DNA from: Siphonobacter sp. BAB-5405 | GTDB taxonomy: Bacteria; Bacteroidota; Bacteroidia; Cytophagales; Spirosomataceae | Assembly: GCF_002872335.1 (NCBI RefSeq) | Contig: NZ_NJAG01000009.1 | Span: 1-64,000, forward strand | Direction of reading: 5' to 3' | DNA: 64,000 nucleotides | Shown here: one piece after another, positions 1 to 64,000 of the stretch | Position numbering within the stretch: position 1 is the first letter of the stretch | Layout: every line of letters begins with the position of its first letter | The notes under the pieces: generated by a model | The model's database searches: none | Told to the model about the DNA's origin: nothing | What the model saw: the letters and a program-made list of their open reading frames with translations, nothing else | Position numbers and translations under genes: made by a program

Positions 1-172
1 ATTGATCGTAGTAGCTACGCAGGATCATATGGTTAATCCGGCGGCGGCAAGCGAATTTTCAGGGTACCTAAAAGCTCCATTGGTTGAACTAACGAGCAAC
101 TGCGGTCACCTGGCAACTTCCTGCGAATCAGAGAAAGTGACGAGTTTTGTACGGGCGTTTTATGGGTTGTGA
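1..172 (+). CDS. alpha/beta-fold hydrolase, C-terminal end (partial)
   Basis: An open frame enters from the left edge (codons in phase with base 2) and stops with TGA at 170-172, leaving 56 visible residues. The fragment contains TQDHMVNP and NCGHLA, which look like the late Asp and His of an alpha/beta-hydrolase catalytic triad (the DHMVNP loop, then the GH strand end). Proteins with this ending are related to homoserine O-acetyltransferase-like hydrolases, but the nucleophile elbow lies outside the window, so the substrate cannot be named. It is followed directly by a repeat-rich non-coding stretch. The frame is seen; the family is inferred from the two motifs. Confidence 0.62.
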   Translation, partial: LIVVATQDHMVNPAAASEFSGYLKAPLVELTSNCGHLATSCESEKVTSFVRAFYGL

Positions 173-180
173 GGAATTGG

Positions 181-290
181 TTTCCGTTTTCCGTTTTCCG
201 TTTTCCGTTTTCCGTTTTCCGTTTTCCGTTTTCCGTTTTCCGTTTTCCGTTTTCCGTTTTCCGTTTTCCGTTTTCCGTTTTCCGTTTTCG
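181..290. repeat. heptamer tandem repeat (GTTTTCC)n
   Basis: About 14 perfect tandem copies of the 7-base unit GTTTTCC run from 186 to 283, with one-base variants at each end (GGTTTCC before, GTTTTCG after). Because 21 is a multiple of 7, the repeat stays open in some frames and creates a false ORF of FPFSVFR repeats. It lies 8 bases after the stop of the hydrolase fragment. Units of the same GTTTNNN form occur in two other intergenic arrays, at 17740-17807 and 24661-24786. Confidence 0.9.
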
Positions 291-390
291 TAGGATAAAT
301 CCAGCAAAGGTAGCGGGGCGTGTTGTCCGTAGTATGTACTACGGACGCAAAAGTTGGTAGGCTGTGCCTACCGGGCGGGACGCACCCATA

Positions 391-437
391 CCCCGCATTG
401 CATACGGGGCTATTGATAGGGAACCCCTTCGGGGTTA
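391..437. repeat. interspersed double-hairpin repeat, copy 1
   Basis: CCCCGCATTGCATACGGGG followed by CTATT can fold as a CCCG/CGGG hairpin. About 10 bases later comes a second small hairpin, AACCCCTTCGGGGTT. The same two-part arrangement occurs at 550-597, where the first 24 bases are identical, and a divergent form occurs near 17124-17165. The gap 173-732 contains no credible gene; it holds the heptamer array, these elements and a third hairpin at 509-535. Confidence 0.75.
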
Positions 438-508
438 GTGAGTCGGGATCCAGGCCTGAATGAATTAGGAAAGGTATGGCAATTTAACCCCGGAGGGTTT
501 TCATTTGA

Positions 509-535
509 CTAGCCATGGGTGCAACCCATGACTAG
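509..535. repeat. intergenic inverted repeat
   Basis: CTAGCCATGGGT at 509-520 is complementary, with one mismatch, to ACCCATGACTAG at 524-535 across a 3-base loop. Just before it, at 486-500, is a small AACCCCGGAGGGTT hairpin like the second half of the neighbouring interspersed repeat. There is no T-tract and no adjacent gene end, so it does not look like a terminator. It appears to be part of the same repeat-derived stretch. Confidence 0.55.
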
Positions 536-549
536 CTTCGCATTAGATT

Positions 550-597
550 CCCCGCATTGCATACGGGGCTATTCAGGTTGAACCCCTTCAGGGTTTG
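550..597. repeat. interspersed double-hairpin repeat, copy 2
   Basis: The first 24 bases repeat those at 391-414 exactly (CCCCGCATTGCATACGGGG plus CTATT). The following spacer differs (CAGGTTG in place of GATAGGG), and the second hairpin is AACCCCTTCAGGGTT, with one change from copy 1. Conserved hairpin arms with a variable spacer suggest a dispersed repeat family rather than a recent local duplication. Confidence 0.75.
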
Positions 598-732
598 TAA
601 TGAAGAAGCGGCCCTTTCGGATTTATAATCCATACCGCACAAAGGTACAATAGACGCGTCATTCGTAACATTCGCCACGGACGCAATAAATGGGCAAACT
701 CACGTGTAAGAACTGACAGAAATAGACCGTAC

Positions 733-1932
733 TTACAACGTCGCTACTTTTCCCGCAAACAAAATGACGTTGGAATTCTTTTCGCTGATGAAGAAAGCAA
801 ATGGACGATTGCAGACAAATGGAGCAGACGTAGAAGCAGAATTAGTTGGGAATAAGCCAATAGCAGTTACCGCCGCCGCTTCAGAGCCTTTTTCATCGGT
901 GTTGATGTACGCCTTTTGCTTGACAAAGCCTACGAATAAATCATTCTGAGGGCGAATCCTGGTCAGGTTTGCTTCCTGTCTGCTAAAAACTTTCGACATA
1001 CCCATTTGTGGGAGAATTGTATTCAGCTGATCTTCCGAGTCAAATTCGATTTCAAACCTGGGCAAAGCTACTTGGACACTTAGGGTTTGTAGTCTTTTTT
1101 GCAATTCATTCCAATGCGTCGTCGTATAGTTTTGAACCAGTGAATCAATCGATTGTCCTAAGTCAGGTAGCAGAATCGTCATGCGGTAATCACCTTTGCC
1201 GTAAGGTAGCTCGCAGGCGGCGTACCCTGGCATGGTTGCGTACTCAAAGTTATTCTCCTGACGCATCATTTTCACCAGCTTGGTGGTACCGTTAGCCTGA
1301 CTAAACGACTCATCCCGCGTATGGGAGGTTTTGAACTGACTTTTCCAGTCCCCTTTGAAATACACGGCATTCATCAAAAGCATGAAGAGGTCAGAATCTA
1401 CCGTATCCAGAATTTTATCAATTTTATTATTGGTTTTTTGCCGTGCCCAGTCATTGACGGGTCCAACTGTGGTAAGTGGTTTTACCTCCGCCTGAAAGTA
1501 TTGTTTGAGGGTTTCGGTGTAGGAAGCCTCGACGCTCTTATCCTGTCGGTACCAGACTGAATTGGCGAGATTAACGGTAACCCGGTTGTCTACTTTGGGT
1601 AAGCCCTCCATCAGGATTTTGTACAGGCTGTTATACCCTTCATCCGTCAGGCGTAATACCTTTTTAACTTCCTCATACGATTCCTTTTCCGCACCGTTCA
1701 ACAGCATACCCAGGGCAATGTGCAGACTCAGCGGAGAAACAAATACATTTTCAGAAGAATTAACCTGATTGATGCGGCGGAAGAAATCAAAGGCAAAATT
1801 CGTAGAATGCTCGACATAAGCCCGATTACCTAAGGCAAGCGGAATGCCTCCATCCTTGACCTCATCCCCGGATTTACAGCTCACGAAACCAAGAAGCAGA
1901 AAGAAAATCAATACAGAATTATAGCGTGTCAT
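733..1932 (-). CDS. serpin-family protease inhibitor, lipoprotein
   Basis: The 399-residue product has the usual size of a serpin. Its N-terminus carries a lipoprotein signal (LLLGFVSC), so it is probably anchored in the envelope. Family motifs include NAVYFKGDWKSQF in the core and RPFAFFI near the C-terminus (about 376-382). The reactive-loop hinge starting at E347 reads EKGSEAAAVTA; small residues from P14 to P8 are the hallmark of inhibitory serpins that trap proteases by loop insertion. Counting 17 residues from the hinge Glu puts P1 near T363, but the loop is about three residues longer than in alpha-1-antitrypsin, so P1 is uncertain. Start is ATG. The target protease is unknown. Confidence 0.93.
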   Translation of the reverse strand: MTRYNSVLIFFLLLGFVSCKSGDEVKDGGIPLALGNRAYVEHSTNFAFDFFRRINQVNSSENVFVSPLSLHIALGMLLNGAEKESYEEVKKVLRLTDEGYNSLYKILMEGLPKVDNRVTVNLANSVWYRQDKSVEASYTETLKQYFQAEVKPLTTVGPVNDWARQKTNNKIDKILDTVDSDLFMLLMNAVYFKGDWKSQFKTSHTRDESFSQANGTTKLVKMMRQENNFEYATMPGYAACELPYGKGDYRMTILLPDLGQSIDSLVQNYTTTHWNELQKRLQTLSVQVALPRFEIEFDSEDQLNTILPQMGMSKVFSRQEANLTRIRPQNDLFVGFVKQKAYINTDEKGSEAAAVTAIGLFPTNSASTSAPFVCNRPFAFFISEKNSNVILFAGKVATL

Positions 1933-2016
1933 AGCGAGAAAGGTTTAGTACGGCTATGACACAAGCTCTATACGTTAAGTTGGAATAGATTCAGGAAATC
2001 AAGGCATTAAAACAAA

Positions 2017-2050
2017 ACTTCCCGAAAGCGTTGTACTTTCGGGAAGCCAA
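2017..2050 (-). terminator. terminator after the GH2 gene
   Basis: CTTCCCGAAAG at 2019-2029 pairs perfectly with CTTTCGGGAAG at 2037-2047. Read on the minus strand, the hairpin is followed by TTTTGTTTT, as expected for intrinsic termination. It lies 22 bases beyond the GH2 stop and ahead of the serpin gene, so the serpin probably has its own promoter. Confidence 0.75.
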
Positions 2051-2071
2051 ATTTGAATCAATCTATAGCTA

Positions 2072-4693
2072 CTATTGGATCGAAATATACCGTTCCGTTA
2101 CATTCCAGCCTTCCAGTGAAACCAGCGGTTTGTTTTCCGAACCTGGCGTGTACTCCAGCGTTACCGTTTTCTGTTCACCGGGTAGTACCGAAATGTAATT
2201 GTCGCTGTAGAAGGTTGGCAAAATGCGTTGCTTCGTCTGCGACTGTACCAGCGAGAGTCGATTGAAGAAAGCCACCGGATTGCGGGCATCGTTACGCAAA
2301 GTTACTTCAATTTTGCCTTTGTCTACCTGTTTAGCCGTAGCCTGTACATCTGCGGTATTGAGTTGCTGCAAGCCCGAGTAGGTGCCTTTTTCATTCGGCA
2401 GCCAGTACAGGTTATCGCTGACGGTTTCCTTGTTCAGGTTCAACAGACGCAACGACAGGAATACGCCGTCTTCCTTCGCCGCTTTCGCCAGAGCTTTGGC
2501 CACGGACAGGTAGGGGCGGGCCGTACTGGGGCCGATTTCCGAGAATACCTGTGTGATGAGCGTTTCCTTGCCTTTCATATCGTACAGCTTCACCACCAGC
2601 ATCAAATCGCGGTGGGTCTGGAAGGTGTTATTCGCCAGCATGACCATACTATCCGCCGGGTTGTACATGACGTGCAGCGGCTCGCTTCCGTTGTGCACAC
2701 CGTACAGGCAGGCGTTGGGATCGAGGTAGTAATCGTACATCTGTCCGCGAAGAGACGTCCAGGGGTTTTGCGTTTTCCAGATGATCGTACCGGTATACCA
2801 TTCCCACATGTGCGAGGAAAATCCTTCCATCAAAGCCCGGTACTGGTCGTAGTTGACAAGCTGAGCTTTCCGGCCAAAATCGCGAGTGTCCTTCGCCTTA
2901 CCGTAGGGATCGATGTACTGATCGTAGCCAATGTATTTGTGATACTGCCAGACGGAATCCACTTGGGATTTGCCCTTGCTGTACTGCGGAGCTACGAGGT
3001 TTTCTTTGGGGATGAAACGTTCGAGCGACTGGATATCACCCACGCCCACGGAACCTACTTCGGAGTTGAACGGCCAGGTTTTATACGACCAGAATTGAGT
3101 AATGGGTTGAATACCGTAAGGACCATCGCCGTTGCCGCCGAGGGAATTGAATGACATATCATCGGAGTTCGAATAATCGATGAACCAACGCGTACCGTCC
3201 AGAGCGGGCAGGAGCGAATCGCGGAGCGGCAGCATGATGTCCGAAGGCAGCGTAATTTCGTTACCACCGCACCAGATCGCTAGCGAAGCGTGATTCCGGA
3301 TCATTTTAATCTGATCGGCAGCGGATTCCAGGAACAGCGAATGATCGTCGGGATACTTCCGGCGGGTCCACTGATCGTCCAGTTTAGCCGGATCGACCCA
3401 GCGACCGTTGCAATCGCCCGAACCCCAGAAATCCTGCATGACGAGCAAACCGTAGCGATCGCAGGCTTCGTAAAATTCCGGACGTTCGGTGATGGCCCCG
3501 CCCCAGATGCGAATCAGGTTGAGATGCATATCGCGGTGAAAACGAATTTCAGCGTCGTACCGCTCGGGCGAAAAGCGTAATAGGGCGTCGGAAATAATCC
3601 AGTTACCGCCCTTGATGAAGATTTTCTGACCGTTGACGGATACCTGTTTACTTCGGGTGGTGGCATTCCATTCCGTCTGAATTTCCCGAACGCCTACCTG
3701 AATTTTCTCTTCGTCCGAAACCTTGGTACCCGCTAGAAACTGAATGGTCACCGGGTATAAATGCTGCTTTCCGTAGCCGTAAGGCCACCAGAGCTTGGGA
3801 TTTTGAAGCGTGAAAGCGGGGAGATCAACTGTGAGGGAAGACTTTGCCGGAATACTTACTTTTTTCGAAACCTTGTTTCCCTCCAGCGTGTACTGCACCG
3901 TTCCTTCGATGCGGCTGGTGGTGGGGTTTTCCAGTTCGGTTGAAACCTTGATGGTCGCTGGTTTCTGCGGACCGTCGGGCATCCGAATATCGGGAACGAG
4001 CGTAACCACGTGCGGATTTTTCAGATGAACGGCTCCCGTTTTTTCAATCAGTACTTTATCCCAGATACCCGTGTTGCGGTCGCGAATGGGTTGAATCCAG
4101 TCCCAGCCCGCCACGTACTGGTGCGAAACGTTCTTGGCAATTGTCCCATCGCCCCCCTGACCGCCGTTGGGGTTACCCACCGGATCGGGAGGATAGACGA
4201 TCACCGCCAGCCGGTTCGGACTGCCTTTTTTCAGGTACGGGGTAATGTTAAACGTCTTTCGCAGGAACATTCCGGTATGGGGCTTATCGGTCAGCTTTTT
4301 ACCGTTCAGAAAAACGTCACAACTGTAATTGATCCCCCGAAACTGAAGCCATACCTGCTCGCTCGCCTGAGCTTCTTCTTTGAAATCCTTCACGAACCAG
4401 TAGGTATAATAGTCGCGACCCGTCTGGTAGATGTCCGGAATGTGCTGGTTGTTCATGCCGTAAAACGGATCCGGAATCTGCTTGTTATTCAGCATCGTCG
4501 TCAGGACCGTTCCGGGTACGGTGGCGGCTTGCCAGTCGGCCAGACTGTACGAAGGGTTGGACAGCTCAGTACCCTTTGCCGCTACGTTACCGATTGGAGC
4601 ACACTTCCAGCCCGCGTTGAGTTCGTAGAGCTGTTGAGCAAAACCCAGTGCCGAAGTCAGCAGGGCCGCCAGCGTAAGTAAGGTTCTTTTCAT
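2072..4693 (-). CDS. glycoside hydrolase family 2, exo-beta-glucosaminidase/beta-mannosidase type
   Basis: The 873-residue protein has a signal peptide (ending ALGFAQ). The order is an N-terminal sugar-binding domain (about 25-220, with RGINYSCDVFLNG), an immunoglobulin-like domain, a TIM barrel (about 350-650) and C-terminal beta domains. WDWIQPIRDRNTGIW is typical of the exo-beta-D-glucosaminidase and endo-beta-mannosidase branch of GH2. E479 in WCGGNE is the likely acid/base and E545 in FNSEVGS the likely nucleophile; their spacing resembles the CsxA-type enzyme. The GH92 mannosidase gene lies immediately upstream on the same strand, which fits breakdown of N-glycan-like or mannose/glucosamine-rich glycans in the periplasm or outside. 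Exact linkage specificity cannot be decided from sequence. Confidence 0.9.
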   Translation of the reverse strand: MKRTLLTLAALLTSALGFAQQLYELNAGWKCAPIGNVAAKGTELSNPSYSLADWQAATVPGTVLTTMLNNKQIPDPFYGMNNQHIPDIYQTGRDYYTYWFVKDFKEEAQASEQVWLQFRGINYSCDVFLNGKKLTDKPHTGMFLRKTFNITPYLKKGSPNRLAVIVYPPDPVGNPNGGQGGDGTIAKNVSHQYVAGWDWIQPIRDRNTGIWDKVLIEKTGAVHLKNPHVVTLVPDIRMPDGPQKPATIKVSTELENPTTSRIEGTVQYTLEGNKVSKKVSIPAKSSLTVDLPAFTLQNPKLWWPYGYGKQHLYPVTIQFLAGTKVSDEEKIQVGVREIQTEWNATTRSKQVSVNGQKIFIKGGNWIISDALLRFSPERYDAEIRFHRDMHLNLIRIWGGAITERPEFYEACDRYGLLVMQDFWGSGDCNGRWVDPAKLDDQWTRRKYPDDHSLFLESAADQIKMIRNHASLAIWCGGNEITLPSDIMLPLRDSLLPALDGTRWFIDYSNSDDMSFNSLGGNGDGPYGIQPITQFWSYKTWPFNSEVGSVGVGDIQSLERFIPKENLVAPQYSKGKSQVDSVWQYHKYIGYDQYIDPYGKAKDTRDFGRKAQLVNYDQYRALMEGFSSHMWEWYTGTIIWKTQNPWTSLRGQMYDYYLDPNACLYGVHNGSEPLHVMYNPADSMVMLANNTFQTHRDLMLVVKLYDMKGKETLITQVFSEIGPSTARPYLSVAKALAKAAKEDGVFLSLRLLNLNKETVSDNLYWLPNEKGTYSGLQQLNTADVQATAKQVDKGKIEVTLRNDARNPVAFFNRLSLVQSQTKQRILPTFYSDNYISVLPGEQKTVTLEYTPGSENKPLVSLEGWNVTERYISIQ

Positions 4694-4730
4694 ACTATTG
4701 AGGGAAGAAAGGATTGAGATATAAAAGAAT

Positions 4731-4771
4731 AACCTCCGGCAAAACCAGATTTAACGGTTTCGCCGGAGGTT
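4731..4771 (-). terminator. hairpin between GH92 and GH2 genes
   Basis: AACCTCCGGCAAAACC at 4731-4746 pairs with GGTTTCGCCGGAGGTT at 4756-4771 with one wobble-type mismatch. It lies between the GH92 stop and the GH2 start, both on the minus strand. It therefore probably terminates the GH92 transcript, fully or in part, so the two glycosidases need not be one operon. The T-tract on the minus strand is short, which lowers confidence. Confidence 0.6.
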
Positions 4772-4802
4772 ACGTAAGGCCCTCCGGGCGGGGAAAGGTT
4801 AC

Positions 4803-7094
4803 TTAGTCGTGAATCGAACGCGGACGATCGGCCGGAGCTACGCCGAAGCTCTGGCTGGGTTGCTTACCCATTTCGATTTCCATTTCACCGCCGTTCATCA
4901 GCTCTTTATGGAGTAGATAGGATTTCGTATACGGTTTACCGTTCAGTTTGATACTCTGAATGTATTTGTTCTCGGGACCGTTATTTACCGTTTTCAGGTG
5001 GAAGACTTTTCCGTTGCCGAGTTTCAGATCAACTTGATCAAATACCGGGCTGCCAAACACGTACGCTCCGTTGGCGGGATTGACGGGATAAAAGCCCATC
5101 GCCGACAGGATATACCAGGCTGACATCTGGCCTACGTCTTCGTTTCCGATGATTCCGTCGGGTTTGGTCGTGTACATGTGGTCGAGAATGTAACGTACTT
5201 TTTCCGCCGTTTTCCAGGGCTGACCCACGTAGGGGTACAGATACGTAATGTGATGGCTAGGTTCGTTTCCGTGGGCGTATTGACCAATCAAACCCGAAAT
5301 ATCGTTTGAAGCTTCGGCACCCATGTCGCCCTTCACGATGAAAAGTGAATCCAGCTTTTGCGTAAAGCCTTTTTCACCGCCTAATAATTCGATCAGGCCT
5401 TCCACATCCTGGGGTACCAGCCAGGTATATTGCCAGGCGTTTCCTTCGGCAAAGTCATCTTTTTCGTGACGCGAAACGAAGGGATTGAAGGGGGTCCGCC
5501 ATTCCGTATCCGATACGCGGCCCCGCATGAAACGCGTGCTGGCGTCGAAGTTGTTTTTATAATCCTTGGCCCGCTTGCTGAAGTATTCATAATCGGCCGT
5601 TTTACCCAGCTTCTTGGCTACCTGAGCCACCGCCCAGTCGTCGATGCTGTACTCCAGATTTTTGGCTACGCTTTCGGTTTGCGTATTGGCGGGAATGTAG
5701 CCTTTCGCTTTAATGTAATCCAGTCCGCGTTCGTCGAGCATCGCCGATTTTTTCATCGCTTCAAAAGCCAGATTGACGTCAAAACCCGTGTACCCTTTCA
5801 GGATGGCATCCGAAATAATGGGCAGTGCACTGTTGCCGGGCATCGTATTGGTTTCGTTGCCCACCAGGTGCCAGACGGGCAGTTTCCCTTGCTGCTGGTA
5901 AATGTGCAACATGGTATTCACAATGTCATTCACGCGTTGTCCCTGTGTGATCGTCAGCAGAGGGTTCGCAGCCCGATAGGTATCCCAGAGGGAAAACGTC
6001 GTCAGGTTCTTGAAGTTCGCGTTTTTGTATACCTTCTGATCGGCACCCCGGTAATCGCCGTTGTGATCGTTGAACGTAGACGGAGCAATCATGGTGTGGT
6101 ACAGAGCCGTATAGAAAACTTTCAACCGATCCTGATCCTTGGTTTGTACCTGAATTTTGCTCAATTCGGTATTCCAGGCCTCATCGGCATTCTTGGCTAC
6201 CTGATCGAAATTCCAGCCCGGTACTTCGGCCTGAATGTTGGCGAGGGCGTTGGCTTCGCTCACGGGCGAAATGCCCACTTTCACCAGTACCTGATCGCCT
6301 TGTTTTGTGGCAAAACTCAGTACGCCTTTGATCTGGGTTCCTTTCGCCGCGTTGCCTTGTAAGGGATTTTTACCCTGGTACAGAGCAAATTTTTCGATGG
6401 GTTTCGAGAAAACGATGGCAAAATACAGCCGCTGATCTTTGGCCCAGCCCGTTGAGAAACGGTAACCAATCAGCGTCGTAGCATCCTTTTGTTCCAGGTA
6501 CGTGTCCGTCGGACGGTCCCAGCCAATGCCTTCTTTCAGATCGATCAGAATATGGGAATCATCCGATTTTGGAAAAGTATAGCGGTGCATACCCACGCGT
6601 TCGGAGGCGGTCAGTTCCACCCCCACGTCGTAACGTTGCAGTTTTACGGCATAATAACCCGGACGAACTACTTCGTCGTCGTGGGAGAAACGGGACATAT
6701 AGCCACTTGGTGAAGCTCCGGCTACGCTACGTTCCACGCGAACGGGACCCGTCGTCGGAATCATCAGGACATCACCCAAATCGCCAATACCTGTACCACT
6801 CAGGTGCGTATGCGAAAAGCCCGCAATCAATGAATCCGATACGTGATAGCCCGAGCACCAGTCCCAGCCATCGCCCAGTTTGCCGGGATTCGCCTGTGTG
6901 GGACCAATCTGTACGGCTCCGAAAGGTACGTTCGCTCCTAAAAAGACGTGACCGTGAAAGCCCGTTCCAATGCGAGGATCAACGTACTGCGTCAGATGCC
7001 CCGGTTTCATTTTCGATGCGGAGGATTGTGGTTTACTGTGTTTGCCGCACGCCGCTGCCAACAGGCCTAATGCCAGAATACTTACTTTTTTCAT
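4803..7094 (-). CDS. GH92 family alpha-mannosidase, lipoprotein
   Basis: The 763-residue protein starts with a lipoprotein signal (LGLLAAACG). GH92 features are continuous: DPRIGTGFHGHVFLGANVPF and GWDWCSGYH in the N-terminal beta-sandwich, and in the (alpha/alpha)6 domain WHLVGNETNTMPG (E414 is a candidate acid), GNEPSHHITYLY and GNEDVGQMSAWYILSAMGFYP (E652/D653 region, candidate base). GH92 enzymes are calcium-dependent exo-acting alpha-mannosidases, mostly alpha-1,2, releasing mannose by inversion. It pairs with the GH2 gene downstream. No SusC/SusD pair is present in this window, so it is not a classical polysaccharide utilisation locus here. Confidence 0.95.
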   Translation of the reverse strand: MKKVSILALGLLAAACGKHSKPQSSASKMKPGHLTQYVDPRIGTGFHGHVFLGANVPFGAVQIGPTQANPGKLGDGWDWCSGYHVSDSLIAGFSHTHLSGTGIGDLGDVLMIPTTGPVRVERSVAGASPSGYMSRFSHDDEVVRPGYYAVKLQRYDVGVELTASERVGMHRYTFPKSDDSHILIDLKEGIGWDRPTDTYLEQKDATTLIGYRFSTGWAKDQRLYFAIVFSKPIEKFALYQGKNPLQGNAAKGTQIKGVLSFATKQGDQVLVKVGISPVSEANALANIQAEVPGWNFDQVAKNADEAWNTELSKIQVQTKDQDRLKVFYTALYHTMIAPSTFNDHNGDYRGADQKVYKNANFKNLTTFSLWDTYRAANPLLTITQGQRVNDIVNTMLHIYQQQGKLPVWHLVGNETNTMPGNSALPIISDAILKGYTGFDVNLAFEAMKKSAMLDERGLDYIKAKGYIPANTQTESVAKNLEYSIDDWAVAQVAKKLGKTADYEYFSKRAKDYKNNFDASTRFMRGRVSDTEWRTPFNPFVSRHEKDDFAEGNAWQYTWLVPQDVEGLIELLGGEKGFTQKLDSLFIVKGDMGAEASNDISGLIGQYAHGNEPSHHITYLYPYVGQPWKTAEKVRYILDHMYTTKPDGIIGNEDVGQMSAWYILSAMGFYPVNPANGAYVFGSPVFDQVDLKLGNGKVFHLKTVNNGPENKYIQSIKLNGKPYTKSYLLHKELMNGGEMEIEMGKQPSQSFGVAPADRPRSIHD

Positions 7095-7337
7095 ATATCA
7101 GGAACGGATGTACCGAGCAACGCCCGTCTTAATCCAAACGTAAAACTTTGCGTAACGAAGATAAAGCGACGGATTGAAGGCGATGTACTGAGAACCGAAG
7201 GATATTTTAAAATATTTTACAAATATGGGAATCGCCGGATGATATGAAAGAAAATTGCACAAAATCTGAGAAGCTATTTTAGAAAAAGCCAAAGGAGAGC
7301 AACGTGAAAAGGGGTTATTGGAGAGTGAAAGTCAGTG

Positions 7338-8300
7338 CTAACGAAAGCGATAGGCCGCAGAGAAACCGCCGTACTTTTCTACCTCATTTTGCATGGAACG
7401 GGCTTCTTTTTGTTTCAGGTCGAGTGTGGTCTGTAGTGTAAACCGGCGGGAGGCGTACGTTAAACCGATCTGATGCTGATAGATGCCCCGCGTAATTTCC
7501 CCGGCTCCGGGTCCCTTGCTTGACCGGAACAAACCTCCTTGTACGGTAGCGTTGTACACTTGATACTGATACCGGGGCTGAAAGAAAAGATACAATTCCG
7601 GAGAAGAAGAGCTGGGATTTCGGCTGATACGCGAATGAAACAGGGCTGACTCCGAGGCCGGACGAAACAAACCTATTTGCAGTAATAAACCCACCGACGC
7701 ACGCGTAAATGTAGTACCCAGCTGAGCCTGCCCCAGTGCGTACAGGTCCAGCCACTTTTTCGGGGCAGGGAACAGATTATACGCATATTGAGCGTTCAGA
7801 TTCAGACCCCATTCGTTGTTCAGCTGATTTCGCCAGCCTACGGGCGGAATGTAATCGAAGGTACGGTGAATGAATTTCTGAATGTTTTCCGCTCCTGAAC
7901 GCGGGCCAATCGTACCCAAAGCCAGGTCAAGCTGTAAAACGTGATTCCGGCGGTAAAAAAAGGTAAATCCTTTGCTGGCGTATAGATAACCCGTATACGG
8001 ACGATCAATCTGATTACGCTGGGCCAGAAAAACATTTTCTGGATTGAAAATCTGCTGTCCTAACTGGTAGGTAGAAATAACTTTCTGTAGTTGGGAGGTA
8101 GAGTCCCGCCGTTCATTCCAACGGCGGGGTACGTAGCGATAACTCACAAAAAAGCCGTTGGTATAATAGCCGTCGTGAAGGGTCCAGCGGTACGCGTCGT
8201 TTTCGGAAGTGATCTGAATTTCCTGGGAATAGGTTTGGGCCAAGGCCAGCCGGGATAATAGGAAAAGGCAAATCGTATACCGGAAGAAAGTAAAAGACAT
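7338..8300 (-). CDS. LpxR-family lipid A deacylase-like outer membrane protein
   Basis: The 320-residue protein has a signal peptide ending near LALAQ and a beta-rich body that fits a 12-stranded outer-membrane barrel. SENDAYRWTLHDGYYTNGF includes N34 and D35, and GAENIQKFIHRTFD includes H145 followed by GWRNQLNNE; these match the Asn-Asp and His positions used by LpxR, which removes the 3'-O-linked acyl chains of lipid A. The family assignment (formerly DUF2219) is firm. Whether this protein acts on the host's own lipid A is inference. The terminator of the metal-efflux operon lies just upstream, so it is probably transcribed alone. Confidence 0.83.
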   Translation of the reverse strand: MSFTFFRYTICLFLLSRLALAQTYSQEIQITSENDAYRWTLHDGYYTNGFFVSYRYVPRRWNERRDSTSQLQKVISTYQLGQQIFNPENVFLAQRNQIDRPYTGYLYASKGFTFFYRRNHVLQLDLALGTIGPRSGAENIQKFIHRTFDYIPPVGWRNQLNNEWGLNLNAQYAYNLFPAPKKWLDLYALGQAQLGTTFTRASVGLLLQIGLFRPASESALFHSRISRNPSSSSPELYLFFQPRYQYQVYNATVQGGLFRSSKGPGAGEITRGIYQHQIGLTYASRRFTLQTTLDLKQKEARSMQNEVEKYGGFSAAYRFR

Positions 8301-8350
8301 AAGCTTACTCGTAAATGCATGGGATTGAAGGATCTAGAAGTAAACATAAA

Positions 8351-8381
8351 AAAAGGTCTGATGTTTTACGTCAGACCTTTT
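8351..8381 (-). terminator. terminator of the metal-efflux operon
   Basis: AAAAGGTCTGA at 8351-8361 pairs perfectly with TCAGACCTTTT at 8371-8381. The A-rich stretch on its left side becomes a T-tract on the minus strand. It lies about 90 bases beyond the stop of the RND pump gene and before the LpxR-like gene. Confidence 0.75.
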
Positions 8382-8469
8382 GAGAAATGAGGGAATGGTA
8401 GCGATGGGACTGATACGATCGAATTGTTATCGCATTTACAAAACCCATCCATCGTCAGCAATCCTGCTG

Positions 8470-10572
8470 CTAATCCATTAGCTTCTTCCGACGCTCGCGG
8501 CCGCTGTATACCCATTCGTACACGGCGGGCAGAATCAACAGCGATAATGCCGAAGCTGTCATTAATCCACCAATAACGACGATGGCTAAAGGTTTCTGCG
8601 TTTCAGAGCCGATGCCGTGGGAAAGTGCCGCGGGTAACAGACCCAGCGAGGCCATCAGGGCCGTCATGATTACCGGACGCAAACGCGATTTAGCTCCTTC
8701 TTTGATGGCTTCGCCAAGTGGCATTTTTTCGTGTAGATTCTGTCGGAATTTATTGACCAGAATAACCCCATCCTGCGTAGCAACGCCAAAGAGAGCAATG
8801 AAACCAACCCCAGCAGAGATACTGAAATTCATACCCGTTAGCAACAAAGCCAGAATCCCACCGATGAGAGCAAAAGGTACGTTGAGTAAAACCAGAATCG
8901 AATCCAGTGCATTGCCGAAAGAGGCAAAAAGAATGAAGAAGATCAGCAGAATACTAATGGGTACAACAATGGACAACTGACGTTCGGCTCGTTGCTGGTT
9001 TTCAAATTCGCCATTCCATTTGATCTCATATCCCTTGTCGAGTTTGACCGCAGCTTGTACCCGCTGTTGAGCCTCCTCAATCGTACTGCCTAAATCGCGT
9101 CCCCGGACGGAAAACTTGACTGCAATGAAGCGGGCGTTGTTTTCCCGGTAAATGAAAGCCGGACCCGAGACGTTGCCAATGTTGGCAATTTCCTTCAGGG
9201 GTATTTTGCCGCCGTTCAGCGTAGGGACCTTCAGGTTACCGATTTGCTCAATTGATGAACGGAAGGGTAAGTCGTAGCGTAACCGCAAATCAAACTTGCG
9301 TTCTTCTTCGTACACCTGACTCACGGCCTTACCTCCAATCGCCATTTCAATCACAGCGTTGGCATCAGCCGCATCAACGCCATACTGGGCCATTTTGTCG
9401 GGATTTAGTGTAATCAACAACTCCGGCTGACCCAGATTCCGGAACACGCCCAGATCCTGAATGCCCTGTACTTTCTTGAGAATCGCGTAAACCTGATCCG
9501 CTTTTTTGTCGAGCACCTGTAGATCGCGACCCTGAATTTTAACCGCAATGGAGCCTTTCACGCCCGATACGGCTTCTTCTACGTTATCTGAAATGGGCTG
9601 CGAGAAGTTAAAGTCAATGCCCTGGTATTTGGCGAGTTTCTGCTGCATTTCCGCAATCAGTTCATCCTTGGAAAGGTCGCGTTTCCATTCCTCCTGCGGA
9701 AACAGATCCACGAAAAATTCCTGGTTGAAGAAGCCCGTCGCATCGGTACCATCATTCGGGCGGCCCGTTTGCGAGATAACGCCGCGTACTTCCGGAAACT
9801 GTTCGAATACCTGCCGGAATTTACGGGTATAGTGATATGAATCTTCCAGGCTGATACTGAGGGGCATACTGGCCCGTACGTAAATCGAACCTTCGTTGAG
9901 GTGCGGCAGAAATTCGGTACCGACGAAGTGAAAAGAAGCCAGCGAGCCAACCAGGAAAAGTACAGCCGTGATGATCGCCCGTTTGGGGTGATCCATGACG
10001 CGGTTTAGCAGGGGACCGTAGTTCCGATTCAGCCATTCGATGATGGGGTTGTGACGTTCGCGGACGTTCTTATTCAGCAACATGCTGCTTAAAACTGGCA
10101 CCAGCGTTAGAGCCAGTAGCAACGCTCCCAACAGGGCAAAACCCATCGTAAAGGCCAATGGACTGAAGAGTTTACCTTCTACTTTCTGGAACGAGAAAAT
10201 GGGAAGCAAGGCGGTAATGATGATCAGCTTCGAGGTAAAAATGGACTTACCCATTTCCACCGAAGTTTTCAAAATCCGGCCCATTTTGGCTCGTTTGTTA
10301 AACTTCTCCATGCCCTCGTGTTCGGCCCAGTGGGCCAGCATCACAAAGAGGCCTTCTACCATAACCACCGCTCCGTCGATGATGATCCCAAAGTCGATCG
10401 CTCCGATGGAAAGCAGGTTAGCCGACATGCCTTTGATTCGCATCAGAATAAAAGCAAAGAGCAAAGCCAGCGGAATGACAATCGCTACGGTAACAGTGGT
10501 TCGCCAGTCGGCCAGGAAGATCAGGAGAATGATCGTTACCAGCGTAATACCCATAATCACGTTTTCACCCAC
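8470..10572 (-). CDS. CzcA-type RND pump, C-terminal part after the frameshift
   Basis: This is the 700-residue open part downstream of the frameshift, counted from a GTG codon (GTG GGT GAA AAC). The in-frame homologous sequence actually extends upstream to about 10650, so the GTG is an internal codon of the pump rather than a natural start. It holds TM2 onward: the TM4 relay motif DFGIIIDGAVVMVE, the second porter half with DLGVFRNLGQPELLITLNPDKM, and the final helices (FIALFGVATQDGVILVNKF). Alone it lacks TM1 and the first porter subdomains and should not make a working trimer. Confidence 0.7.
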   Translation of the reverse strand: MGENVIMGITLVTIILLIFLADWRTTVTVAIVIPLALLFAFILMRIKGMSANLLSIGAIDFGIIIDGAVVMVEGLFVMLAHWAEHEGMEKFNKRAKMGRILKTSVEMGKSIFTSKLIIITALLPIFSFQKVEGKLFSPLAFTMGFALLGALLLALTLVPVLSSMLLNKNVRERHNPIIEWLNRNYGPLLNRVMDHPKRAIITAVLFLVGSLASFHFVGTEFLPHLNEGSIYVRASMPLSISLEDSYHYTRKFRQVFEQFPEVRGVISQTGRPNDGTDATGFFNQEFFVDLFPQEEWKRDLSKDELIAEMQQKLAKYQGIDFNFSQPISDNVEEAVSGVKGSIAVKIQGRDLQVLDKKADQVYAILKKVQGIQDLGVFRNLGQPELLITLNPDKMAQYGVDAADANAVIEMAIGGKAVSQVYEEERKFDLRLRYDLPFRSSIEQIGNLKVPTLNGGKIPLKEIANIGNVSGPAFIYRENNARFIAVKFSVRGRDLGSTIEEAQQRVQAAVKLDKGYEIKWNGEFENQQRAERQLSIVVPISILLIFFILFASFGNALDSILVLLNVPFALIGGILALLLTGMNFSISAGVGFIALFGVATQDGVILVNKFRQNLHEKMPLGEAIKEGAKSRLRPVIMTALMASLGLLPAALSHGIGSETQKPLAIVVIGGLMTASALSLLILPAVYEWVYSGRERRKKLMD

Positions 10573-10625
10573 CGTATGCAGCGTATGGTTATTCAGCTCG
10601 GTGCGGTCGTAGAAAACCTTGATTT

Positions 10626-11579
10626 TTACGTCCGAAGGAAGAACAACGGAGTCAGGTAGGCTACTTTTTCTTTGAGCTGGGGTAATACTAAACCAGGGTT
10701 CTCGCCCTTCCGCATCAGTACGATCCCTTCAACGACATCGTCGTGATTGTCGCGACCCACAATACCCAACTGCGGTAAGGCTGATTCGTGAACCGTACCT
10801 AAATTCGACAAGCGAACGGGTACACCATTGACGTTTTTAACGATGACTTTCTCGATGTCAGACACGTTTTTGACAATCCCAATGCCCCGAACGACGAAGG
10901 CCTGCTGACCTTCCCGGAGGATATCGCCGCCCACGTTAACGTTAGCCCGTTGGAGGGCTCCGAACACGTCCAGGGCAGTCAGGTCATATTTAGCCAGCAA
11001 GGCCGGATTGATACTGACTTCAAACGTTTTCACCTGTCCGCCAAAACTGACTACATCCGCAACGCCGGGTACGGCTTTCAGGGCTTTCTCGATGGTCCAG
11101 TCCTGAATGGTTTTGAGTTCCGTAGTCGTCTTGCTTTTGGAGGCCAGCGTATACCGATAAATCTCCCCCGTGGGGCCGGCTGGCGGTTGAATCTCCGCGT
11201 CTACACCGTCGGGCAGATTGACGTTGGCTAGTTTCTGGCTGGCTTCCATGCGGGCGTTGAAGTTATCGACGCCGTCTTCGAAAACGATTTTAATGAAGGA
11301 TAAGCCGAACAGGTTAATGGAGCGAATGGCCGTCTTGTGCGAAATGGAGTTCATTTCCGTTTCAATCGGGCTGGAAATGAAACGCTCGACTTCTTCGGCA
11401 CTGCGACCCGGCCATTGCGTAATGATCACGACTTCGGTATTCGTTACGTCAGGGTACGCTTCAACGGGCGTATTATAGAAACTGACGGCTCCCGCAAGGA
11501 TGACCAGCAGGGTCATCATAAAGACAATGCCTTTGTGTTTGAGGGAAAAGCCAATGATATTTTTAATGAACGTATTCAT
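10626..11579 (-). CDS. CzcA-type RND pump, N-terminal part before the frameshift
   Basis: The 317-residue frame starts with ATG and TM1 (LKHKGIVFMMTLLVILAG), then VEAYPDVTNTEVVIITQWPGRSAEEVERFISSPIE, given here in outline, a canonical HME-RND opening, and porter subdomains PN1 and PN2. The last ten or so residues (TPLFFLRT) are out-of-frame sequence before the stop. It begins 27 bases after the stop of the adaptor gene, as in an intact operon. Confidence 0.75.
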   Translation of the reverse strand: MNTFIKNIIGFSLKHKGIVFMMTLLVILAGAVSFYNTPVEAYPDVTNTEVVIITQWPGRSAEEVERFISSPIETEMNSISHKTAIRSINLFGLSFIKIVFEDGVDNFNARMEASQKLANVNLPDGVDAEIQPPAGPTGEIYRYTLASKSKTTTELKTIQDWTIEKALKAVPGVADVVSFGGQVKTFEVSINPALLAKYDLTALDVFGALQRANVNVGGDILREGQQAFVVRGIGIVKNVSDIEKVIVKNVNGVPVRLSNLGTVHESALPQLGIVGRDNHDDVVEGIVLMRKGENPGLVLPQLKEKVAYLTPLFFLRT

Positions 11580-11606
11580 GATCGGACCCGGGAAGGGAGT
11601 GTGGGA

Positions 11607-12683
11607 TTAGTCCGTTAATTCATTGAAAAGCAAGAGGGCACCTTCAGTAACCACGCGGTCATTATCTTTCAAATCGCCCTTGACGTAGCTGTAACGTGAG
11701 GTACTCCGAACCACTTCGACGGGTACGGCCACGTATTTTTCCTTACCCGCTGCTTTGATTACGAAGTACTTATCTTCACTAAAAATGACTGATTTCGGAT
11801 TGACCGCCAGCAGACGTTCGGGCTTTTCAATGTGCAGCTTGATGGTACAGAACATCTGGGGTTTCAGTAAGCCATTCGGATTGGGCAAGACCACCCGGGC
11901 CTGTAGCACTTTGCTGTCATTATCAATCACCTGGCTGATGTTCTCAATGCGGCCCTGAAAGACTTTGTCGGGGTACGCCAGGGTCGTGATGTTGACCTGC
12001 TGACCCACCTTAACGGCTTCAATATCCGATTCGTAAATATTGATCAGGATCCAGACATCCGACAGATTGGAAATGGTGAACATACTGTTGCCATTGTCGG
12101 AACGAATCTGGGTATTGGGGTTGACGTTCCGCTCCACGACGTAGCCGCTTACGGGAGCCTTCACCAGAAAGGTAGGCTGATTACCCGACGACGTACCACC
12201 GTACATCTTTAGTACCTGCGTTGAACGATCCAATTCAGAGGTGGCGATTTCCAGTTGTTTACGGGCATTAAGCAGGTCCGATTCACTCGAAAACTTGCTT
12301 TTGTACAGTTGTTCGGCGTTATCCGCATTACGTTTGGCCATATCGAAACCCGCCTTGGCCTGATTGTAATCACGCTGGTACTGACTCACGTCGGCACTTT
12401 GAAGTTTCGCCAGTACCTGACCCTGTTTGACGTACGCTCCCAATTCCGCATTTACATCCAGTACATTACCGCTGACGATGGGGAAAACCCGATCCACCTG
12501 TTTCTGATCAAAAGAAACTTCCCCCGTGAATTGTAATTCCTGTTCGTAGTTGCGAACGTGAACGGTATCCGTCTTGAAAGCCGAATCCGTATCCTTCGAA
12601 TTGACTTCCTGAGGTTCTTTGTTCGAGTGGCAGGCTGCCAGAGCGACCAGACTCAGCAAATAGAAAAACGATTTCGTTTTCAT
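11607..12683 (-). CDS. RND efflux periplasmic adaptor (membrane fusion protein)
   Basis: The 358-residue protein begins with a lipoprotein signal (LLSLVALAAC). Order: first half of a barrel-sandwich lipoyl domain (VFPIVSGNVLDVNAELGAYVKQGQVLAKL, here in outline, about 87-115), an alpha-helical hairpin (about 118-165), the second lipoyl half (FLVKAPVSGYVVERNVNPN), a beta-barrel domain and a membrane-proximal domain ending near VVTEGALLLFNEL. It bridges the inner-membrane pump and the outer-membrane channel of a CzcCBA-like tripartite exporter. It lies 30 bases after the channel gene and 27 before the pump gene on one strand. The pump frameshift probably leaves it without a partner. Confidence 0.92.
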   Translation of the reverse strand: MKTKSFFYLLSLVALAACHSNKEPQEVNSKDTDSAFKTDTVHVRNYEQELQFTGEVSFDQKQVDRVFPIVSGNVLDVNAELGAYVKQGQVLAKLQSADVSQYQRDYNQAKAGFDMAKRNADNAEQLYKSKFSSESDLLNARKQLEIATSELDRSTQVLKMYGGTSSGNQPTFLVKAPVSGYVVERNVNPNTQIRSDNGNSMFTISNLSDVWILINIYESDIEAVKVGQQVNITTLAYPDKVFQGRIENISQVIDNDSKVLQARVVLPNPNGLLKPQMFCTIKLHIEKPERLLAVNPKSVIFSEDKYFVIKAAGKEKYVAVPVEVVRSTSRYSYVKGDLKDNDRVVTEGALLLFNELTD

Positions 12684-12713
12684 GAGGAGTGGGCAAAAGG
12701 GTAAAACCTTTAG

Positions 12714-14003
12714 TTAGAAAGTCTTGGCGTTAGTAACGTAATTAAGCTGTTGCTGAGCCTGATAGAGTTGATTACTCAGGTTAATGAAATTCAGCTGAGC
12801 GTCTTTGTAGGAGCGTATTTTATCAATGAAGCTGACCAGATCAATCACGCGTTTCTGGTAGTCAATTGTTGCATTTTTACTGATGTCCTGAATGCGTTGA
12901 CGGTACCCCGGATCGAGGTTTGCCTGGAGTTGTTGGGCGTGTTGCCACTGTTCGTAGGCGGAAATGACTTCCTGTCTTACCTGTAACTGACTCTGATTGA
13001 TGTTCTGAGTACTTTGTTCGATACCGATTTTAGCTGCCTGAATATTGCCCTGATTTCGGTTTTTAAAGGGCAGATCCATAGCTACCTGCAAGCCATAGTA
13101 GTTGGGATACGCCTCACCAAAGCGTGCGTAGTTGGCTCCAACCATCAGTTGTGGGGTCGCCAGTGATTTCTGATACGTCAGATTCTGCTGAGCGTAGGTC
13201 GTTTGGCGTTGGGCTGCTTGCAAATCGGGACGATTCGCGACGGCCTGATCCAGTAACTGATTGAGCTGAGGAGAGGCCGAATCGCTGATCTGAAATTTCG
13301 TGCGGTAATACGTAGAAGACGTATCGGCTAGGAGTATACGTAAAGTTGCTTCGTCCTGACTGATCTGATTGCGTAAATCATTGATGGCGGCGTCCGTATT
13401 TCGCTGTTCCAGTTCGAGGCGAGTCACTTCGTATTCAGAAATAACGCCCAGTTTTAGTTGAGCCCGGAAGGCGTCGAGCAAATTTGCCAAACGAGTCCGT
13501 TCTTCCTGAATGAAGGCATACTGAGCCTGTTCGCTGGCCAGAGTACCGAACGTTTGAGCGAGCTGATAACGTAAACTCCGCATTACATCCTGAAAAACGG
13601 CTTGTTGAACCTCCGTATTCGCTTCATTCAGGGCCACTAGCTTACTCCGACGACCCGCCAGATTCAAAACTTGCTGAAGTTGCCAGCTGTAGGCACCTCC
13701 CGTCGGGTTAAGCTTGTCACCTGAAGGGTTGGTCAACGGAAGTACCTTCGACGTATTCGGATTGAAGGCATTAAAGCCAAACTGAAAATTGGGATTGTCC
13801 CAAAGTTTCGCCTGCTGAACGACCGCTTCCGAAAGGTTGATGTTGTATTTCTGAGCCAGCAGAGCAAAGTTTTTCTGAAGAAACTGCTGTTCTGCCTGAG
13901 GCAAGGTCAGACGGAGCGTGTCCGTCTGACCATAGGATCGCTGGGAGACCGAGAGAAACAGGAGAAGACTCACGAGCACCCTTGAAAATTGAATAAGCTT
14001 CAC
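12714..14003 (-). CDS. TolC-family outer membrane efflux protein (CzcC-like)
   Basis: The 429-residue protein has a signal peptide (ending QRSYGQ) and the two-fold repeated long-helix plus beta-strand layout of the outer membrane efflux family: LTLPQAEQQFLQKNFALLAQKYNI in the first half and RPDLQAAQRQTTYAQQNL in the second. These trimeric channels form the exit duct of the exporter. The start is GTG at 14001-14003, directly before KLIQFSRVLVSLL, with no better in-frame ATG. It is the first gene of the three-gene operon, and about 220 bases of non-coding sequence separate it from the channel gene upstream. Confidence 0.9.
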   Translation of the reverse strand: MKLIQFSRVLVSLLLFLSVSQRSYGQTDTLRLTLPQAEQQFLQKNFALLAQKYNINLSEAVVQQAKLWDNPNFQFGFNAFNPNTSKVLPLTNPSGDKLNPTGGAYSWQLQQVLNLAGRRSKLVALNEANTEVQQAVFQDVMRSLRYQLAQTFGTLASEQAQYAFIQEERTRLANLLDAFRAQLKLGVISEYEVTRLELEQRNTDAAINDLRNQISQDEATLRILLADTSSTYYRTKFQISDSASPQLNQLLDQAVANRPDLQAAQRQTTYAQQNLTYQKSLATPQLMVGANYARFGEAYPNYYGLQVAMDLPFKNRNQGNIQAAKIGIEQSTQNINQSQLQVRQEVISAYEQWQHAQQLQANLDPGYRQRIQDISKNATIDYQKRVIDLVSFIDKIRSYKDAQLNFINLSNQLYQAQQQLNYVTNAKTF

Positions 14004-14226
14004 TGCCGTATAGTTTAAAAGTGGGGTCAGTATTCAGAACAGGCCTTACTTTTTGTGCTTGTCGTCAGCAAAGGTTCATCTACGAGTTTAGAGAGAGTTT
14101 AAAGGAATTTTAAAAGCGAATTAAAAGAGATCAGACGGCAGATTCCTGCGTGAAAATTACACGGTAGGCCTATCGAACAGTACTGACACAAGCCGAAAGG
14201 CAGTTGTTCTACGATACGAAAAACAT

Positions 14227-15045
14227 TTAAAGAGGATGGCCACAAAATTTGCAGAAGACCGCGTCCGCATCGTGACCTTCCCGGCCACAGGAGGGGCAGG
14301 ATTCGCTGCTGTGGTTTTTGTTACGGGCTGCCGCCGCGATTTCATTGGTAATGATCCCGGTCGGAACGGCAATGATTCCGTAACCAATCAGCATGACAAT
14401 ACTGGAAATAAATTTTCCCAGGGGTGTAACGGGTGAAATATCTCCGTACCCTACCGTAGTAATCGTTACAATGGCCCAGTAAATGCTTTCCGGAATGCTG
14501 GAGAATCCGTTCTGACGGTCTTCCACCAAATACATGACCGATCCCAGAATGGTTACCAGCATAAGAACCGTAAGCATGAAGATGCTGATTTTCTTTAGAC
14601 TGGCCCGAATGGCAACACTCAGAAACTCTATTTCGGTAAGAAAATGGGTGAGCTTGAAAATGCGGAATACCCGTAGGAGTCGTAGAGCCCGAAGTACCAG
14701 CAGTGATTGGGCACCAACGTAAAAAATGCTCAGGTAGGAGGGAACGATGGCGAGCAGATCAATCAAGCCCAGGGGACTGATTACGTACCGGATTGGTCGT
14801 CGAATGCTGATGAGTCGTAACAGGTATTCGAGCGTAAAAAGCAGAGTGAAAGCCCACTCAAGTCTAAAAAACAAAACTCCGTACAACCGATGGTAGTGCG
14901 TTACACTATCCAGCATGACGACGAGAATGCTACCTAAAATGGCAAAAAGCAAAGCAACATCAAAGGCCTTTCCTGCCGCGGTGTTCGATTCGAAAATAAT
15001 CTCCTGTAATCGCTCCCGCCAGGTTTTGCTAGGGTTTGGTTCCAT
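14227..15045 (-). CDS. six-TM voltage-gated-type potassium channel with C-terminal zinc ribbon
   Basis: The 272-residue protein has S1-S4 helices with an Arg-rich S4 (LRALRLLRVFRIFKL), a pore helix and the K+ selectivity filter TVGYGD (G199-Y200-G201-D202), then S6 (IVMLIGYGIIAVPTGI). The last 23 residues hold two CxxC pairs (CPSCG and CKFCG), a small zinc ribbon replacing the usual cytoplasmic tail. The family (ion_trans, bacterial Kv type) sets membrane potential or K+ flow; the sensor role of the ribbon is inference. It appears monocistronic. Confidence 0.92.
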   Translation of the reverse strand: MEPNPSKTWRERLQEIIFESNTAAGKAFDVALLFAILGSILVVMLDSVTHYHRLYGVLFFRLEWAFTLLFTLEYLLRLISIRRPIRYVISPLGLIDLLAIVPSYLSIFYVGAQSLLVLRALRLLRVFRIFKLTHFLTEIEFLSVAIRASLKKISIFMLTVLMLVTILGSVMYLVEDRQNGFSSIPESIYWAIVTITTVGYGDISPVTPLGKFISSIVMLIGYGIIAVPTGIITNEIAAAARNKNHSSESCPSCGREGHDADAVFCKFCGHPL

Positions 15046-15181
15046 GGGGGAAAGGTAAAAAATGTAAGTCGGGGGTACAAGAAGGAAAAAAGGAATGAAC
15101 TAAATCCCACTCCAAGAAACGTTGCTGCTATCGTTTATAACGGGACAAGAGACGACTTCTCCTCCTCTCCTCCAATAAAAC

Positions 15182-15219
15182 AAAACCCCGTTACTTAAAA
15201 ACTTAAGTAACGGGGTTTT
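15182..15219 (-). terminator. terminator of pyruvate kinase
   Basis: AAAACCCCGTTACTTAA and TTAAGTAACGGGGTTTT form a long, perfect stem with a tiny loop. The flanking A/T runs make it usable in both directions. It lies about 20 bases past the pyk stop and also ends any read-through toward the channel gene. Confidence 0.88.
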
Positions 15220-15238
15220 ACCGAATGGTTCAAACAGC

Positions 15239-16750
15239 CTATTGTTCCGCCGCTACTTCGTCCGCAATTTTATCAATCACACCCATTTTCACCGTGTTGG
15301 TGCGTAAATCCTGCTGGGCGGGTACGCTCAGTAAGGTTACGAACACATCACCTTTTTGCAGGTGTCCCTGTTTTACCAGGATTTTTGCAATGTCGTGTGA
15401 GATTTGTTCGGTACTGAGGTTTGCACTGTCGTAATTGAATACGCGTGTGCCCCACAATAGCCCCATCTGCGTCATCAGGTTTTCGTCCGCTGAGAATACG
15501 AAAATATCCGCTTTCGGACGGTGAGACGACAAACGATACGCCGTGTACCCACTGTTCGTAATGCACAGAATGGCTTTCGCCTGTACGTCACGAGCCAGAC
15601 GGCAAGCGGCGGCAATCACCCGGTCGTTCAGGATGGTCGGCGAGTTTTCTTCGCCCTTCAGCATGTGATTTTTGAAGTAAATCGCTGATTCATCCCCGTA
15701 TACGATCGGAATAGTGTTCTGTTGCTCTTCCACGGCTTCGATAATGTGCGTCATCGTCGAAACGGCTTCGATGGGGTACTGTCCTGAAGCTGATTCTGCC
15801 GAAAGCATGGTTGCCGAAGCTCCATCCAGCACGGCATTGGCTACGTCTGAAGTTTCCGCACGCGTAGGACGGGGAGAGCTCGTCATCGACTCCAGCATTT
15901 GCGTGGCTACGATAACGGGTTTCGCCTGCTTGATACACTTGCGGATCATCGTTTTCTGAAGCTCAGGTACCATGGCACCGTCCAGCTCAACGCCTAAATC
16001 ACCCCGGGCCACCATTACGGCATCCGTAGCTTCGATGATGGCATCGAGTACTTCAGGAACGACCGCTTCGGGTTTTTCGATTTTAGCAATGATTTTTGAG
16101 CGACCGTTACGGGCTTTGATTTTTTCTTTAACAGCCAGAATATCTTCAGCGGAACGAACGAAGGAAAGGGCGATCCAGTCCACGTCATGCTCCAGACCAA
16201 AGATCAGGTCTTCTTCGTCTTTTTCAGTCAGAGCAGGTAAGCCTACTTTCGTGCCGGGCAGGTTAATGCCTTTCTTCGATTTCAGGATACCACCGTACAC
16301 CACTTTCGTGAGTACTTCTTTTTTATCGTAATCGATAGATTCTACCAGTACCTCCAGGTTACCGTCATCCATCAGGATGCGTTCGCCGGGTTTTACGTCC
16401 AGGTACATCGAAGTATAAGTCGTACCTACACGCTCAGAAGTTCCCAGCAGATTTTCGTCCATAACGAAAGTCAGTGGGTTTCCTGCGACGAGTTCAACGC
16501 CGTTATTTTCTACGAGTTGGGTACGAATCTTAGGTCCCTGTAAATCCTGAAGGATGGTAAGGTTTAAGCCATGTTCGGCGTTAATTTCGCGAATAGCCTG
16601 AATGCGACTCAGGTGGTCAGCGTGCGTTCCGTGGGAAAAGTTAAGCCGAAAGATGTTCGCACCAGACTGGGCGAGCTTCAGCAACATTTCTTTGGATTGG
16701 GAAGCCGGACCAACGGTGGCAACAATTTTGGTTTTTTTCTGGTAAGGCAT
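15239..16750 (-). CDS. pyk: pyruvate kinase
   Basis: It catalyses phosphoenolpyruvate plus ADP to pyruvate plus ATP, the last step of glycolysis, in the cytosol. The protein (503 residues from the chosen start) shows the barrel motifs RLNFSHGTHADH and LQDLQGPKIRT, the active-site stretch KIIAKIEKPEAV with MVARGDLGVE, and TQMLESMTSSPRPTRAE, followed by the C-terminal domain. The frame is open upstream to 16789, but the ATG at 16748-16750 (MPYQKKTKIVATVGPAS) matches the family N-terminus, so the 13 extra residues are left out. A strong terminator follows. No frameshift or missing residue was seen. Confidence 0.96.
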   Translation of the reverse strand: MPYQKKTKIVATVGPASQSKEMLLKLAQSGANIFRLNFSHGTHADHLSRIQAIREINAEHGLNLTILQDLQGPKIRTQLVENNGVELVAGNPLTFVMDENLLGTSERVGTTYTSMYLDVKPGERILMDDGNLEVLVESIDYDKKEVLTKVVYGGILKSKKGINLPGTKVGLPALTEKDEEDLIFGLEHDVDWIALSFVRSAEDILAVKEKIKARNGRSKIIAKIEKPEAVVPEVLDAIIEATDAVMVARGDLGVELDGAMVPELQKTMIRKCIKQAKPVIVATQMLESMTSSPRPTRAETSDVANAVLDGASATMLSAESASGQYPIEAVSTMTHIIEAVEEQQNTIPIVYGDESAIYFKNHMLKGEENSPTILNDRVIAAACRLARDVQAKAILCITNSGYTAYRLSSHRPKADIFVFSADENLMTQMGLLWGTRVFNYDSANLSTEQISHDIAKILVKQGHLQKGDVFVTLLSVPAQQDLRTNTVKMGVIDKIADEVAAEQ

Positions 16751-17123
16751 GTGTACGGAATACAAGTGTTCGAGTTTCCAGGGCCGCAAGTTAGGGTTTC
16801 GTCCCGGAAATTCCAGTTTTCAGGAATGGAAACGTTTCGGAAGGTAGGGAAATTTTCTTTGGCAGAAGCGTAGGAATAAGTCTTAAACTAATATTTTCCA
16901 GACGAAAAGCCATACGATTCCGAATAAAACCTCCATTAAATGAGGCCTGCCGGGTATCCATAAAATCCAGAAAACTTGCTAATTAAAAATAGATGAGCTT
17001 CGGGAAGTCTATTGAATGGCAAACAGCTGGAAAGACAGTGACGTGTCTCCCAGAGGACAAACGGGGCAACCTGCACCAGTTGGAACCTGCATCAGTAGTA
17101 GACGGGTGAATTCACCCTGCGTG

Positions 17124-17165
17124 GCATACAAGGCTACGTATATTGAACCCCTCCGGGGTTAGCGT
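17124..17165. repeat. interspersed double-hairpin repeat, divergent copy
   Basis: GCATACAAGGCTACGTATATTG followed by AACCCCTCCGGGGTTAG has the same order of parts as the copies at 391 and 550: a GCATAC-GGCTA block, about 10 bases of spacer, and an AACCCC/GGGGTT hairpin. The first hairpin is decayed here. Confidence 0.5.
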
Positions 17166-17263
17166 ACTTCATTAACAATGCAGGTAACCTCATTCAGGCC
17201 GTTTTGAATGTTAATTCAGGCCTCTTATAATTAGCATATACGATCTCACTAGCCTTAAAAACA

Positions 17264-17298
17264 AAACCTCCCGAAGGCATTAAAGCTTCCGGGAGGTT
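17264..17298 (-). terminator. terminator after the ExbD-like gene
   Basis: AACCTCCCG at 17265-17273 pairs with CGGGAGGTT at 17290-17298, with further imperfect pairing inward (AAG/CTT). On the minus strand it is followed by TTTTGTTTTT. It sits 19 bases past the exbD stop. Confidence 0.75.
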
Positions 17299-17316
17299 AG
17301 TAGGTCTGTACTTTTC

Positions 17317-17733
17317 TTACTTCGAACTGGTCGCCGTAGGTTTTGCGGAAGTAGCCAGTACGAGTTTGGCTCCTACCTTCGCCGTTACGTCCGCTACATC
17401 TACCAGATCCTGGACGGAACTGGTTTTCTCGATTCGTACCAGTACCACGGGACTTTCCTGCCCTTCGGCTCGTGTGGCTAAGGCACTCTCCAGTTCAGCG
17501 GCTCCTACAATTTGCCCTTCCACATTATACTGTTGATTAGGCATCACCGACAGGTTAATTACCTGCGAGGGCGTTGAAGGGGCCGTTGACGATTGCGGCA
17601 GCAGCATCTGCATGGCCGATGGACTGGCTAACGTCGCAATCATCAGGAAGAAAATCAGTAAGAAGAAAAGAATATCCGACAGCGAAGCAGCCTCAATATG
17701 ACCACGATGCCGATTCCGACGTTGTATTTTCAT
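17317..17733 (-). CDS. ExbD/TolR-family transport energiser
   Basis: This 138-residue protein has a short basic cytoplasmic N-terminus, one TM helix (SDILFFLLIFFLMIATLA) whose Asp is the conserved proton-path residue of ExbD/TolR/MotB-like proteins, and a small periplasmic domain. With the ExbB/TolQ-like protein encoded just upstream it should form a proton-driven stator unit. This pair is separate from the tonB-linked set at 48397-50569, so it may energise a different process (Tol-like or gliding/T9SS-like); the partner is not in the window. The 77-base gap to the upstream gene is filled by an inverted heptamer array. Confidence 0.9.
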   Translation of the reverse strand: MKIQRRNRHRGHIEAASLSDILFFLLIFFLMIATLASPSAMQMLLPQSSTAPSTPSQVINLSVMPNQQYNVEGQIVGAAELESALATRAEGQESPVVLVRIEKTSSVQDLVDVADVTAKVGAKLVLATSAKPTATSSK

Positions 17734-17739
17734 GAGTAA

Positions 17740-17807
17740 GTTTGGAGTTTAGGGTTTGGAGTTTTGAGTTGCTAGAACAATCTAACGCTAAACTCAAAAC
17801 CCTAAAC
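17740..17807. repeat. inverted GTTTNNN heptamer array
   Basis: On the plus strand there are five consecutive 7-base units: GTTTGGA, GTTTAGG, GTTTGGA, GTTTTGA, GTTGCTA (17740-17774). They face an inverted set at 17781-17807 that reads, on the minus strand, GTTTAGG, GTTTTGA, GTTTAGC, GTTAGA. The two halves can pair into a hairpin. It fills the whole gap between the exbB-like stop and the exbD-like start, so it is transcribed within the operon. Confidence 0.8.
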
Positions 17808-17810
17808 GTT

Positions 17811-18500
17811 CTAAGCTGATACAGGTTGGTAGAGTACGTCCAGGAACTGGTTGGTCGCGGCCTGCAGGCGAGCGACGGCCCGATCCACCATGCCGTTCAG
17901 GATGGTCAGAAGGATGTACGCCAGAATACCAACGGCAAGACCCGAAGCAGACGTGATCATTTTTTCGTAGATCCCGCCCGAAATGGTACCAATGCTCAGG
18001 TTATTGGAAACGGAAATGTCGTGGAAGGCCCGAATCATCCCGGCTACGGTACCCAAAAAGCCGAACATGGGAGCGATAGCCGCTACCGTACCCAGTAGAC
18101 CCAGGTTTTTCTCCATGTACGAAAGCTCCAGCTGGGCCGTATTGCCCATGGCCTGTTCGATTTGGGGAATGGGCGTTCCGATGCGGGTGAGTCCTTTTTC
18201 CAGTACGCGGGATACGGCTGACTGGTCGTTCCGGCAGAGCTGACGGGCCGCATTCAAATTACCGGATTGTACTAATCCCCAGAAGCTGGCCTCGAAGGAT
18301 GCTCCCAGAGCGGTCGCTTTTTTAAGATACATCCAGCGTTCAACGAACAGGTAGATCGTTACAAACAGCAGGACGGCGATGGGGATCATAATCCAGCCAC
18401 CGGCGGCCAGCAAATCGATAAGGCTGATGGATTTTTCGGCTCCGGCAGCAGCAGGTGCAGCCGTCGAGTCGGCGGTCATGTTAAGTGTCTGTAACAGCAT
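17811..18500 (-). CDS. MotA/TolQ/ExbB-family proton channel protein
   Basis: The 229-residue protein has an N-terminal TM helix (GGWIMIPIAVLLFVTIYLFVERW, about 33-55), a cytoplasmic helical domain and two C-terminal TM helices containing LGTVAAIAPMFGFLGTVAGMIRAF and ITSASGLAVGILAYILLTILNG, the MotA_ExbB signature. It forms the pentameric part of a stator with the ExbD-like protein next to it. The start ATG is kept although an in-frame ATG follows at residue 8. The 210 bases upstream are shared with the divergent lipoprotein gene at 18713 and presumably contain both promoters. Confidence 0.92.
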   Translation of the reverse strand: MLLQTLNMTADSTAAPAAAGAEKSISLIDLLAAGGWIMIPIAVLLFVTIYLFVERWMYLKKATALGASFEASFWGLVQSGNLNAARQLCRNDQSAVSRVLEKGLTRIGTPIPQIEQAMGNTAQLELSYMEKNLGLLGTVAAIAPMFGFLGTVAGMIRAFHDISVSNNLSIGTISGGIYEKMITSASGLAVGILAYILLTILNGMVDRAVARLQAATNQFLDVLYQPVSA

Positions 18501-18712
18501 GCGTACGGAAAATCAAAAATGGTTGATGCTAAGTCCTTCTAAATACGAAAACAACGCGTAATTCTTGTACAAAGATAGATTGCAATGCGAAAATACTTTC
18601 CTAATACGCATTCAGGTGCGTCCGAAGAAAAAACTTTCGCGTAATTGCTTCGGATAAGTAACTGAAAGTACGGTTTTTAGTTTTGATTTGGTTTTGCTTT
18701 TGGACGTAACCT

Positions 18713-19510
18713 ATGCTGGGGAGTTTTAAAAAAATCTTTTTATGTGGGATGTTGGGCTTGCTTATAGGGGCCTGCCAACGTCCAGAAGATCAATTCAATA
18801 AAGGCTGGATGACGCGTGATGTAGACGTCGAAAGCCCCACGGGAATTCCTTCGGATTCAACCAGTGTATTGCCGCGAGAATCGTACCTTCGGTTTTACCC
18901 CGAAGGCCGACTGGCCTGCTATACACGAAGGGGCAATTACCAGTTAATGGATTGGGAGCTGTCGGCGGATGCTCAGACCATTTACGTGAACCGGCAGGCT
19001 CTGGCTCTGCCCGCTCTGCAATTGAGTGTCTATACGATTTTTCCCAGCTCCTGGTCGGCCCGCCTGCCCGGTAGCGATTCCGTCCGGTTGTTTAAATTCA
19101 GTACGGTATTTTCCCACCCCGAACATGATCTGCTTCACCCCAATCAGAACAAATGGCGGTTTAAGTCAACGCACCGACTGGCCGAGGCAGAATTAAAAGC
19201 TAAGGTTGCCGGGCATATGCAATACGCTGCCGATTACTTCGACATTGTCGTAAAACGTGAACAAGGCTATTTCGAACCCCGTTTTTTGAATTTACCTGTC
19301 CGTTTTTATCAGGGAGCCATGGGAGTACAGCGGTTCAGTTCAACCCCAGTAGCGTGGCGAAATTTATTCTACGATGATACCGAAGCCCTGAAAGCTCTGG
19401 CGTATTATCAGCTGGCTTTCAGACAGCTACGGTATATTCCGCAGGAAAAACAAATGCTCGTCGGACTACAGAAATCTTTCGAAAAAATGGCCACTTTTCT
19501 CAACGAGTAA
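18713..19510 (+). CDS. lipoprotein of unknown function
   Basis: The 265-residue protein has a lipoprotein signal (GMLGLLIGAC) and no domain I recognise. The first half is probably beta-rich (RLACYTRRGNYQLMDWELS, a strand-turn-strand pattern like a lipocalin-type 'value under threshold' repeat). The second half is helical, with an ALAYYQLAFRQLRYIPQEKQML stretch near the C-terminus. It starts with ATG, ends 92 bases before the M16 peptidase gene on the same strand and is divergent from the ExbB-like gene. Co-transcription with the peptidase is possible, as no terminator was seen between them. Confidence 0.8.
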   Translation: MLGSFKKIFLCGMLGLLIGACQRPEDQFNKGWMTRDVDVESPTGIPSDSTSVLPRESYLRFYPEGRLACYTRRGNYQLMDWELSADAQTIYVNRQALALPALQLSVYTIFPSSWSARLPGSDSVRLFKFSTVFSHPEHDLLHPNQNKWRFKSTHRLAEAELKAKVAGHMQYAADYFDIVVKREQGYFEPRFLNLPVRFYQGAMGVQRFSSTPVAWRNLFYDDTEALKALAYYQLAFRQLRYIPQEKQMLVGLQKSFEKMATFLNE

Positions 19511-19602
19511 TCCGGCAATACAACCATTCAACCAGTCCCTCTAACTAGTTACCTAAAAGTTTCGTTTATTGCAGAAACTTAAACAACCTAAACGAATTAC
19601 CC

Positions 19603-22416
19603 ATGCGAGTGCGTCCAACCCTATTACTCGGAATGCTGCTGCTGGCGGCTAATGTGTTAGCTCAGCAACTCAACCAGCCCATTCCCTTCGACCCCCAAAC
19701 CAAAGTGGGCAAACTGCCCAACGGGTTGACCTACTACATCCGCAAAAACGCTGAACCCAAGAACCGGGCTCACCTCATGCTGGCCGTGAAAGTGGGAGCA
19801 ATCCAGGAAGAGGATCCCGAAAACGGACTGGCTCACTTTACCGAGCACATGGCCTTTAACGGGACCAAGAATTTTCCCAAGAACGAACTCGTCAGTTTTC
19901 TTCAGTCCAATGGCATCAAGTTTGGCGATGATCTCAACGCCTTTACCAGTTTCGAACAAACGGTATATTTTCTGCCCGTACCAACGGATTCGATGAAAGT
20001 GTTCTTACGAGCCTTTGATATTCTAGAAGACTGGTCACACGATCTGACCCTGGACGAAACCGAAATCAACAAAGAGCGGGGCGTCATTCTGGAAGAACTA
20101 CGGGGCGGCAAGGGAGCTTCCCAGCGGATGCGGGATGAGTACTTTCCCGTCATCATGAATGGTTCGAAGTGGGGCAAGCGGAACGTCATTGGTACAGAGG
20201 AAATCCTGAAGAACTTCAAACCCGAAACGATTCGTAACTTCTATGAAACCTGGTATCAACCCCAGAATCAGGCTATCATTGCCGTGGGTGATTTTGACGT
20301 AGCTCAGGTTGAAAAGATCATCAAAGAGAAATTTGGAGCCATTCCGGCGGCCACGAATCCCAAACCCCTGGGTGAATTTCCGATTCCGGCCAACAGTGAT
20401 ACGAAAGTGGCCATCGTAACCGATAAAGAGCAGCCCTACACGATTGTTCAGATTCTGACGCGACTGCCCGAGTTGAAAGAAAAGACCTTCGCCGATACGC
20501 GGGAAAAAATCAAGCGGTCTTTGTTCAACCAAATGCTGAATAACCGCTTGCAGGAATTGACGCAAAAGGCCGATCCTCCATTCCAGTACGGGTTTAGCTC
20601 CACGAGTAGCTTCCTGGGGAATTACGACTCCTTTGTAAGTGTAGTGGTTGCGAAAAATGGCGGCATTGAAAAAGGGCTGAAAGCGGTACTGGACGAAAAT
20701 GCCCGCGTGGCCAAATTTGGCTTTACGGCTACGGAGCTGGAGCGAGCGAAACAAAACCTGCTAACGGGTACTGAAAAACGCTTCAAGGAGAAAGATAAAA
20801 CCAAGTCGGAAGCATTTGCGATGGAGTACATGAATGACTTCATCAATGATGTACCTTCCATGGGCGTAGAAAAAAACTTTGAGTTCGTAAAAGCTGAATT
20901 GCCCGGTATTACGCTCGAAGAAGTGAATGCCTTACCTAAAACACTGCTGACGAAGGAAAACCGGGCCGTTATTGTAATGGCTCCCGAAAAGGACAAGGCG
21001 ACGCTTCCGAAAGAAGCCCAATTGCTGGACTGGATCGATAACTCCGGGCAGAATGTAACGGCTTACGTGGATGAAGTCATCTCTAAACCTTTGCTGGCGG
21101 CAGCACCCAAAGCGGGTAAAGTAACCGCCGAAAAGCAGATTCCCGAAATTGGTGTAACGGAGCTGACGCTTTCCAACGGACTGAAAGTGGTACTGAAACC
21201 CACGGATTTCAAAAACGACGAGGTGGTGTTTAGCTCGTACAGTTTCGGGGGAACTTCGCTGTATCCATTAGCGGATTACATCGACGCTGATCAGTCGAAT
21301 GTGATTGCCGCCCAGGGTGGGGTAGCGGAGTTCTCAGCTACGCAACTCAAAAAATACCTGACGGGTAAAGTGGCTAATGTTTCTACCTACGTGGGTGAAC
21401 TGACGGAGGGAATGAACGGCTCTTTCTCACCCAAAGATGCTGAAACGGCCCTGCAACTCATTTACGCGAATTTTGTAATGCCCCGTAAAGACCCAGAAGT
21501 CATCAAAGGGTATCTGGGAAATATGAAAGATGAGCTGGAACAGAAATTCGCAACCCCCGATCCGCAGGGCGTCTTTTTCGATACGCTTTCCGCAGTAATG
21601 GGTGGCTATAATCCCCGCCGGTTACCCATGAAACCTGCCGATGTGGATAAGATCAACGTGGACAAAGCGATGCGTATCTATAAAGAACGCTTTGCCAACG
21701 CGTCGGATTTTACCTTCTTCTTCGTCGGAAATTTCAAGGTTGACGAATTTAAACCCCTGCTGGAAAAATACCTGGGTAGTTTGCCGAGTACGGGTAAAAA
21801 GGAAACGTACAAAGACCTGAACATCCGTCCGCTGAAAGGCAAAGTCAACAAAACCGTCTATCGCGGGATTGACGACAAGGCAGCGGCTCAACTCGTATAC
21901 TCCGGCGATTTTGTGTATACGCCCGAAAACGAAACCAATTTGAGTGCCATCGAAGAGATTCTGAATATTAAGCTCATCGACGAAATTCGGGAAAAGGAAA
22001 GTGGCGTGTACTACATCTACGCTCAGGCCAGTGCCGAAAAACTACCGAAGCCTCATTATACGCTGAGCATCGGCTACGGTACGAATCCGGGTCGTATTGA
22101 AGAACTAGCCACCAAAACGCTGGCGATTCTGAACGACATGAAGAAAAATGGTCCTTCACAAGCCGATCTGGACAAGTACAAAATCGAAACCAAACGGCAA
22201 CTGGAAGTACAGATGAAAGAGAACCGTTTCTGGCTGGGATCCCTGTCGTCGAGCTACCAGAAGAGCGAAGACCCTAAAGATGTACTGAAAGAAATGAAGC
22301 TGGTCGATCAGGTAACCGTCGCTTCGGTAAAAGCAATGGCCGCCAAGGTATTCGGTGGTAATCTGATTAAAGCCGTACTGCTGCCCGAGAAAAAGCAGGC
22401 CACGAGTAGTAAATAA
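19603..22416 (+). CDS. M16-family (insulinase-like) zinc metallopeptidase, secreted
   Basis: The 937-residue protein has a signal peptide (AANVLAQ) and two tandem M16 modules in one chain. The first carries the inverted zinc motif HFTEH (H78, E81, H82) in GLAHFTEHMAFNGTKNFP, with the third ligand expected in ETEINKERGVILEELR. The second module (from about 510, ELTLSNGLKVVLKP) lacks HxxEH, as usual for the non-catalytic half. Such periplasmic M16 enzymes (PqqL-like) degrade peptides inside a closed clam-shell chamber. Substrate unknown. A strong terminator follows. Confidence 0.94.
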   Translation: MRVRPTLLLGMLLLAANVLAQQLNQPIPFDPQTKVGKLPNGLTYYIRKNAEPKNRAHLMLAVKVGAIQEEDPENGLAHFTEHMAFNGTKNFPKNELVSFLQSNGIKFGDDLNAFTSFEQTVYFLPVPTDSMKVFLRAFDILEDWSHDLTLDETEINKERGVILEELRGGKGASQRMRDEYFPVIMNGSKWGKRNVIGTEEILKNFKPETIRNFYETWYQPQNQAIIAVGDFDVAQVEKIIKEKFGAIPAATNPKPLGEFPIPANSDTKVAIVTDKEQPYTIVQILTRLPELKEKTFADTREKIKRSLFNQMLNNRLQELTQKADPPFQYGFSSTSSFLGNYDSFVSVVVAKNGGIEKGLKAVLDENARVAKFGFTATELERAKQNLLTGTEKRFKEKDKTKSEAFAMEYMNDFINDVPSMGVEKNFEFVKAELPGITLEEVNALPKTLLTKENRAVIVMAPEKDKATLPKEAQLLDWIDNSGQNVTAYVDEVISKPLLAAAPKAGKVTAEKQIPEIGVTELTLSNGLKVVLKPTDFKNDEVVFSSYSFGGTSLYPLADYIDADQSNVIAAQGGVAEFSATQLKKYLTGKVANVSTYVGELTEGMNGSFSPKDAETALQLIYANFVMPRKDPEVIKGYLGNMKDELEQKFATPDPQGVFFDTLSAVMGGYNPRRLPMKPADVDKINVDKAMRIYKERFANASDFTFFFVGNFKVDEFKPLLEKYLGSLPSTGKKETYKDLNIRPLKGKVNKTVYRGIDDKAAAQLVYSGDFVYTPENETNLSAIEEILNIKLIDEIREKESGVYYIYAQASAEKLPKPHYTLSIGYGTNPGRIEELATKTLAILNDMKKNGPSQADLDKYKIETKRQLEVQMKENRFWLGSLSSSYQKSEDPKDVLKEMKLVDQVTVASVKAMAAKVFGGNLIKAVLLPEKKQATSSK

Positions 22417-22438
22417 GGGAAAATTCAGCACCCTAAAG

Positions 22439-22486
22439 AGCCGGATGAATGGAAGCATTGCGTAACCATTCGTCCGGCTTTTCTCT
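22439..22486 (+). terminator. terminator of the M16 peptidase gene
   Basis: AGCCGGATGAATGG at 22439-22452 pairs with CCATTCGTCCGGCT at 22466-22479 with one mismatch, followed by TTTTCTCTT. This is a standard intrinsic terminator 22 bases past the stop. Confidence 0.85.
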
Positions 22487-22589
22487 TAAATTTTATAGAA
22501 ACTAGAGGGTAAATCCTGCCGGAGACCGTCTATTCGAAACATGCGGGTTGTTCTTCTAAACCTAATTACCTCTTTACGCACCCAATGGT

Positions 22590-23918
22590 ATGAATATGAA
22601 TCCTACACAGGTAAGCGATCCCCTGGCGTCTACGAAAATGGGAAATTTCCGCTGGACGGTCGTGGCTTTACTCTTCTTCGCTACTACCATCAATTACGTT
22701 GACCGTCAGATTATTGGGTTACTCAAGCCAACGCTGGAAAAAGAGTTCAACTGGACGGAATCTGATTACAGTCTGATTGTAACCTTCTTTTCGGCCGCGT
22801 ATGCCGTGGGCTTGCTGTTGTTTGGACGAATTGTCGATAAAGTAGGTACGAAGATGGGATATACTATTTCCATCATATTCTGGAGTATTGCCGCCATGTT
22901 ACACGCCTTGGTGAGTAGTACGGCCGGTTTCATCACCGTACGGGTATTATTAGGTTTAGGCGAAGCCGGAAACTTTCCCACCGCCATCAAATCCGTAGCC
23001 GAGTGGTTTCCTAAAAAAGAACGGGCACTGGCCACGGGAATTTTTAACTCCGGAGCAAACATCGGAGCCGTGGTAGCTCCCATTATGGTTCCCTGGATTT
23101 TAGGCGTTTACGGCTGGGAAGCGGCGTTTTTAGCGACCGGAGCCATTGGTTTTGTATGGCTGGTGTTCTGGCTGGTTCTGTACGAAGTACCCGCTCGTAA
23201 GAAAAACATGGATCCCACCGAGTACGCTCACATTCACAGTGATAGCGATCTGGCGGCAGCTACGGCTGAAACCGAAGGTGGTTCCGTATCCTGGGGTCGG
23301 CTGTTGGGCATTCGACAAACCTGGGCTTTCATTTTCGGTAAAATGCTCACCGATCCCATCTGGTGGTTTTTCCTGTTCTGGTTGCCTTCGTACTTTGCTG
23401 AACGCTTCCAGTTAGATTTGAAAAAACCGAGTCTTCCGCTGATTATCGTATATACGGCTACGACGATTGGTAGTATTGGTGGCGGCTATCTGTCGGGCTA
23501 TTTTATCAAACGAGGTTTCCCCGTATTCAAGGCTCGTAAAACGGCGATGCTCATTTTTGCTCTGGCCGTCGTCCCCATCATCAGTGCTAAATACATCAAC
23601 GATATTTGGGTAGCCGTGGCCCTGATTGGTCTGGCCGCCGCCGCTCACCAGGCCTGGAGTGCAAACATCTTCACCACTGCTTCGGATATGTTCCCCAAAC
23701 GAGCCGTTAGTTCAGTGGTCGGCATGGGTGGTATGGCCGGTTCCATCGGCGGTATGCTTTTCCCGATTCTGATTGGCTATCTGCTGGATTACTACAAAGG
23801 ACAGGGTAACATTGTCGCTGGGTACAACGTGGTATTTATCATTTGCGGTTTTGCCTATCTGGTGGCCTGGGGTGCCATGCACATCTTCGCTCCCAAAATG
23901 GAAGAGGTAAAACTTTAA
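22590..23918 (+). CDS. MFS transporter, ACS family (hexuronate/ExuT-like)
   Basis: The 442-residue protein has 12 predicted TM helices. TTINYVDRQIIGLLKPTLEKEF is the typical TM1 of anion:cation symporters (hexuronate, phthalate, glucarate). GRIVDKVGTKMGY gives the loop 2-3 MFS motif and RVLLGLGEAGNFPTAIKSVAEWFPKKER, in outline, the TM4-5 motif seen in ExuT/GarP. It is an inner-membrane proton-linked importer, probably of a sugar acid; the substrate is inferred only. Two starts are possible (ATG at 22590 or two codons later); the first is used. It lies between two terminators, so it is a single-gene unit. Confidence 0.9.
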   Translation: MNMNPTQVSDPLASTKMGNFRWTVVALLFFATTINYVDRQIIGLLKPTLEKEFNWTESDYSLIVTFFSAAYAVGLLLFGRIVDKVGTKMGYTISIIFWSIAAMLHALVSSTAGFITVRVLLGLGEAGNFPTAIKSVAEWFPKKERALATGIFNSGANIGAVVAPIMVPWILGVYGWEAAFLATGAIGFVWLVFWLVLYEVPARKKNMDPTEYAHIHSDSDLAAATAETEGGSVSWGRLLGIRQTWAFIFGKMLTDPIWWFFLFWLPSYFAERFQLDLKKPSLPLIIVYTATTIGSIGGGYLSGYFIKRGFPVFKARKTAMLIFALAVVPIISAKYINDIWVAVALIGLAAAAHQAWSANIFTTASDMFPKRAVSSVVGMGGMAGSIGGMLFPILIGYLLDYYKGQGNIVAGYNVVFIICGFAYLVAWGAMHIFAPKMEEVKL

Positions 23919-23950
23919 GTTGCATAAGCCAGTATTTTCCGGCTTTTTTG

Positions 23951-23985
23951 AAGGCGAATGAAAGATCTTTCATTCGCCTTTTTCG
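23951..23985 (+). terminator. perfect palindromic terminator after the MFS gene
   Basis: A perfect 30-base palindrome (23951-23980; half-site AAGGCGAATGAAAGA) is followed by TTT on the plus strand and preceded by TTTTTTG. It separates the MFS gene from the SGNH hydrolase gene, 24 bases before the latter's start. Confidence 0.85.
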
Positions 23986-24003
23986 TATTAAAAACCCTTT
24001 TGC

Positions 24004-24657
24004 ATGAAAAGCAAGTTATGGTACGGATTGGTCTTAACCCTTCTGGTGACGATTCAATCCTACGCTCAACAGCAATTTGAGAAGGAAATTCAGGCATTTG
24101 AAACGCAGGACCAGACCACGCCGCCGCCGAAAAATCCGATTCTGTTTGTGGGGAGTTCTACCTTTCGGCTGTGGTCGGATATGCAGGAGGCCTTTCCCGA
24201 GCAGCCCATTATCAACCGGGGCTTTGGCGGTTCTACACTGACGGACGTCGTATACTACTACGATCGATTGATTCCCAAGTATAAGCCGAAACAGATCGTC
24301 ATTTACTGTGGTGAAAACGACATCGCTACGGGTAAGAACGCTAAGAATACCTACCTGGAATTTTTCAGATTGTACGGAAAAATCCGCAAGGATATGCCCC
24401 GAGTACCCGTGATTTTCATCTCAGCAAAACCGGCTCCTTCCCGCTGGGACAAACGGGATGCCATGCAGGAATTCAACCGACTTGTCAGCTCTTTCTTGGA
24501 TGGCGAAGAGGATGCCGATTACCTGGATGTATGGCCCGTAATGTTGAATGAAAGTTTGCGTCCCGAACCCATCCTGTTCAAAGCCGACAGTCTGCACATG
24601 ACTCCTGAAGGCTACCGCCGCTGGACCGAAGTACTGAAACCTTTGTTAGTAGATTGA
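24004..24657 (+). CDS. SGNH/GDSL-family hydrolase, secreted
   Basis: The 217-residue protein has a signal peptide (TIQSYAQ). All four SGNH blocks are visible: FVGSSTFR (S52, nucleophile), INRGFGGST (Gly), YCGENDIA (Asn) and ADSLHMTPEGY (D195 and H198). Members hydrolyse carbohydrate acetyl esters or lipids; this compact type resembles rhamnogalacturonan-acetylesterase-like proteins, but the substrate is not shown. Export to the periplasm or outside is expected. The next gene is separated by a heptamer repeat array. Confidence 0.92.
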   Translation: MKSKLWYGLVLTLLVTIQSYAQQQFEKEIQAFETQDQTTPPPKNPILFVGSSTFRLWSDMQEAFPEQPIINRGFGGSTLTDVVYYYDRLIPKYKPKQIVIYCGENDIATGKNAKNTYLEFFRLYGKIRKDMPRVPVIFISAKPAPSRWDKRDAMQEFNRLVSSFLDGEEDADYLDVWPVMLNESLRPEPILFKADSLHMTPEGYRRWTEVLKPLLVD

Positions 24658-24660
24658 ACA

Positions 24661-24786
24661 GTTTTCAGTTTTTGGTCTGCAGTTTTCAGTTATAAGCTTG
24701 CAAATAAAACAGTGTAATGATCGCAGAATTTTCAGTTTACAGTTTAATAGGCGACCACTGAAAACTGTAAACCGAAAACTGTAAAC
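24661..24786. repeat. inverted GTTTNNN heptamer array
   Basis: The plus strand has GTTTTCA, GTTTTTG, GTCTGCA, GTTTTCA, GTTATAA (24661-24695), then GTTTACA, GTTTAAT (24735-24748). Facing them is an inverted set at 24759-24786, which reads on the minus strand GTTTACA, GTTTTCG, GTTTACA, GTTTTCA. The halves can pair. The array starts 3 bases after the SGNH hydrolase stop and ends 12 bases before the dehydrogenase start, filling almost all of the gap. Confidence 0.85.
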
Positions 24787-24798
24787 TAAGCAAACTTT

Positions 24799-25755
24799 AT
24801 GAACATTGTCTTATTAGACGGCTATACGCTCAATCCGGGTGATCTGGACTGGGCTCCGCTGGAGCAGCTGGGTTCTTTCCAGGTCTATGACCGCGTGAAG
24901 TCCGAAGAAGTAGTTGAAAAGGCGAAGGAAGCCGATATTCTGCTGACCAATAAAGCAAAGATTACCCGGGAAGTGCTGGAGCAACTGCCCAACGTAAAAT
25001 ACATTGGCGTGACCGCCACGGGGTACAACATCGTCGATACCGAAGCCGCCCGGGAACGGGGCATTCCGGTGACCAATGTGAGTGATTACAGCTCCCGGGC
25101 CGTAGCCCAGCACACCTTTGCCCTGATGCTGCATTTCACGAATGACGTGGCTCGTCTGGGCGAATCAGTGCGAGCCAAGGCCTGGGCTCAGAGCCCGGAT
25201 TTCTGCTATTCCTTTCAGCCGTTGACGGAGCTTTCCGGAAAAACGCTCGGACTGGTGGGTTTTGGAAGTATTGCCAAACAGGTTGCTCAGATTGGTCATG
25301 CGTTTGGCATGCGTATTCTGGCCCATCGTCGGCACGCGAAACCCGAATTAACCCACCCCTACGTGGAAATGGCCAGTCTGGAGGACGTGTTTCGGGAAAG
25401 CGATTTCGTATCGCTGCATTGCCCGCTCACGTCGGAAACGCAGGGGCTGGTGAACGCCGAACGCCTGAGCTGGATGAAGCACACGGCTTTGTTGATCAAT
25501 ACCGGTCGCGGTCCGTTAATCGTAGAGCAGGACCTGGCGGATGCTCTCAACGCGGGTACAATTGCCGGAGCGGGTCTGGACGTACTCTCCGTCGAGCCAC
25601 CCAGTCTGGATAATCCACTCACTGAAGCTAAAAACTGCCTCATTACGCCACACGTAGCCTGGCTGGCTTTCGAAGCCCGGCGGCGGTTGCTTCAAATGGC
25701 AGCCGATAACATCCGTGCCTTCATGAACGGTACACCAATCAACGTGGTGAATTAG
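24799..25755 (+). CDS. D-2-hydroxyacid dehydrogenase (glycerate dehydrogenase-like)
   Basis: The 318-residue cytosolic enzyme has split catalytic halves around a Rossmann fold (GKTLGLVGFGSIAKQVAQIG, about 147-166). The catalytic triad is visible as R237 (NTGRGPL), E266 (SVEPP) and H285 (TPHVAW). The N-terminus VLLDGYTLNPGDLDWAPLEQLG is typical of glycerate dehydrogenase, which reduces hydroxypyruvate to D-glycerate with NADH. Related hydroxyacid substrates cannot be excluded. A terminator follows. Confidence 0.9.
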   Translation: MNIVLLDGYTLNPGDLDWAPLEQLGSFQVYDRVKSEEVVEKAKEADILLTNKAKITREVLEQLPNVKYIGVTATGYNIVDTEAARERGIPVTNVSDYSSRAVAQHTFALMLHFTNDVARLGESVRAKAWAQSPDFCYSFQPLTELSGKTLGLVGFGSIAKQVAQIGHAFGMRILAHRRHAKPELTHPYVEMASLEDVFRESDFVSLHCPLTSETQGLVNAERLSWMKHTALLINTGRGPLIVEQDLADALNAGTIAGAGLDVLSVEPPSLDNPLTEAKNCLITPHVAWLAFEARRRLLQMAADNIRAFMNGTPINVVN

Positions 25756-25770
25756 AAAATGATGCCTCAC

Positions 25771-25816
25771 AAATCCGAAGAAAAGCCAATTGTTGGACCT
25801 TTCTTCGGATTTATTT
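25771..25816 (+). terminator. terminator of the hydroxyacid dehydrogenase gene
   Basis: AAATCCGAAGAAAAG at 25771-25785 pairs with CTTTCTTCGGATTT at 25799-25812 with one bulge, followed by ATTTAT. It is 15 bases past the stop. Confidence 0.78.
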
Positions 25817-25856
25817 ATCAATGCTATAACTAGTGAATTAACTATTTTCGTAGATT

Positions 25857-25871
25857 TCCGAAAATTTCGGA
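25857..25871. promoter_or_regulatory. candidate BlaI-type operator dyad
   Basis: TCCGAAAATTTCGGA is a perfect 7+1+7 dyad ending 3 bases before the first ATG of the BlaI-like repressor gene. TATTTTCG at 25843-25850 is a possible -7 box of the Bacteroidota type (TAnnTTTG). A dyad overlapping the start of a self-regulated repressor-sensor operon is the expected place for an operator, but it does not match the TACA/TGTA core of staphylococcal BlaI/MecI sites. Confidence 0.45.
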
Positions 25872-25874
25872 TGT

Positions 25875-26228
25875 ATGGTTATGGAAAAATTGACTCCCGC
25901 TGAAGAAACGGCCATGCTGACGCTCTGGCGATTAGAACGCGGTACCTTAGGCGTCATTCTGGAAGAAATGCCCGAGCCCAAACCGCATTACAACACCCTG
26001 GCTTCTGCTTTTAAAAACCTGGAGAAGAAAGGGTACGTGCTATTTCGCCGATACGGGAATGTATACGAGTACTATCCGGCCGTAAGTCGCGAACAAGTGG
26101 CGGATCGGATGGTGGAAGAGTACTTCGATGATTCGTACAAGAACCTAGTTACGCATTTTGCCAAGGAGCAAAAGATATCGGCGGAGGACCTGCGGGAAAT
26201 TTTATCCATGATCGAAAAAGGCCAATAA
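25875..26228 (+). CDS. BlaI/MecI/CopY-family transcriptional repressor
   Basis: The 117-residue protein has a winged-helix domain (LTPAEETAMLTLWRLERGTLGVI, then YNTLASAFKNLEKKGYVLFRR with the recognition helix, about 38-60) and a C-terminal dimerisation helix region (VADRMVEEYFDDSYKNLVTHFA). Such repressors are released when the partner M56 membrane sensor triggers their cleavage. That sensor is encoded one base after the stop, so the two are translationally linked. The start may be ATG 25875 or, two codons later, ATG 25881. No beta-lactamase gene is nearby, so the target is not evident. Confidence 0.92.
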   Translation: MVMEKLTPAEETAMLTLWRLERGTLGVILEEMPEPKPHYNTLASAFKNLEKKGYVLFRRYGNVYEYYPAVSREQVADRMVEEYFDDSYKNLVTHFAKEQKISAEDLREILSMIEKGQ

Positions 26229-26229
26229 T

Positions 26230-27579
26230 ATGCAAACGCTGGTGTATCTCTTACAGGTGAGTTTAAGCTTGGCGGGTTTCGCGGGTTTATACGCTTTGTT
26301 ACTGAAAAAAGAGACCTACTACCAGTGGAACCGCTGGTATTTCTGGGTTGCCGGAATAGCCTCGCTACTGGTTCCGGCCTGGAACGAGTGGTTTTCGCAG
26401 CGGGAAAGCATCCAGCAAGTAACCACATACGTACCGGATTTGAGTTTTCAGTATGCTGCTCAACAGGTAGCCGACTCGCCGTATCCGTCAGCGGAGTCCA
26501 TGGTACTAGGGCTTTGGTTGATGGGCGTATTGGTCATGAGTGTTCGCCTGGTACGCCAGTTGAGGAGTGTGTATCAACTCTACCGAAATTCCCACATGCA
26601 GTATGTAGGGGAGCAGAAGGTGCAGGTACCGGCGTCCGAAACGGCTCCTTTCTCCTTTTTTCACTGGATCTTTATGAATCCAACCCTGTTTACTCCTCTG
26701 GAACTCAAGGAAGTACTCTTGCACGAACAGATACACGCCCGGCAAGGTCATTCCTGGGATGTACTGATGGGGGAGATCCTGCAAATCGTATTTTGGTTTA
26801 ATCCCCTGATTTGGTGGTGGAATAAAACGGTCCGTCAGAATCTGGAATATCTGGCCGATTATACGGTACTGGCTAGCGGCCTGAACGCCCGGCATTATCA
26901 ATACCATTTGTTACGGCAAAGCGGTCTGGCCGTACCCGTACGTACGCACTTTAGCGTTTCTGAACTCAAAAACCGGATTCGTCAAATCAATACCCCTTCG
27001 TCGGCCCCCTGGAAGGGAATCAAGTTATTGCTTCTAGTGCCCTTACTGGGCTTCTGGATTATGGCGTTTACGCCCCGGCGAGTCATGGAAAAAATCGTAA
27101 TACTACCCGCCAGGCAACAGCAACCGGTAGCCACGGATACGATACCTCCGGTTCTGCCCGCAAAAATAATCCTGAAGAAGAAGCGAACGCCTCGAACGAA
27201 GTCTACGAATTTGCCTAAAGCAACCTCGACTACGCCAGCTACGTACGCGTATTTCCTCGACGACCGCAAAACGACCCGTGAAGGAATAGACGGCTTAAAT
27301 CCTGATGAGATTAAAGAAATGCAGATCGTAAAATCGGAAGCTGAACCCACGCGAAAAGAACTTCGCATTTACACCCGGGAACCTGTTCCGGTACAAATGA
27401 AGGTCAACGCTGCTGCTAAGCCGCTGTATCTGGTGAATGGGGAAGAGGTTGAAAATTTAGATGCGATCAAACCCGACCAGATCGAGAGTATTAACGTTCT
27501 GAAAGACACGAAGGCAACGGAGCATTACGGAGAAAAGGCAAAAAATGGAGTAATACTCGTTACCTTGAAAGAGCAATAG
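26230..27579 (+). CDS. BlaR1/M56-family membrane sensor peptidase with plug-like tail
   Basis: The 449-residue protein has TM helices at about 5-22, 33-52 and 96-114, a cytoplasmic gluzincin domain with HEQIH (H165, E166, H169) and downstream ENxx-type helix region LEYLADYTVL, and another TM near 266-285. The C-terminus has no penicillin-binding sensor. It carries two short modules resembling the TonB-receptor plug or carboxypeptidase-like extensions seen in Bacteroidota M56 proteins: YFLDDRKTTREGIDGLNPDEI and YLVNGEEVENLDAIKPDQI, the latter ending HYGEKAKNGVILVTLK. It probably cleaves, or triggers cleavage of, the adjacent repressor. The stimulus is unknown. Confidence 0.9.
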   Translation: MQTLVYLLQVSLSLAGFAGLYALLLKKETYYQWNRWYFWVAGIASLLVPAWNEWFSQRESIQQVTTYVPDLSFQYAAQQVADSPYPSAESMVLGLWLMGVLVMSVRLVRQLRSVYQLYRNSHMQYVGEQKVQVPASETAPFSFFHWIFMNPTLFTPLELKEVLLHEQIHARQGHSWDVLMGEILQIVFWFNPLIWWWNKTVRQNLEYLADYTVLASGLNARHYQYHLLRQSGLAVPVRTHFSVSELKNRIRQINTPSSAPWKGIKLLLLVPLLGFWIMAFTPRRVMEKIVILPARQQQPVATDTIPPVLPAKIILKKKRTPRTKSTNLPKATSTTPATYAYFLDDRKTTREGIDGLNPDEIKEMQIVKSEAEPTRKELRIYTREPVPVQMKVNAAAKPLYLVNGEEVENLDAIKPDQIESINVLKDTKATEHYGEKAKNGVILVTLKEQ

Positions 27580-27580
27580 A

Positions 27581-27603
27581 AAAGGCCCCATACAGGGGCC
27601 TTT
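27581..27603. terminator. bidirectional terminator between convergent genes
   Basis: AAAGGCCCC at 27581-27589 and GGGGCCTTT at 27595-27603 form a perfect stem with a 5-base loop, A-rich on the left and T-rich on the right. It lies between the M56 gene stop (plus) and the TPM gene stop (minus) and can serve both. Confidence 0.85.
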
Positions 27604-27611
27604 CTTCATTT

Positions 27612-28409
27612 TTAGTAATCCCCTCCGGCACCGCCGCCACCAAAACTACCCCCCCCGAAGTCCCAGCCGCCACCACCGCCGCCGCCGCTGTTGCCTCCCC
27701 AACTACCGGAAGAGCTTCCCCAGCTTGACATGGTAGCATAGGGAACGAACCAAGGCATACCACCCCCGGGACCGCCCGAATTTCGGCAACCGCGTCCCAT
27801 CAAACGGGAAATAACAATGAAGCCTACGACGGCAATGACCAAAAAGATGATTACGCCGCTCATCGGAAGCTCCGTATCGTCACTGGCCTGATCGTTCTTG
27901 TATTCTCCACTGGCCCGGCGAATGATTTCGCTGGTCGCGTCATCCAGCCCTTTGAAGTATTGTTGCTGCTTAAACGCCGGAGCAAGCTGGTCAGAAATGA
28001 TGCGTTTGGCTACGGCATCCGGAATGGCTCCTTCCAGACCATCTCCGGAAGCAATGTATAGTTTACGCGTTTCCGTGGCCCACAGTAACACGAGGCCATT
28101 GTCTTTGTCTTTCTGTCCGATACCCCATTTACGTCCGATCTGAAAGGCATAGTCGCCGGGTGGATAATCGCCCGTCGTTTTCACGATCACAATCACAATC
28201 TGATTGGACGTGGAATCCATGAAACCTTTTAGCTTTCGCTCGAGCTGGTCTTTTTCGCCGCCCGCTAACATCCCTACGTAATCATTAACAAAACGGGCTG
28301 GAACCGGACGCTCGGGGATATCCTGGGCAAAAGCAACAACAAAACTCAGAATTGCAAAGACCAGCCAGAGTCCCTTCCGTAGCACTTGCAAAAATGGCTT
28401 GTGGGTCAT
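27612..28409 (-). CDS. TPM-domain membrane protein with glycine-rich tail (YgcG-like)
   Basis: The 265-residue protein has a signal peptide or N-terminal TM (VFAILSFVVAFAQ), a TPM domain (about 38-170, VNDYVGMLAGGEKDQLERKL, IVIVKTTGDYPPGDYAFQIG, WGIGQKDKDNGLVLL), a TM helix (SGVIIFLVIAVVGFIVI) and a Gly/Ser/Trp-rich C-terminus. TPM domains sit outside the membrane; the family has been linked to photosystem repair in plants and is of unknown role in most bacteria. It is the third gene of a LemA-TPM-TPM cluster, a very common bacterial arrangement. Confidence 0.92.
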   Translation of the reverse strand: MTHKPFLQVLRKGLWLVFAILSFVVAFAQDIPERPVPARFVNDYVGMLAGGEKDQLERKLKGFMDSTSNQIVIVIVKTTGDYPPGDYAFQIGRKWGIGQKDKDNGLVLLWATETRKLYIASGDGLEGAIPDAVAKRIISDQLAPAFKQQQYFKGLDDATSEIIRRASGEYKNDQASDDTELPMSGVIIFLVIAVVGFIVISRLMGRGCRNSGGPGGGMPWFVPYATMSSWGSSSGSWGGNSGGGGGGGWDFGGGSFGGGGAGGDY

Positions 28410-28478
28410 GACTGTAATAAATAAAAAATGGATGGTACTAGGGGCAAGCTGTAGCCAATCCCATGAATAAGTAGATAA

Positions 28479-28904
28479 TTACTGGAATGAAATGTCATCG
28501 GGAAGCTCATTGCGATCCTCTGACTGGTAATGGAAATACGCCTTTAACTGCTTCCCTGCCATTTCGATACCCGTTCGCAACCCCGCTACCAAATCATCCT
28601 GCCGGAAGTGTTGCCGCATGGCATCGCGGGTAGTATCCCAAAAATCAGCCGGTACCACCTTATTGATCCCATCATCCCCCCAGATGGCAAATTTCCGGGC
28701 TTCCAGAGCGATGAAAAATAGGACGGCATTTCGCTGGGCTGTTTTATGCATTTCCAGCTTGGCGAATACTTCCTTCGCTCGTGCAATGGGGTCCAAGGGT
28801 GAAGGTGATTTCTCTTCAATGTGTACCCGAATCTCACCGGAAGTTCGCGTTTCGGCCTGCTTGATAGCCGCAATGATTTCCTGTTGCTGAGCCTCGCTAA
28901 GCAT
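28479..28904 (-). CDS. TPM-domain protein, cytoplasmic type
   Basis: The frame is open upstream into the lemA gene, but the ATG at 28902-28904 (MLSEAQQQEIIAAIKQAE) gives a natural TPM protein of 141 residues that starts 58 bases after the lemA stop. Motifs: TRTSGEIRVHIEEK, NAVLFFIALEARKFAIWGDDGI and HFRQDDLVAGLRTGIEMAG, all typical of the short TPM relative found with LemA. No signal peptide or TM is seen. It probably works with the membrane TPM protein and LemA. Confidence 0.9.
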   Translation of the reverse strand: MLSEAQQQEIIAAIKQAETRTSGEIRVHIEEKSPSPLDPIARAKEVFAKLEMHKTAQRNAVLFFIALEARKFAIWGDDGINKVVPADFWDTTRDAMRQHFRQDDLVAGLRTGIEMAGKQLKAYFHYQSEDRNELPDDISFQ

Positions 28905-28962
28905 ATGTGATGGCTGATAAGCTTCGAGGACCAACGTACACGTACGCTGGCCCTCAAGCGAA

Positions 28963-29544
28963 TTAGAATTGAACTTTTGGAGCTTTTTCCGTTCCTGGAT
29001 CGGATTCGAAGTACGCTTTAGCAGGGAAACCAAACATACCGCTGAGCAGATTGGTCGGGAATGAGCGAACCTTCTGGTTATACTGCTTAACGGCGTCGTT
29101 GAAATCGTTACGGGACACTTTGATTCGGTTTTCCGTACCTTCGATCTGAGCCTGCAAATCCCGGAAACTATCACTCGCCCGCAGTTGGGGATAATTTTCA
29201 GCAACGGCCAGTAATCGGGACAGCGAACCATTCAGTTGCGACTGAGCCTCTTGAAAACGCTGAATATTTTCGGGTGTAAGCTGATCGGCGGTGAATTTAA
29301 TGGATGTTGCATTGGCCCGGGCATTCACTACATCCGTAAGCGTCTTCTGTTCAAAGTTGGCTGCTCCCTTAACCGTGGCAACCAGGTTCGGGATCAGGTC
29401 GGCCCGCCGTTGGTAATCGGATTGCACCTTACCCCAAGCGGTGTTTACATTTTCGTCCTGTTGTACTAAACCGTTGTACGAGCAACCGCCCATCAGTACA
29501 ACTAAAACAATGATAGCAATGGTAGCGATGATTCCGCGTGACAT
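28963..29544 (-). CDS. lemA: LemA family protein
   Basis: The 193-residue protein has an N-terminal hydrophobic segment ending in a possible lipobox (LVVLMGGC) and a long helical bundle. SYNGLVQQDENVNTAWGKVQSDYQRRADLIPNLV, in outline, is the LemA signature. It is first in the three-gene minus-strand cluster with two TPM proteins. LemA proteins are envelope proteins of poorly defined role. The 160 bases upstream contain the terminator of the next gene cluster and then presumably the lemA promoter. Confidence 0.93.
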   Translation of the reverse strand: MSRGIIATIAIIVLVVLMGGCSYNGLVQQDENVNTAWGKVQSDYQRRADLIPNLVATVKGAANFEQKTLTDVVNARANATSIKFTADQLTPENIQRFQEAQSQLNGSLSRLLAVAENYPQLRASDSFRDLQAQIEGTENRIKVSRNDFNDAVKQYNQKVRSFPTNLLSGMFGFPAKAYFESDPGTEKAPKVQF

Positions 29545-29648
29545 ATTCTATGAAAGGTTTTAATTCGGGTTTTGGCTGACTATTTAAAATTGTTGGGCCA
29601 AAGCTAGTTTTTTCGGCCAGACTTGTATACGATTTTGGGATGAAATGA

Positions 29649-29677
29649 AAATAGCCGGATGGTCGATCCGGCTATTT
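29649..29677 (-). terminator. terminator of the glycan operon
   Basis: AAATAGCCGGAT at 29649-29660 pairs perfectly with ATCCGGCTATTT at 29666-29677. It lies 27 bases past the stop of the last glycosyltransferase of the five-gene operon. Confidence 0.82.
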
Positions 29678-29703
29678 AGTGATGAACGGAAAGCCCGCGA
29701 AGG

Positions 29704-30684
29704 CTATTTTTCCCACTGCTTATTGAGAATTTTGGATTTAATGATAAAAAGCGGTCGGCCTTTCGACTGAAAAAAGATCCGCAGTACGTATTCACCGATA
29801 ATTCCGAGGCCGAACAAATTCAGTCCACCGAAGAAGATAATGGCAAATAGCGTCGCTGGAAAGCCTTGCGGAACGTCCATGCCTAGTACATATTTCTTGA
29901 TGAGGTTGTAAATGAAATACATCATCGAGAAGGCAATGGCGGTACCGCCCAGTCGGGTAAGAAGCTTGATGGGAAACTCGCTGAAGTTGAAAATCCCGTT
30001 GTAAGCCAGTTTAAACAACAGAGCAAACGAATATTTCGATTCACCCGCTATTCGTTCGTCGCGTTCGTATTCTACGCCCGTCTGCTTGAAACCTACCCAG
30101 GTACGCATCCCCCGCAAATACCGACTTTCTTCGGGCATCGCATTCATGACGTCTACAACCCGACGCGAAACCAGAGCGAAATCGCCGCTATCGAGCGGAA
30201 TATCAATGTAAGAAATAGAACGTAGAATCCGGTAGAAGGAATGGTACGCCAGCCGTTTGATCCAACCTTCTTTCCGTTTCCGCCGTACGGCGTACACCAC
30301 GTCGTACCCTTCTTTATAAAGTTTGTAAAAGTCTTCGAGTAATTCAGGAGGATCCTGTAAATCACCATCAATCACCATGATGGCTTCCGTGCCCCGTGCT
30401 TCGTTCATACCGGCCGAAAGAGCCAGTTGGTGACCGTGATTACGGGCCAAAAACACACAATGATAACGCGGATCGGAAAGAGCCAGTGCCTGCATGAGCG
30501 TAGCCGTATTGTCGCGGCTGCCGTCGTCGATGAGTACCACCTCAATCGTAAGCGGGAGGCGGTCCATCAGACTATTTAAACGCTCCACCAGGTGAGGAAA
30601 CGTCTCACTCTCGTTATACAGGGGGGCGACTATCGAAATTTGTGGATTATTCAATGGGAAAGTTGCTAAGAAGGTTGCCGCCAA
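29704..30684 (-). CDS. family 2 glycosyltransferase, GtrB-like (polyprenyl-phosphate type)
   Basis: The 326-residue protein has a GT-A domain (ISIVAPLYNESETFPHLVERL, VLIDDGSRDNT, VIDGDLQDPPELLEDF with a DxD-like metal site) and two C-terminal TM helices (about 235-255 and 270-292). These enzymes move a sugar from a nucleotide donor to undecaprenyl phosphate on the inner face of the membrane. A paralogue with the same layout is at 32369. The start is TTG (30682-30684); a TAA lies just upstream in frame and no ATG is available. It begins 21 bases after the stop of the polytopic protein, which may use the lipid-linked sugar. Confidence 0.92.
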   Translation of the reverse strand: MAATFLATFPLNNPQISIVAPLYNESETFPHLVERLNSLMDRLPLTIEVVLIDDGSRDNTATLMQALALSDPRYHCVFLARNHGHQLALSAGMNEARGTEAIMVIDGDLQDPPELLEDFYKLYKEGYDVVYAVRRKRKEGWIKRLAYHSFYRILRSISYIDIPLDSGDFALVSRRVVDVMNAMPEESRYLRGMRTWVGFKQTGVEYERDERIAGESKYSFALLFKLAYNGIFNFSEFPIKLLTRLGGTAIAFSMMYFIYNLIKKYVLGMDVPQGFPATLFAIIFFGGLNLFGLGIIGEYVLRIFFQSKGRPLFIIKSKILNKQWEK

Positions 30685-30705
30685 AATTTACTGACAAAAA
30701 TAGAC

Positions 30706-32385
30706 TCAAATTGATAACTTATTCAAGGTTGGATACCGTTTTAGCGTCGTACCGTCCTGATACAGAACCTGAAGCTCGTAGGACCCGGGGCGTAGCATAT
30801 CCTTCGGTAGCTCTGCTTTACCCCCTACACCCGGTCGAAACGGATTGCGGCCCGTATTAGGCAATGCCTGAAAAGGAATCAGATATTGATCGGAGCGTTC
30901 CTTCGATTTGACGTGTAGCAACAGCATACTATTACGGCCCCGAGGAACCGTAAGATCCGGTTGGGTAAGCAGGTAATACGTGGCGGTTTCCTGCGTTTGT
31001 AGGGATACAGCCTGGCTTTCGGCGGACTGAGCCAGCACTGGATCGAAAAAGTGAATCGGTGGGTTGTAAATTCCCTGTTCCAGTGGCGTCATAAAGTTAC
31101 GCTGAATATACGGCTCCAGAAACGATCCACGCGTGGCTCCCAGACCGATGCCCGCATGGTATTGGTTGAAGGTAGCCGTCAGTAAGTTCTTCCGTCGGTC
31201 TTCGACAATCGGGAAGTACGCCAGATAAAGTCCCAGATAGATCAATACGCTGGCGGGGATGAGCCACTTCGGTGTTCGGGCGTAATCGCGTCGCATGCTC
31301 AGCCAGGCCATATACGCTACGCAAAGGAAAAGCGTAGGGTAAAGCTTGTAGTTACTGATGAGCATGACGTGGTAACCAAAATGCGGTCGTAAGACGGCAA
31401 TGATGGTGTTGTTGGCCAGTAGAAACAGGGCCGTACCCAACAGGAAATCCTGCACGAAACGGTCCTGATCCGGTACGGATGATACGCCCGTTGTACGGAA
31501 GTAACCAAGTAATACCGGCCAGATGTTTTTCCGGAACCACAGGACCGCAATCGTCATTAATCCAACACCGGCCAGGGTCGGCAGGATGTAACGCCAGGGG
31601 GCGGAAGCATTCGGGAAAAAATCAAAAGCCGCTCCCAGGTAGGTGAAGAAGCCCAGCAGGGATAATTGCGGAGCTTCAAGAAATTTACTGAAACTCTTCC
31701 CGTTTGCCGTCGAGGGATAGTGGTAATAATAGCCAGCAATAGCCAGAGCCATAGCTAAACCCCAGATGAGGAGAAAAGAGTACCGTTTGCGTAAAACCAG
31801 AATAACACCGCCCGCAATCCAGACAAACATTCCATTGCTCATCGTGAACGTCGTGATGAAGGCCAGTACCAGGGCTCCGGCAGCCGAAGCGGGTGTCCCT
31901 TTGGCCAGTACAAAGAGCGTAGCAAAGGCAAAAAAGAGCAATGGTTCGTGTTGCAGCCCGGCGTTGGTCAGGAACGTCAGCAGGTAATGTTGCGGCTGAA
32001 ACATAAAAAAGGTAACCGGCAGGAAATACCACAGCGACAGCCGCATTCGCCGAAATGCCAGTAGGAACAATACCCAGATAAATACCTCAGTCAGGTTCGC
32101 CAGGGCCTGCATCCAGACGTATTGCAGCTCGCCCGTCAGGTAGTAGGTAGCCAGTACGAGTAACTTAGCCGTTACCATCCGGTGCTCGTTATTGGGCAGG
32201 AAAAGCCAGTACGCTTTTTCGGACCAGGTAGGAGCTTTCTGAAATTCCAGGAAGAAGCCGGAGAGCGATTCGTAATCGTCAAACCAGGCTACGTTTAATA
32301 CATAGGAGAAGAAAAAAACGATAAAAACAGCAAGCGGTAAGCCAACGATAAGCTGAGATAGGAACGAATTACTGGACGTCTTCAT
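30706..32385 (-). CDS. polytopic membrane protein, probable GT-C-type glycan enzyme
   Basis: About 559 residues with roughly ten TM helices and a periplasmic C-terminal region of about 150 residues. The N-terminal pattern VAWFDDYESLSGFF, a loop with adjacent acidic residues after TM1, followed by NNEHRMVTAKLL, resembles GT-C glycosyltransferases that use lipid-linked sugars; it recurs in the paralogue at 58177 (IPFQDDYDALLEP, DDERRIVVDRI). ATG at 32385 (MKTSSNS) overlaps the end of the upstream glycosyltransferase gene by 17 bases; a longer start at 32409 is possible. Acceptor and sugar are unknown. Confidence 0.8.
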   Translation of the reverse strand: MKTSSNSFLSQLIVGLPLAVFIVFFFSYVLNVAWFDDYESLSGFFLEFQKAPTWSEKAYWLFLPNNEHRMVTAKLLVLATYYLTGELQYVWMQALANLTEVFIWVLFLLAFRRMRLSLWYFLPVTFFMFQPQHYLLTFLTNAGLQHEPLLFFAFATLFVLAKGTPASAAGALVLAFITTFTMSNGMFVWIAGGVILVLRKRYSFLLIWGLAMALAIAGYYYHYPSTANGKSFSKFLEAPQLSLLGFFTYLGAAFDFFPNASAPWRYILPTLAGVGLMTIAVLWFRKNIWPVLLGYFRTTGVSSVPDQDRFVQDFLLGTALFLLANNTIIAVLRPHFGYHVMLISNYKLYPTLFLCVAYMAWLSMRRDYARTPKWLIPASVLIYLGLYLAYFPIVEDRRKNLLTATFNQYHAGIGLGATRGSFLEPYIQRNFMTPLEQGIYNPPIHFFDPVLAQSAESQAVSLQTQETATYYLLTQPDLTVPRGRNSMLLLHVKSKERSDQYLIPFQALPNTGRNPFRPGVGGKAELPKDMLRPGSYELQVLYQDGTTLKRYPTLNKLSI

Positions 32386-33328
32386 CGAAATTAATTGATT
32401 CGGAAACAATGAACTCCGGGCGTTTTTTTAATTCATCGAAAATACTGCCGATGTATTCACCCAGTACGCCGATGGTCAGCAGTTGGATGCCGCCGAAGAA
32501 AATGACCATGATAACCGTGGAAGCCCACCCCGGCACCAGACTTTGCGGACGCAACACGCTGCTGGCAAACACCCATACGGCTAAACCAAGCCCCACCAGA
32601 ATACTAATAAACCCCAGTGAAAGAGCTACTGTCAGGGGTTTTTTGCTAAAATACAACAGGCCGGTCTGAGCAAATTTCAGCATCTTCGAAAGCGGATACT
32701 TCGTTGCTCCGGCAAACCGCTCCTCCCGGGAATACTCGATGGGTACCTGCTTGAAACCCATCCAGCTAATCAGGCCCCGGATGTATTTATTGCGTTCCTG
32801 AAGTTTTTTAAACTCCCGGATGACTTTGGCATCAATCAAGCGGAAATCGCCCGTATCCAAAGGCAGGGGAACTTCCGACAATGAATTAATAACCCGGTAA
32901 AAGGTACGAGCCGACCAGAGTTTGAAAAAGCTTTCCCCCTTCCGCTCTTTCCGTACGGCATACACTACGTTAGCCTGTTCTTTCTGGTACAGGTCTACCA
33001 TCGCCGGGAAAAGCTCTGGTGGATCCTGCAAATCGGCATCGATGATGATGGCAATATTGCCCGAGCAGTATCGGATTCCCGCCGATACCGCCGGTTGGTG
33101 ACCAAAATTTCGCGAAAACGAGAGTACCCGTACCCTGGGGTCCTGTACAGCTAACTGCTTTAACAGGGTTAAGGTTTTATCACGACTGCCGTCATTGATG
33201 AAAACCAGTTCGTAACGCCAGCCCTGGCTTTGTACTACCTGGGTGAGTCGCCGATAGGTTTCACCAATGACTTCTTCCTCATTAAAACAGGGGACAATAA
33301 CCGAAAGATAAATCTCTTCAGGATTCAA
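32369..33328 (-). CDS. family 2 glycosyltransferase, GtrB-like (polyprenyl-phosphate type)
   Basis: The 319-residue paralogue of the protein at 29704 has YLSVIVPCFNEEEVIGETYR, FINDGSRDKT, IIDADLQDPPELFPAM and two C-terminal TM helices. It is expected to make a polyprenyl-phosphate-linked sugar. The start appears to be TTG (33326-33328, before AATCCTGAAG); no in-frame ATG lies nearby. Its end overlaps the start of the polytopic protein gene, and 116 bases separate it from the DUF6056-like gene upstream. Two GtrB-like enzymes in one operon suggest two lipid-linked sugars. Confidence 0.92.
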   Translation of the reverse strand: MNPEEIYLSVIVPCFNEEEVIGETYRRLTQVVQSQGWRYELVFINDGSRDKTLTLLKQLAVQDPRVRVLSFSRNFGHQPAVSAGIRYCSGNIAIIIDADLQDPPELFPAMVDLYQKEQANVVYAVRKERKGESFFKLWSARTFYRVINSLSEVPLPLDTGDFRLIDAKVIREFKKLQERNKYIRGLISWMGFKQVPIEYSREERFAGATKYPLSKMLKFAQTGLLYFSKKPLTVALSLGFISILVGLGLAVWVFASSVLRPQSLVPGWASTVIMVIFFGGIQLLTIGVLGEYIGSIFDELKKRPEFIVSESINFDEDVQ

Positions 33329-33444
33329 GGTAATAAGGATTAAATGATGGATTCTACTACGTAAAGCAGAAGTATATAACCGTACATGCCTTCGAAACGG
33401 GTAGTAAGCCGGCCTATCTACTCATCAGTCAAAGAGCGAAAAGG

Positions 33445-34854
33445 TTACTCTTTGGTTTGTAAAATCAATGCTTTTTTACCGAAAAACTGCGATTCACACT
33501 TATTCCAAAGGTGGGTTGTATTTTCCTTGATGTCTTCCGTAAACAAAGATGCTGGGACATGCTGAAGCGGTGCAATGGTCACGGTATCCTGCTTCGACTG
33601 CCGGATGTACGCATAACGCTCTGTTAATTCTCGATCGTACTGAGCGGCCGTTCCTGTGGTTAAGTCGCGGGTCATCATCCGGAAGTTCTTGTTGAACGCG
33701 TACGCCACGGGTACGGCCAGCAAGGCCAGCACCAGCAAGGCCTTCAGAATGGCGGGTTGGGCTACTTCAAGGCTTTTCGTTTCCCGAAGCCAGAGTACGC
33801 TTACCGTCAGGTTATAAAACAGACCCGTCATGTAGAAATAATAGACCGTATTAGTGATGCGTACCGGCACTTCATCCATACCAACCCCGTAAAAATACGG
33901 GAAGAAGAGGAGGGGCGTCAGTCCCGCCCAGACCAGCCAACCCGCCCAGGGACGAATCCGCAGGTACGAACGGAACGCCCGATCTTCCCGGTGAGCCAGC
34001 CATACCAGCCAGAATACCACAAAAATTAAAATCAGTGGCATCCAGTGCAGGGCCAGTTCAGCCGTCGTACGGAACGACATGGGAAGCGAGAAGACCAGAT
34101 TACCACCCAGTGGATTCGCGTGCTGACGCACTTTCGAACCCGGCGATTGCAGAATGAAGTAGCTACTGACCAGCGTGACCCCTAGCAAAAACACTAAACG
34201 CAGGTCGAGCTTACGGTTGAAAAGCAGTTGGTACAACAGAAAACTGCCCAGCAGACCGCCCAGTAAAATGACGAACATTTCACAAAGCCCTACAATACCC
34301 ACAATGAATACGGCTGCCAGTACTAACCAGGCATTGGCTGCTGTAGAAGAACGACTTTCGTACACTTTACTTAGAATGACCAGCAGGAAAGTCGTCAGGA
34401 TCTGGGGCAAAATGTAGGTATACGAAACCGTAGCCCAGTAAAAACCTTCAGCCAGACTCGCCATTTGCAGGACATAGGCAATGACCAGAGCCGCCGTAAT
34501 CATGAATTTATGAGCGGACGAAACCTTGAATAAAACGCCGACCAAAGCATACAGCGACCAGAAGGTCGTTAGCAGATAGACAATCGGCAGTACTTTGAAA
34601 TACCAGAAACCATTGGCAAACAAAGGCGTCACGTGGAAGAGGACATTCGCCAGGTAGCGTCCGCTCCACTGTTCGTAATAGAACTGCGTAGACCACCAGA
34701 TGCCGTAATCACGGGCCATGTAAGCAAAACAGAAATCGTCGGCAGCACTGGGGTGATTATAAAAACTCAGGGCAATGATGGGAACTACCGTAATGAGCAG
34801 GAGGAATACCCAGGCTGGTAGAATCCAGTACCTTTTCGAAAGAAAGTCAGACAT
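33445..34854 (-). CDS. polytopic membrane protein, DUF6056-like
   Basis: The 469-residue protein has about eleven TM helices. SFYNHPSAADDFCFAYMARD after TM1 and FYYEQWSGRYLANVL match the ADDFCF-type opening of DUF6056-like and GtrII-like membrane proteins, in which the paired acidic residues are thought to form a GT-C-type active site. It lies 15 bases after the acyltransferase gene and belongs to the same operon. Function in glycan transfer is inferred from context; the family has no settled enzyme activity that I know. Confidence 0.82.
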   Translation of the reverse strand: MSDFLSKRYWILPAWVFLLLITVVPIIALSFYNHPSAADDFCFAYMARDYGIWWSTQFYYEQWSGRYLANVLFHVTPLFANGFWYFKVLPIVYLLTTFWSLYALVGVLFKVSSAHKFMITAALVIAYVLQMASLAEGFYWATVSYTYILPQILTTFLLVILSKVYESRSSTAANAWLVLAAVFIVGIVGLCEMFVILLGGLLGSFLLYQLLFNRKLDLRLVFLLGVTLVSSYFILQSPGSKVRQHANPLGGNLVFSLPMSFRTTAELALHWMPLILIFVVFWLVWLAHREDRAFRSYLRIRPWAGWLVWAGLTPLLFFPYFYGVGMDEVPVRITNTVYYFYMTGLFYNLTVSVLWLRETKSLEVAQPAILKALLVLALLAVPVAYAFNKNFRMMTRDLTTGTAAQYDRELTERYAYIRQSKQDTVTIAPLQHVPASLFTEDIKENTTHLWNKCESQFFGKKALILQTKE

Positions 34855-34869
34855 AAAGCGTGGAAGGCA

Positions 34870-36006
34870 TTAATAACGAAAGCGATTTTTAAGGTTGTTG
34901 ATGGGTTTTTCAATGATGTACCAGGATAACGTAGCTACTAGAATAGTTAACAAGGTATACGCAGCAAAGTTGAACAGATAGCTTTCTTCCAAGGCTGGGA
35001 TCTCCCGGTAAATACGGTGCATCAGGCGATACACGGGGTGGGTAGGCGGCGTATGGTAGTGGTTATACACAAAGTTGTGATACAAATAAATACCGTAGCT
35101 GATACGACCCAGGTAGATGCTGACCGGGTTTTCCAGTATCCACTTCATCACCCCATCGTAGCCTAAGATGGCTTTCCCAATCAGGAAAAAAGCAAAGATG
35201 GAACCCGCTAGTCGCTCGAATACACTGTTGAGGGATTGATGCGGATCGGCAGAAATATGGTACCAGTACAAACTGCCCCCCAGAATAATCAATCCCAACC
35301 AGACCAAGGCCGTATGACGGAAAATTCGCTGAAAATGGCTCAGTTGGAAAATGTAGAGATAGGCGAGAAAACCACCCAGTCCGAACGAATCCAGGCTGGT
35401 AGGCATCAGTACGTAGGAAACAAACCAGGGTTCGCCTTTCAAAAAATAGTACAACCGCAGGGAAACACTGCCAACGATAAACGCAACGAGTATTTTAGGC
35501 AAATGCCGGGTAGGAACGAAGAAAACCAGGAACGGGAAGAAGATGTAAAACTGTTCTTCCACTGCCAGCGACCACAAGTGGTCCATCGACCCGAGCCAGG
35601 TTTCGTAGTGGGCAATGTAAATATTGGTAGCGTACAACGCCAGCCAGAGAAATTTTTCGCGGGCAGGGGGTACGTTAAACAGAACCAGCAGAAAAATAAC
35701 CAGATAATAAATGGGAAAAATCCGGATAGTACGGCGAATGAAGAATTTCTTCAGATACGTGCTTAGACCATTTTCACGGGGCTGGTACTGATGCTTGCTC
35801 TCAATTAGAATACGGGTAATGAGAAAGCCACTCAGTACAAAAAAGATCGTAACCCCAATGGGACCAATGGGAAGGGTATTGAACCCGGCCAGCAGGTGAT
35901 CGTATAAAACCAGAAAGACAGCGATAAAGCGGATTCCGTCCAGTTGCTTGAAGTAGGATTCCTGTTTTATTGCGGTTCTCGGTACATCTATCGGGGTTGC
36001 TGACAT
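34870..36006 (-). CDS. acyltransferase family 3 (OafA/YrhL-like) membrane O-acyltransferase
   Basis: The 378-residue protein has about ten TM helices. Motifs are LDGIRFIAVFLVLYDHLL (the family usually has a His near this place; here H17 of the stretch is in YDHL), FFVLSGFLIT, FFIRRTIRIFPIYY and LWSLAVEEQFY. These enzymes O-acylate surface polysaccharides or lipids using cytosolic acyl-CoA. It is the first gene of the five-gene operon, so the operon promoter should lie in the 36007-36494 gap. It lacks the C-terminal SGNH domain found in some relatives. Confidence 0.93.
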   Translation of the reverse strand: MSATPIDVPRTAIKQESYFKQLDGIRFIAVFLVLYDHLLAGFNTLPIGPIGVTIFFVLSGFLITRILIESKHQYQPRENGLSTYLKKFFIRRTIRIFPIYYLVIFLLVLFNVPPAREKFLWLALYATNIYIAHYETWLGSMDHLWSLAVEEQFYIFFPFLVFFVPTRHLPKILVAFIVGSVSLRLYYFLKGEPWFVSYVLMPTSLDSFGLGGFLAYLYIFQLSHFQRIFRHTALVWLGLIILGGSLYWYHISADPHQSLNSVFERLAGSIFAFFLIGKAILGYDGVMKWILENPVSIYLGRISYGIYLYHNFVYNHYHTPPTHPVYRLMHRIYREIPALEESYLFNFAAYTLLTILVATLSWYIIEKPINNLKNRFRY

Positions 36007-36494
36007 GGAAACGATGAATTTATATCGCAGTATGCTATGGTCGGTTGATCAGAATCAGGTAAAACGAGCAAACACCGACTAACCTTTGAAATAAACCAAA
36101 GGAGCCTAGTTAACTCTAATGACTTACGAACGGAAAGTAAAGGCTGTGGATGAGCTATGAATCAGTCCTTTGAAGCCGTGAATACTACTGATTCCATTCA
36201 AAATCAGGGGCTAATTTCTTAAAGTTCTTTCAAATAGCCTTGAATTATTTTTTGGTGAAACCGTTCATCCACTCATTCAGATGGTTCTGAGAACGGCTCA
36301 AAGCCTCTGACAATGAGTTAGTTTTATTGGAATTAATCCACGAAATTTGCTGTACGATCTACGCTGCCTTAAAGTATTTTAACGCTCCAGATGAATGAGT
36401 AAGGTCGTTTTGACGTTACTAAATTAATTCCCTCGAATTTTTTGATTGGCTTCGGCTAACCTAACCATACCCTGATTTCCACCTGATTTGGTTT
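36007..36494. other. divergent promoter gap, nothing recognised
   Basis: About 490 bases between the acyltransferase (minus) and the DPM1-like gene (plus). It should contain both promoters, but no clear TTTG/TAnnTTTG pair, dyad, riboswitch or small ORF was found. It is AT-richer than the coding sequence around it. Confidence 0.5.
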
Positions 36495-37331
36495 ATGGAA
36501 GCACTTTCTGTTTTTACGGGTACCTCTACACCGCTTTTGATGAATGGGTCGAAAGAGCGAATCGTCGTGATTCCGACTTACAATGAAATTGAAAATATTG
36601 AAACGGTTCTTCGCAAGGTTATGAGCCTGGAGCCGACTTTCGATGTTCTGATCGTGGACGATGGTTCCCCCGATGGTACGGCTCTTAAAGTGAAACAATT
36701 GCAGGATGAATTCGGTGATAATCGCATTCACCTGCTCGAACGCAAGGGTAAGCTGGGCCTGGGCACGGCCTATCTGACGGCTTTTAAATATGCCCTCAAA
36801 AAAGGCTATCAGTACATCTTCGAAATGGATGCGGACTTTTCCCACAATCCCGACGATCTGGTACGACTGTGGCGGGCCTGTGCCGAAGAAGGCAACGATC
36901 TGGCCATCGGTTCGCGGTACATTCAGGGCGTAAATGTGGTGAACTGGCCGATGGGGCGGGTACTGATGTCGTATTTTGCCGGTGTCTACGTGCGTTTCAT
37001 TACGGGAATGCCCGTGATGGATGCGACTGCGGGTTTTAAGTGCTACCGTCGCCGGGTGCTCGAAGCGATTGATCTGGATTCCATTCGTTTTGTCGGGTAC
37101 GCCTTCCAGATTGAAATGAAATTTACTTCCTGGAAGTATGGATTCAAACTCAAGGAAGTACCGATCATTTTTACCGATCGCACGAAAGGCGTTTCCAAAA
37201 TGTCCACGAAGATTTTTAAGGAAGCTTTCCTGGGCGTCATTCAGTTGAAAGTAGACAGCTTCTTTAAACGTTACATCCGCGAATCCGTAGAGACGTTTGA
37301 AGCGATTAAACTGGAACCCCAGCGGAGCTAG
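36495..37331 (+). CDS. polyprenol monophosphomannose synthase-like GT2 (DPM1 type)
   Basis: The 278-residue soluble GT-A protein has VVIPTYNEIENIETVL, IVDDGSPDGT, FEMDADFSHNPDDLVRL (DxD) and the C-terminal GVSKMSTKIFKEAFLGV region, the classic dolichol/polyprenol-phosphate mannose synthase set. It lacks the C-terminal TM helices of GtrB-like enzymes. It transfers mannose from GDP-mannose to a polyprenyl phosphate. The alternative ATG at 36540 (residue 16, MNGSKERIV) lies closer to the first strand and may be the real start. It is convergent with the next gene across a shared terminator. Confidence 0.92.
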   Translation: MEALSVFTGTSTPLLMNGSKERIVVIPTYNEIENIETVLRKVMSLEPTFDVLIVDDGSPDGTALKVKQLQDEFGDNRIHLLERKGKLGLGTAYLTAFKYALKKGYQYIFEMDADFSHNPDDLVRLWRACAEEGNDLAIGSRYIQGVNVVNWPMGRVLMSYFAGVYVRFITGMPVMDATAGFKCYRRRVLEAIDLDSIRFVGYAFQIEMKFTSWKYGFKLKEVPIIFTDRTKGVSKMSTKIFKEAFLGVIQLKVDSFFKRYIRESVETFEAIKLEPQRS

Positions 37332-37345
37332 ATCCGTCCGTACGC

Positions 37346-37392
37346 TATAAAAGGAAAGCCCGTCAATCACTTGACGGGCTTTCCTTTTTATA
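37346..37392. terminator. bidirectional terminator between two glycosyltransferase genes
   Basis: TATAAAAGGAAAGCCCGTCAA at 37346-37366 pairs with the almost perfect complement at 37371-37392 (TTGACGGGCTTTCC then TTTTTATA). Both strands end in a T-run, which suits the two convergent genes. Confidence 0.9.
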
Positions 37393-37421
37393 GCAGCAAA
37401 TCTGGTCAGTAACCGGATGAA

Positions 37422-38162
37422 TCAATCAAGAATTTTCCACTTACCCAGACCCCATTTCGACAGGCGATACAAAAGGGATGTTCGCAGTACGCCCAGTCCG
37501 TACTTGGAACTGCGAAGGAAGTTGATGGAAGAAGCTTCATCAAAATACTTGGTCGGGCAGGTTACTTCCGCAATTTCAAAGCCTTTCCAGAAAATCTGGG
37601 CAATCATTTCGTTATCAAATACAAAGTCGTCATCGCACTTGTCGAAGGGGACTTTTTCCAGTACTTCCCGCGAGAAGGCCCGGTAGCCCGTGTGGTATTC
37701 GGATAATTTCTCGTTGAGTAACACATTTTGTACAAAGGTCAGAAAGCGATTGGCAATGTACTTGTACATGGGCATTCCGCCTTTCAAGGCTCCCTTGCCC
37801 AGAATACGTGAGCCAAATACGACCGGATACAAATCATTTCCGATGATGGAAATCATGGCCGTCAGCAGCAGAGGCGTATATTGATAATCCGGGTGCAGCA
37901 TAATCACAATGTCACCGCCCAGTTCCAAAGCCTTTTTGTAACACGTTTTCTGGTTTCCTCCGTATCCTTTATTAATGTCGTGGCGAATGACGTGCTGAAT
38001 GCCCAGGGCTCGAGCGACTTCTACGGTGTTATCCGGACTATGATCGTCAACGAGTACCACTTCATCCACCAAATCAAAAGGGATTTCCCGGTACGTTCGT
38101 TCTACCGTAAGAGCGGCCCGGTACGCGGGCATAACCACAACGACTTTTTTATTATTGTACAT
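37422..38162 (-). CDS. family 2 glycosyltransferase
   Basis: The 246-residue GT-A protein has KVVVVMPAYRAALTVERTYREI, LVDDHSPDNTVEVA, HDINKGYGGNQKTCYKKAL and MLHPDYQYTP in the usual DxD position (here HPDYQ), followed by GSRILGKG and HTGYRAFSREVL. No TM helix is seen. This type is frequent beside capsule and lipid-linked sugar genes; donor and acceptor are unknown. About 290 bases upstream separate it from the divergent helicase gene. Confidence 0.9.
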   Translation of the reverse strand: MYNNKKVVVVMPAYRAALTVERTYREIPFDLVDEVVLVDDHSPDNTVEVARALGIQHVIRHDINKGYGGNQKTCYKKALELGGDIVIMLHPDYQYTPLLLTAMISIIGNDLYPVVFGSRILGKGALKGGMPMYKYIANRFLTFVQNVLLNEKLSEYHTGYRAFSREVLEKVPFDKCDDDFVFDNEMIAQIFWKGFEIAEVTCPTKYFDEASSINFLRSSKYGLGVLRTSLLYRLSKWGLGKWKILD

Positions 38163-38451
38163 AGATAGTAATGATCCACACCTCGCCCTGGTTAGTCAAA
38201 CTTGGCACGGGTAAACAAGAGGAGTTTGCAGGGGAATTGAAATAAACCTCAAATTTACGTCTACCCGTTGGTATTATTGGTATAAGCAACTAATTCCTCC
38301 GAAGAAACCCATCGTTACTTTCTACAAAAAGATCAGATGTGAGCCTGAGTGAAGTAGAGATTAACCTAACGAAAGCCGGCAAAGCAAACAGGTTGACGCG
38401 TTTTAACGTAGATTGTCAGAGATTCGCTCGCCCGCAGGCGGCGTCCTTATT

Positions 38452-41400
38452 ATGAAGAAGTTTGATAAATCAAGCATTCGGGTGTTTCAGCGAAGACTGG
38501 CCAATCTGAGTCCCCGAAACCGATCGCTTTTGCTCCTAAACTTACCGCAGGAACAGTTTCTGGATGTGCATGACCTGGATTTCCTGTTCGGCACCTCTTC
38601 GTTTGAGGTCATTACGGCCTGCATTGCGGGTAAAAGCAACGTATTACTCTGCGATGTACTTGATGCCCGGTACGAAAAGGTCAATGAAGTTTCCAAACGC
38701 CTCCGACGCATGGCCCGTACCGCCGCATTTATCGAGGCCGAACGGGGTACCGAAGACCTGTACCTGGGCTGGCCGCTGGTGCAGGGGAAGTTCTCGGACG
38801 GTACGGTGGTACGGGCTCCCTTGCTGTTCTGGCCAGTGAATGTACGGGTGACTCCGCAAAATCGCTGGGTACTCGATCGCCGGGATGAACCGCTTTCCCT
38901 GAATCGATCGCTGGTTATGGCCTACGCTCATTTTAACGGGCTACGGCTGTCGGAAGAGTTGTATGAAAAAGATTTCGAAGACTTTCCGAAGGATGCTCTG
39001 GCCTTTCGGACGGCTTTGTACGAATGGCTGAAAGAAACGCCCCTGTCCCTCAATTATAATTCTGACCTGTTCGAAAATCAGCTTCAATTTTTTCCAAAAC
39101 TTTTAAAAAGCGACCTTGAACGTACCGAACGCAATGGCGAGCTTCAGCTATTGCCGCACGCCATACTGGGCATTTTTCCCCAGGCCGGTTCGTATCTGGT
39201 CCGGGATTACGAAGCCCTGCTGGCGGACGAAACAGAAGCGTATTCTTCTGTGGAATCAGTCCCTACCCAATACCAGAAACTGCGGGAAGCGGATATGCTG
39301 ACCCCATTTTTGCTGGATGCTTCGCAGGAAGCGGCTTTCCGGCGAATTAAAAAAGGCGAATCACTGGTGATTCAGGGACCACCGGGAACGGGGAAATCCC
39401 AGTTAATCTGTAATCTCATTGCCGACTTCACGGCTCAGGGCAAACGGGTGTTGGTCGTGAGCCAGAAACGGGCGGCGTTGGATACCGTTTATGAGCGGCT
39501 TTCGCTGGCGGGCTGGCAACCTTTTGTGGCAAATCTGCACGATTTTCAGCACGATCGGAAAAGCCTGTACGATCAGATTGCCGGACAAATTGATCGAATT
39601 GACGAGTACCGACGCCTGAATACCAGTCTGGATGCGATCTTACTCGAACGGGAGTTTACACAAAATGCCCACCAGATTGACCGGATTCAGCAGGAGTTAG
39701 AGGATTTCAAAACCGCCCTGTTTGATACCCGTGTTTGTGGGCTTTCCCCGAAAGAATTATATCTGACTTCCCAGCCGCAGGAAGATCATTTTGAACTGGG
39801 CGAATCGTACCAATCCTTTCACTTTGATACCTACGCCGAGACGCTACGGCGGTTTAAACGCTACGAGTTGTATGCGACCCGTTTAGGAACCGATCATCCC
39901 TGGGCGGACCGGGTGAATTTTAGTGGGTTAAGTTTTCAGGCAGTACCGCAAATACGAGCCCTGATCCAAGAAGTACCGACGCAGATCCAAGAATTCAATC
40001 ACCAATGCGAACAACTGATTGGGCGAAAACTAGGCTGGACGGAGATGCGTACCCTGCCGGTTGAAGCTTTGCAGACCTTTCAGCGTCAACTTACTCCAGA
40101 ATTAGAACCCTGGCTACAGAAAGTATACCGGCAGCAAATTCCCGATTGGGGAAGCTGGCCCGAACGACGGGCCCTCGAACGAATTGAACAAGCCGGCTTG
40201 CTTCACACGACGCGGAGAAGTTCAGAATTGATGGAATTCCGTGCTCGCCTGGAAACGGCTCTGCAAGCCCGTACTTCTATGGTCAAGTGGTTATTTTGCA
40301 AGGAAAAAGAGATCATTCGGGCCGATGCCGAACAACAAGGGCTATCGCTGGAATTGGCTGATTTGCAAGAATTGAAAACCCGACTGGATCGCCGGATCGA
40401 AGCCGAGCAATACATGCGAAGATGGACGGAGCAAGCGGAGGTGACGGTAGTTGTGGAAGATTGGTCGGTTTCCAGGGAACACTGGGAACGCATATCAATG
40501 CAACTCAAGCAAGCCAGTGAATTATATCAACAGATACAACGGGGGCCTTCGTTACTAAAAGAGCTACATTTTGAAGGCTTACGGTCCTTTCGTAATCAAC
40601 TGGAAACGGCTTTGCAACTAGCGGACCAGTTCCAGAAGGCGTATCAGTCCTGGCGAGTGTACCTGACCGACAGTCAAATCGAACAGCTGATCCAACAGCC
40701 CGATATTGCCGTTCCCGTTTTAACGACGAGCCTTACGGACGATTTTGAATGGTTGCACGAGTGGGATACGCTTAAAAATCACCTTAGTACCGCCGAACGG
40801 GAGATACTTCAGCGGTATGAGGGGCAAACGCTCGTAGCCGCTTTCGATAATTCATTACGACTAGCCTGGCTCGATCACCTGGAAGTACAGCATCCCATTT
40901 TACGAAGCGTATCGGGGCTGGGCATGAGCCAACGGGAAGAGGAATTACGGGCAGCCGTCATTCGGAAACAGGAGCTGGCCGGGGAGATTGGCCGAATGCG
41001 ATTGCGTGAACAAACCTACCAGTCGCTCGAAACCAATCGGCTGGGAAATACCATTACGTATCGTGACTTACGTCACCAGGTAACCAAGAAGCGGCTGATT
41101 TGGCCCGTGCGACAGGTACTGGCTACGTTTGCAGAAGAGATTTTTTCATTGGTACCCTGCTGGCTGGCCTCGCCCGAAACGGTATCGGCCGTTTTTCCGT
41201 TTCGTCGGGGGGCAGAACCCTTATTTGATCTGGTCATTTTTGATGAAGCTTCCCAGTGCTTTGCTGAGCAGGGCTTACCAGCCATGTTTCGGGGTAAGCA
41301 GGTTGTGATTGCGGGCGATAGTCAGCAACTTCAACCCTCGGATTTATACCGTGTTCGGTTTGAAGAAGAAACGGAAGACGTACCTGAACTGGAAGTCAGT

Positions 41401-42324
41401 AGTTTGCTGGAACTGATGGCCCGTGACTTGCCGCAAGTGATCCTGCAGGGGCATTATCGCAGCCGATCGCTGGATTTGATCGATTTTTCCAACCAGCATT
41501 TTTACCAGAATCGCCTGAAGTTACTGCCGGACTTTCAGGAAATGAACCGCCGCGAAGGAGCTATCCGATATTGGAAAGTAGAAGGCGAATGGAAAAATCA
41601 GAATAACCTCGTTGAGGCCGAAGCCATCCGCTCGCTGGTGGAAGACTTGGTACGGCAGGAACCCGAGCGGTCCATCGGGGTGGTGACGTTCAATGCTCCC
41701 CAACAACGCCTGCTGGAAGATACGCTTGAGGGCCTTTCCCCCAAGCCTGATTCATTATTCATTAAAAACCTGGAAAATGTACAGGGAGACGAACGGGATA
41801 TTATCATTTTCTCCATCGGCTATGCTCCTGATGAGCGGGGTAGGGTAGCTCTGCAATTTGGTGCACTCAATCAGGCGGGGGGCGAAAATCGGCTGAATGT
41901 AGCCATCACGCGGGCTCGCGAACGCATTTATGTGGTGACGAGCCTCTGGCCGGAACAGCTACACGTGGAAGAGACCGTAAATGCCGGACCTAAACTGCTG
42001 AAACAATACCTGAACTTTGCCCGCCAGGTGTCACAGGGTGCGTATAAACCGCAACCGATCATCACGGCAGAACTACAGTCGAATCAATTACTGAAAGATC
42101 AACTGCAAAGACAGCAGCCCCAGTGGAAAAACGAATTACCCTTTGCCGATCTGGTCGAGAAAGAGCAGGAATACTATAAACGGCTGATTTTGACCGACGA
42201 TGATGTGTATTATCAAAGTTTAAGTGCGAAAGAAGCTCACGCGTACTTTCCCCTAAGTCTGGAGCGGAAAGGGTGGCGGTATCAACGCATCTGGAGCCGG
42301 GAGTGGTGGAAAAGGCAGGGTTAG
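38452..42324 (+). CDS. large superfamily 1 helicase (DUF4011/Upf1-like)
   Basis: About 1290 residues. The N-terminal DUF4011-like part (SPRNRSLLLLNLP, DLYLGWPLVQGK) is followed by Walker A GPPGTGKS (G309-S316), a long helical insertion (about 390-870), motif II DEAS (D931-E932), motif III AGDSQQLQPSD, GHYRSRS, and motifs V/VI in ENVQGDERDIIIFS and NVAITRARERIYVV. The tail RKGWRYQRIWSREWW resembles the end of the Vsr-like nuclease module carried by many relatives, but little of the nuclease core precedes it. It is an ATP-driven nucleic-acid motor; some relatives occur in defence islands. A TTG at 38413 allows 13 extra residues; ATG 38452 is preferred. It is not flanked by recognised defence genes. 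Confidence 0.9.
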   Translation: MKKFDKSSIRVFQRRLANLSPRNRSLLLLNLPQEQFLDVHDLDFLFGTSSFEVITACIAGKSNVLLCDVLDARYEKVNEVSKRLRRMARTAAFIEAERGTEDLYLGWPLVQGKFSDGTVVRAPLLFWPVNVRVTPQNRWVLDRRDEPLSLNRSLVMAYAHFNGLRLSEELYEKDFEDFPKDALAFRTALYEWLKETPLSLNYNSDLFENQLQFFPKLLKSDLERTERNGELQLLPHAILGIFPQAGSYLVRDYEALLADETEAYSSVESVPTQYQKLREADMLTPFLLDASQEAAFRRIKKGESLVIQGPPGTGKSQLICNLIADFTAQGKRVLVVSQKRAALDTVYERLSLAGWQPFVANLHDFQHDRKSLYDQIAGQIDRIDEYRRLNTSLDAILLEREFTQNAHQIDRIQQELEDFKTALFDTRVCGLSPKELYLTSQPQEDHFELGESYQSFHFDTYAETLRRFKRYELYATRLGTDHPWADRVNFSGLSFQAVPQIRALIQEVPTQIQEFNHQCEQLIGRKLGWTEMRTLPVEALQTFQRQLTPELEPWLQKVYRQQIPDWGSWPERRALERIEQAGLLHTTRRSSELMEFRARLETALQARTSMVKWLFCKEKEIIRADAEQQGLSLELADLQELKTRLDRRIEAEQYMRRWTEQAEVTVVVEDWSVSREHWERISMQLKQASELYQQIQRGPSLLKELHFEGLRSFRNQLETALQLADQFQKAYQSWRVYLTDSQIEQLIQQPDIAVPVLTTSLTDDFEWLHEWDTLKNHLSTAEREILQRYEGQTLVAAFDNSLRLAWLDHLEVQHPILRSVSGLGMSQREEELRAAVIRKQELAGEIGRMRLREQTYQSLETNRLGNTITYRDLRHQVTKKRLIWPVRQVLATFAEEIFSLVPCWLASPETVSAVFPFRRGAEPLFDLVIFDEASQCFAEQGLPAMFRGKQVVIAGDSQQLQPSDLYRVRFEEETEDVPELEVSSLLELMARDLPQVILQGHYRSRSLDLIDFSNQHFYQNRLKLLPDFQEMNRREGAIRYWKVEGEWKNQNNLVEAEAIRSLVEDLVRQEPERSIGVVTFNAPQQRLLEDTLEGLSPKPDSLFIKNLENVQGDERDIIIFSIGYAPDERGRVALQFGALNQAGGENRLNVAITRARERIYVVTSLWPEQLHVEETVNAGPKLLKQYLNFARQVSQGAYKPQPIITAELQSNQLLKDQLQRQQPQWKNELPFADLVEKEQEYYKRLILTDDDVYYQSLSAKEAHAYFPLSLERKGWRYQRIWSREWWKRQG

Positions 42325-42326
42325 GG

Positions 42327-42365
42327 CACAAAAAAACCGTCTTCAGAGAAGACGGTTTTTTTGTG
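42327..42365. terminator. bidirectional terminator between helicase and nuoC
   Basis: CACAAAAAAACCGTCTTC at 42327-42344 and GAAGACGGTTTTTTTGTG at 42348-42365 are perfectly complementary around a short loop. The runs of A and T make it a strong terminator in both directions. It directly follows the helicase stop and lies 11 bases past the nuoC stop. Confidence 0.92.
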
Positions 42366-42376
42366 AGCCCAGAAGA

Positions 42377-42919
42377 CTAGGATAAATCCGTATTCTGAGC
42401 CATGCCTTCTGCATTAACGCCGTACTTTACTTCAATGCCGTGGTACAGCTCCTGTTCTGAATAATCTTTCCGGAGCGGATGCCCTTCCCAATCTTCGGGT
42501 AGTAGAATCCGGCGTAAGTCCGCATGGCCGTGAAAGTACACGCCCATTAAATCATAGGCTTCGCGTTCGTGCCAGTCAGCCGTTCGCCAGATTCGGCTCA
42601 CGCTAGGTACCTCAGGCAGGGTCTCATCCTGCGTTTGGCGGGGCACTTTTACTTTCAGACAAAGCGAATGTTCGTAAGGAATCGAAAACAAATTGTAGGC
42701 TACTTCCAGCGTATCCGCTGAGGGGCCGTTGTCAAGAGCGGTCAGGCAGGAAAGTGAATCGAAATACGTTCGTTCATCATTCCGCAGGAAATCACAAATG
42801 GGTACGAGAAACTCTTTAGCGATCGTCAAATTCGGCATTAATCCCAACTCTTCTTCGGCTACCAAAGCTTCCATACCGAATTCCTGAGTCAACAGGGATT
42901 TAAGTTCGGAGAAAGTCAT
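42377..42919 (-). CDS. nuoC: NADH-quinone oxidoreductase subunit C
   Basis: The 180-residue 30 kDa-type subunit of complex I carries the signature [19 protein letters not shown] and [19 protein letters not shown]. It belongs to the hydrophilic arm at the quinone-side Q module. It is not fused to NuoD, unlike in E. coli. Its start overlaps the nuoB stop by 4 bases. A strong terminator follows at once, so nuoD and later subunits must be elsewhere. Confidence 0.95.
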
Positions 42920-43458
42920 GCGAATGTTGGTTGTTCAAATTTTTCAAGCAAACTCAAGGCGGCTGTAGGTTCCTGCACACTTTCATGCCGGATTTTATCC
43001 TGCAACTTCATAATAGCCCCAATTAACGCTTCGGGGCGGGGTGGGCAACCCGGTACATAGACATCCACCGGAATGATACGGTCTACGCCTTTCACAACGT
43101 GATACCCATGTTCCCAATAAGGGCCACCACAGTTTGAGCAGCTTCCCATGGAGATCACATAACGAGGTTCAGCCATTTGTTCGTATAAGCGGCGAATCCG
43201 GTCGGCCATTTTAAACGTAACGGTTCCGGCTACAATCATCACATCCGACTGGCGGGGGGAAGGCCGGGGAAAGATACCAAAACGCTCCAGATCATAGCTG
43301 GAAGCGAAGGTCTGCATCATCTCAATGGCACAGCAGGCCAGTCCGAAGCCCATGGGCCAGAGGGAGTTCAGACGAGCCCAGTTGAGCAGATCCTCAGCGG
43401 TGGTCAGTACCACGCCGCCCTCTCCGGTTTTGAACCGACTATCGAGAAAACTTTTCAT
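42916..43458 (-). CDS. nuoB: NADH-quinone oxidoreductase subunit B
   Basis: The 180-residue PSST subunit carries the terminal N2 [4Fe-4S] cluster. The ligands are visible as C42-C43 ([11 protein letters not shown]), C107 (GSCSNC) and C138 ([11 protein letters not shown]). [20 protein letters not shown] and [17 protein letters not shown] are family-typical. It passes electrons to quinone at the base of the peripheral arm. Its start overlaps the nuoA stop by 4 bases, showing translational coupling. Confidence 0.97.
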
Positions 43459-43919
43459 TGATATTTCTTATTTACTTTTCCATACAGGTCCGTCGGAACC
43501 TTGGAAGGTATGTGCGTAACCTTAGCTTGGGGGCGTACCCAGTCGAGGTGTCCTTTTCGCCAGGCATACGCTAAGCCTAACGCCAGAATGCCGATGAAGA
43601 GGAACATCTCCAGTAAAGCAAACATTCCCCAGCGGCCATTCGTTTCCTGGATTAAGGATTCTTGTCCAAAAACCGTAGCCCAGGGAAATAGAAAGACGAG
43701 TTCTACGTCGAAAAGTAAAAAGATCAGGGCAATACTGTAGAAACGAATGTTAAACTGCACATTGGCATTCCCTACGGGTTCCTCACCGGATTCGTACGTG
43801 CTGAGCTTTTCTTCGTTAGGCCGGGCCGGACGAATAAAACGGGCAATGGCCAGCATTACGGCCAGAAACAGAATGCCCGCAATGAGGAAAAGCAGTATGG
43901 AGCCGAAATCAGAAATCAT
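43455..43919 (-). CDS. nuoA: NADH-quinone oxidoreductase subunit A
   Basis: The 154-residue membrane subunit has three TM helices. Motifs are [19 protein letters not shown] (the loop near the quinone site) and [20 protein letters not shown] (TM2 with a conserved acidic pair). The C-terminal tail of about 40 residues ([19 protein letters not shown]) is longer than in E. coli. The start overlaps the stop of the DUF4296 lipoprotein gene by 4 bases, so all four genes form one translationally coupled unit. Confidence 0.95.
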
Positions 43920-44350
43920 TTGCGTTTGAGTATCTTTTTGAGGCGGACGTTGCGAGCCGTATCCGCTTTTGAGCTATCGGGCTGGGCTGGAGCAGACTGA
44001 GCACGGGCCTCCTTTTTACTCCGTTCGTCAATGGCCGTCAGACTATCCACGACGCCCTGATAAATTTCCTTGAATCGATTGGGTTGAGCAATGTAGTAAC
44101 GGTAACTGGCTCGGTACGAACCGGTATCGGCTCCGTACTTTTTCAGAATGTCTTTTTCCAGTACCTGAAAAGCCACCAGCGAAGAATCCTGGGAACCTAA
44201 CCGAAGCCGGGTGATGCGTTGTTCGGCCAGATGAATGTCTTTCAGAATCTGCACCATTTGCTGTTCCGGTACGAGGTGTTCCGGAGGGGAAGGAGCATTG
44301 GAACAGGCCGTAAGCCAGGCCAATAATGGGAGCAAAAGACGCGTTTTCAT
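43916..44350 (-). CDS. DUF4296 lipoprotein
   Basis: The 144-residue protein has a lipoprotein signal ([11 protein letters not shown]). The DUF4296 core [20 protein letters not shown] and [23 protein letters not shown] is found in many Bacteroidota lipoproteins of unknown role. The C-terminus is rich in Lys, Ala and Ser. It is the first gene of the nuoABC unit and is coupled to nuoA by an ATGA overlap. The adjacency may be chance promoter sharing or a role in complex assembly; nothing in the sequence decides. Confidence 0.9.
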
Positions 44351-44448
44351 GTTTTATTTTAGCAAAGTTAGGTAGTTTTGGCAGAAGGCAGCTACAAAAC
44401 CTGCGTAAACAACTGCCTTTAAGAAGGCTGCCTTAAACGGACCGTCGT

Positions 44449-45306
44449 ATGAATGATCTGCTTTCAAAACTTCGTAATTACGAAATTCGGATACGGAAGG
44501 CCGTTGATTCTCAGATGCACGGCAATTTTAAATCCGTATTTAAAGGTTCTGGACTGGAGTTCACAGACCTGCGGCAATACCAGTATGGTGACGACATTCG
44601 TCTTATTGACTGGAACGCATCTTCGAAGGGTCATGGTCTTTTTTTAAAGATATTTAAGGAAGAAAAAGAGCAGACGGTGTTTTTTATGGTGGACGTAAGT
44701 GCCTCCCAGGACATTGGTCGGGAGGATCGTTCGAAGCTGGATGCCACCAAGGAAATCTGTGGTGTACTGGCTCTGTCGGCCATGCACGAAGCCAGCCACG
44801 TGGGCTTGTACTGCTTTTCGGATCAGAAGGAAAAATACATTCGTCCGGCGAATAGTCTCAAACACGGGTACCAAATGATTCTGGAGCTGTTTCGACTCAA
44901 ACCCGAATCGCTTAAAACCAACTTATCCGAAGCCATTTTATTTGCCCTCAATATCCTGCGGCGGAAAAGCGTAGTCATTCTTATCTCCGATTTCATTGAT
45001 ACAGGCTACGAACAAAACCTGAAAGCTCTTGCCAAAAAGCACGACCTGGTAGTGGTACACCTGTATGATGAACGGGAGGTAAATATGCCCTCGCTGGGTA
45101 TTATTCCAGTCTATGATAAAGAAACCCGCCGTACCTTGTGGATCAATACGTCGTCGTCGCAGTATCGCAAAACCACCCGTCGGGTATTTGAAGAGAATCA
45201 GCAGCGACTGGAGACGCTTTGTAAGCAGTACAATGCCAATTATTTATCCGTCGATACGCAGGAAGATTACGTACCCAAACTCATTAAACTGTTCCGGGTA
45301 AAATAA
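44449..45306 (+). CDS. DUF58 domain protein (Bat/MoxR-associated)
   Basis: The 285-residue protein has KSVFKGSGLEFTDLRQYQYGDDIRLIDWNASSK, in outline, the DUF58 signature, then a VWA-like fold with FFMVDVSASQDIG and VVILISDFIDTGY. DUF58 proteins accompany MoxR ATPases and VWA proteins (aerotolerance Bat system). No MoxR gene lies next to it here; the upstream neighbour is divergent. Two further Bat-like genes follow on the same strand. Confidence 0.93.
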   Translation: MNDLLSKLRNYEIRIRKAVDSQMHGNFKSVFKGSGLEFTDLRQYQYGDDIRLIDWNASSKGHGLFLKIFKEEKEQTVFFMVDVSASQDIGREDRSKLDATKEICGVLALSAMHEASHVGLYCFSDQKEKYIRPANSLKHGYQMILELFRLKPESLKTNLSEAILFALNILRRKSVVILISDFIDTGYEQNLKALAKKHDLVVVHLYDEREVNMPSLGIIPVYDKETRRTLWINTSSSQYRKTTRRVFEENQQRLETLCKQYNANYLSVDTQEDYVPKLIKLFRVK

Positions 45307-45378
45307 GTAACGAAAGAAAATTCAGTGGATCGGCGGTAAGATTTCAGCCGTCTGTCAAACGCTTAATATTAGGAATAC

Positions 45379-46278
45379 GTGAGAAGCTGGGTTGGTACCA
45401 TTGTTCTGATTCTTACCTTTTTTTCATTTCAATCGGCTCTGGCTCAGCCGGAAGGAAAGTTTTTGTCTCTGAAATTTAAAGTAGGTAGTCCGGTTCAGTA
45501 TGCTCTTAGTTATCGTCACAATCCGGGCGACGAAGTGTTTTTTCCGGATTCCACCCATGATTTTACGCCGTTCCGCTTTCTGAAACGGGAGTATTTCCCC
45601 ACGCGTACCAACGCTGCTGGCAGTGTCGACAGTGTGGTCTATACGCTAGTGTCTTTTGAAATCGATTCCGTGCAACCCCTGAAGCTACCGGTGTACCTGC
45701 TGCGTAAACAGGATTGTACGGCGGTCTATGCTCCGATGCAAACGATTCGACTCCAGCGGTTGGTAGACCCGCGTGCAAAATCCGTGCTACTGAAATCAAG
45801 TACGAATCTGGTTGTATTGGATACACAGATAAATTACCCACTATTCTTTATTATCCTGCTCATGGCAGCGGTGCTGGGTGGATTGATCTACTGGTTGTTT
45901 GGAGCCGCGATTCAGCGTCGCTGGCGACAGTTTCAGCTCTGGCGAAGGCATCTGGAATTTCGGGGCTCTTTTCAACGCTATCTGCGGGGAGCGGCCGATC
46001 CTAAGCAAGGCGTGATGAACGTAGAAAGGGCCGTATTCCTCTGGAAACGTTATCTGGAACGCTTGGAAAGCAAACCCTTCACGACCTTCACCACGAAAGA
46101 GGCCGTTAGTCAATTCCCGCAGAACCCGCAACTCGAACAAGCCCTTCGTGAGACCGACGCCGTTGTATATGGTGGGGTAGCTTCGCCCCAAACGCAGGAA
46201 TCCCTACGTATTCTGCGGGATTTGGCTGGACGAACGTATCTTCGGCATCGGCAAATTATTCTAGCTAAAAATTCCTGA
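45379..46278 (+). CDS. membrane-anchored protein in Bat-type locus, function unknown
   Basis: The 299-residue protein starts at GTG 45379 with a signal peptide (FFSFQSALAQ). A periplasmic beta-rich domain (about 25-150) is followed by one TM helix (PLFFIILLMAAVLGGLIYWLFG, about 153-175) and a cytoplasmic helical tail. Size, layout and place between DUF58 and a BatA-like gene recall BatD/DUF4381-type proteins, but no clear family motif was recognised. Probably co-transcribed with both neighbours (73 and 39 bases away). Confidence 0.82.
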   Translation: MRSWVGTIVLILTFFSFQSALAQPEGKFLSLKFKVGSPVQYALSYRHNPGDEVFFPDSTHDFTPFRFLKREYFPTRTNAAGSVDSVVYTLVSFEIDSVQPLKLPVYLLRKQDCTAVYAPMQTIRLQRLVDPRAKSVLLKSSTNLVVLDTQINYPLFFIILLMAAVLGGLIYWLFGAAIQRRWRQFQLWRRHLEFRGSFQRYLRGAADPKQGVMNVERAVFLWKRYLERLESKPFTTFTTKEAVSQFPQNPQLEQALRETDAVVYGGVASPQTQESLRILRDLAGRTYLRHRQIILAKNS

Positions 46279-46317
46279 TTAAAAAAAGGCAACCGGATTG
46301 CCTGTCTGAGCTTGATT

Positions 46318-47337
46318 ATGGGTGAGTGGTTTTCGTTAAAGTGGTTTGGAATCGGTACCCTGGGAGGCTTTCACTGGGCTCAGCCGTATTACCTGTACGG
46401 AATCGCTGCAGTACCCTTTCTCTTCTTTCTACGGCGAATTTTCTACGGAAAATCCCGCCAGCGACTCAACGTAGCTTTTCTGGCTAAGGAAGTCAAAACC
46501 AGCTGGGTACAGTACCTACGCTACCTGCCCGCCGTTCTGAGTGCTCTAGGAATCATGTTAGTATTAGTGGCCTTAGCCCGGCCACAATTGATTAAGGAAA
46601 CAGAAGAACGTTTCTCTGAGGGAATTGAAATTGTATTAGCCTTGGATGTATCGGATTCCATGCTGATGAAAGATTTAGCTCCAAATCGTCTTGAATCAGC
46701 TAAAAAAGTGGCTACGGAGTTTGTAGACGGTCGTTTTCAGGATAAAATTGGACTTGTCGTCTTCGCAGGGCAGGCTTTTTTTCTATGTCCACTTACTACT
46801 GATTATACGTTACTCAAGCAGCAGATTGTTTCCATTAAACCTGACATCATTGCAACGGCAGGTACGGCGATTGGTTCGGCTCTGGCGAATTGTATCAACT
46901 TGATGCGGGACAGTGAAGCCAAAAGCAAAGTAGCCATTTTGCTAAGCGATGGTGATAATACCGCTGGTAACCTAGATCCCATTACGGCAGCTCAGTTAGC
47001 GAATGCGTACGGGATTCGGGTGTATACCATTGCGATTGGGAAAGAAGATGCCGTTGTCACCCAGGATTCAACGGACATGTCCCTAGAAACACTTGACACG
47101 GAGGTACTGAAAGATATCGCCCAGCGGAGCAAAGGACAGTTTTTTCAGGTACAAGACACACGTGCACTGAAAAGCGTGTTTGACCGGATCAATCGTCTGG
47201 AGAAAACAAATGTCAAAGTATCTTATTATCAGGATATTAAAGATTTTTATCATATCTACCTGAAATGGGCAATTTGCTGTCTATTGGGAGCATTAGCCTT
47301 GAAATGTACCTTTATTGGTAATATTTTAGAAGATTGA
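46318..47337 (+). CDS. VWA-domain membrane protein (BatA-like)
   Basis: The 339-residue protein has TM helices at about 20-40 and 62-82 (an aerotolerance-type N-terminus), then a von Willebrand A domain with an intact metal-dependent adhesion site: DVSDS, the Thr of ATAGTAIGSAL and the SDGDN motif. A C-terminal TM (WAICCLLGALALKCTF) follows. BatA-like proteins act at the periplasmic face with other Bat proteins. A TTG six bases upstream is in frame; ATG 46318 is preferred. The usual batB does not follow; the next gene is rnhB. Confidence 0.92.
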   Translation: MGEWFSLKWFGIGTLGGFHWAQPYYLYGIAAVPFLFFLRRIFYGKSRQRLNVAFLAKEVKTSWVQYLRYLPAVLSALGIMLVLVALARPQLIKETEERFSEGIEIVLALDVSDSMLMKDLAPNRLESAKKVATEFVDGRFQDKIGLVVFAGQAFFLCPLTTDYTLLKQQIVSIKPDIIATAGTAIGSALANCINLMRDSEAKSKVAILLSDGDNTAGNLDPITAAQLANAYGIRVYTIAIGKEDAVVTQDSTDMSLETLDTEVLKDIAQRSKGQFFQVQDTRALKSVFDRINRLEKTNVKVSYYQDIKDFYHIYLKWAICCLLGALALKCTFIGNILED

Positions 47338-47440
47338 GAAAGACAGGTAGTTTTACGAACTATTTTTTCGAAAAATTTTCTAAGCAGATAGCCGCTGACA
47401 GTCAATTTATTATAAATAAATTAAATAGTTTTAGTAAAAA

Positions 47441-47475
47441 TTTGCACTCTATTTGTAAAGTTTATGATAATATTG
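47441..47475 (+). promoter_or_regulatory. candidate promoter of rnhB
   Basis: TTTG at 47441-47444 and TAATATTG at 47468-47475 (one change from TAnnTTTG) are 23 bases apart, within the range of Bacteroidota -33/-7 elements, inside a markedly AT-rich stretch. Transcription would start close to 47482, so the in-frame ATG at 47489 would be almost leaderless. This supports ATG 47537 as the rnhB start. Confidence 0.35.
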
Positions 47476-47536
47476 TTGGCTATTTTAAATGTTCCTACAC
47501 CATTTGAACGGAAGGGAGCATTCAAATTATAGAATA

Positions 47537-48187
47537 ATGCTGAAACAATTCTATCATTTGCAAAGTATAGAAGCGGGGTTAGATGAAGTGGGTAGAGGGT
47601 GTCTGGCGGGGCCGGTAGTGGCTGCTGCGGTGATCCTTCCGAAAGACTATATGAATCCTTTGCTCAATGATTCGAAACAGCTTAGCCGTCTGGAACGACA
47701 GAAATTGCGAGTAGAGATTGAACGAGAAGCCTTAAGCTGGAAAATCGCCGAAGCCAGCACGGAAGAAATTGACCGGATCAATATTGCAAAAGCAAGTTTT
47801 TTAGCCATGCATCGAGCGGTGGAGCAACTAACCGTTCAGCCAGAACATCTGTTGGTCGATGGCAATCGGTTTGTTCCTTATCCAATGATTCCGCATACGT
47901 GTATTGTGAAAGGGGATAGCCTGTTTGCTTCCATTGCCGCTGCCTCAATTTTGGCAAAAACGTACCGGGATGAACTCATGGAACAGTTGGCTCTGGATTA
48001 TCCCATGTATGGATGGGAGCAGAACGTGGGCTACCCAACCCCTAAACATTGCAAAGCTTTACTAGAGTACGGAACGACGCCTTGGCACCGAAAGACCTTC
48101 GGACCAGTAAAAAATGTGTTAAAATCGGATGAATTAACGTCTCAGAAAAGTACTGATTTGGTCGATTTATCTACGGGATATTCTTAA
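47537..48187 (+). CDS. rnhB: ribonuclease HII
   Basis: It cleaves the RNA strand of RNA-DNA hybrids and removes single ribonucleotides from DNA. The protein (216 residues) has [19 protein letters not shown] (D16, E17), LLVDGN (D108) and [22 protein letters not shown] (D127), the four metal-binding carboxylates. [17 protein letters not shown] is also typical. The frame is open from 47489, but the 16 extra residues do not fit the family N-terminus. The C-terminal 20 residues after GPVKNVL are extra and polar. Confidence 0.95.
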
Positions 48188-48260
48188 ATTAATACAATTT
48201 TTTAGAATTCTTACAAAAATTTTCACAAAACCTTAACGTCGGGAATGGGAAAAAATACAG

Positions 48261-48268
48261 TAGATTTG
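48261..48268 (+). promoter_or_regulatory. candidate -7 element of the exbB-tonB operon
   Basis: TAGATTTG is an exact match to the Bacteroidota -7 consensus TAnnTTTG, about 128 bases before the exbB start. The -33 region is weak (TTAACG near 48233). A leader of roughly 120 bases would result, with no recognised riboswitch. Confidence 0.4.
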
Positions 48269-48396
48269 CTGAATCGTTTACTCGGTTTCGAGGGACAAAA
48301 ACAAAATTTTCTTTCGTAGTTGCTTAGGACGTCAAATTTTATTTTTCTTTACACCAACAAACCAAAGTTTCACTAAACCCTAAAATTACCAAACTA

Positions 48397-49236
48397 ATGA
48401 GTAACACTACCAAGACCCCTACTCCCGCTGCCAAGCCTGCTGCTGCTCCGAAGAAGAAGTCGGGGGGCATTCCGTCTGGTCTTATTATTCTGATTTTGTT
48501 TATCGTTGCTGAGCTGTTCTATCACTTTTACTTAGGTGACGGTAGTCACTTCGAAGGAGGAGATCACAACAACGAACCGCTGCCAGGCGATTTCTTTGGT
48601 ATCGTTTACAAGGGAGGTTTTATTGTACCCATTCTGTTTACCTGTTTCCTGACGTCTTTGACGTTCACTATCGAGCGTCTGTTTACGCTGGGTAAAGCAA
48701 AAGGAACGAGCAGCATCGACGAATTCGTTCGTAAAGTACAAGTTCTGTTGAACCAAAACGATATCAACGGAGCCCTGAAAGAGTGCGACAAACAAAAAGG
48801 TTCTATCGGTAACGTAGTAAACGCTGCTCTGAAAAGATATCAGCAATTGACGACTGATACGCAATTGGACAAAGAACAAAAACTGGTTGCCCTGAGCAAA
48901 GAAATCGAAGAAGCTACGAGCTTGGAAATGCCTTCGCTGGAGAAAAACCTGACGATCATCGCTACGCTGGCATCTGTGGCTACGCTGATCGGTCTGCTCG
49001 GAACGGTATTAGGTATGCTTCGTTCATTCGCTGCCATGGGTCAGTCAGGTTCTGCGGATTCAGCTGCTCTGGCTGCTGGTATCTCTGAAGCTCTGGTAAA
49101 TACGGCTTTGGGTATCGGTACTTCAGCTATCTGCTTGATCGCTTATAACTACTTCACCAGCATCATCGACGGTATCACGTACAACATCGATGAAATTGGT
49201 TTGAGCATCACGAACAACTTTGCTGCTCATTACTAG
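48397..49236 (+). CDS. exbB: ExbB/TolQ-family proton channel protein with Ala/Pro/Lys-rich N-terminus
   Basis: The 279-residue protein begins with about 24 residues rich in Lys, Ala, Pro and Thr, then an extra TM helix (LIILILFIVAELFYHFYLG), a periplasmic segment and the ExbB core: TM at 75-97, cytoplasmic helices, and the signature TLASVATLIGLLGTVLGMLRSF with NTALGIGTSAICLIAYNYF. It is the proton-channel part of the TonB motor. It heads the run exbB-exbD-exbD-tonB. Confidence 0.92.
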   Translation: MSNTTKTPTPAAKPAAAPKKKSGGIPSGLIILILFIVAELFYHFYLGDGSHFEGGDHNNEPLPGDFFGIVYKGGFIVPILFTCFLTSLTFTIERLFTLGKAKGTSSIDEFVRKVQVLLNQNDINGALKECDKQKGSIGNVVNAALKRYQQLTTDTQLDKEQKLVALSKEIEEATSLEMPSLEKNLTIIATLASVATLIGLLGTVLGMLRSFAAMGQSGSADSAALAAGISEALVNTALGIGTSAICLIAYNYFTSIIDGITYNIDEIGLSITNNFAAHY

Positions 49237-49244
49237 GCGTTCCT

Positions 49245-49270
49245 AAAGAGGCTCAGCAATGAGCTTCTTT
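49245..49270 (+). terminator. weak hairpin between exbB and exbD
   Basis: AAAGAGGCTCA at 49245-49255 and TGAGCTTCTTT at 49260-49270 pair with one wobble mismatch over a 4-base loop. There is no real T-tract after it (AAAAG follows). It may act as partial terminator or mRNA stabiliser rather than a full stop, since exbD must be transcribed from the same operon or a promoter in the 124-base gap. Confidence 0.45.
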
Positions 49271-49360
49271 AAAAGATTGTCGGAATTATTAAGTTTTTAG
49301 TTTGAAAACGAATAATTTTGATCAACGAAACGTTTAGTTATAAAATCAAAACAGGTAGCG

Positions 49361-49981
49361 ATGGCAAAGGTTAAAGTAAAACGTCATGGAGTATCGATGG
49401 ACATGACGGCCATGTGCGACGTAGCTTTCTTGCTGTTAACATTCTTTATCTTAACGGCAAAGATGCGTCCTCAGGAGGCTGTGCAGGTCACTACTCCAAA
49501 TTCTGTAGCCCAGGAACCCCTTGCCGCGACTGATGTCATCACGGTATTGGTTTCTTCGGATGGCAAAATCTTCATGGGGGTGGATAACCATCAGGTACGT
49601 TTAGGAATGCTGGAGCAAATGTCCAAGCGTTACAATGTGGCCTTCACGGATCCCGAAAAAGAAGCTTTCCGCTTGTCTGAAAACTTCGGGGCTCCGATGG
49701 CCAACATGAAACAGATCCTGGACATGGACCCTGCAGAGCGTAACAAGCCCGGCGTACAGCCTGGTATTCCTAGTGATTCCGTTCGTAACGAACTTTTCTA
49801 CTGGGTAGCAACGGCTCGTCAGTACTTTGGTAGCCAGGGAGCTAAATACAAGGTATTAATTAAAGCGGATCAGAATGCTCCTTATAAAACGGTGAAGCAA
49901 GTAATTGCTACCATGCAGGAGCAGGACGTGAACAACTTTAATTTGATTACAGGTCAGGAAACGAAACCCACTTCCATGTAG
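49361..49981 (+). CDS. exbD: ExbD/TolR-family protein, first copy
   Basis: The 206-residue protein has a basic N-terminus (KVKVKRHGVSMDMTAMCDVAF), one TM helix with the conserved Asp just at its start (CDVAFLLLTFFILTAK) and a periplasmic domain longer than in E. coli ExbD, ending YKTVKQVIATMQEQDVNNFNL. The middle (about 85-135) is an insertion relative to short ExbD proteins. It forms the TonB motor with ExbB; the second copy follows 42 bases later. Confidence 0.92.
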   Translation: MAKVKVKRHGVSMDMTAMCDVAFLLLTFFILTAKMRPQEAVQVTTPNSVAQEPLAATDVITVLVSSDGKIFMGVDNHQVRLGMLEQMSKRYNVAFTDPEKEAFRLSENFGAPMANMKQILDMDPAERNKPGVQPGIPSDSVRNELFYWVATARQYFGSQGAKYKVLIKADQNAPYKTVKQVIATMQEQDVNNFNLITGQETKPTSM

Positions 49982-50023
49982 AACTTGAAAGTTCACTTTC
50001 AAATTCTTTAAACTAACAACGCA

Positions 50024-50569
50024 ATGGCAGAGATAGCACAAGGTGGTGGGAATGACAAAGGTGGTAAAGTCCGCAGTAAAAAGGTATCTACCCGTGTAGA
50101 TATGACCCCCATGGTAGACTTGGGCTTTTTATTGATTACTTTCTTCCTGCTGACTACTACGCTTCAAAAACCGGTTACCATGTTCTTGGGTATGCCGGCT
50201 AAGGACAAAGAGAAAGAAAAACAAGAGACATCTCCTATTAAAGAGTCTGAGGCAATCACTGTATTGCTGGGCAAGAAAGATGGATCAGATGTCGTATACT
50301 GGTACCAGGGTACGGGCAAAGATGTCGCTTCGACGCAGGTAGAGAAAACCTCATTTGCAGCCAGTGGCGGTCTTCGCGATGTGCTTCGTCGGAAGAAGAA
50401 GGAAGTAGGTGAGAAATTCTTCGTCGTAATCAAATCTAAGGATGATGCTTCGTACAAATCCTTGGTTGATGTACTCGATGAAATGGCTATTTCCGGAATC
50501 GACAAGTATGGTATTACCGACATCAACCTGAACGATAACAAGATTATCGATAAGGCAGAAGGTAAATAG
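50024..50569 (+). CDS. exbD: ExbD/TolR-family protein, second copy
   Basis: The 181-residue protein has a Gly/Lys-rich N-terminus, one TM helix with the essential Asp (MTPMVDLGFLLITFFLLTTTL) and a periplasmic domain ending YKSLVDVLDEMAISGIDKYGI. It is clearly a paralogue of the preceding gene. Two ExbD types may form a heterodimer inside the ExbB pentamer; this is inference, based on the repeated exbB-exbD-exbD-tonB order in Bacteroidota. Confidence 0.92.
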   Translation: MAEIAQGGGNDKGGKVRSKKVSTRVDMTPMVDLGFLLITFFLLTTTLQKPVTMFLGMPAKDKEKEKQETSPIKESEAITVLLGKKDGSDVVYWYQGTGKDVASTQVEKTSFAASGGLRDVLRRKKKEVGEKFFVVIKSKDDASYKSLVDVLDEMAISGIDKYGITDINLNDNKIIDKAEGK

Positions 50570-50662
50570 TCAAAATAAAACTAAGAGTATAGTTGTAAAA
50601 CTAAATTTTTAGTTTTAACTTTGAATCAATCTTTTAGAACGTTTAACTAGTTGCCTACTCTT

Positions 50663-51502
50663 ATGGCAGAAACAATCAAAATAACCAACGATACCACCTT
50701 AGAAGATCTGATTTTTGCGGGTCGTAATAAGGAGTATGGTGCATACGACCTCCGTCGCCGGACGTCCCGTAATGCCCTGATTGCTACTGGTATTGCTCTT
50801 TTGATTGTTGCGGCCTTCTTAGCTGCCCGCTTGCTTGCTGCAACGATCGGTGAAGAAGAGAAAGAGGTAGAAGTAAAACTGGCGAACATGTCAGAGCTTC
50901 CTCCTCCTCCGGAACAACCAAATCAGCCACCGCCACCACCACCACCACCACCACCACCACCAGAGGTGCCGGTGATGAGCACGACGGCGTTCCTTCCTCC
51001 TGAAATTAAGGAAGATACCGAAGTTCCACCCGATGTTGAGCCTCCCAAGCAAACCGAACTGGTAGATGCTCAGGCTGGTAAAGAAACCGTAGTAGGAGAT
51101 CCTAACGCGGTTGAAATCGTAGCCATCGAAGAAGGAACTGGTAAAAAACGCGAAGAGGTTATCGAGGTGAAACCGGCTGCTAAAGAAGAAGTCTTTACGG
51201 TCGTTGAGCAAGCTGCTCAGTTCCCCGGCGGTGATTCAGAAATGTACAAATACCTGAATAAAAATATCAAGTACCCACCTGCAGCTCAACGGGCTAACGT
51301 ACAGGGGAAAGTATTTTTAAGCTTCGTAGTTTCTCCAGATGGAAGCATTTCTGATATCCAGGTACAAAAAGGTCTTGGTTTTGGTTGCGATGAGGAAGCA
51401 GTCCGCGTGGTAAAGTCAATGCCCCGCTGGAAACCTGGTCGTCAGTCAGGTCGGGCCGTGAAATCTCGCTTTAACTTGCCGATTTCATTCGTACTCGAAT
51501 AA
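50663..51502 (+). CDS. tonB: TonB energy transducer
   Basis: The 279-residue protein has an N-terminal cytoplasmic segment (TLEDLIFAGRNKEYGAYDLRR, typical of Bacteroidota TonB), one TM helix (about 40-60), a Pro-rich periplasmic linker with 12 consecutive Pro codons at 50927-50962, and a C-terminal TonB domain (FPGGDSEMYKYLNKNIKYPP, GKVFLSFVVSPDGSI, MPRWKPGRQSGRAVKSRFNL). It carries proton-motive energy to outer-membrane receptors. TTG 50651 is in frame four codons upstream; ATG 50663 is chosen. A terminator follows the stop. Confidence 0.95.
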   Translation: MAETIKITNDTTLEDLIFAGRNKEYGAYDLRRRTSRNALIATGIALLIVAAFLAARLLAATIGEEEKEVEVKLANMSELPPPPEQPNQPPPPPPPPPPPPEVPVMSTTAFLPPEIKEDTEVPPDVEPPKQTELVDAQAGKETVVGDPNAVEIVAIEEGTGKKREEVIEVKPAAKEEVFTVVEQAAQFPGGDSEMYKYLNKNIKYPPAAQRANVQGKVFLSFVVSPDGSISDIQVQKGLGFGCDEEAVRVVKSMPRWKPGRQSGRAVKSRFNLPISFVLE

Positions 51503-51521
51503 TCTGAAATAATAATTAATG

Positions 51522-51563
51522 AAAATGGGTCAGCATCTTACACGGATCTGACCCATTTTTTCT
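51522..51563 (+). terminator. terminator of the exbB-tonB operon
   Basis: AAAATGGGTCAG at 51522-51533 pairs with CTGACCCATTTT at 51548-51559, followed by more T. It lies 20 bases past the tonB stop and just before the small membrane-protein gene. Confidence 0.85.
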
Positions 51564-51570
51564 AAAAGCT

Positions 51571-51798
51571 ATGCCAAAACCCATTAGTGAACAAGTAAAC
51601 GGTCTGATTGGGCTGATTATCCCACTAGGATATGCGGCCATGGGCTATTACCTGATTGATGCTGCGTCGACGATAGCCGCTAGCGGAGTCTTATCTGAAG
51701 ACATTGCGAAAGTATTAGGCGGGCTTTTTATTGGGTACAGTCTTTTGAAGCTTTACTGGGCTTATCGTAAATGGCTTCGTAATCAAGAAGAAGAGTAA
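51571..51798 (+). CDS. small two-helix membrane protein
   Basis: The 75-residue protein has two predicted TM helices (GLIGLIIPLGYAAMGYYLI and VLGGLFIGYSLLKLYWAY) and an acidic tail (NQEEE). No family was recognised. It lies 10 bases before the phosphate-binding-like lipoprotein gene and directly after the tonB terminator, whose hairpin may double as its 5' leader. Its small size, membrane nature and close spacing argue for a real gene. Confidence 0.75.
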   Translation: MPKPISEQVNGLIGLIIPLGYAAMGYYLIDAASTIAASGVLSEDIAKVLGGLFIGYSLLKLYWAYRKWLRNQEEE

Positions 51799-51808
51799 AT
51801 CAACGTCC

Positions 51809-52756
51809 ATGAAAACTGCACTAAATTATTTCGGAATAAGTATGCTGGCAATGTTAGCCTTAACAGGTTGCCAGCAGAAAGCAGGGGATAATCCCGAGGA
51901 AACGGTATCAAGAGGCGAAATCTTAGTAGCGGTAGATGAATCCCTACAGCCCATATTGCAGGCTGAACAGGAAGCTTTTGCAGACAAAAACAAATATGCA
52001 ACCGTGCATATGTCCTACGTTCCTGAACTGACGGCCATCCAACTGATGTTACAGGATTCCGCTCGTGTGGCAGTAGTGACCCGGCATTTGAAAGCCGATG
52101 AGAAAAAAGTATTTGAAGAAAAAAATCTGAAATACCGGGCCATTCACATGGCCACCGACGCTGTGGCTTTTATCACCAATGGCCAAACCAGCGATACCCT
52201 GATTTCCGTAGATGAAATTGATGGGATTATGAAGGGAAGGATCAGCCAGTGGAATCAATTAAAACACGGAAAATCTTCACAAAAAATTTCCTTCGTTTTT
52301 GACAGTGACAATTCGAGCAACTTGCAATACTTATTAGATACGCTCAGAATAGCCGATAAAAAACAAACGCCTATTTACGCGGTTAAATCTAATAAAGAAG
52401 TCATAGATTACATTCAGAAAACACCTGGAGCGATTGGAGTTATCGGTGTAAACTGGATCAGCGATATTGATGATCCCGAGCATCCCCGATTTATGAAAGG
52501 CATTAAGGTGATGGGAGTGGCTCAAAAGACGTCGACGGATCTGGAACAGTATTACCAGCCTTTCCAATACGCGATAGCTTTGAAAAAATACCCCCTCAAT
52601 CGGAATGTTTACATGATCACCAAAGAAGCTAAGCGTGGTTTGGGTACGGGCTTCATCAACTATGTAATGACCGACGCTGGTCAACGAATTGTTCTGAAAA
52701 GCGGCCTCTTACCGGCTAATCAGATTATTCGCTTGGTACAACTCCGTAACATGTAA
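51809..52756 (+). CDS. PstS-like periplasmic binding lipoprotein
   Basis: The 315-residue protein has a lipoprotein signal (AMLALTGC) and a PBP-like fold of the phosphate-binding type: ILVAVDESLQPILQAEQEAF, then HMATDAVAFITNGQTSDTLIS and IDGIMKGRISQWNQL (the PstS hinge-region pattern), and GAIGVIGVNWISDID. No pstC, pstA or pstB is next to it, and the neighbours are TonB-system and TPR genes. The ligand may be phosphate, but the usual phosphate-loop residues cannot be checked with confidence. Confidence 0.88.
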   Translation: MKTALNYFGISMLAMLALTGCQQKAGDNPEETVSRGEILVAVDESLQPILQAEQEAFADKNKYATVHMSYVPELTAIQLMLQDSARVAVVTRHLKADEKKVFEEKNLKYRAIHMATDAVAFITNGQTSDTLISVDEIDGIMKGRISQWNQLKHGKSSQKISFVFDSDNSSNLQYLLDTLRIADKKQTPIYAVKSNKEVIDYIQKTPGAIGVIGVNWISDIDDPEHPRFMKGIKVMGVAQKTSTDLEQYYQPFQYAIALKKYPLNRNVYMITKEAKRGLGTGFINYVMTDAGQRIVLKSGLLPANQIIRLVQLRNM

Positions 52757-52980
52757 GCTAGGGGCGATTTGGATATAAATCATTTTTTTCTTTAAATTGT
52801 GCAACTATTTATTTAGTTAGTGCGTTATACAAGAGTGGGACATAAAAAAAGACTTGAATTGAAATTCTAACAATTCTCTAATTTTTTTTATAATCGCTGG
52901 AATTACAGTAATTTCGAATCCTATAATCAATATTGTTGAACGTAAGGTATCACCTTCCCAAAACCCAATTTTCTTCTACG

Positions 52981-54789
52981 ATGAGAGTGAAATTCAAATC
53001 GCTAATTCTGGTAGCCGGGATGCTGGCCTTGGGTGCAACGAGCTCGTTTGCACAATCGCCAGAAGTTACAGGAGCATTAAAGGCTCTTGAAGCAGATCGT
53101 CTTGGTTCAGCCCGCGAGGCTTTGGAAAAGGCGGCGACTTCCTCCCCATCGGCTGAAAATCAGTTTTATTTAGGGTATTACTATTTAAGACTGGCTAGTG
53201 CCGAAGACGAAGGCAGTGTGAAAATCGCTGAATATCTAGATAAAGCAAAAGCTGCTTTTGATAAAGGCGTGGCGGACGATGCAAAATCGAAATTTCCGCT
53301 AAATAAAGTAGGGCAGGCTGGCGTATTGCTGGGTCAGGGTAAATTGGCTGAAGCAACAGCTCTGATTGATCAGGTTTTAGCTGACACGAAGAGCAGAGAT
53401 GAAGATGTACTGTGGCGAGCTGCTGAAGTATATACGTTGTTCACCAAAAAAGGACAGGCTAACGATCCGGGCAAAGCAATTACGCTGATTGACCAGATTG
53501 CTGGTTTGAAAAAGAAAAAAGATCGCCCTGAATATCAAATTGTCAAAGGCGATGCTTACCTGATTAAAAACGAAGGTGGTCCGGCTATTTCGGCTTACGA
53601 GGAAGCACTTCGTTTACAGCAGGATACGCAAATGGCTGCTTTGGCCTATACGCGGATGGGACGAGTTTGGAAACGCGGTAAGAACTACTCAAGTACCCAG
53701 ACTTCCTATAATGACGCTATCAAAGCAGATGAAAAATTTGCACCTGTCTATTGGGAATTTGCTGAATTATGGTTGTTCGCCGGTAACTACAAAAATGCTG
53801 CCGAAAACCTTGATAAATACATCCAGTATAGTGAGGAGTCTCCAGACGTAATTTTACGTTACGTGAAATTTGCCTTCCTGGCTCAACAGTATCAGAAAGT
53901 AGTGGATGCTCTGGCTAAAATCGAAGGAAAGGTAAATGACCCCGATCTTCCCCGTATTAAAGGTTGGTCTTTGACGGAATTAGGACAATACGAACAAGGA
54001 GCTCAAAACCTGGAAACGTTATTGAAATCTAATCCGAAAAAAGTTTACGCGGACGATTATCGTTACTTAGGTATTGACTACCGCGAATTGAAGCAGGATT
54101 CGTTAGCGATAATGAACTTCGAAAAAGCTGCTGCGGCAGGGGATACGGTATTCAATAACTACGAAGAAATCGCTAAAATTCGTCAGGCTCAGAAACGTTA
54201 CCTTGATGCAGCGAAGGCATACGATCAATCCATTGCCTGGAAAGATAAGCGTCCTGACAAACGCCCAACGTACGCAGATTTCTACCGCAAAGGTATCGCT
54301 TACTACCAGCACATTAGCTCCGCTAAAGATACGACGGTAGTACCCGAGGCGGTCGAATCATTTGCTCGGATGGGAACTATGGCTGACAGTACGGTAAAAG
54401 CAAATACCCAGCTGACACCCGAACAAAAAGAATCACTGCAAGGATTCGTAGTAATGACTCCGCTGTGGCAGGCTCGTTCAAATCGTTTGTTTACGGATCG
54501 TGCGAAGGCGTTGCCTTACTATGAGCAGTACATCGCTGTAGCAGATACGGCTAAAAATCAGAAAGAACTGATTGAGGCGTATCAGTATCAGGCTTACTAC
54601 GAGTTCCTGGTAACGAAGGATAATGACAAGGGTAAAGATTACATGAGAAAAATTCTTGCTCTTGATCCTGAAAATGCAGAAGCAAACCGTATCCTGAACC
54701 CGCCTGCTCCAGCTGTTGCTCCTAAGAAAGGTGCAGCTAAACCAAAAACGGCAGGTGCTAAGGCTAGTTCAGCTCCGGCTAAAAACTAA
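52981..54789 (+). CDS. secreted TPR-repeat protein
   Basis: About 602 residues with a signal peptide (ALGATSSFAQ) and many helical tetratricopeptide-like repeats from about 25 to 570 (for example AYTRMGRVWKRGKNYSSTQTSY, YWEFAELWLFAGNYKNAAEN). The C-terminal 30 residues are rich in Ala, Lys and Pro. It probably works as a periplasmic scaffold. A TTG at 52933 is in frame, but ATG 52981 sits directly before the signal peptide. TAATTTCG at 52909-52916 is a possible -7 box. It closes the tonB-linked run. Confidence 0.9.
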   Translation: MRVKFKSLILVAGMLALGATSSFAQSPEVTGALKALEADRLGSAREALEKAATSSPSAENQFYLGYYYLRLASAEDEGSVKIAEYLDKAKAAFDKGVADDAKSKFPLNKVGQAGVLLGQGKLAEATALIDQVLADTKSRDEDVLWRAAEVYTLFTKKGQANDPGKAITLIDQIAGLKKKKDRPEYQIVKGDAYLIKNEGGPAISAYEEALRLQQDTQMAALAYTRMGRVWKRGKNYSSTQTSYNDAIKADEKFAPVYWEFAELWLFAGNYKNAAENLDKYIQYSEESPDVILRYVKFAFLAQQYQKVVDALAKIEGKVNDPDLPRIKGWSLTELGQYEQGAQNLETLLKSNPKKVYADDYRYLGIDYRELKQDSLAIMNFEKAAAAGDTVFNNYEEIAKIRQAQKRYLDAAKAYDQSIAWKDKRPDKRPTYADFYRKGIAYYQHISSAKDTTVVPEAVESFARMGTMADSTVKANTQLTPEQKESLQGFVVMTPLWQARSNRLFTDRAKALPYYEQYIAVADTAKNQKELIEAYQYQAYYEFLVTKDNDKGKDYMRKILALDPENAEANRILNPPAPAVAPKKGAAKPKTAGAKASSAPAKN

Positions 54790-54806
54790 GCTTAGTTTTA
54801 CATTAC

Positions 54807-54845
54807 TAAAAAAAAGAGTCTCGGAAACGAGGCTCTTTTTTTATT
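54807..54845 (+). terminator. terminator of the TPR gene
   Basis: AAAAAAAGAGTCTCG, loop GAAA, then CGAGGCTCTTTTTTT form a stem with one small mismatch and a strong T-run, 18 bases past the stop. Confidence 0.85.
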
Positions 54846-55096
54846 GCTATTGCCAGACAGAGTAGACGCATAGATAGTAGGATATTGTTTGGTGAAAGCT
54901 TTAAATTGTACGTAGAGCCGAACAGATATCTTTCATCTATTGCGAAAGTCCAGCGGATGGGTTGTACTTGCTCAAAACCAGGATGTGAAAACTTGTATCG
55001 CAATGTTTAGTAATAACAAATTCAATGAGTTGAAAGAACCTATATAGATACAGAAGGCTGCCTCTCTGGAATGAATACAGGTAAAAACGAATAACA

Positions 55097-55155
55097 GATT
55101 TCAGATACAAAAAAGCCTGCGTCAATTTGACGCAGGCTTTTTTGTATCTGAAATC
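55097..55155. terminator. 59-base near-perfect palindrome, terminator of the T9SS-exported protein
   Basis: Two perfectly complementary 29-base arms (55097-55125 and 55127-55155) are separated by a single T. The core GCCTGCGTCAA with an adjacent run of six A is a normal terminator stem, but the pairing continues outward through GATACA and GATTTCA, far beyond what termination needs. It lies just past the stop of the minus-strand gene at 55162. The rest of the gap 54846-55096 shows nothing else. Confidence 0.85.
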
Positions 55156-55161
55156 CTAAGA

Positions 55162-58020
55162 TTAAGGTAGAACCGTTAAACGCTTGGTACGTTCAAAGCC
55201 ATCTACCCTGATGCGGACGATGAAAATGCCCGGTATACGGCCTACGTTGATAAACTTCCGTTCGTTAAATTCATTGATAATCCCACTGTATAAAACAACG
55301 CCTGAAGTAGTCACCACACTCACTTCGGCCCCTTTCCAATTCTCTTTGGTTTCGAGCGTGAAGGCTCCGTCTGGACTAGGGTTTGGGTAAACACTAAAAC
55401 CATCCTGAGCGGGATCGTAACTATAATTGAAAGGCTGTGATACAACAGAGGAGCACTCAAACCTTCCTACGGGTGCAACGTTGTACTCAATTACACTTCT
55501 AACCGTATACACTCCTTCTTTAAGCGGTTTGAAGTAAACAGAGTTGAACGTACTCGTATCCGTACCCATAATCCACGAATTACGCGTACCTGGGATATTT
55601 GCCTGAGCTTGTAACGTATAAGGACCTACCTGAGCGATCTTTGGCGTTTCGGGGTTTGGGCGAGCTGATACCGTTACTTTATCCGATTGGTTTCTGCAGC
55701 CGTTCGCATCCGTTGCCTGGGCATAGTAATCACCGCTAATACGTGCCGTCAATAGATCCGTATTAGAAACCTGCTGGTTTGCGAGCAACCAGGAGGGTCG
55801 CTCTGACGTAATGGCCCTTAACGTAACGGTTTCGCCTTCACAAAATGCCAGTTTTCCTTGCAGCAAAGCGACGGTAGGTTTAGCGGGTAAAGGATTCACT
55901 CGTAAGCTTACCGGATCAGACACGGGCGAAGGACAACTAGCCTGGCTGATGGTTTGAACCGTATACGAACGGGCTGTATTCGTCGAAATACTCAGCGTAG
56001 CCGCGTTGTTGTAGTTCCACAAATACGTACCATCCGATGGACTCGAAGTAAATTCAACCGTTTCGTTGGCACAAATAGTTACATTCCGGTTCGCATCGAT
56101 AGCCCGGTTCGCCTGAATCGTTGGCTTTGCGGGAATGGGATTTACAGTGATCTGAACGGCATCAGAGGCTACCGAACGACACTGATCAGCGTTGAGTACC
56201 TGTACGGAATAATTACTGCTCGTAGTAGGCTGAATGGCTTTACTGGTAGAACCATTACTCCAGACGTATCCTACGGCAGTCTCGTTAGTCGTCAATACGC
56301 GGGGTGTACCTGCACAGAAGCTAGTCGGGCCATCGGCGGTGATACTGGGCTTGGACGGACGTGAACGTCTGCCTAAGACAATGGGCTCGGCACTGTAACT
56401 ACAACCCAGCAAATCCTTATAGGTCAACGAATACGAGCCACCTTCGGCCCCCTGAATAGAAGGCGTAGTAGCTCCGGTATTCCAAACGTTATTCGCTCCG
56501 TAATTGGACTGTAGTGTAGGGGTAACACCTTCACAGAAGTACGTACTGCCCCCATTATCTTTTAGAATATCACCACCAATCACCGGACGATCGGGTACTT
56601 TATAAGGCAATGAAAATACCGTGGTGTTCCCATTTTTCATCTTGGCCATATAAGGGTCACCCTGACCTACGGTAACCGTTGCTCCGTTTTGTCCATTGCT
56701 CCATCCATACGGATTTTGATTGGGAACACTCAGGGTAAGCGTATTGGTGTTACCACAGGTGGCTGAAATAGCAGTGAGCGTATTAGCCAGCTTAGGTATC
56801 GAACGGTTGAAGACACTACTGGACATCAGAGCATCATACCAGCCCTGAGCTACCTGATTGTAAGCATTTACATAAAAGTGAACACCTCCCGAACGAGGAA
56901 TACCGTAGCTATCCGTGTTAGGTCCTAAAAATACGTTGGGTACGGAAGATGCTACCTGGGTCTGGGCCGCAATGATGTTAGGGGATACGCCATTGTTATA
57001 GCTGGTACGAGCGACTACCCAGCTAAGCTGATCGTAACCCAGATCCTGACGACTCTTTTGAATGACTGCGGTTAAATCGTTGACGTAATTCGCCATCGGC
57101 GTATTGATCGTCGCTGAATCATCCGCTTCTCCCTGCATCCACAATACCGTACGGGCACCCGTAATCGACAAATAGTACGTTAGAATATTTTTCAGGTTAT
57201 TATAAGGATAGCCCTGAGCAAAGTATTTAAACTCGTCGGCACAAGTAGTGCAATAGCGACTGATGGTACGTTGTCCCTGCGAAGATTCCCGCCAGTTTTG
57301 AATCGTAGTACCGCCAAAAGCCCCGTTGTAGAAGAGAACCGGCACATTCAGATTTTGCGTCAGCAATTCACCCAAACGACCCCAGTAATAAGATCCTACA
57401 CCAACCGGAGCTATATCCTGAGAACCGCTCATTTTTCGGAAGGTAGGCAGCATCGGATACAGAGGACTGGCTGCTTTTCCCGATACCACATCATACCGAT
57501 AGAATTGAGGATCCTGTCCATTACTGGGAGCTCCAGTTCTGAAATTTGAAGGATTGGCAATCGTTACCCGGTCATCGCTGGGATCAACGGGGGTAGGCTG
57601 GTTCTCGGAGGCTTCATAAGAAACCCCCTGAGCATTGGACTGACCCGCAAGTACGAATACCTCACCCACGCCGAAGGGCTGCAGATCGTCAGAAGCAACT
57701 ACCTGTCCAGCCAGTGAGCCGCGTACTTCAAGTTTATACCAGCCGCCGGTGACGGAAAGTGTACCCGAAAAAAAACCATTGGAAATAGAGGAAAGAGCCG
57801 TCCAGTCAATCCCGTTACCACCATTAAGCGGAGTAAGTTTGGCTTCAATCTTATCAACAGGCTGATAGTAGTTGCCCGCAATTTGTACGGTAGCTCTGTT
57901 ATTGTTATCCCGTTGAAAAACAATACGTTCTACCGGAAAAGTAATCGTCATCTGAGCTTGGGCCGAGATACTCAGCACCAGTCCCAGAAGGCATATAAGC
58001 TTACTAAAATAAGACCTCAT
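55162..58020 (-). CDS. T9SS-exported sialate O-acetylesterase-like SGNH protein with Ig-like repeats
   Basis: The 952-residue protein has a signal peptide (LVLSISAQA). Its N-terminal half has a SASA-type SGNH esterase domain: FVLAGQSNAQG (Ser nucleophile), YNGAFGGTTIQNW, TVLWMQGEADDS and a late GGVHFYVNAYNQV (His). From about residue 410 to 870 there are repeated beta-sandwich modules with the pattern Cys...tLt...Y.WsnG. The last 75 residues (FSVYPNPSPDGAF ... FIVRIRVDGFERTKRLTVL, in outline) form a type A type IX secretion sorting domain. The protein is thus secreted or cell-surface bound and probably deacetylates a glycan. It is a single-gene unit. Confidence 0.92.
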   Translation of the reverse strand: MRSYFSKLICLLGLVLSISAQAQMTITFPVERIVFQRDNNNRATVQIAGNYYQPVDKIEAKLTPLNGGNGIDWTALSSISNGFFSGTLSVTGGWYKLEVRGSLAGQVVASDDLQPFGVGEVFVLAGQSNAQGVSYEASENQPTPVDPSDDRVTIANPSNFRTGAPSNGQDPQFYRYDVVSGKAASPLYPMLPTFRKMSGSQDIAPVGVGSYYWGRLGELLTQNLNVPVLFYNGAFGGTTIQNWRESSQGQRTISRYCTTCADEFKYFAQGYPYNNLKNILTYYLSITGARTVLWMQGEADDSATINTPMANYVNDLTAVIQKSRQDLGYDQLSWVVARTSYNNGVSPNIIAAQTQVASSVPNVFLGPNTDSYGIPRSGGVHFYVNAYNQVAQGWYDALMSSSVFNRSIPKLANTLTAISATCGNTNTLTLSVPNQNPYGWSNGQNGATVTVGQGDPYMAKMKNGNTTVFSLPYKVPDRPVIGGDILKDNGGSTYFCEGVTPTLQSNYGANNVWNTGATTPSIQGAEGGSYSLTYKDLLGCSYSAEPIVLGRRSRPSKPSITADGPTSFCAGTPRVLTTNETAVGYVWSNGSTSKAIQPTTSSNYSVQVLNADQCRSVASDAVQITVNPIPAKPTIQANRAIDANRNVTICANETVEFTSSPSDGTYLWNYNNAATLSISTNTARSYTVQTISQASCPSPVSDPVSLRVNPLPAKPTVALLQGKLAFCEGETVTLRAITSERPSWLLANQQVSNTDLLTARISGDYYAQATDANGCRNQSDKVTVSARPNPETPKIAQVGPYTLQAQANIPGTRNSWIMGTDTSTFNSVYFKPLKEGVYTVRSVIEYNVAPVGRFECSSVVSQPFNYSYDPAQDGFSVYPNPSPDGAFTLETKENWKGAEVSVVTTSGVVLYSGIINEFNERKFINVGRIPGIFIVRIRVDGFERTKRLTVLP

Positions 58021-58176
58021 GCGGCAAAGGTTTTTATAACAGATAGGAAGTACAGGCGGTTACCTCCACTTGCAAAAATATAAATAAAAAGCTAAATACG
58101 AAATCCCAATGTTTGAGCCTCAAGGAGTTACGGTCAAACGAAATAGACTTCATCTAATAGTTTCTTAAATGCATTT

Positions 58177-59895
58177 TTAAATTCGGCTAATTCGTACGGT
58201 AAAATTGGGCAACGCATCCAGTCGATAAACCGTAGGATGCAGCACTTTCATTCCTCCATTGATGACCACAACCCATACCTGATACTGCGTATCTGGTTGT
58301 AAATATTCTACGGGGAAACTGCTATGAAAACCATTGGCATAATAGTGTGTACCAAAGGAAAAAACGAAAGATTTAAGCGAGTACCGTTTCTGCTTGGTTG
58401 GAATATAGTGCGACTGAGAGGCATTCTTCAATAGAATATACGCTCCGTCGTTTTTGTGAGTCGAACGAATGAACTGCTCATTTGTAAAGACCAATGCATG
58501 ACCCATTTGTTTTGTTTCCAGGCTAAATAAGTCGGCACTGACCTGATATGGCATTTCAAAAAAATAATCGCTGGGCAGTTCATAGACTCCGGCCCGAACG
58601 GATTGCGTAGTAATGGTATCTACGGCTGTCTGTAAACTTAGGTAAATGGGTGAACTAGGCAGAGCCCGGTTATGCTCCCAGCCGTACATGTCCGTATTTC
58701 GTTCTTTGTAATAGTAATCCAGGGGAGCTACATATTCGAAATAGCTAAAAAGGCAAAGGCATACACTCAAAATTGTCCACAGACGAACCCAGCGTAGGTG
58801 AGGACGAAGCTGGCTGAATACTAAGATAGAAATAAGAATCAACCAAATAAAACCCATGTGTTTGTATCGGCTGATCAACACGGCCTGCGTACCCTCCATG
58901 GCTCTACCTACGGCGAAAGCAAGGATAGTAATACTAAAGTGAATAAGTCCTCCCCAGAGCGTGATTTTCCAGCGGGGATAAACAACTTTTGCGTGTTGAA
59001 ACGAAGGCCGAACAAAGAGGAACGCCGAATAAATAACAATACACCAGAAACTCAAACCCGTAGCCATAATCAGACCGGAACGTAGTTTGAAGGGAAGGAC
59101 CGTATTTAAATCAGCAGCCAGGCCACTGAAAGACAGAAAGTTGTAAACAATGAGCCAGGGGTGTTGTAAATTATCCGAGAGTTTAGGACGATACGCCGGA
59201 ACCACCAACTGATAATAATACAACCCAATCATCCCGCCAATGACGAGTACCCAAATACCCGCGTGTTTCCAGCGGTGCTGGAGTAGCAACAAAACCAAAC
59301 CCGTAGGTAAGACAAATGTGCCACTCACGTCACTTAGAATGGCAAGAATAGCCGCCACTAAAGCAATCGTTAAGTGACTTGCTTTAGGTTTATATAAGTA
59401 GTAAGCCGATAGCAGGGCAAAGAAGTGAACAACAATATGTTGCAGGGGAATCATTCCCCAGTAAATCGCTTCGTAGTATTGAATATGAAATAACAGAAAG
59501 GAAGCCGCGACTACCAGCAATAACGGTAGTTGGGCTTCTTTGATAATAGTATAGAAAAGATATAAAAAGCCCAGTAGCGAAAGAAGACCAACGAACATTT
59601 GAATCCGTAAGTCCAGGTGCCCGTTGACTAAGTAAATGAGCGTAGCCGCAATCCGATCTACCACAATCCGCCGTTCGTCATCCTGTACCCAAATAATGTG
59701 AACGAATTCTTTCCAGGAAAAAGGAGAAAGCTGCGTAAGCTTGGTAACTGGTTCTAGTAGAGCGTCGTAGTCATCCTGAAAAGGAATATTAGTTACGTAC
59801 GCAAAGAAGGTATAAAAGAAAAGACTAATCGGAATCAGGCTAACGAAGACAATCCATGTGGAGGAGATACTATTCTTGGAAATAGTAGAAGGCAT
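58177..59895 (-). CDS. polytopic membrane protein, paralogue of the glycan-operon gene at 30706
   Basis: About 572 residues with roughly ten TM helices and a C-terminal periplasmic domain of about 150 residues (YELPSDYFFEMPYQVSADLF, YQVWVVVINGGMK). The opening FFAYVTNIPFQDDYDALLEPV and DDERRIVVDRIAATLIYLVNG match the layout of the protein at 30706-32385. A GT-C-like glycan transfer role is inferred from that. The frame is open from a TTG at 59922, but ATG 59895 is preferred. Codon use and sequence are AT-richer than in the neighbours. Confidence 0.8.
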   Translation of the reverse strand: MPSTISKNSISSTWIVFVSLIPISLFFYTFFAYVTNIPFQDDYDALLEPVTKLTQLSPFSWKEFVHIIWVQDDERRIVVDRIAATLIYLVNGHLDLRIQMFVGLLSLLGFLYLFYTIIKEAQLPLLLVVAASFLLFHIQYYEAIYWGMIPLQHIVVHFFALLSAYYLYKPKASHLTIALVAAILAILSDVSGTFVLPTGLVLLLLQHRWKHAGIWVLVIGGMIGLYYYQLVVPAYRPKLSDNLQHPWLIVYNFLSFSGLAADLNTVLPFKLRSGLIMATGLSFWCIVIYSAFLFVRPSFQHAKVVYPRWKITLWGGLIHFSITILAFAVGRAMEGTQAVLISRYKHMGFIWLILISILVFSQLRPHLRWVRLWTILSVCLCLFSYFEYVAPLDYYYKERNTDMYGWEHNRALPSSPIYLSLQTAVDTITTQSVRAGVYELPSDYFFEMPYQVSADLFSLETKQMGHALVFTNEQFIRSTHKNDGAYILLKNASQSHYIPTKQKRYSLKSFVFSFGTHYYANGFHSSFPVEYLQPDTQYQVWVVVINGGMKVLHPTVYRLDALPNFTVRISRI

Positions 59896-59929
59896 TTTTT
59901 GAAAATAATTGGTTGAACGCAATCATTTA

Positions 59930-59966
59930 AAACAATACAGCCCCCGCTAAGAGGCTGTATTTTAAA
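59930..59966 (-). terminator. terminator of obgE
   Basis: AATACAGCC at 59934-59942 pairs with GGCTGTATT at 59953-59961, with extra AAAA/TTTT pairing outside. On the minus strand it ends in a T-run. It lies just past the obgE stop. Confidence 0.78.
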
Positions 59967-59967
59967 A

Positions 59968-60969
59968 TCAGGCTTGATTCGGCGGATTTAACGCTTGCCA
60001 AATCAAATCAAGCAATGAATCTAGTCCTTCTCGTGTATACGATGAAAAGAACAAGTGAGGAACGTCAGCGGGTAATTGCTCAATAAAGGTTTGCTTATCT
60101 TCTTCCGTTAATAAATCAGCTTTAGAAATAGCTAATAAACGGGATTTATCCATTAATTCAGGATTGTACTCCTGCAACTCATTCAGTAGAACTGCGTATT
60201 CTTCACCCGGATTTTCGGAAGAAGCCGGAATGAGGAAAAGCAGAATAGAGTTCCGTTCAATATGTCGTAAGAAGCGTAATCCCAGGCCTTTACCCTGCGA
60301 AGCTCCCTCGATAATTCCCGGAATATCAGCCATAACAAAGGAGCGGAAGTCGCGGTAGGGGACTACGCCCAAGTTCGGAACAATCGTCGTAAAGGGATAA
60401 TCCGCAATTTCGGGTTTGGCAGCCGATACTACCGAAAGCAACGTGGATTTTCCGGCATTAGGAAAACCTACCAAACCGACATCGGCCAGTACTTTCAGCT
60501 CCAGAATAAACCATACCTCCTGACCATCTTCGCCGGGCTGAGAGGTATGCGGAGCCTGGTTCGTGGAGGTTTTAAAGTGGGAGTTACCCAGACCACCACG
60601 GCCCCCTTCCAGCAAAATCATCTCCTGGTCGTTCTCCGTAATTTCAAACAGTATTTCGCCCGTTTCGGCGTCTTTGGCAATGGTACCCAGCGGTACGTCC
60701 AGATACACATCTTCACCCCGGGCTCCGGTACGGCGGCCACCCTCGCCGGGTTGGCCTTTGCTGGCGATAACGTGTTTCCGGTATTTAAGGTGGAGCAATG
60801 TCCAGACATTGGTACTACCCCGAAGAATAATATGGCCTCCCCGGCCTCCGTCGCCACCATCCGGTCCGCCCAGCGGAACGTGTTTCTCCCGGCGGAAGTG
60901 CGATGATCCGGCACCTCCGGGTCCTGAACGGCAGCAAATTTTTACGTAATCAATGAAGTTTGTTGTCAC
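59968..60969 (-). CDS. obgE: GTPase ObgE/CgtA
   Basis: About 333 residues. The glycine-rich Obg domain ([36 protein letters not shown]) is followed by the G domain: GFPNAGKST (G1), [13 protein letters not shown] (G2), DIPGIIEGA (G3), SKADLL (G4) and SSYTREG (G5). No C-terminal OCT domain is present. Obg proteins act in ribosome 50S assembly and stress response. The frame opens at a GTG at 61002, but GTG 60969 ([10 protein letters not shown]) fits the family start better. It is 240 bases from adk, whose terminator lies between. Confidence 0.93.
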
Positions 60970-61152
60970 AGCCCTAGTAGGTAATCTAATCCGTGTCAGC
61001 ACACGGCTTGAGTGAGTATGGTCGTCCTTCTCCTAAATTTATGCAAAGTAAAGCAATGTTTTGCCTAGCCGGTAGCGATTCGCTCAAGTACGGCTGGATT
61101 CGGACGAAGCAAGGCCCGGATAATCGGGCTATTTGAGGCCTAAGCCTGAATG

Positions 61153-61190
61153 AAAATAGGCCATTTCGGACGTTCCGAAATAGCCTATTT
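61153..61190 (-). terminator. terminator of adk
   Basis: AAAATAGGCCATTTCGG at 61153-61169 pairs with CCGAAATAGCCTATTT at 61175-61190 with one mismatch. On the minus strand the T-run follows. It lies 21 bases past the adk stop. Confidence 0.82.
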
Positions 61191-61210
61191 CAGTAATGCG
61201 AACGTATGTA

Positions 61211-61789
61211 CTAAACGGCTGCTTTTTCGATAGCCGTACAGATCTTCTCAAAAATTTCCTCGATGGCTCCAATTCCGTAGACCGAGGTGAACTTACCCTG
61301 TCCTTGGTAGTAGTTAGCTACGGGCAACGTTTTCTCGTTGTATTCCTGTACCCGTTTACGAATCAGTTCTTCGTTCTGATCGTCGGGACGACCGGAAGTT
61401 TTTCCGCGTTCCAGCAAACGACGCGTTAATTCTTCGGCTTCTACTTCCAGAGCTACCATCGCTGAGATCGCCGTACCGTTTTCTTCGAGTAAAGTATCCA
61501 GAGCTTCGGCCTGGTTGACTGTCCGGGGAAAACCGTCGAAAATAAAGCCAGCGGCCTGTTTATTTTCTTTCAGTTTATTGTCAATCATGCCAATTACTAC
61601 TTCATCAGGCACCAGCAATCCCTGGTCCATCAGAGCTTTGGCTCTCAGTCCCAGTTCCGTACCTGCTTTAATTTCAGAGCGAAGCAGATCGCCGGTAGAT
61701 AAATGGACGAGCTTGTATTTGTCAATCAACTTTTCGCTCTGGGTTCCTTTCCCGGCTCCCGGAGGGCCAAAGAGTACCAAATTAAGCAT
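61211..61789 (-). CDS. adk: adenylate kinase
   Basis: It catalyses ATP + AMP to 2 ADP in the cytosol. The 192-residue protein has the P-loop GPPGAGKGT (8-16), HLSTGDLLR (AMP site), FDGFPRTVNQA and the short LID segment RGKTSGRPDDQ with no zinc Cys set, so it is the short form. It follows kdsB by 109 bases on the same strand. ATG start, no anomaly. Confidence 0.96.
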   Translation of the reverse strand: MLNLVLFGPPGAGKGTQSEKLIDKYKLVHLSTGDLLRSEIKAGTELGLRAKALMDQGLLVPDEVVIGMIDNKLKENKQAAGFIFDGFPRTVNQAEALDTLLEENGTAISAMVALEVEAEELTRRLLERGKTSGRPDDQNEELIRKRVQEYNEKTLPVANYYQGQGKFTSVYGIGAIEEIFEKICTAIEKAAV

Positions 61790-61898
61790 GAGACTATTGA
61801 TATTCAGTATGAAACGATGTTAATAGGGCTGCAAAGGTACAATACTGCGTGGAAATAGAAAGCATCCGACTGGCTTTTACCCGTAATGTACTGTCGGG

Positions 61899-62651
61899 TT
61901 AGGTATTTAAGTACTTCAAAGCCTTTTCCAGATCCTCGGGTGTATCTACGCAGGGACTATCGTAGGTCGTTTCTACCATCTGAATTTTATAGCCAGCTTC
62001 CAGCCATCGGAGTTGCTCCAGCGACTCGGCTTTTTCCAGGGATGAAAGCGTAAGTTGGGTAATGGCCTGCAGAATATCCGTACGGTACGCGTACATGCCT
62101 ACGTGCCGGTAATACGTATGGTGCAAATGCCATTCCTGTGGTGGATAGTTACGCAGGAACGGAATCGCCTGACGACTAAACAGCATCACTTCGCCCTTGT
62201 TGTTGAGTACAATCTTCGCTTCGCCCGGATCGTGCAGCGTTTCCGCCGACGTAACTTTAATCATCTGCGTAGCCAATTCTACCTCTCCATCCAGCACGTC
62301 CACCAGTTCATTGATCTGAACGGGGTTTAAGAAGGGCTCATCTCCCTGAATGTTCAACACATACTGAACAGATTCGGGATCCTGATGCGTTTCCTTCCAG
62401 CTGGCGAAGGCTTCCCAGCAACGATCCGTACCGCTGGGGTGATCTTCACGCGTTAATACGGCTTTGCCGCCGAAATTCTGTACGTGTTCGGCAATACGTA
62501 CATCATCCGTAGCAACAATAACATCCAGTAGTTTCGAAGCCTGAGCGGCTTCGTATACGCGTTGAATCATGCTTTTGCCCTGAATGTAGGCCAGGGGTTT
62601 ACCCGGAAAACGGGTCGAAGCATAACGGGCGGGAATGATTCCTAATACCAT
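61899..62651 (-). CDS. kdsB: 3-deoxy-manno-octulosonate cytidylyltransferase
   Basis: The 250-residue enzyme couples Kdo to CMP, giving CMP-Kdo for the lipopolysaccharide core. Motifs: IIPARYASTRFPGKPLA (nucleotide-binding), VATDD, TREDHPSGTDRCWEA, NIQGDEPF and DTPEDLEKAL at the C-terminus. Upstream on the same strand lies the transaldolase-CBS fusion, with a terminator between. adk follows. Presence of kdsB shows the cell makes Kdo-containing LPS. Confidence 0.95.
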   Translation of the reverse strand: MVLGIIPARYASTRFPGKPLAYIQGKSMIQRVYEAAQASKLLDVIVATDDVRIAEHVQNFGGKAVLTREDHPSGTDRCWEAFASWKETHQDPESVQYVLNIQGDEPFLNPVQINELVDVLDGEVELATQMIKVTSAETLHDPGEAKIVLNNKGEVMLFSRQAIPFLRNYPPQEWHLHHTYYRHVGMYAYRTDILQAITQLTLSSLEKAESLEQLRWLEAGYKIQMVETTYDSPCVDTPEDLEKALKYLNT

Positions 62652-62736
62652 AGTTTTGGTTACGGGCTATTCAAAAATGAAGCCATTGATGAATTTACTA
62701 CTAAACCTTCGTTTGGTTTAAAGGCTAATAGTAAAA

Positions 62737-62768
62737 TTGCCTCCTGAACAAATTCGTTCAGGAGGCAA
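62737..62768 (-). terminator. terminator of the transaldolase-CBS gene
   Basis: TTGCCTCCTGAAC at 62737-62749 pairs perfectly with GTTCAGGAGGCAA at 62756-62768; on the minus strand TTTTAC follows. It lies about 55 bases past the stop, so kdsB is probably transcribed separately. Confidence 0.82.
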
Positions 62769-62821
62769 CAAGGATATGCATAGTTCAGTTACTTCCTGCT
62801 GGAGCAAGAAACTGAATTTAA

Positions 62822-63835
62822 TTAATCGTTCTTCAAATCCTGGATATCCAGCATACCTACGGGCTTGCCGTTTTCCGTTACCAGAATGGTATCTACGCTG
62901 GTTTTCTTGAAAAGAGCCGCAGCGGCGTCCAGCAATTCGGTACTTTCAATGGAAATAGGCGTTCCGTATTCGAAATCTCCCATTTTCTTCGACAGTACAT
63001 CGCGACCACCGTCAGCCAGTTTCCGGCGAAGATCACCGTCAGTAAATACACCTTTCAGGTTACCGGCTTCGTCAACAACCGTAACACAGCCAAAGCCGTA
63101 TTCAGTCATTTTTACGATGGCTTCCGTCAAGGAGATATCCGTCGTAACCATTGGGTTGATGGTATTGATCGCCTGACCTACCGTGACCGTGATCAAACGC
63201 GTATGCTCGATGAACTGGTTCGTACCGATAGCCGTGAAGTTGTTTTCCGTCAGGGCTTTCATCAGTTTCCAGGGTACAGTAATGGTGTGGCAACCCAGGT
63301 CGATGGCGTTCCGTACGTGTTCGGTATTCCGTACTGACGAGAACATTACTTTTGAATCGAAACCGTAGGCTTCTACCAGTTCTACTACATCACCGATCAG
63401 CGTCAGGGCATCGTATCCCTGATCCTGCATCCGTCCGGCCAGTACGCAAATGTAGGTAGCACCGGCTACGGCTGCCATGTACGCCTGTTGGATGGTGTAT
63501 ACCAGGTGAACGTTTACTTTCAGTCCTTTGTCAACCAACGTGCGGCAGGCTTTTACGCCTTCCAGCGACACGGGGATTTTAAATACCGTACGCTTAGGGT
63601 CCAGACCCAGAGCCAGCTGGCGTTCCGCGTCGGCTACAATATCGGCGGCGGTTTCACCCAGGGCTTCGATCTGAAGAACGGGTACAATTTTAGAAAGCTC
63701 CACGATCGTTGCATCCAGGTCGCGAATACCTTCGCGGTGCATGAACGTGGGGGTTGTGGTAAGACCGGTCAGAAAACCGAGTTGAAATGCCTCTTTGATT
63801 TCTTTTAAATCGGCAGAATCAAGATACAACTCCAT
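62822..63835 (-). CDS. transaldolase (FSA/TalC type) fused to a KdsD-like CBS pair
   Basis: The 337-residue protein has a small-type transaldolase barrel (1-215) with MELYLDSADL (D6), the Schiff-base Lys K86 in VFKIPVSLEGVKA, and VAGATYICVLAGRMQDQG. The usual TTNP motif reads TTTP (T28 replaces the active-site Asn), and the Thr that follows in E. coli FSA (T109) aligns with H110. Residues about 225-337 form two CBS motifs; GVFTDGDLRRKLADG (262-276) is typical of the CBS pair of arabinose-5-phosphate isomerase KdsD. It probably makes or splits a sugar phosphate under ligand control. kdsB lies downstream. The reaction is not known. Confidence 0.88.
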   Translation of the reverse strand: MELYLDSADLKEIKEAFQLGFLTGLTTTPTFMHREGIRDLDATIVELSKIVPVLQIEALGETAADIVADAERQLALGLDPKRTVFKIPVSLEGVKACRTLVDKGLKVNVHLVYTIQQAYMAAVAGATYICVLAGRMQDQGYDALTLIGDVVELVEAYGFDSKVMFSSVRNTEHVRNAIDLGCHTITVPWKLMKALTENNFTAIGTNQFIEHTRLITVTVGQAINTINPMVTTDISLTEAIVKMTEYGFGCVTVVDEAGNLKGVFTDGDLRRKLADGGRDVLSKKMGDFEYGTPISIESTELLDAAAALFKKTSVDTILVTENGKPVGMLDIQDLKND

Positions 63836-64000
63836 GTGTGTAGTAGCAATGGCCGTTTTAGGTTAGGTTTCCGTGTTAGCTGTACCAGCGGGGGGATAAC
63901 TTATTCACCAAAAACGTTACGCCTCTTTTAAAATGTTACTTAAAAAGTAAAGAAGGAAAGTAGTAGGCTGTGAAAATCAGGTTTGTTGCCAATGAAAGAC
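63836..64000. other. upstream region at the window edge
   Basis: 165 bases before the transaldolase-CBS start. It should hold that gene's promoter on the minus strand; no clear -33/-7 pair was seen. An ATG at 63992 on the plus strand is too near the edge to judge. Confidence 0.3.

Follow-up and report, generated by a model that had tools for sequence, protein, structure and literature searches.

A transaldolase–CBS fusion as a candidate replacement for KdsD in the Kdo pathway of Bacteroidota

Many Bacteroidota with Kdo genes lack KdsD but carry a gene in which a transaldolase-type barrel is joined to a KdsD-like CBS pair, which suggests a second route to Kdo. From the distribution, neighbourhood and residues of this fusion, we consider it probable (about 0.75) that it replaces KdsD as the enzyme forming arabinose 5-phosphate (A5P) for KdsA, with the CBS pair adjusting the rate to the Kdo pathway. 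Most LPS-bearing Gram-negative bacteria require Kdo, whose precursor A5P is tied to the KdsD isomerase family. We infer that A5P is the product, and likewise how it would be formed and what the CBS pair would bind.

A fusion gene in a genome with Kdo genes

The fusion gene was found in the window, a 64,000-nt stretch of DNA from a genome near Siphonobacter (G000; 6.49 Mb, 99.99% complete). The features of the window used here are the following.

62822..63835, minus strand: TAL–CBS fusion gene, 337 aa, ATG start, stop codon included (open reading frame, Pfam, genome matches, AlphaFold)
63203..63835, minus strand: TAL_FSA barrel, about residues 1–211 (Lys86 codon 63578–63580, His110 codon 63506–63508)
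62825..63202, minus strand: KdsD-like CBS pair, residues 212–337 (Pfam, NCBIfam, PDB match, CBS tree)
63023..63052, minus strand: GVFTDGDLRR motif, residues 262–271 (alignment of core fusions)
61899..62651, minus strand: kdsB, CMP-Kdo synthetase, 250 aa (TIGR00466, 208 bits, cut-off 155.2)
62736..62769, minus strand: terminator-like hairpin of 15 pairs between the fusion and kdsB (consensus match only)

A sequence-only reading of this DNA had described a fructose-6-phosphate-aldolase-type barrel with Lys86 joined to a CBS pair, with kdsB as the next gene. The kdsB score bears out the latter, and Pfam confirmed the former, placing TAL_FSA at residues 3–201 (E = 1.3e-32) and CBS in two stretches (E = 5.5e-16), both above the Pfam cut-offs. 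The TAL_FSA superfamily model (PF00923) scored 113.7 bits against a cut-off of 27, and the Schiff-base lysine of the barrel, Lys86, aligned with Lys85 of FsaA; against the fructose-6-phosphate aldolase equivalog TIGR00875, the score was 148.9 bits, below the curated 245.95. The AlphaFold model had a mean pLDDT of 89.0 and a pTM of 0.60, and in a fold search the barrel proved to have the transaldolase fold, residues 1–222 accounting for all 50 matches listed. Fructose-6-phosphate aldolases and TalC-type transaldolases have no CBS pair, which the fusion carries in addition. Conversely, KdsD, KpsF and GutQ (TIGR00393) have a catalytic SIS domain where the fusion has the TAL_FSA barrel, and Pfam detected no SIS domain in the fusion at E ≤ 0.001. 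The architecture is not a chance joining, because 57 of 295 genomes of the window's class gave a fusion-type match (E < 1e-50) running through both the barrel and the CBS pair; 56 of these spanned nearly the whole query and one (G284) spanned residues 107–334.

The CBS pair had been read as KdsD-like, and by similarity this holds. Its best NCBIfam matches were KpsF, KdsD and GutQ (TIGR00393, 57.1 bits, E = 2e-15, residues 218–329), followed among CBS families by PrdR (1.4e-7); the score lies below the curated 203.7 bits of TIGR00393, of which only profile positions 156–267 match the fusion. The best PDB match was 4o9k (E = 3.3e-13), the CBS pair deposited as a piece of an A5P isomerase and, we take it, solved with CMP-Kdo. 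The C-terminal CBS pair of the KdsD type is thus the one most similar to that of the fusion, and in the GVFTDGDLRR motif G262, F264, T265, D266, G267 and R270 were invariant in all 44 core fusions aligned. The CBS tree counts against replacement of KdsD in that it leaves the fusion pairs outside the KdsD pairs, with the KdsD group unsupported (45/0) and a poor outgroup: four other CBS stretches of the window's genome on very long branches, one of which falls with KdsD. A joint clade of fusion and KdsD pairs was not rejected (p-AU = 0.309).

The window's genome carries kdsA (on another contig than the fusion), kdsB and a PF04413 (Glycos_transf_N, WaaA-family) gene, which presumably belongs to the Kdo transferase family. 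The KdsD model found no SIS part in this genome, matching only the CBS pair of the fusion and, weakly, a CBS stretch of a 513-aa frame. With the other genes present and KdsD unmatched, the A5P step therefore lacks a recognised enzyme in this genome. A search with the SIS model (E ≤ 1) returned a putative GlmS (a 616-aa frame, so named from its layout of two SIS domains), an 84-aa frame (E = 0.31) and two proteins named by eye, one GmhA-like (36.1 bits) and one MurQ-like (20.3 bits, under the cut-off of 25). Neither TIGR01670 nor the KdsC-like protein linked to fusions elsewhere found a KdsC in the genome, so that Kdo synthesis, if it takes place, would need another phosphatase. This missing KdsC match, the separate contig of kdsA and the hairpin that splits the fusion from kdsB all weigh against the proposed role in this genome, although the number of terminator-like sites in the region (2, against 2.3 in shuffled sequence) carries no weight by itself.

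Distribution and neighbourhood of the fusion

To compare occurrence, the 295 genomes were searched for the fusion, KdsD and kdsA. The core set comprised 51 fusions, 50 of them matching at ≥54% identity plus that of G284 (51%, residues 107–334 only), and six divergent fusions (31–38% identity) were treated apart. The threshold for KdsD was E ≤ 1e-25, at which single-domain forms also count as KdsD. For kdsA, the cut-off of E ≤ 1e-50 was chosen after viewing the gap to the DAHP synthase background, and the same count of 211 was obtained at E ≤ 1e-40 with the KdsA of locus L058 as query. The set sizes (167, 211, 51, 51 and 119 genera) agree with the search tallies.

Among the 211 genomes with kdsA, KdsD and the fusion alternate: 157 carried KdsD alone, 48 the core fusion alone, two both and four neither (Fisher p = 3.5e-40, kinship between genomes ignored). 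Since members of the same genus cannot be treated as independent, counting by genus is safer; on this count, 96 of the 119 genera with kdsA had KdsD, 22 the fusion, one both and none neither (p = 4.5e-23). By hand count, core fusions were spread over 15 families, and six families (f1, f2, f7, f13, f37 and f40) held the two kinds in different genomes. Because the fusion and KdsD are close to mutually exclusive among kdsA genomes, we propose that the fusion supplies A5P itself. An aldolase "supplying or draining sugar phosphates", as first suggested, was too vague a formulation.

Several genomes do not fit. Both enzymes occur in G255 and G279, which belong to the same genus, and four genomes with kdsA had neither at the thresholds used. 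One of the four, G013, holds a fusion fragment that is truncated by a contig end and adjoins its KdsC-like gene; the two-enzyme genomes and the other three (G174, G259 and G268) speak against replacement of KdsD. The 84 genomes without kdsA comprised 70 with neither enzyme, seven with KdsD only, one with a core fusion, five with a divergent fusion and one, G150, with a divergent fusion and KdsD. The presence calls are imperfect, since the core fusion genome without a kdsA found (G153) is 67% complete and eight genomes had KdsD with no kdsA found.

An alternative that we consider quite unlikely is that the fusion is a regulated transaldolase or fructose-6-phosphate aldolase which steers sugar phosphates to Kdo, A5P being made by a different enzyme that has escaped recognition. 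Its fold is indeed that of transaldolase, and absence of KdsD means merely that no profile matched. Against this, the window's genome has two TAL_FSA genes besides the fusion, and in the fusion none of the DHA-pocket and water residues N28, T109, A/S129 and Y/F131 is retained. Nor is the GmhA-like SIS protein a general stand-in for KdsD: it was present in 255 of the 295 genomes regardless of KdsD state, and some fusion genomes had none (G117) or only distant matches (G242, 8.3e-40).

Replacement of KdsD by the fusion is also consistent with the gene neighbourhood. We read 40 stretches around fusions, 34 of them core. Of these 34 core loci, 19 had a co-oriented kdsA upstream at no more than 750 bp, the distance being at most 150 bp in 16; a gene for a KdsC-like HAD phosphatase followed within 200 bp downstream in 26, and kdsB was found on the strand of the fusion within 3 kb in ten. 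The phosphatase matched KdsC weakly (48.1 bits against a cut-off of 208), and its KdsC role is putative. At least one of the three genes was near the fusion in 28 of the 34; kds genes were absent from the stretch read in the other six (L055, L057, L065, L083, L084 and L087), of which L084 is a contig of just 3.8 kb. We also took the best 80 of at least 562 relatives of the fusion in genome contigs, which include Siphonobacter, Runella, Chryseolinea serpens and many MAGs (Bacteroidetes, Cytophagales, Chitinophagaceae and others) and which overlap with the 295 genomes, so that they are no second sample. In these best 80 loci, kdsA was upstream in 52 and the KdsC-like gene downstream in 51; any kds gene lay within 4 kb in 60, and none was found within 4 kb or to the contig end in 20. 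The 6 of 34 core loci and 20 of the best 80 loci lying apart from kds genes count against the proposed role, although an accidental neighbourhood would not give such regular linkage and co-distribution. The suspected tie to the Kdo pathway is therefore upheld, by co-distribution with kdsA and by clustering with kds genes, and its foreseen weak point, a missing conserved link to kds genes in relatives, did not materialise (28 of 34 core loci and 60 of the best 80 linked).

Genes inserted between kdsA and the fusion, judged by eye to be secreted proteins, PIN-like pairs and others, were considered as informative and set aside. Loci L061 and L062 encode a roughly 220-aa secreted protein in this position, and L171, L179, L180 and L188 a PIN-like, toxin–antitoxin-like gene or pair.

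A KdsA subtype that accompanies the fusion

Searched with the KdsA of L058, the kdsA genomes fell into two groups: 51 with a best E of 1.5e-89 or better and the other 160 with 6.4e-81 or weaker, at identities, among the rows listed, of ≥66% and ≤50%, respectively. Fifty of the 51 genomes with this KdsA subtype are core fusion genomes. The exceptions to the pairing are G153, with the fusion and no subtype found, and G290, with the subtype and no fusion. We refer to the subtype gene as kdsA2 and to the KdsC-like gene as kdsC2. The latter was likewise present in 51 genomes, of which 47 have a core fusion; it was lacking in the core fusion genomes G000, G041, G081 and G115 and occurred without a counted fusion in G013, G178, G211 and G290. 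In a mirror-tree comparison of 20 loci, fusion distances correlated with KdsA distances (r = 0.84), the pairs not being independent. G211, listed as 100% complete, has the KdsC-like gene (C2:311627-312256, locus L195), but searches for kdsA, the fusion and KdsD gave nothing.

In the window's genome, kdsA2 lies in the following region.

L197, 7518-11339 (G000:C4): kdsA2 adjoining KdnB- and KdnA-like genes

The KdnB-like neighbour matched PDB 5k8c (2e-130) and, second, 3rf7 (9.2e-125), deposited merely as an iron-containing alcohol dehydrogenase; the KdnA-like neighbour matched 5k8b (3.3e-131; next match 1.9e-46). KdnA and KdnB act on Kdo (8-amino-Kdo). Because kdsA2 adjoins these matches, the LPS of the organism is predicted, with some probability, to carry 8-amino-Kdo (Kdo8N).

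The most informative arrangement was found in G290, a genome of the window's family. Here kdnA-like, kdnB-like, kdsA2, kdsC2 and kdsB genes stand in a row on one strand, the fusion is absent from the 125-bp gap between kdsA2 and kdsC2, and a SIS–CBS KdsD is encoded elsewhere, adjoining recQ. As the kdsA searches of this genome found no kdsA besides the subtype, and KdsD is present, the KdsA subtype of G290 presumably receives its substrate from KdsD, which makes A5P. This apparent swap, seen in one genome, is our strongest indication that A5P is what the fusion produces. A long inverted repeat lies in the 125-bp gap (L194), where relatives have the fusion.

These observations bear on a further explanation, in which the KdsA subtype takes another substrate, made by the fusion, and gives a modified octulosonate. 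The subtype is 42–50% identical to the kdsA products found near KdsD (6 of the 16 KdsD loci read had kdsA), and some of its motifs differ. However, it clears the KDO8P synthase cut-offs (332.1 against 314 bits and 349.3 against 242 bits) and keeps the NRSS motif, in G290, which has KdsD, it was the sole kdsA detected, and in the window's genome it lies next to matches to two enzymes of Kdo itself. We regard this explanation as highly improbable.

Active site, candidate chemistry and divergent relatives

The fusions of 44 of the 51 core genomes were compared with four FSA/TalC references. All 44 kept the residues at FsaA positions D6, T26, T27, K85, R134 and S166, so that the fusion shares with the E. 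coli FsaA/TalC type not only the barrel fold but also the Schiff-base lysine, Asp6 and the phosphate-site residues. In contrast, every one of the 44 had T, T, H, C, L and S at FsaA-numbered N28, S30, T109, A/S129, Y/F131 and A165, respectively, and Glu (Glu57 of the fusion), which is also the TalC state, at the position of Gln59. The set D6, T28, E57, K86, N108, H110, C130, L132 and R135 was common to the 44 core fusions and the best 80 loci. In FsaA, according to the available part of PMC13259622, the donor is surrounded by Asp6, Asn28, Gln59, Lys85, Thr109, Ala129 and Tyr131, and the catalytic water is held by Gln59, Thr109 and Tyr131. The fusion thus departs from the donor-pocket and catalytic-water set of FSA and transaldolase, having T, E, H, C and L, four of which differ from the references. 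The alignment points to a barrel that would keep the covalent chemistry and the phosphate site with a rebuilt donor pocket and water site, and hence to a different substrate or an altered proton path.

By analogy with FsaA, we favour, at slightly less than even odds, an enamine chemistry at Lys86. A two-carbon glycolaldehyde unit would be bound to Lys86 as a Schiff base, with Asp6, His110 and Glu57 shuttling protons, and the enamine would attack glyceraldehyde 3-phosphate (G3P) bound by Arg135, Ser167 and Arg169 to give A5P. The two-carbon unit might be free glycolaldehyde or might come from ribose 5-phosphate (R5P) opened in the same site; the latter would amount to a net C2 epimerisation of R5P to A5P, for which free glycolaldehyde would not be required. 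The CBS ligand would probably be CMP-Kdo or a nucleotide. As a tentative extension, the fusion could be a transaldolase-fold C2 epimerase that converts R5P to A5P through a lysine enamine, receives feedback from the Kdo pathway via its CBS pair and founded a second natural Kdo route, seen in 15 families of the class. Precedent for the product exists: the available text of PMC9947464 describes A5P formation from glycolaldehyde and G3P by E. coli FsaA, and A5P together with R5P from the same substrates by E. coli TalB F178Y, a transaldolase barrel. TalB F178Y is engineered and has no CBS pair; the corresponding residue in the fusion is Leu. Among the fold matches listed, the transaldolase structure 3upb bears a title that includes 'in Covalent Complex with Arabinose-5-P'.

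The main rival to enamine chemistry leaves the role unchanged and is unlikely: a true isomerase on the same barrel that would convert Ru5P to A5P by proton transfer through His110, with no C–C cleavage. Such an enzyme would act on KdsD's own substrate, and a changed proton path is plausible, the water residues of FsaA (as given in the same part of PMC13259622) being replaced by E57, H110 and L132 in all 44 core fusions. However, Lys86 and Asp6 are strictly kept, and an isomerase working without lysine would not need them.

We found no report of the fusion, or of KdsD replacement in Bacteroidota, in the literature searched, with most subscription journals outside its scope; a literature search on CMP-Kdo with CBS domains gave nothing on point. 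The possibility that the fusion is a broad, already characterised family was thus half right: with at least 562 relatives it is broad, and in the literature searched none of them is characterised. If the fusion does replace KdsD, a sizeable share of the Bacteroidota, here 22 or 23 of the 119 genera with kdsA, uses an unrelated A5P enzyme, by a reaction not described in that literature; genome-based models that score the Kdo pathway of these bacteria as incomplete would be wrong, and compounds targeted at KdsD would miss them. The fold would then offer a natural, probably regulated A5P-forming enzyme; an A5P-forming reaction has already been engineered from FsaA (PMC9947464, available text).

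The six divergent fusions (L088–L093, in G208, G119, G086, G049, G150 and G285) set a limit to this reading. The catalytic lysine is replaced by Arg in five and by Ser in one, and the phosphate-site Arg is present in none of the six; no kdsA was found in their genomes, and no kds genes on the locus stretches read. They are possibly pseudo-enzymes that would retain the CBS pair as a sensor. A clade with dead barrels in genomes without kdsA counts against replacement of KdsD, and the architecture can therefore serve something else. Clustering of the neighbouring genes placed pafA-like and M61-peptidase-like genes, named from L088, upstream of the divergent fusion in all six loci.
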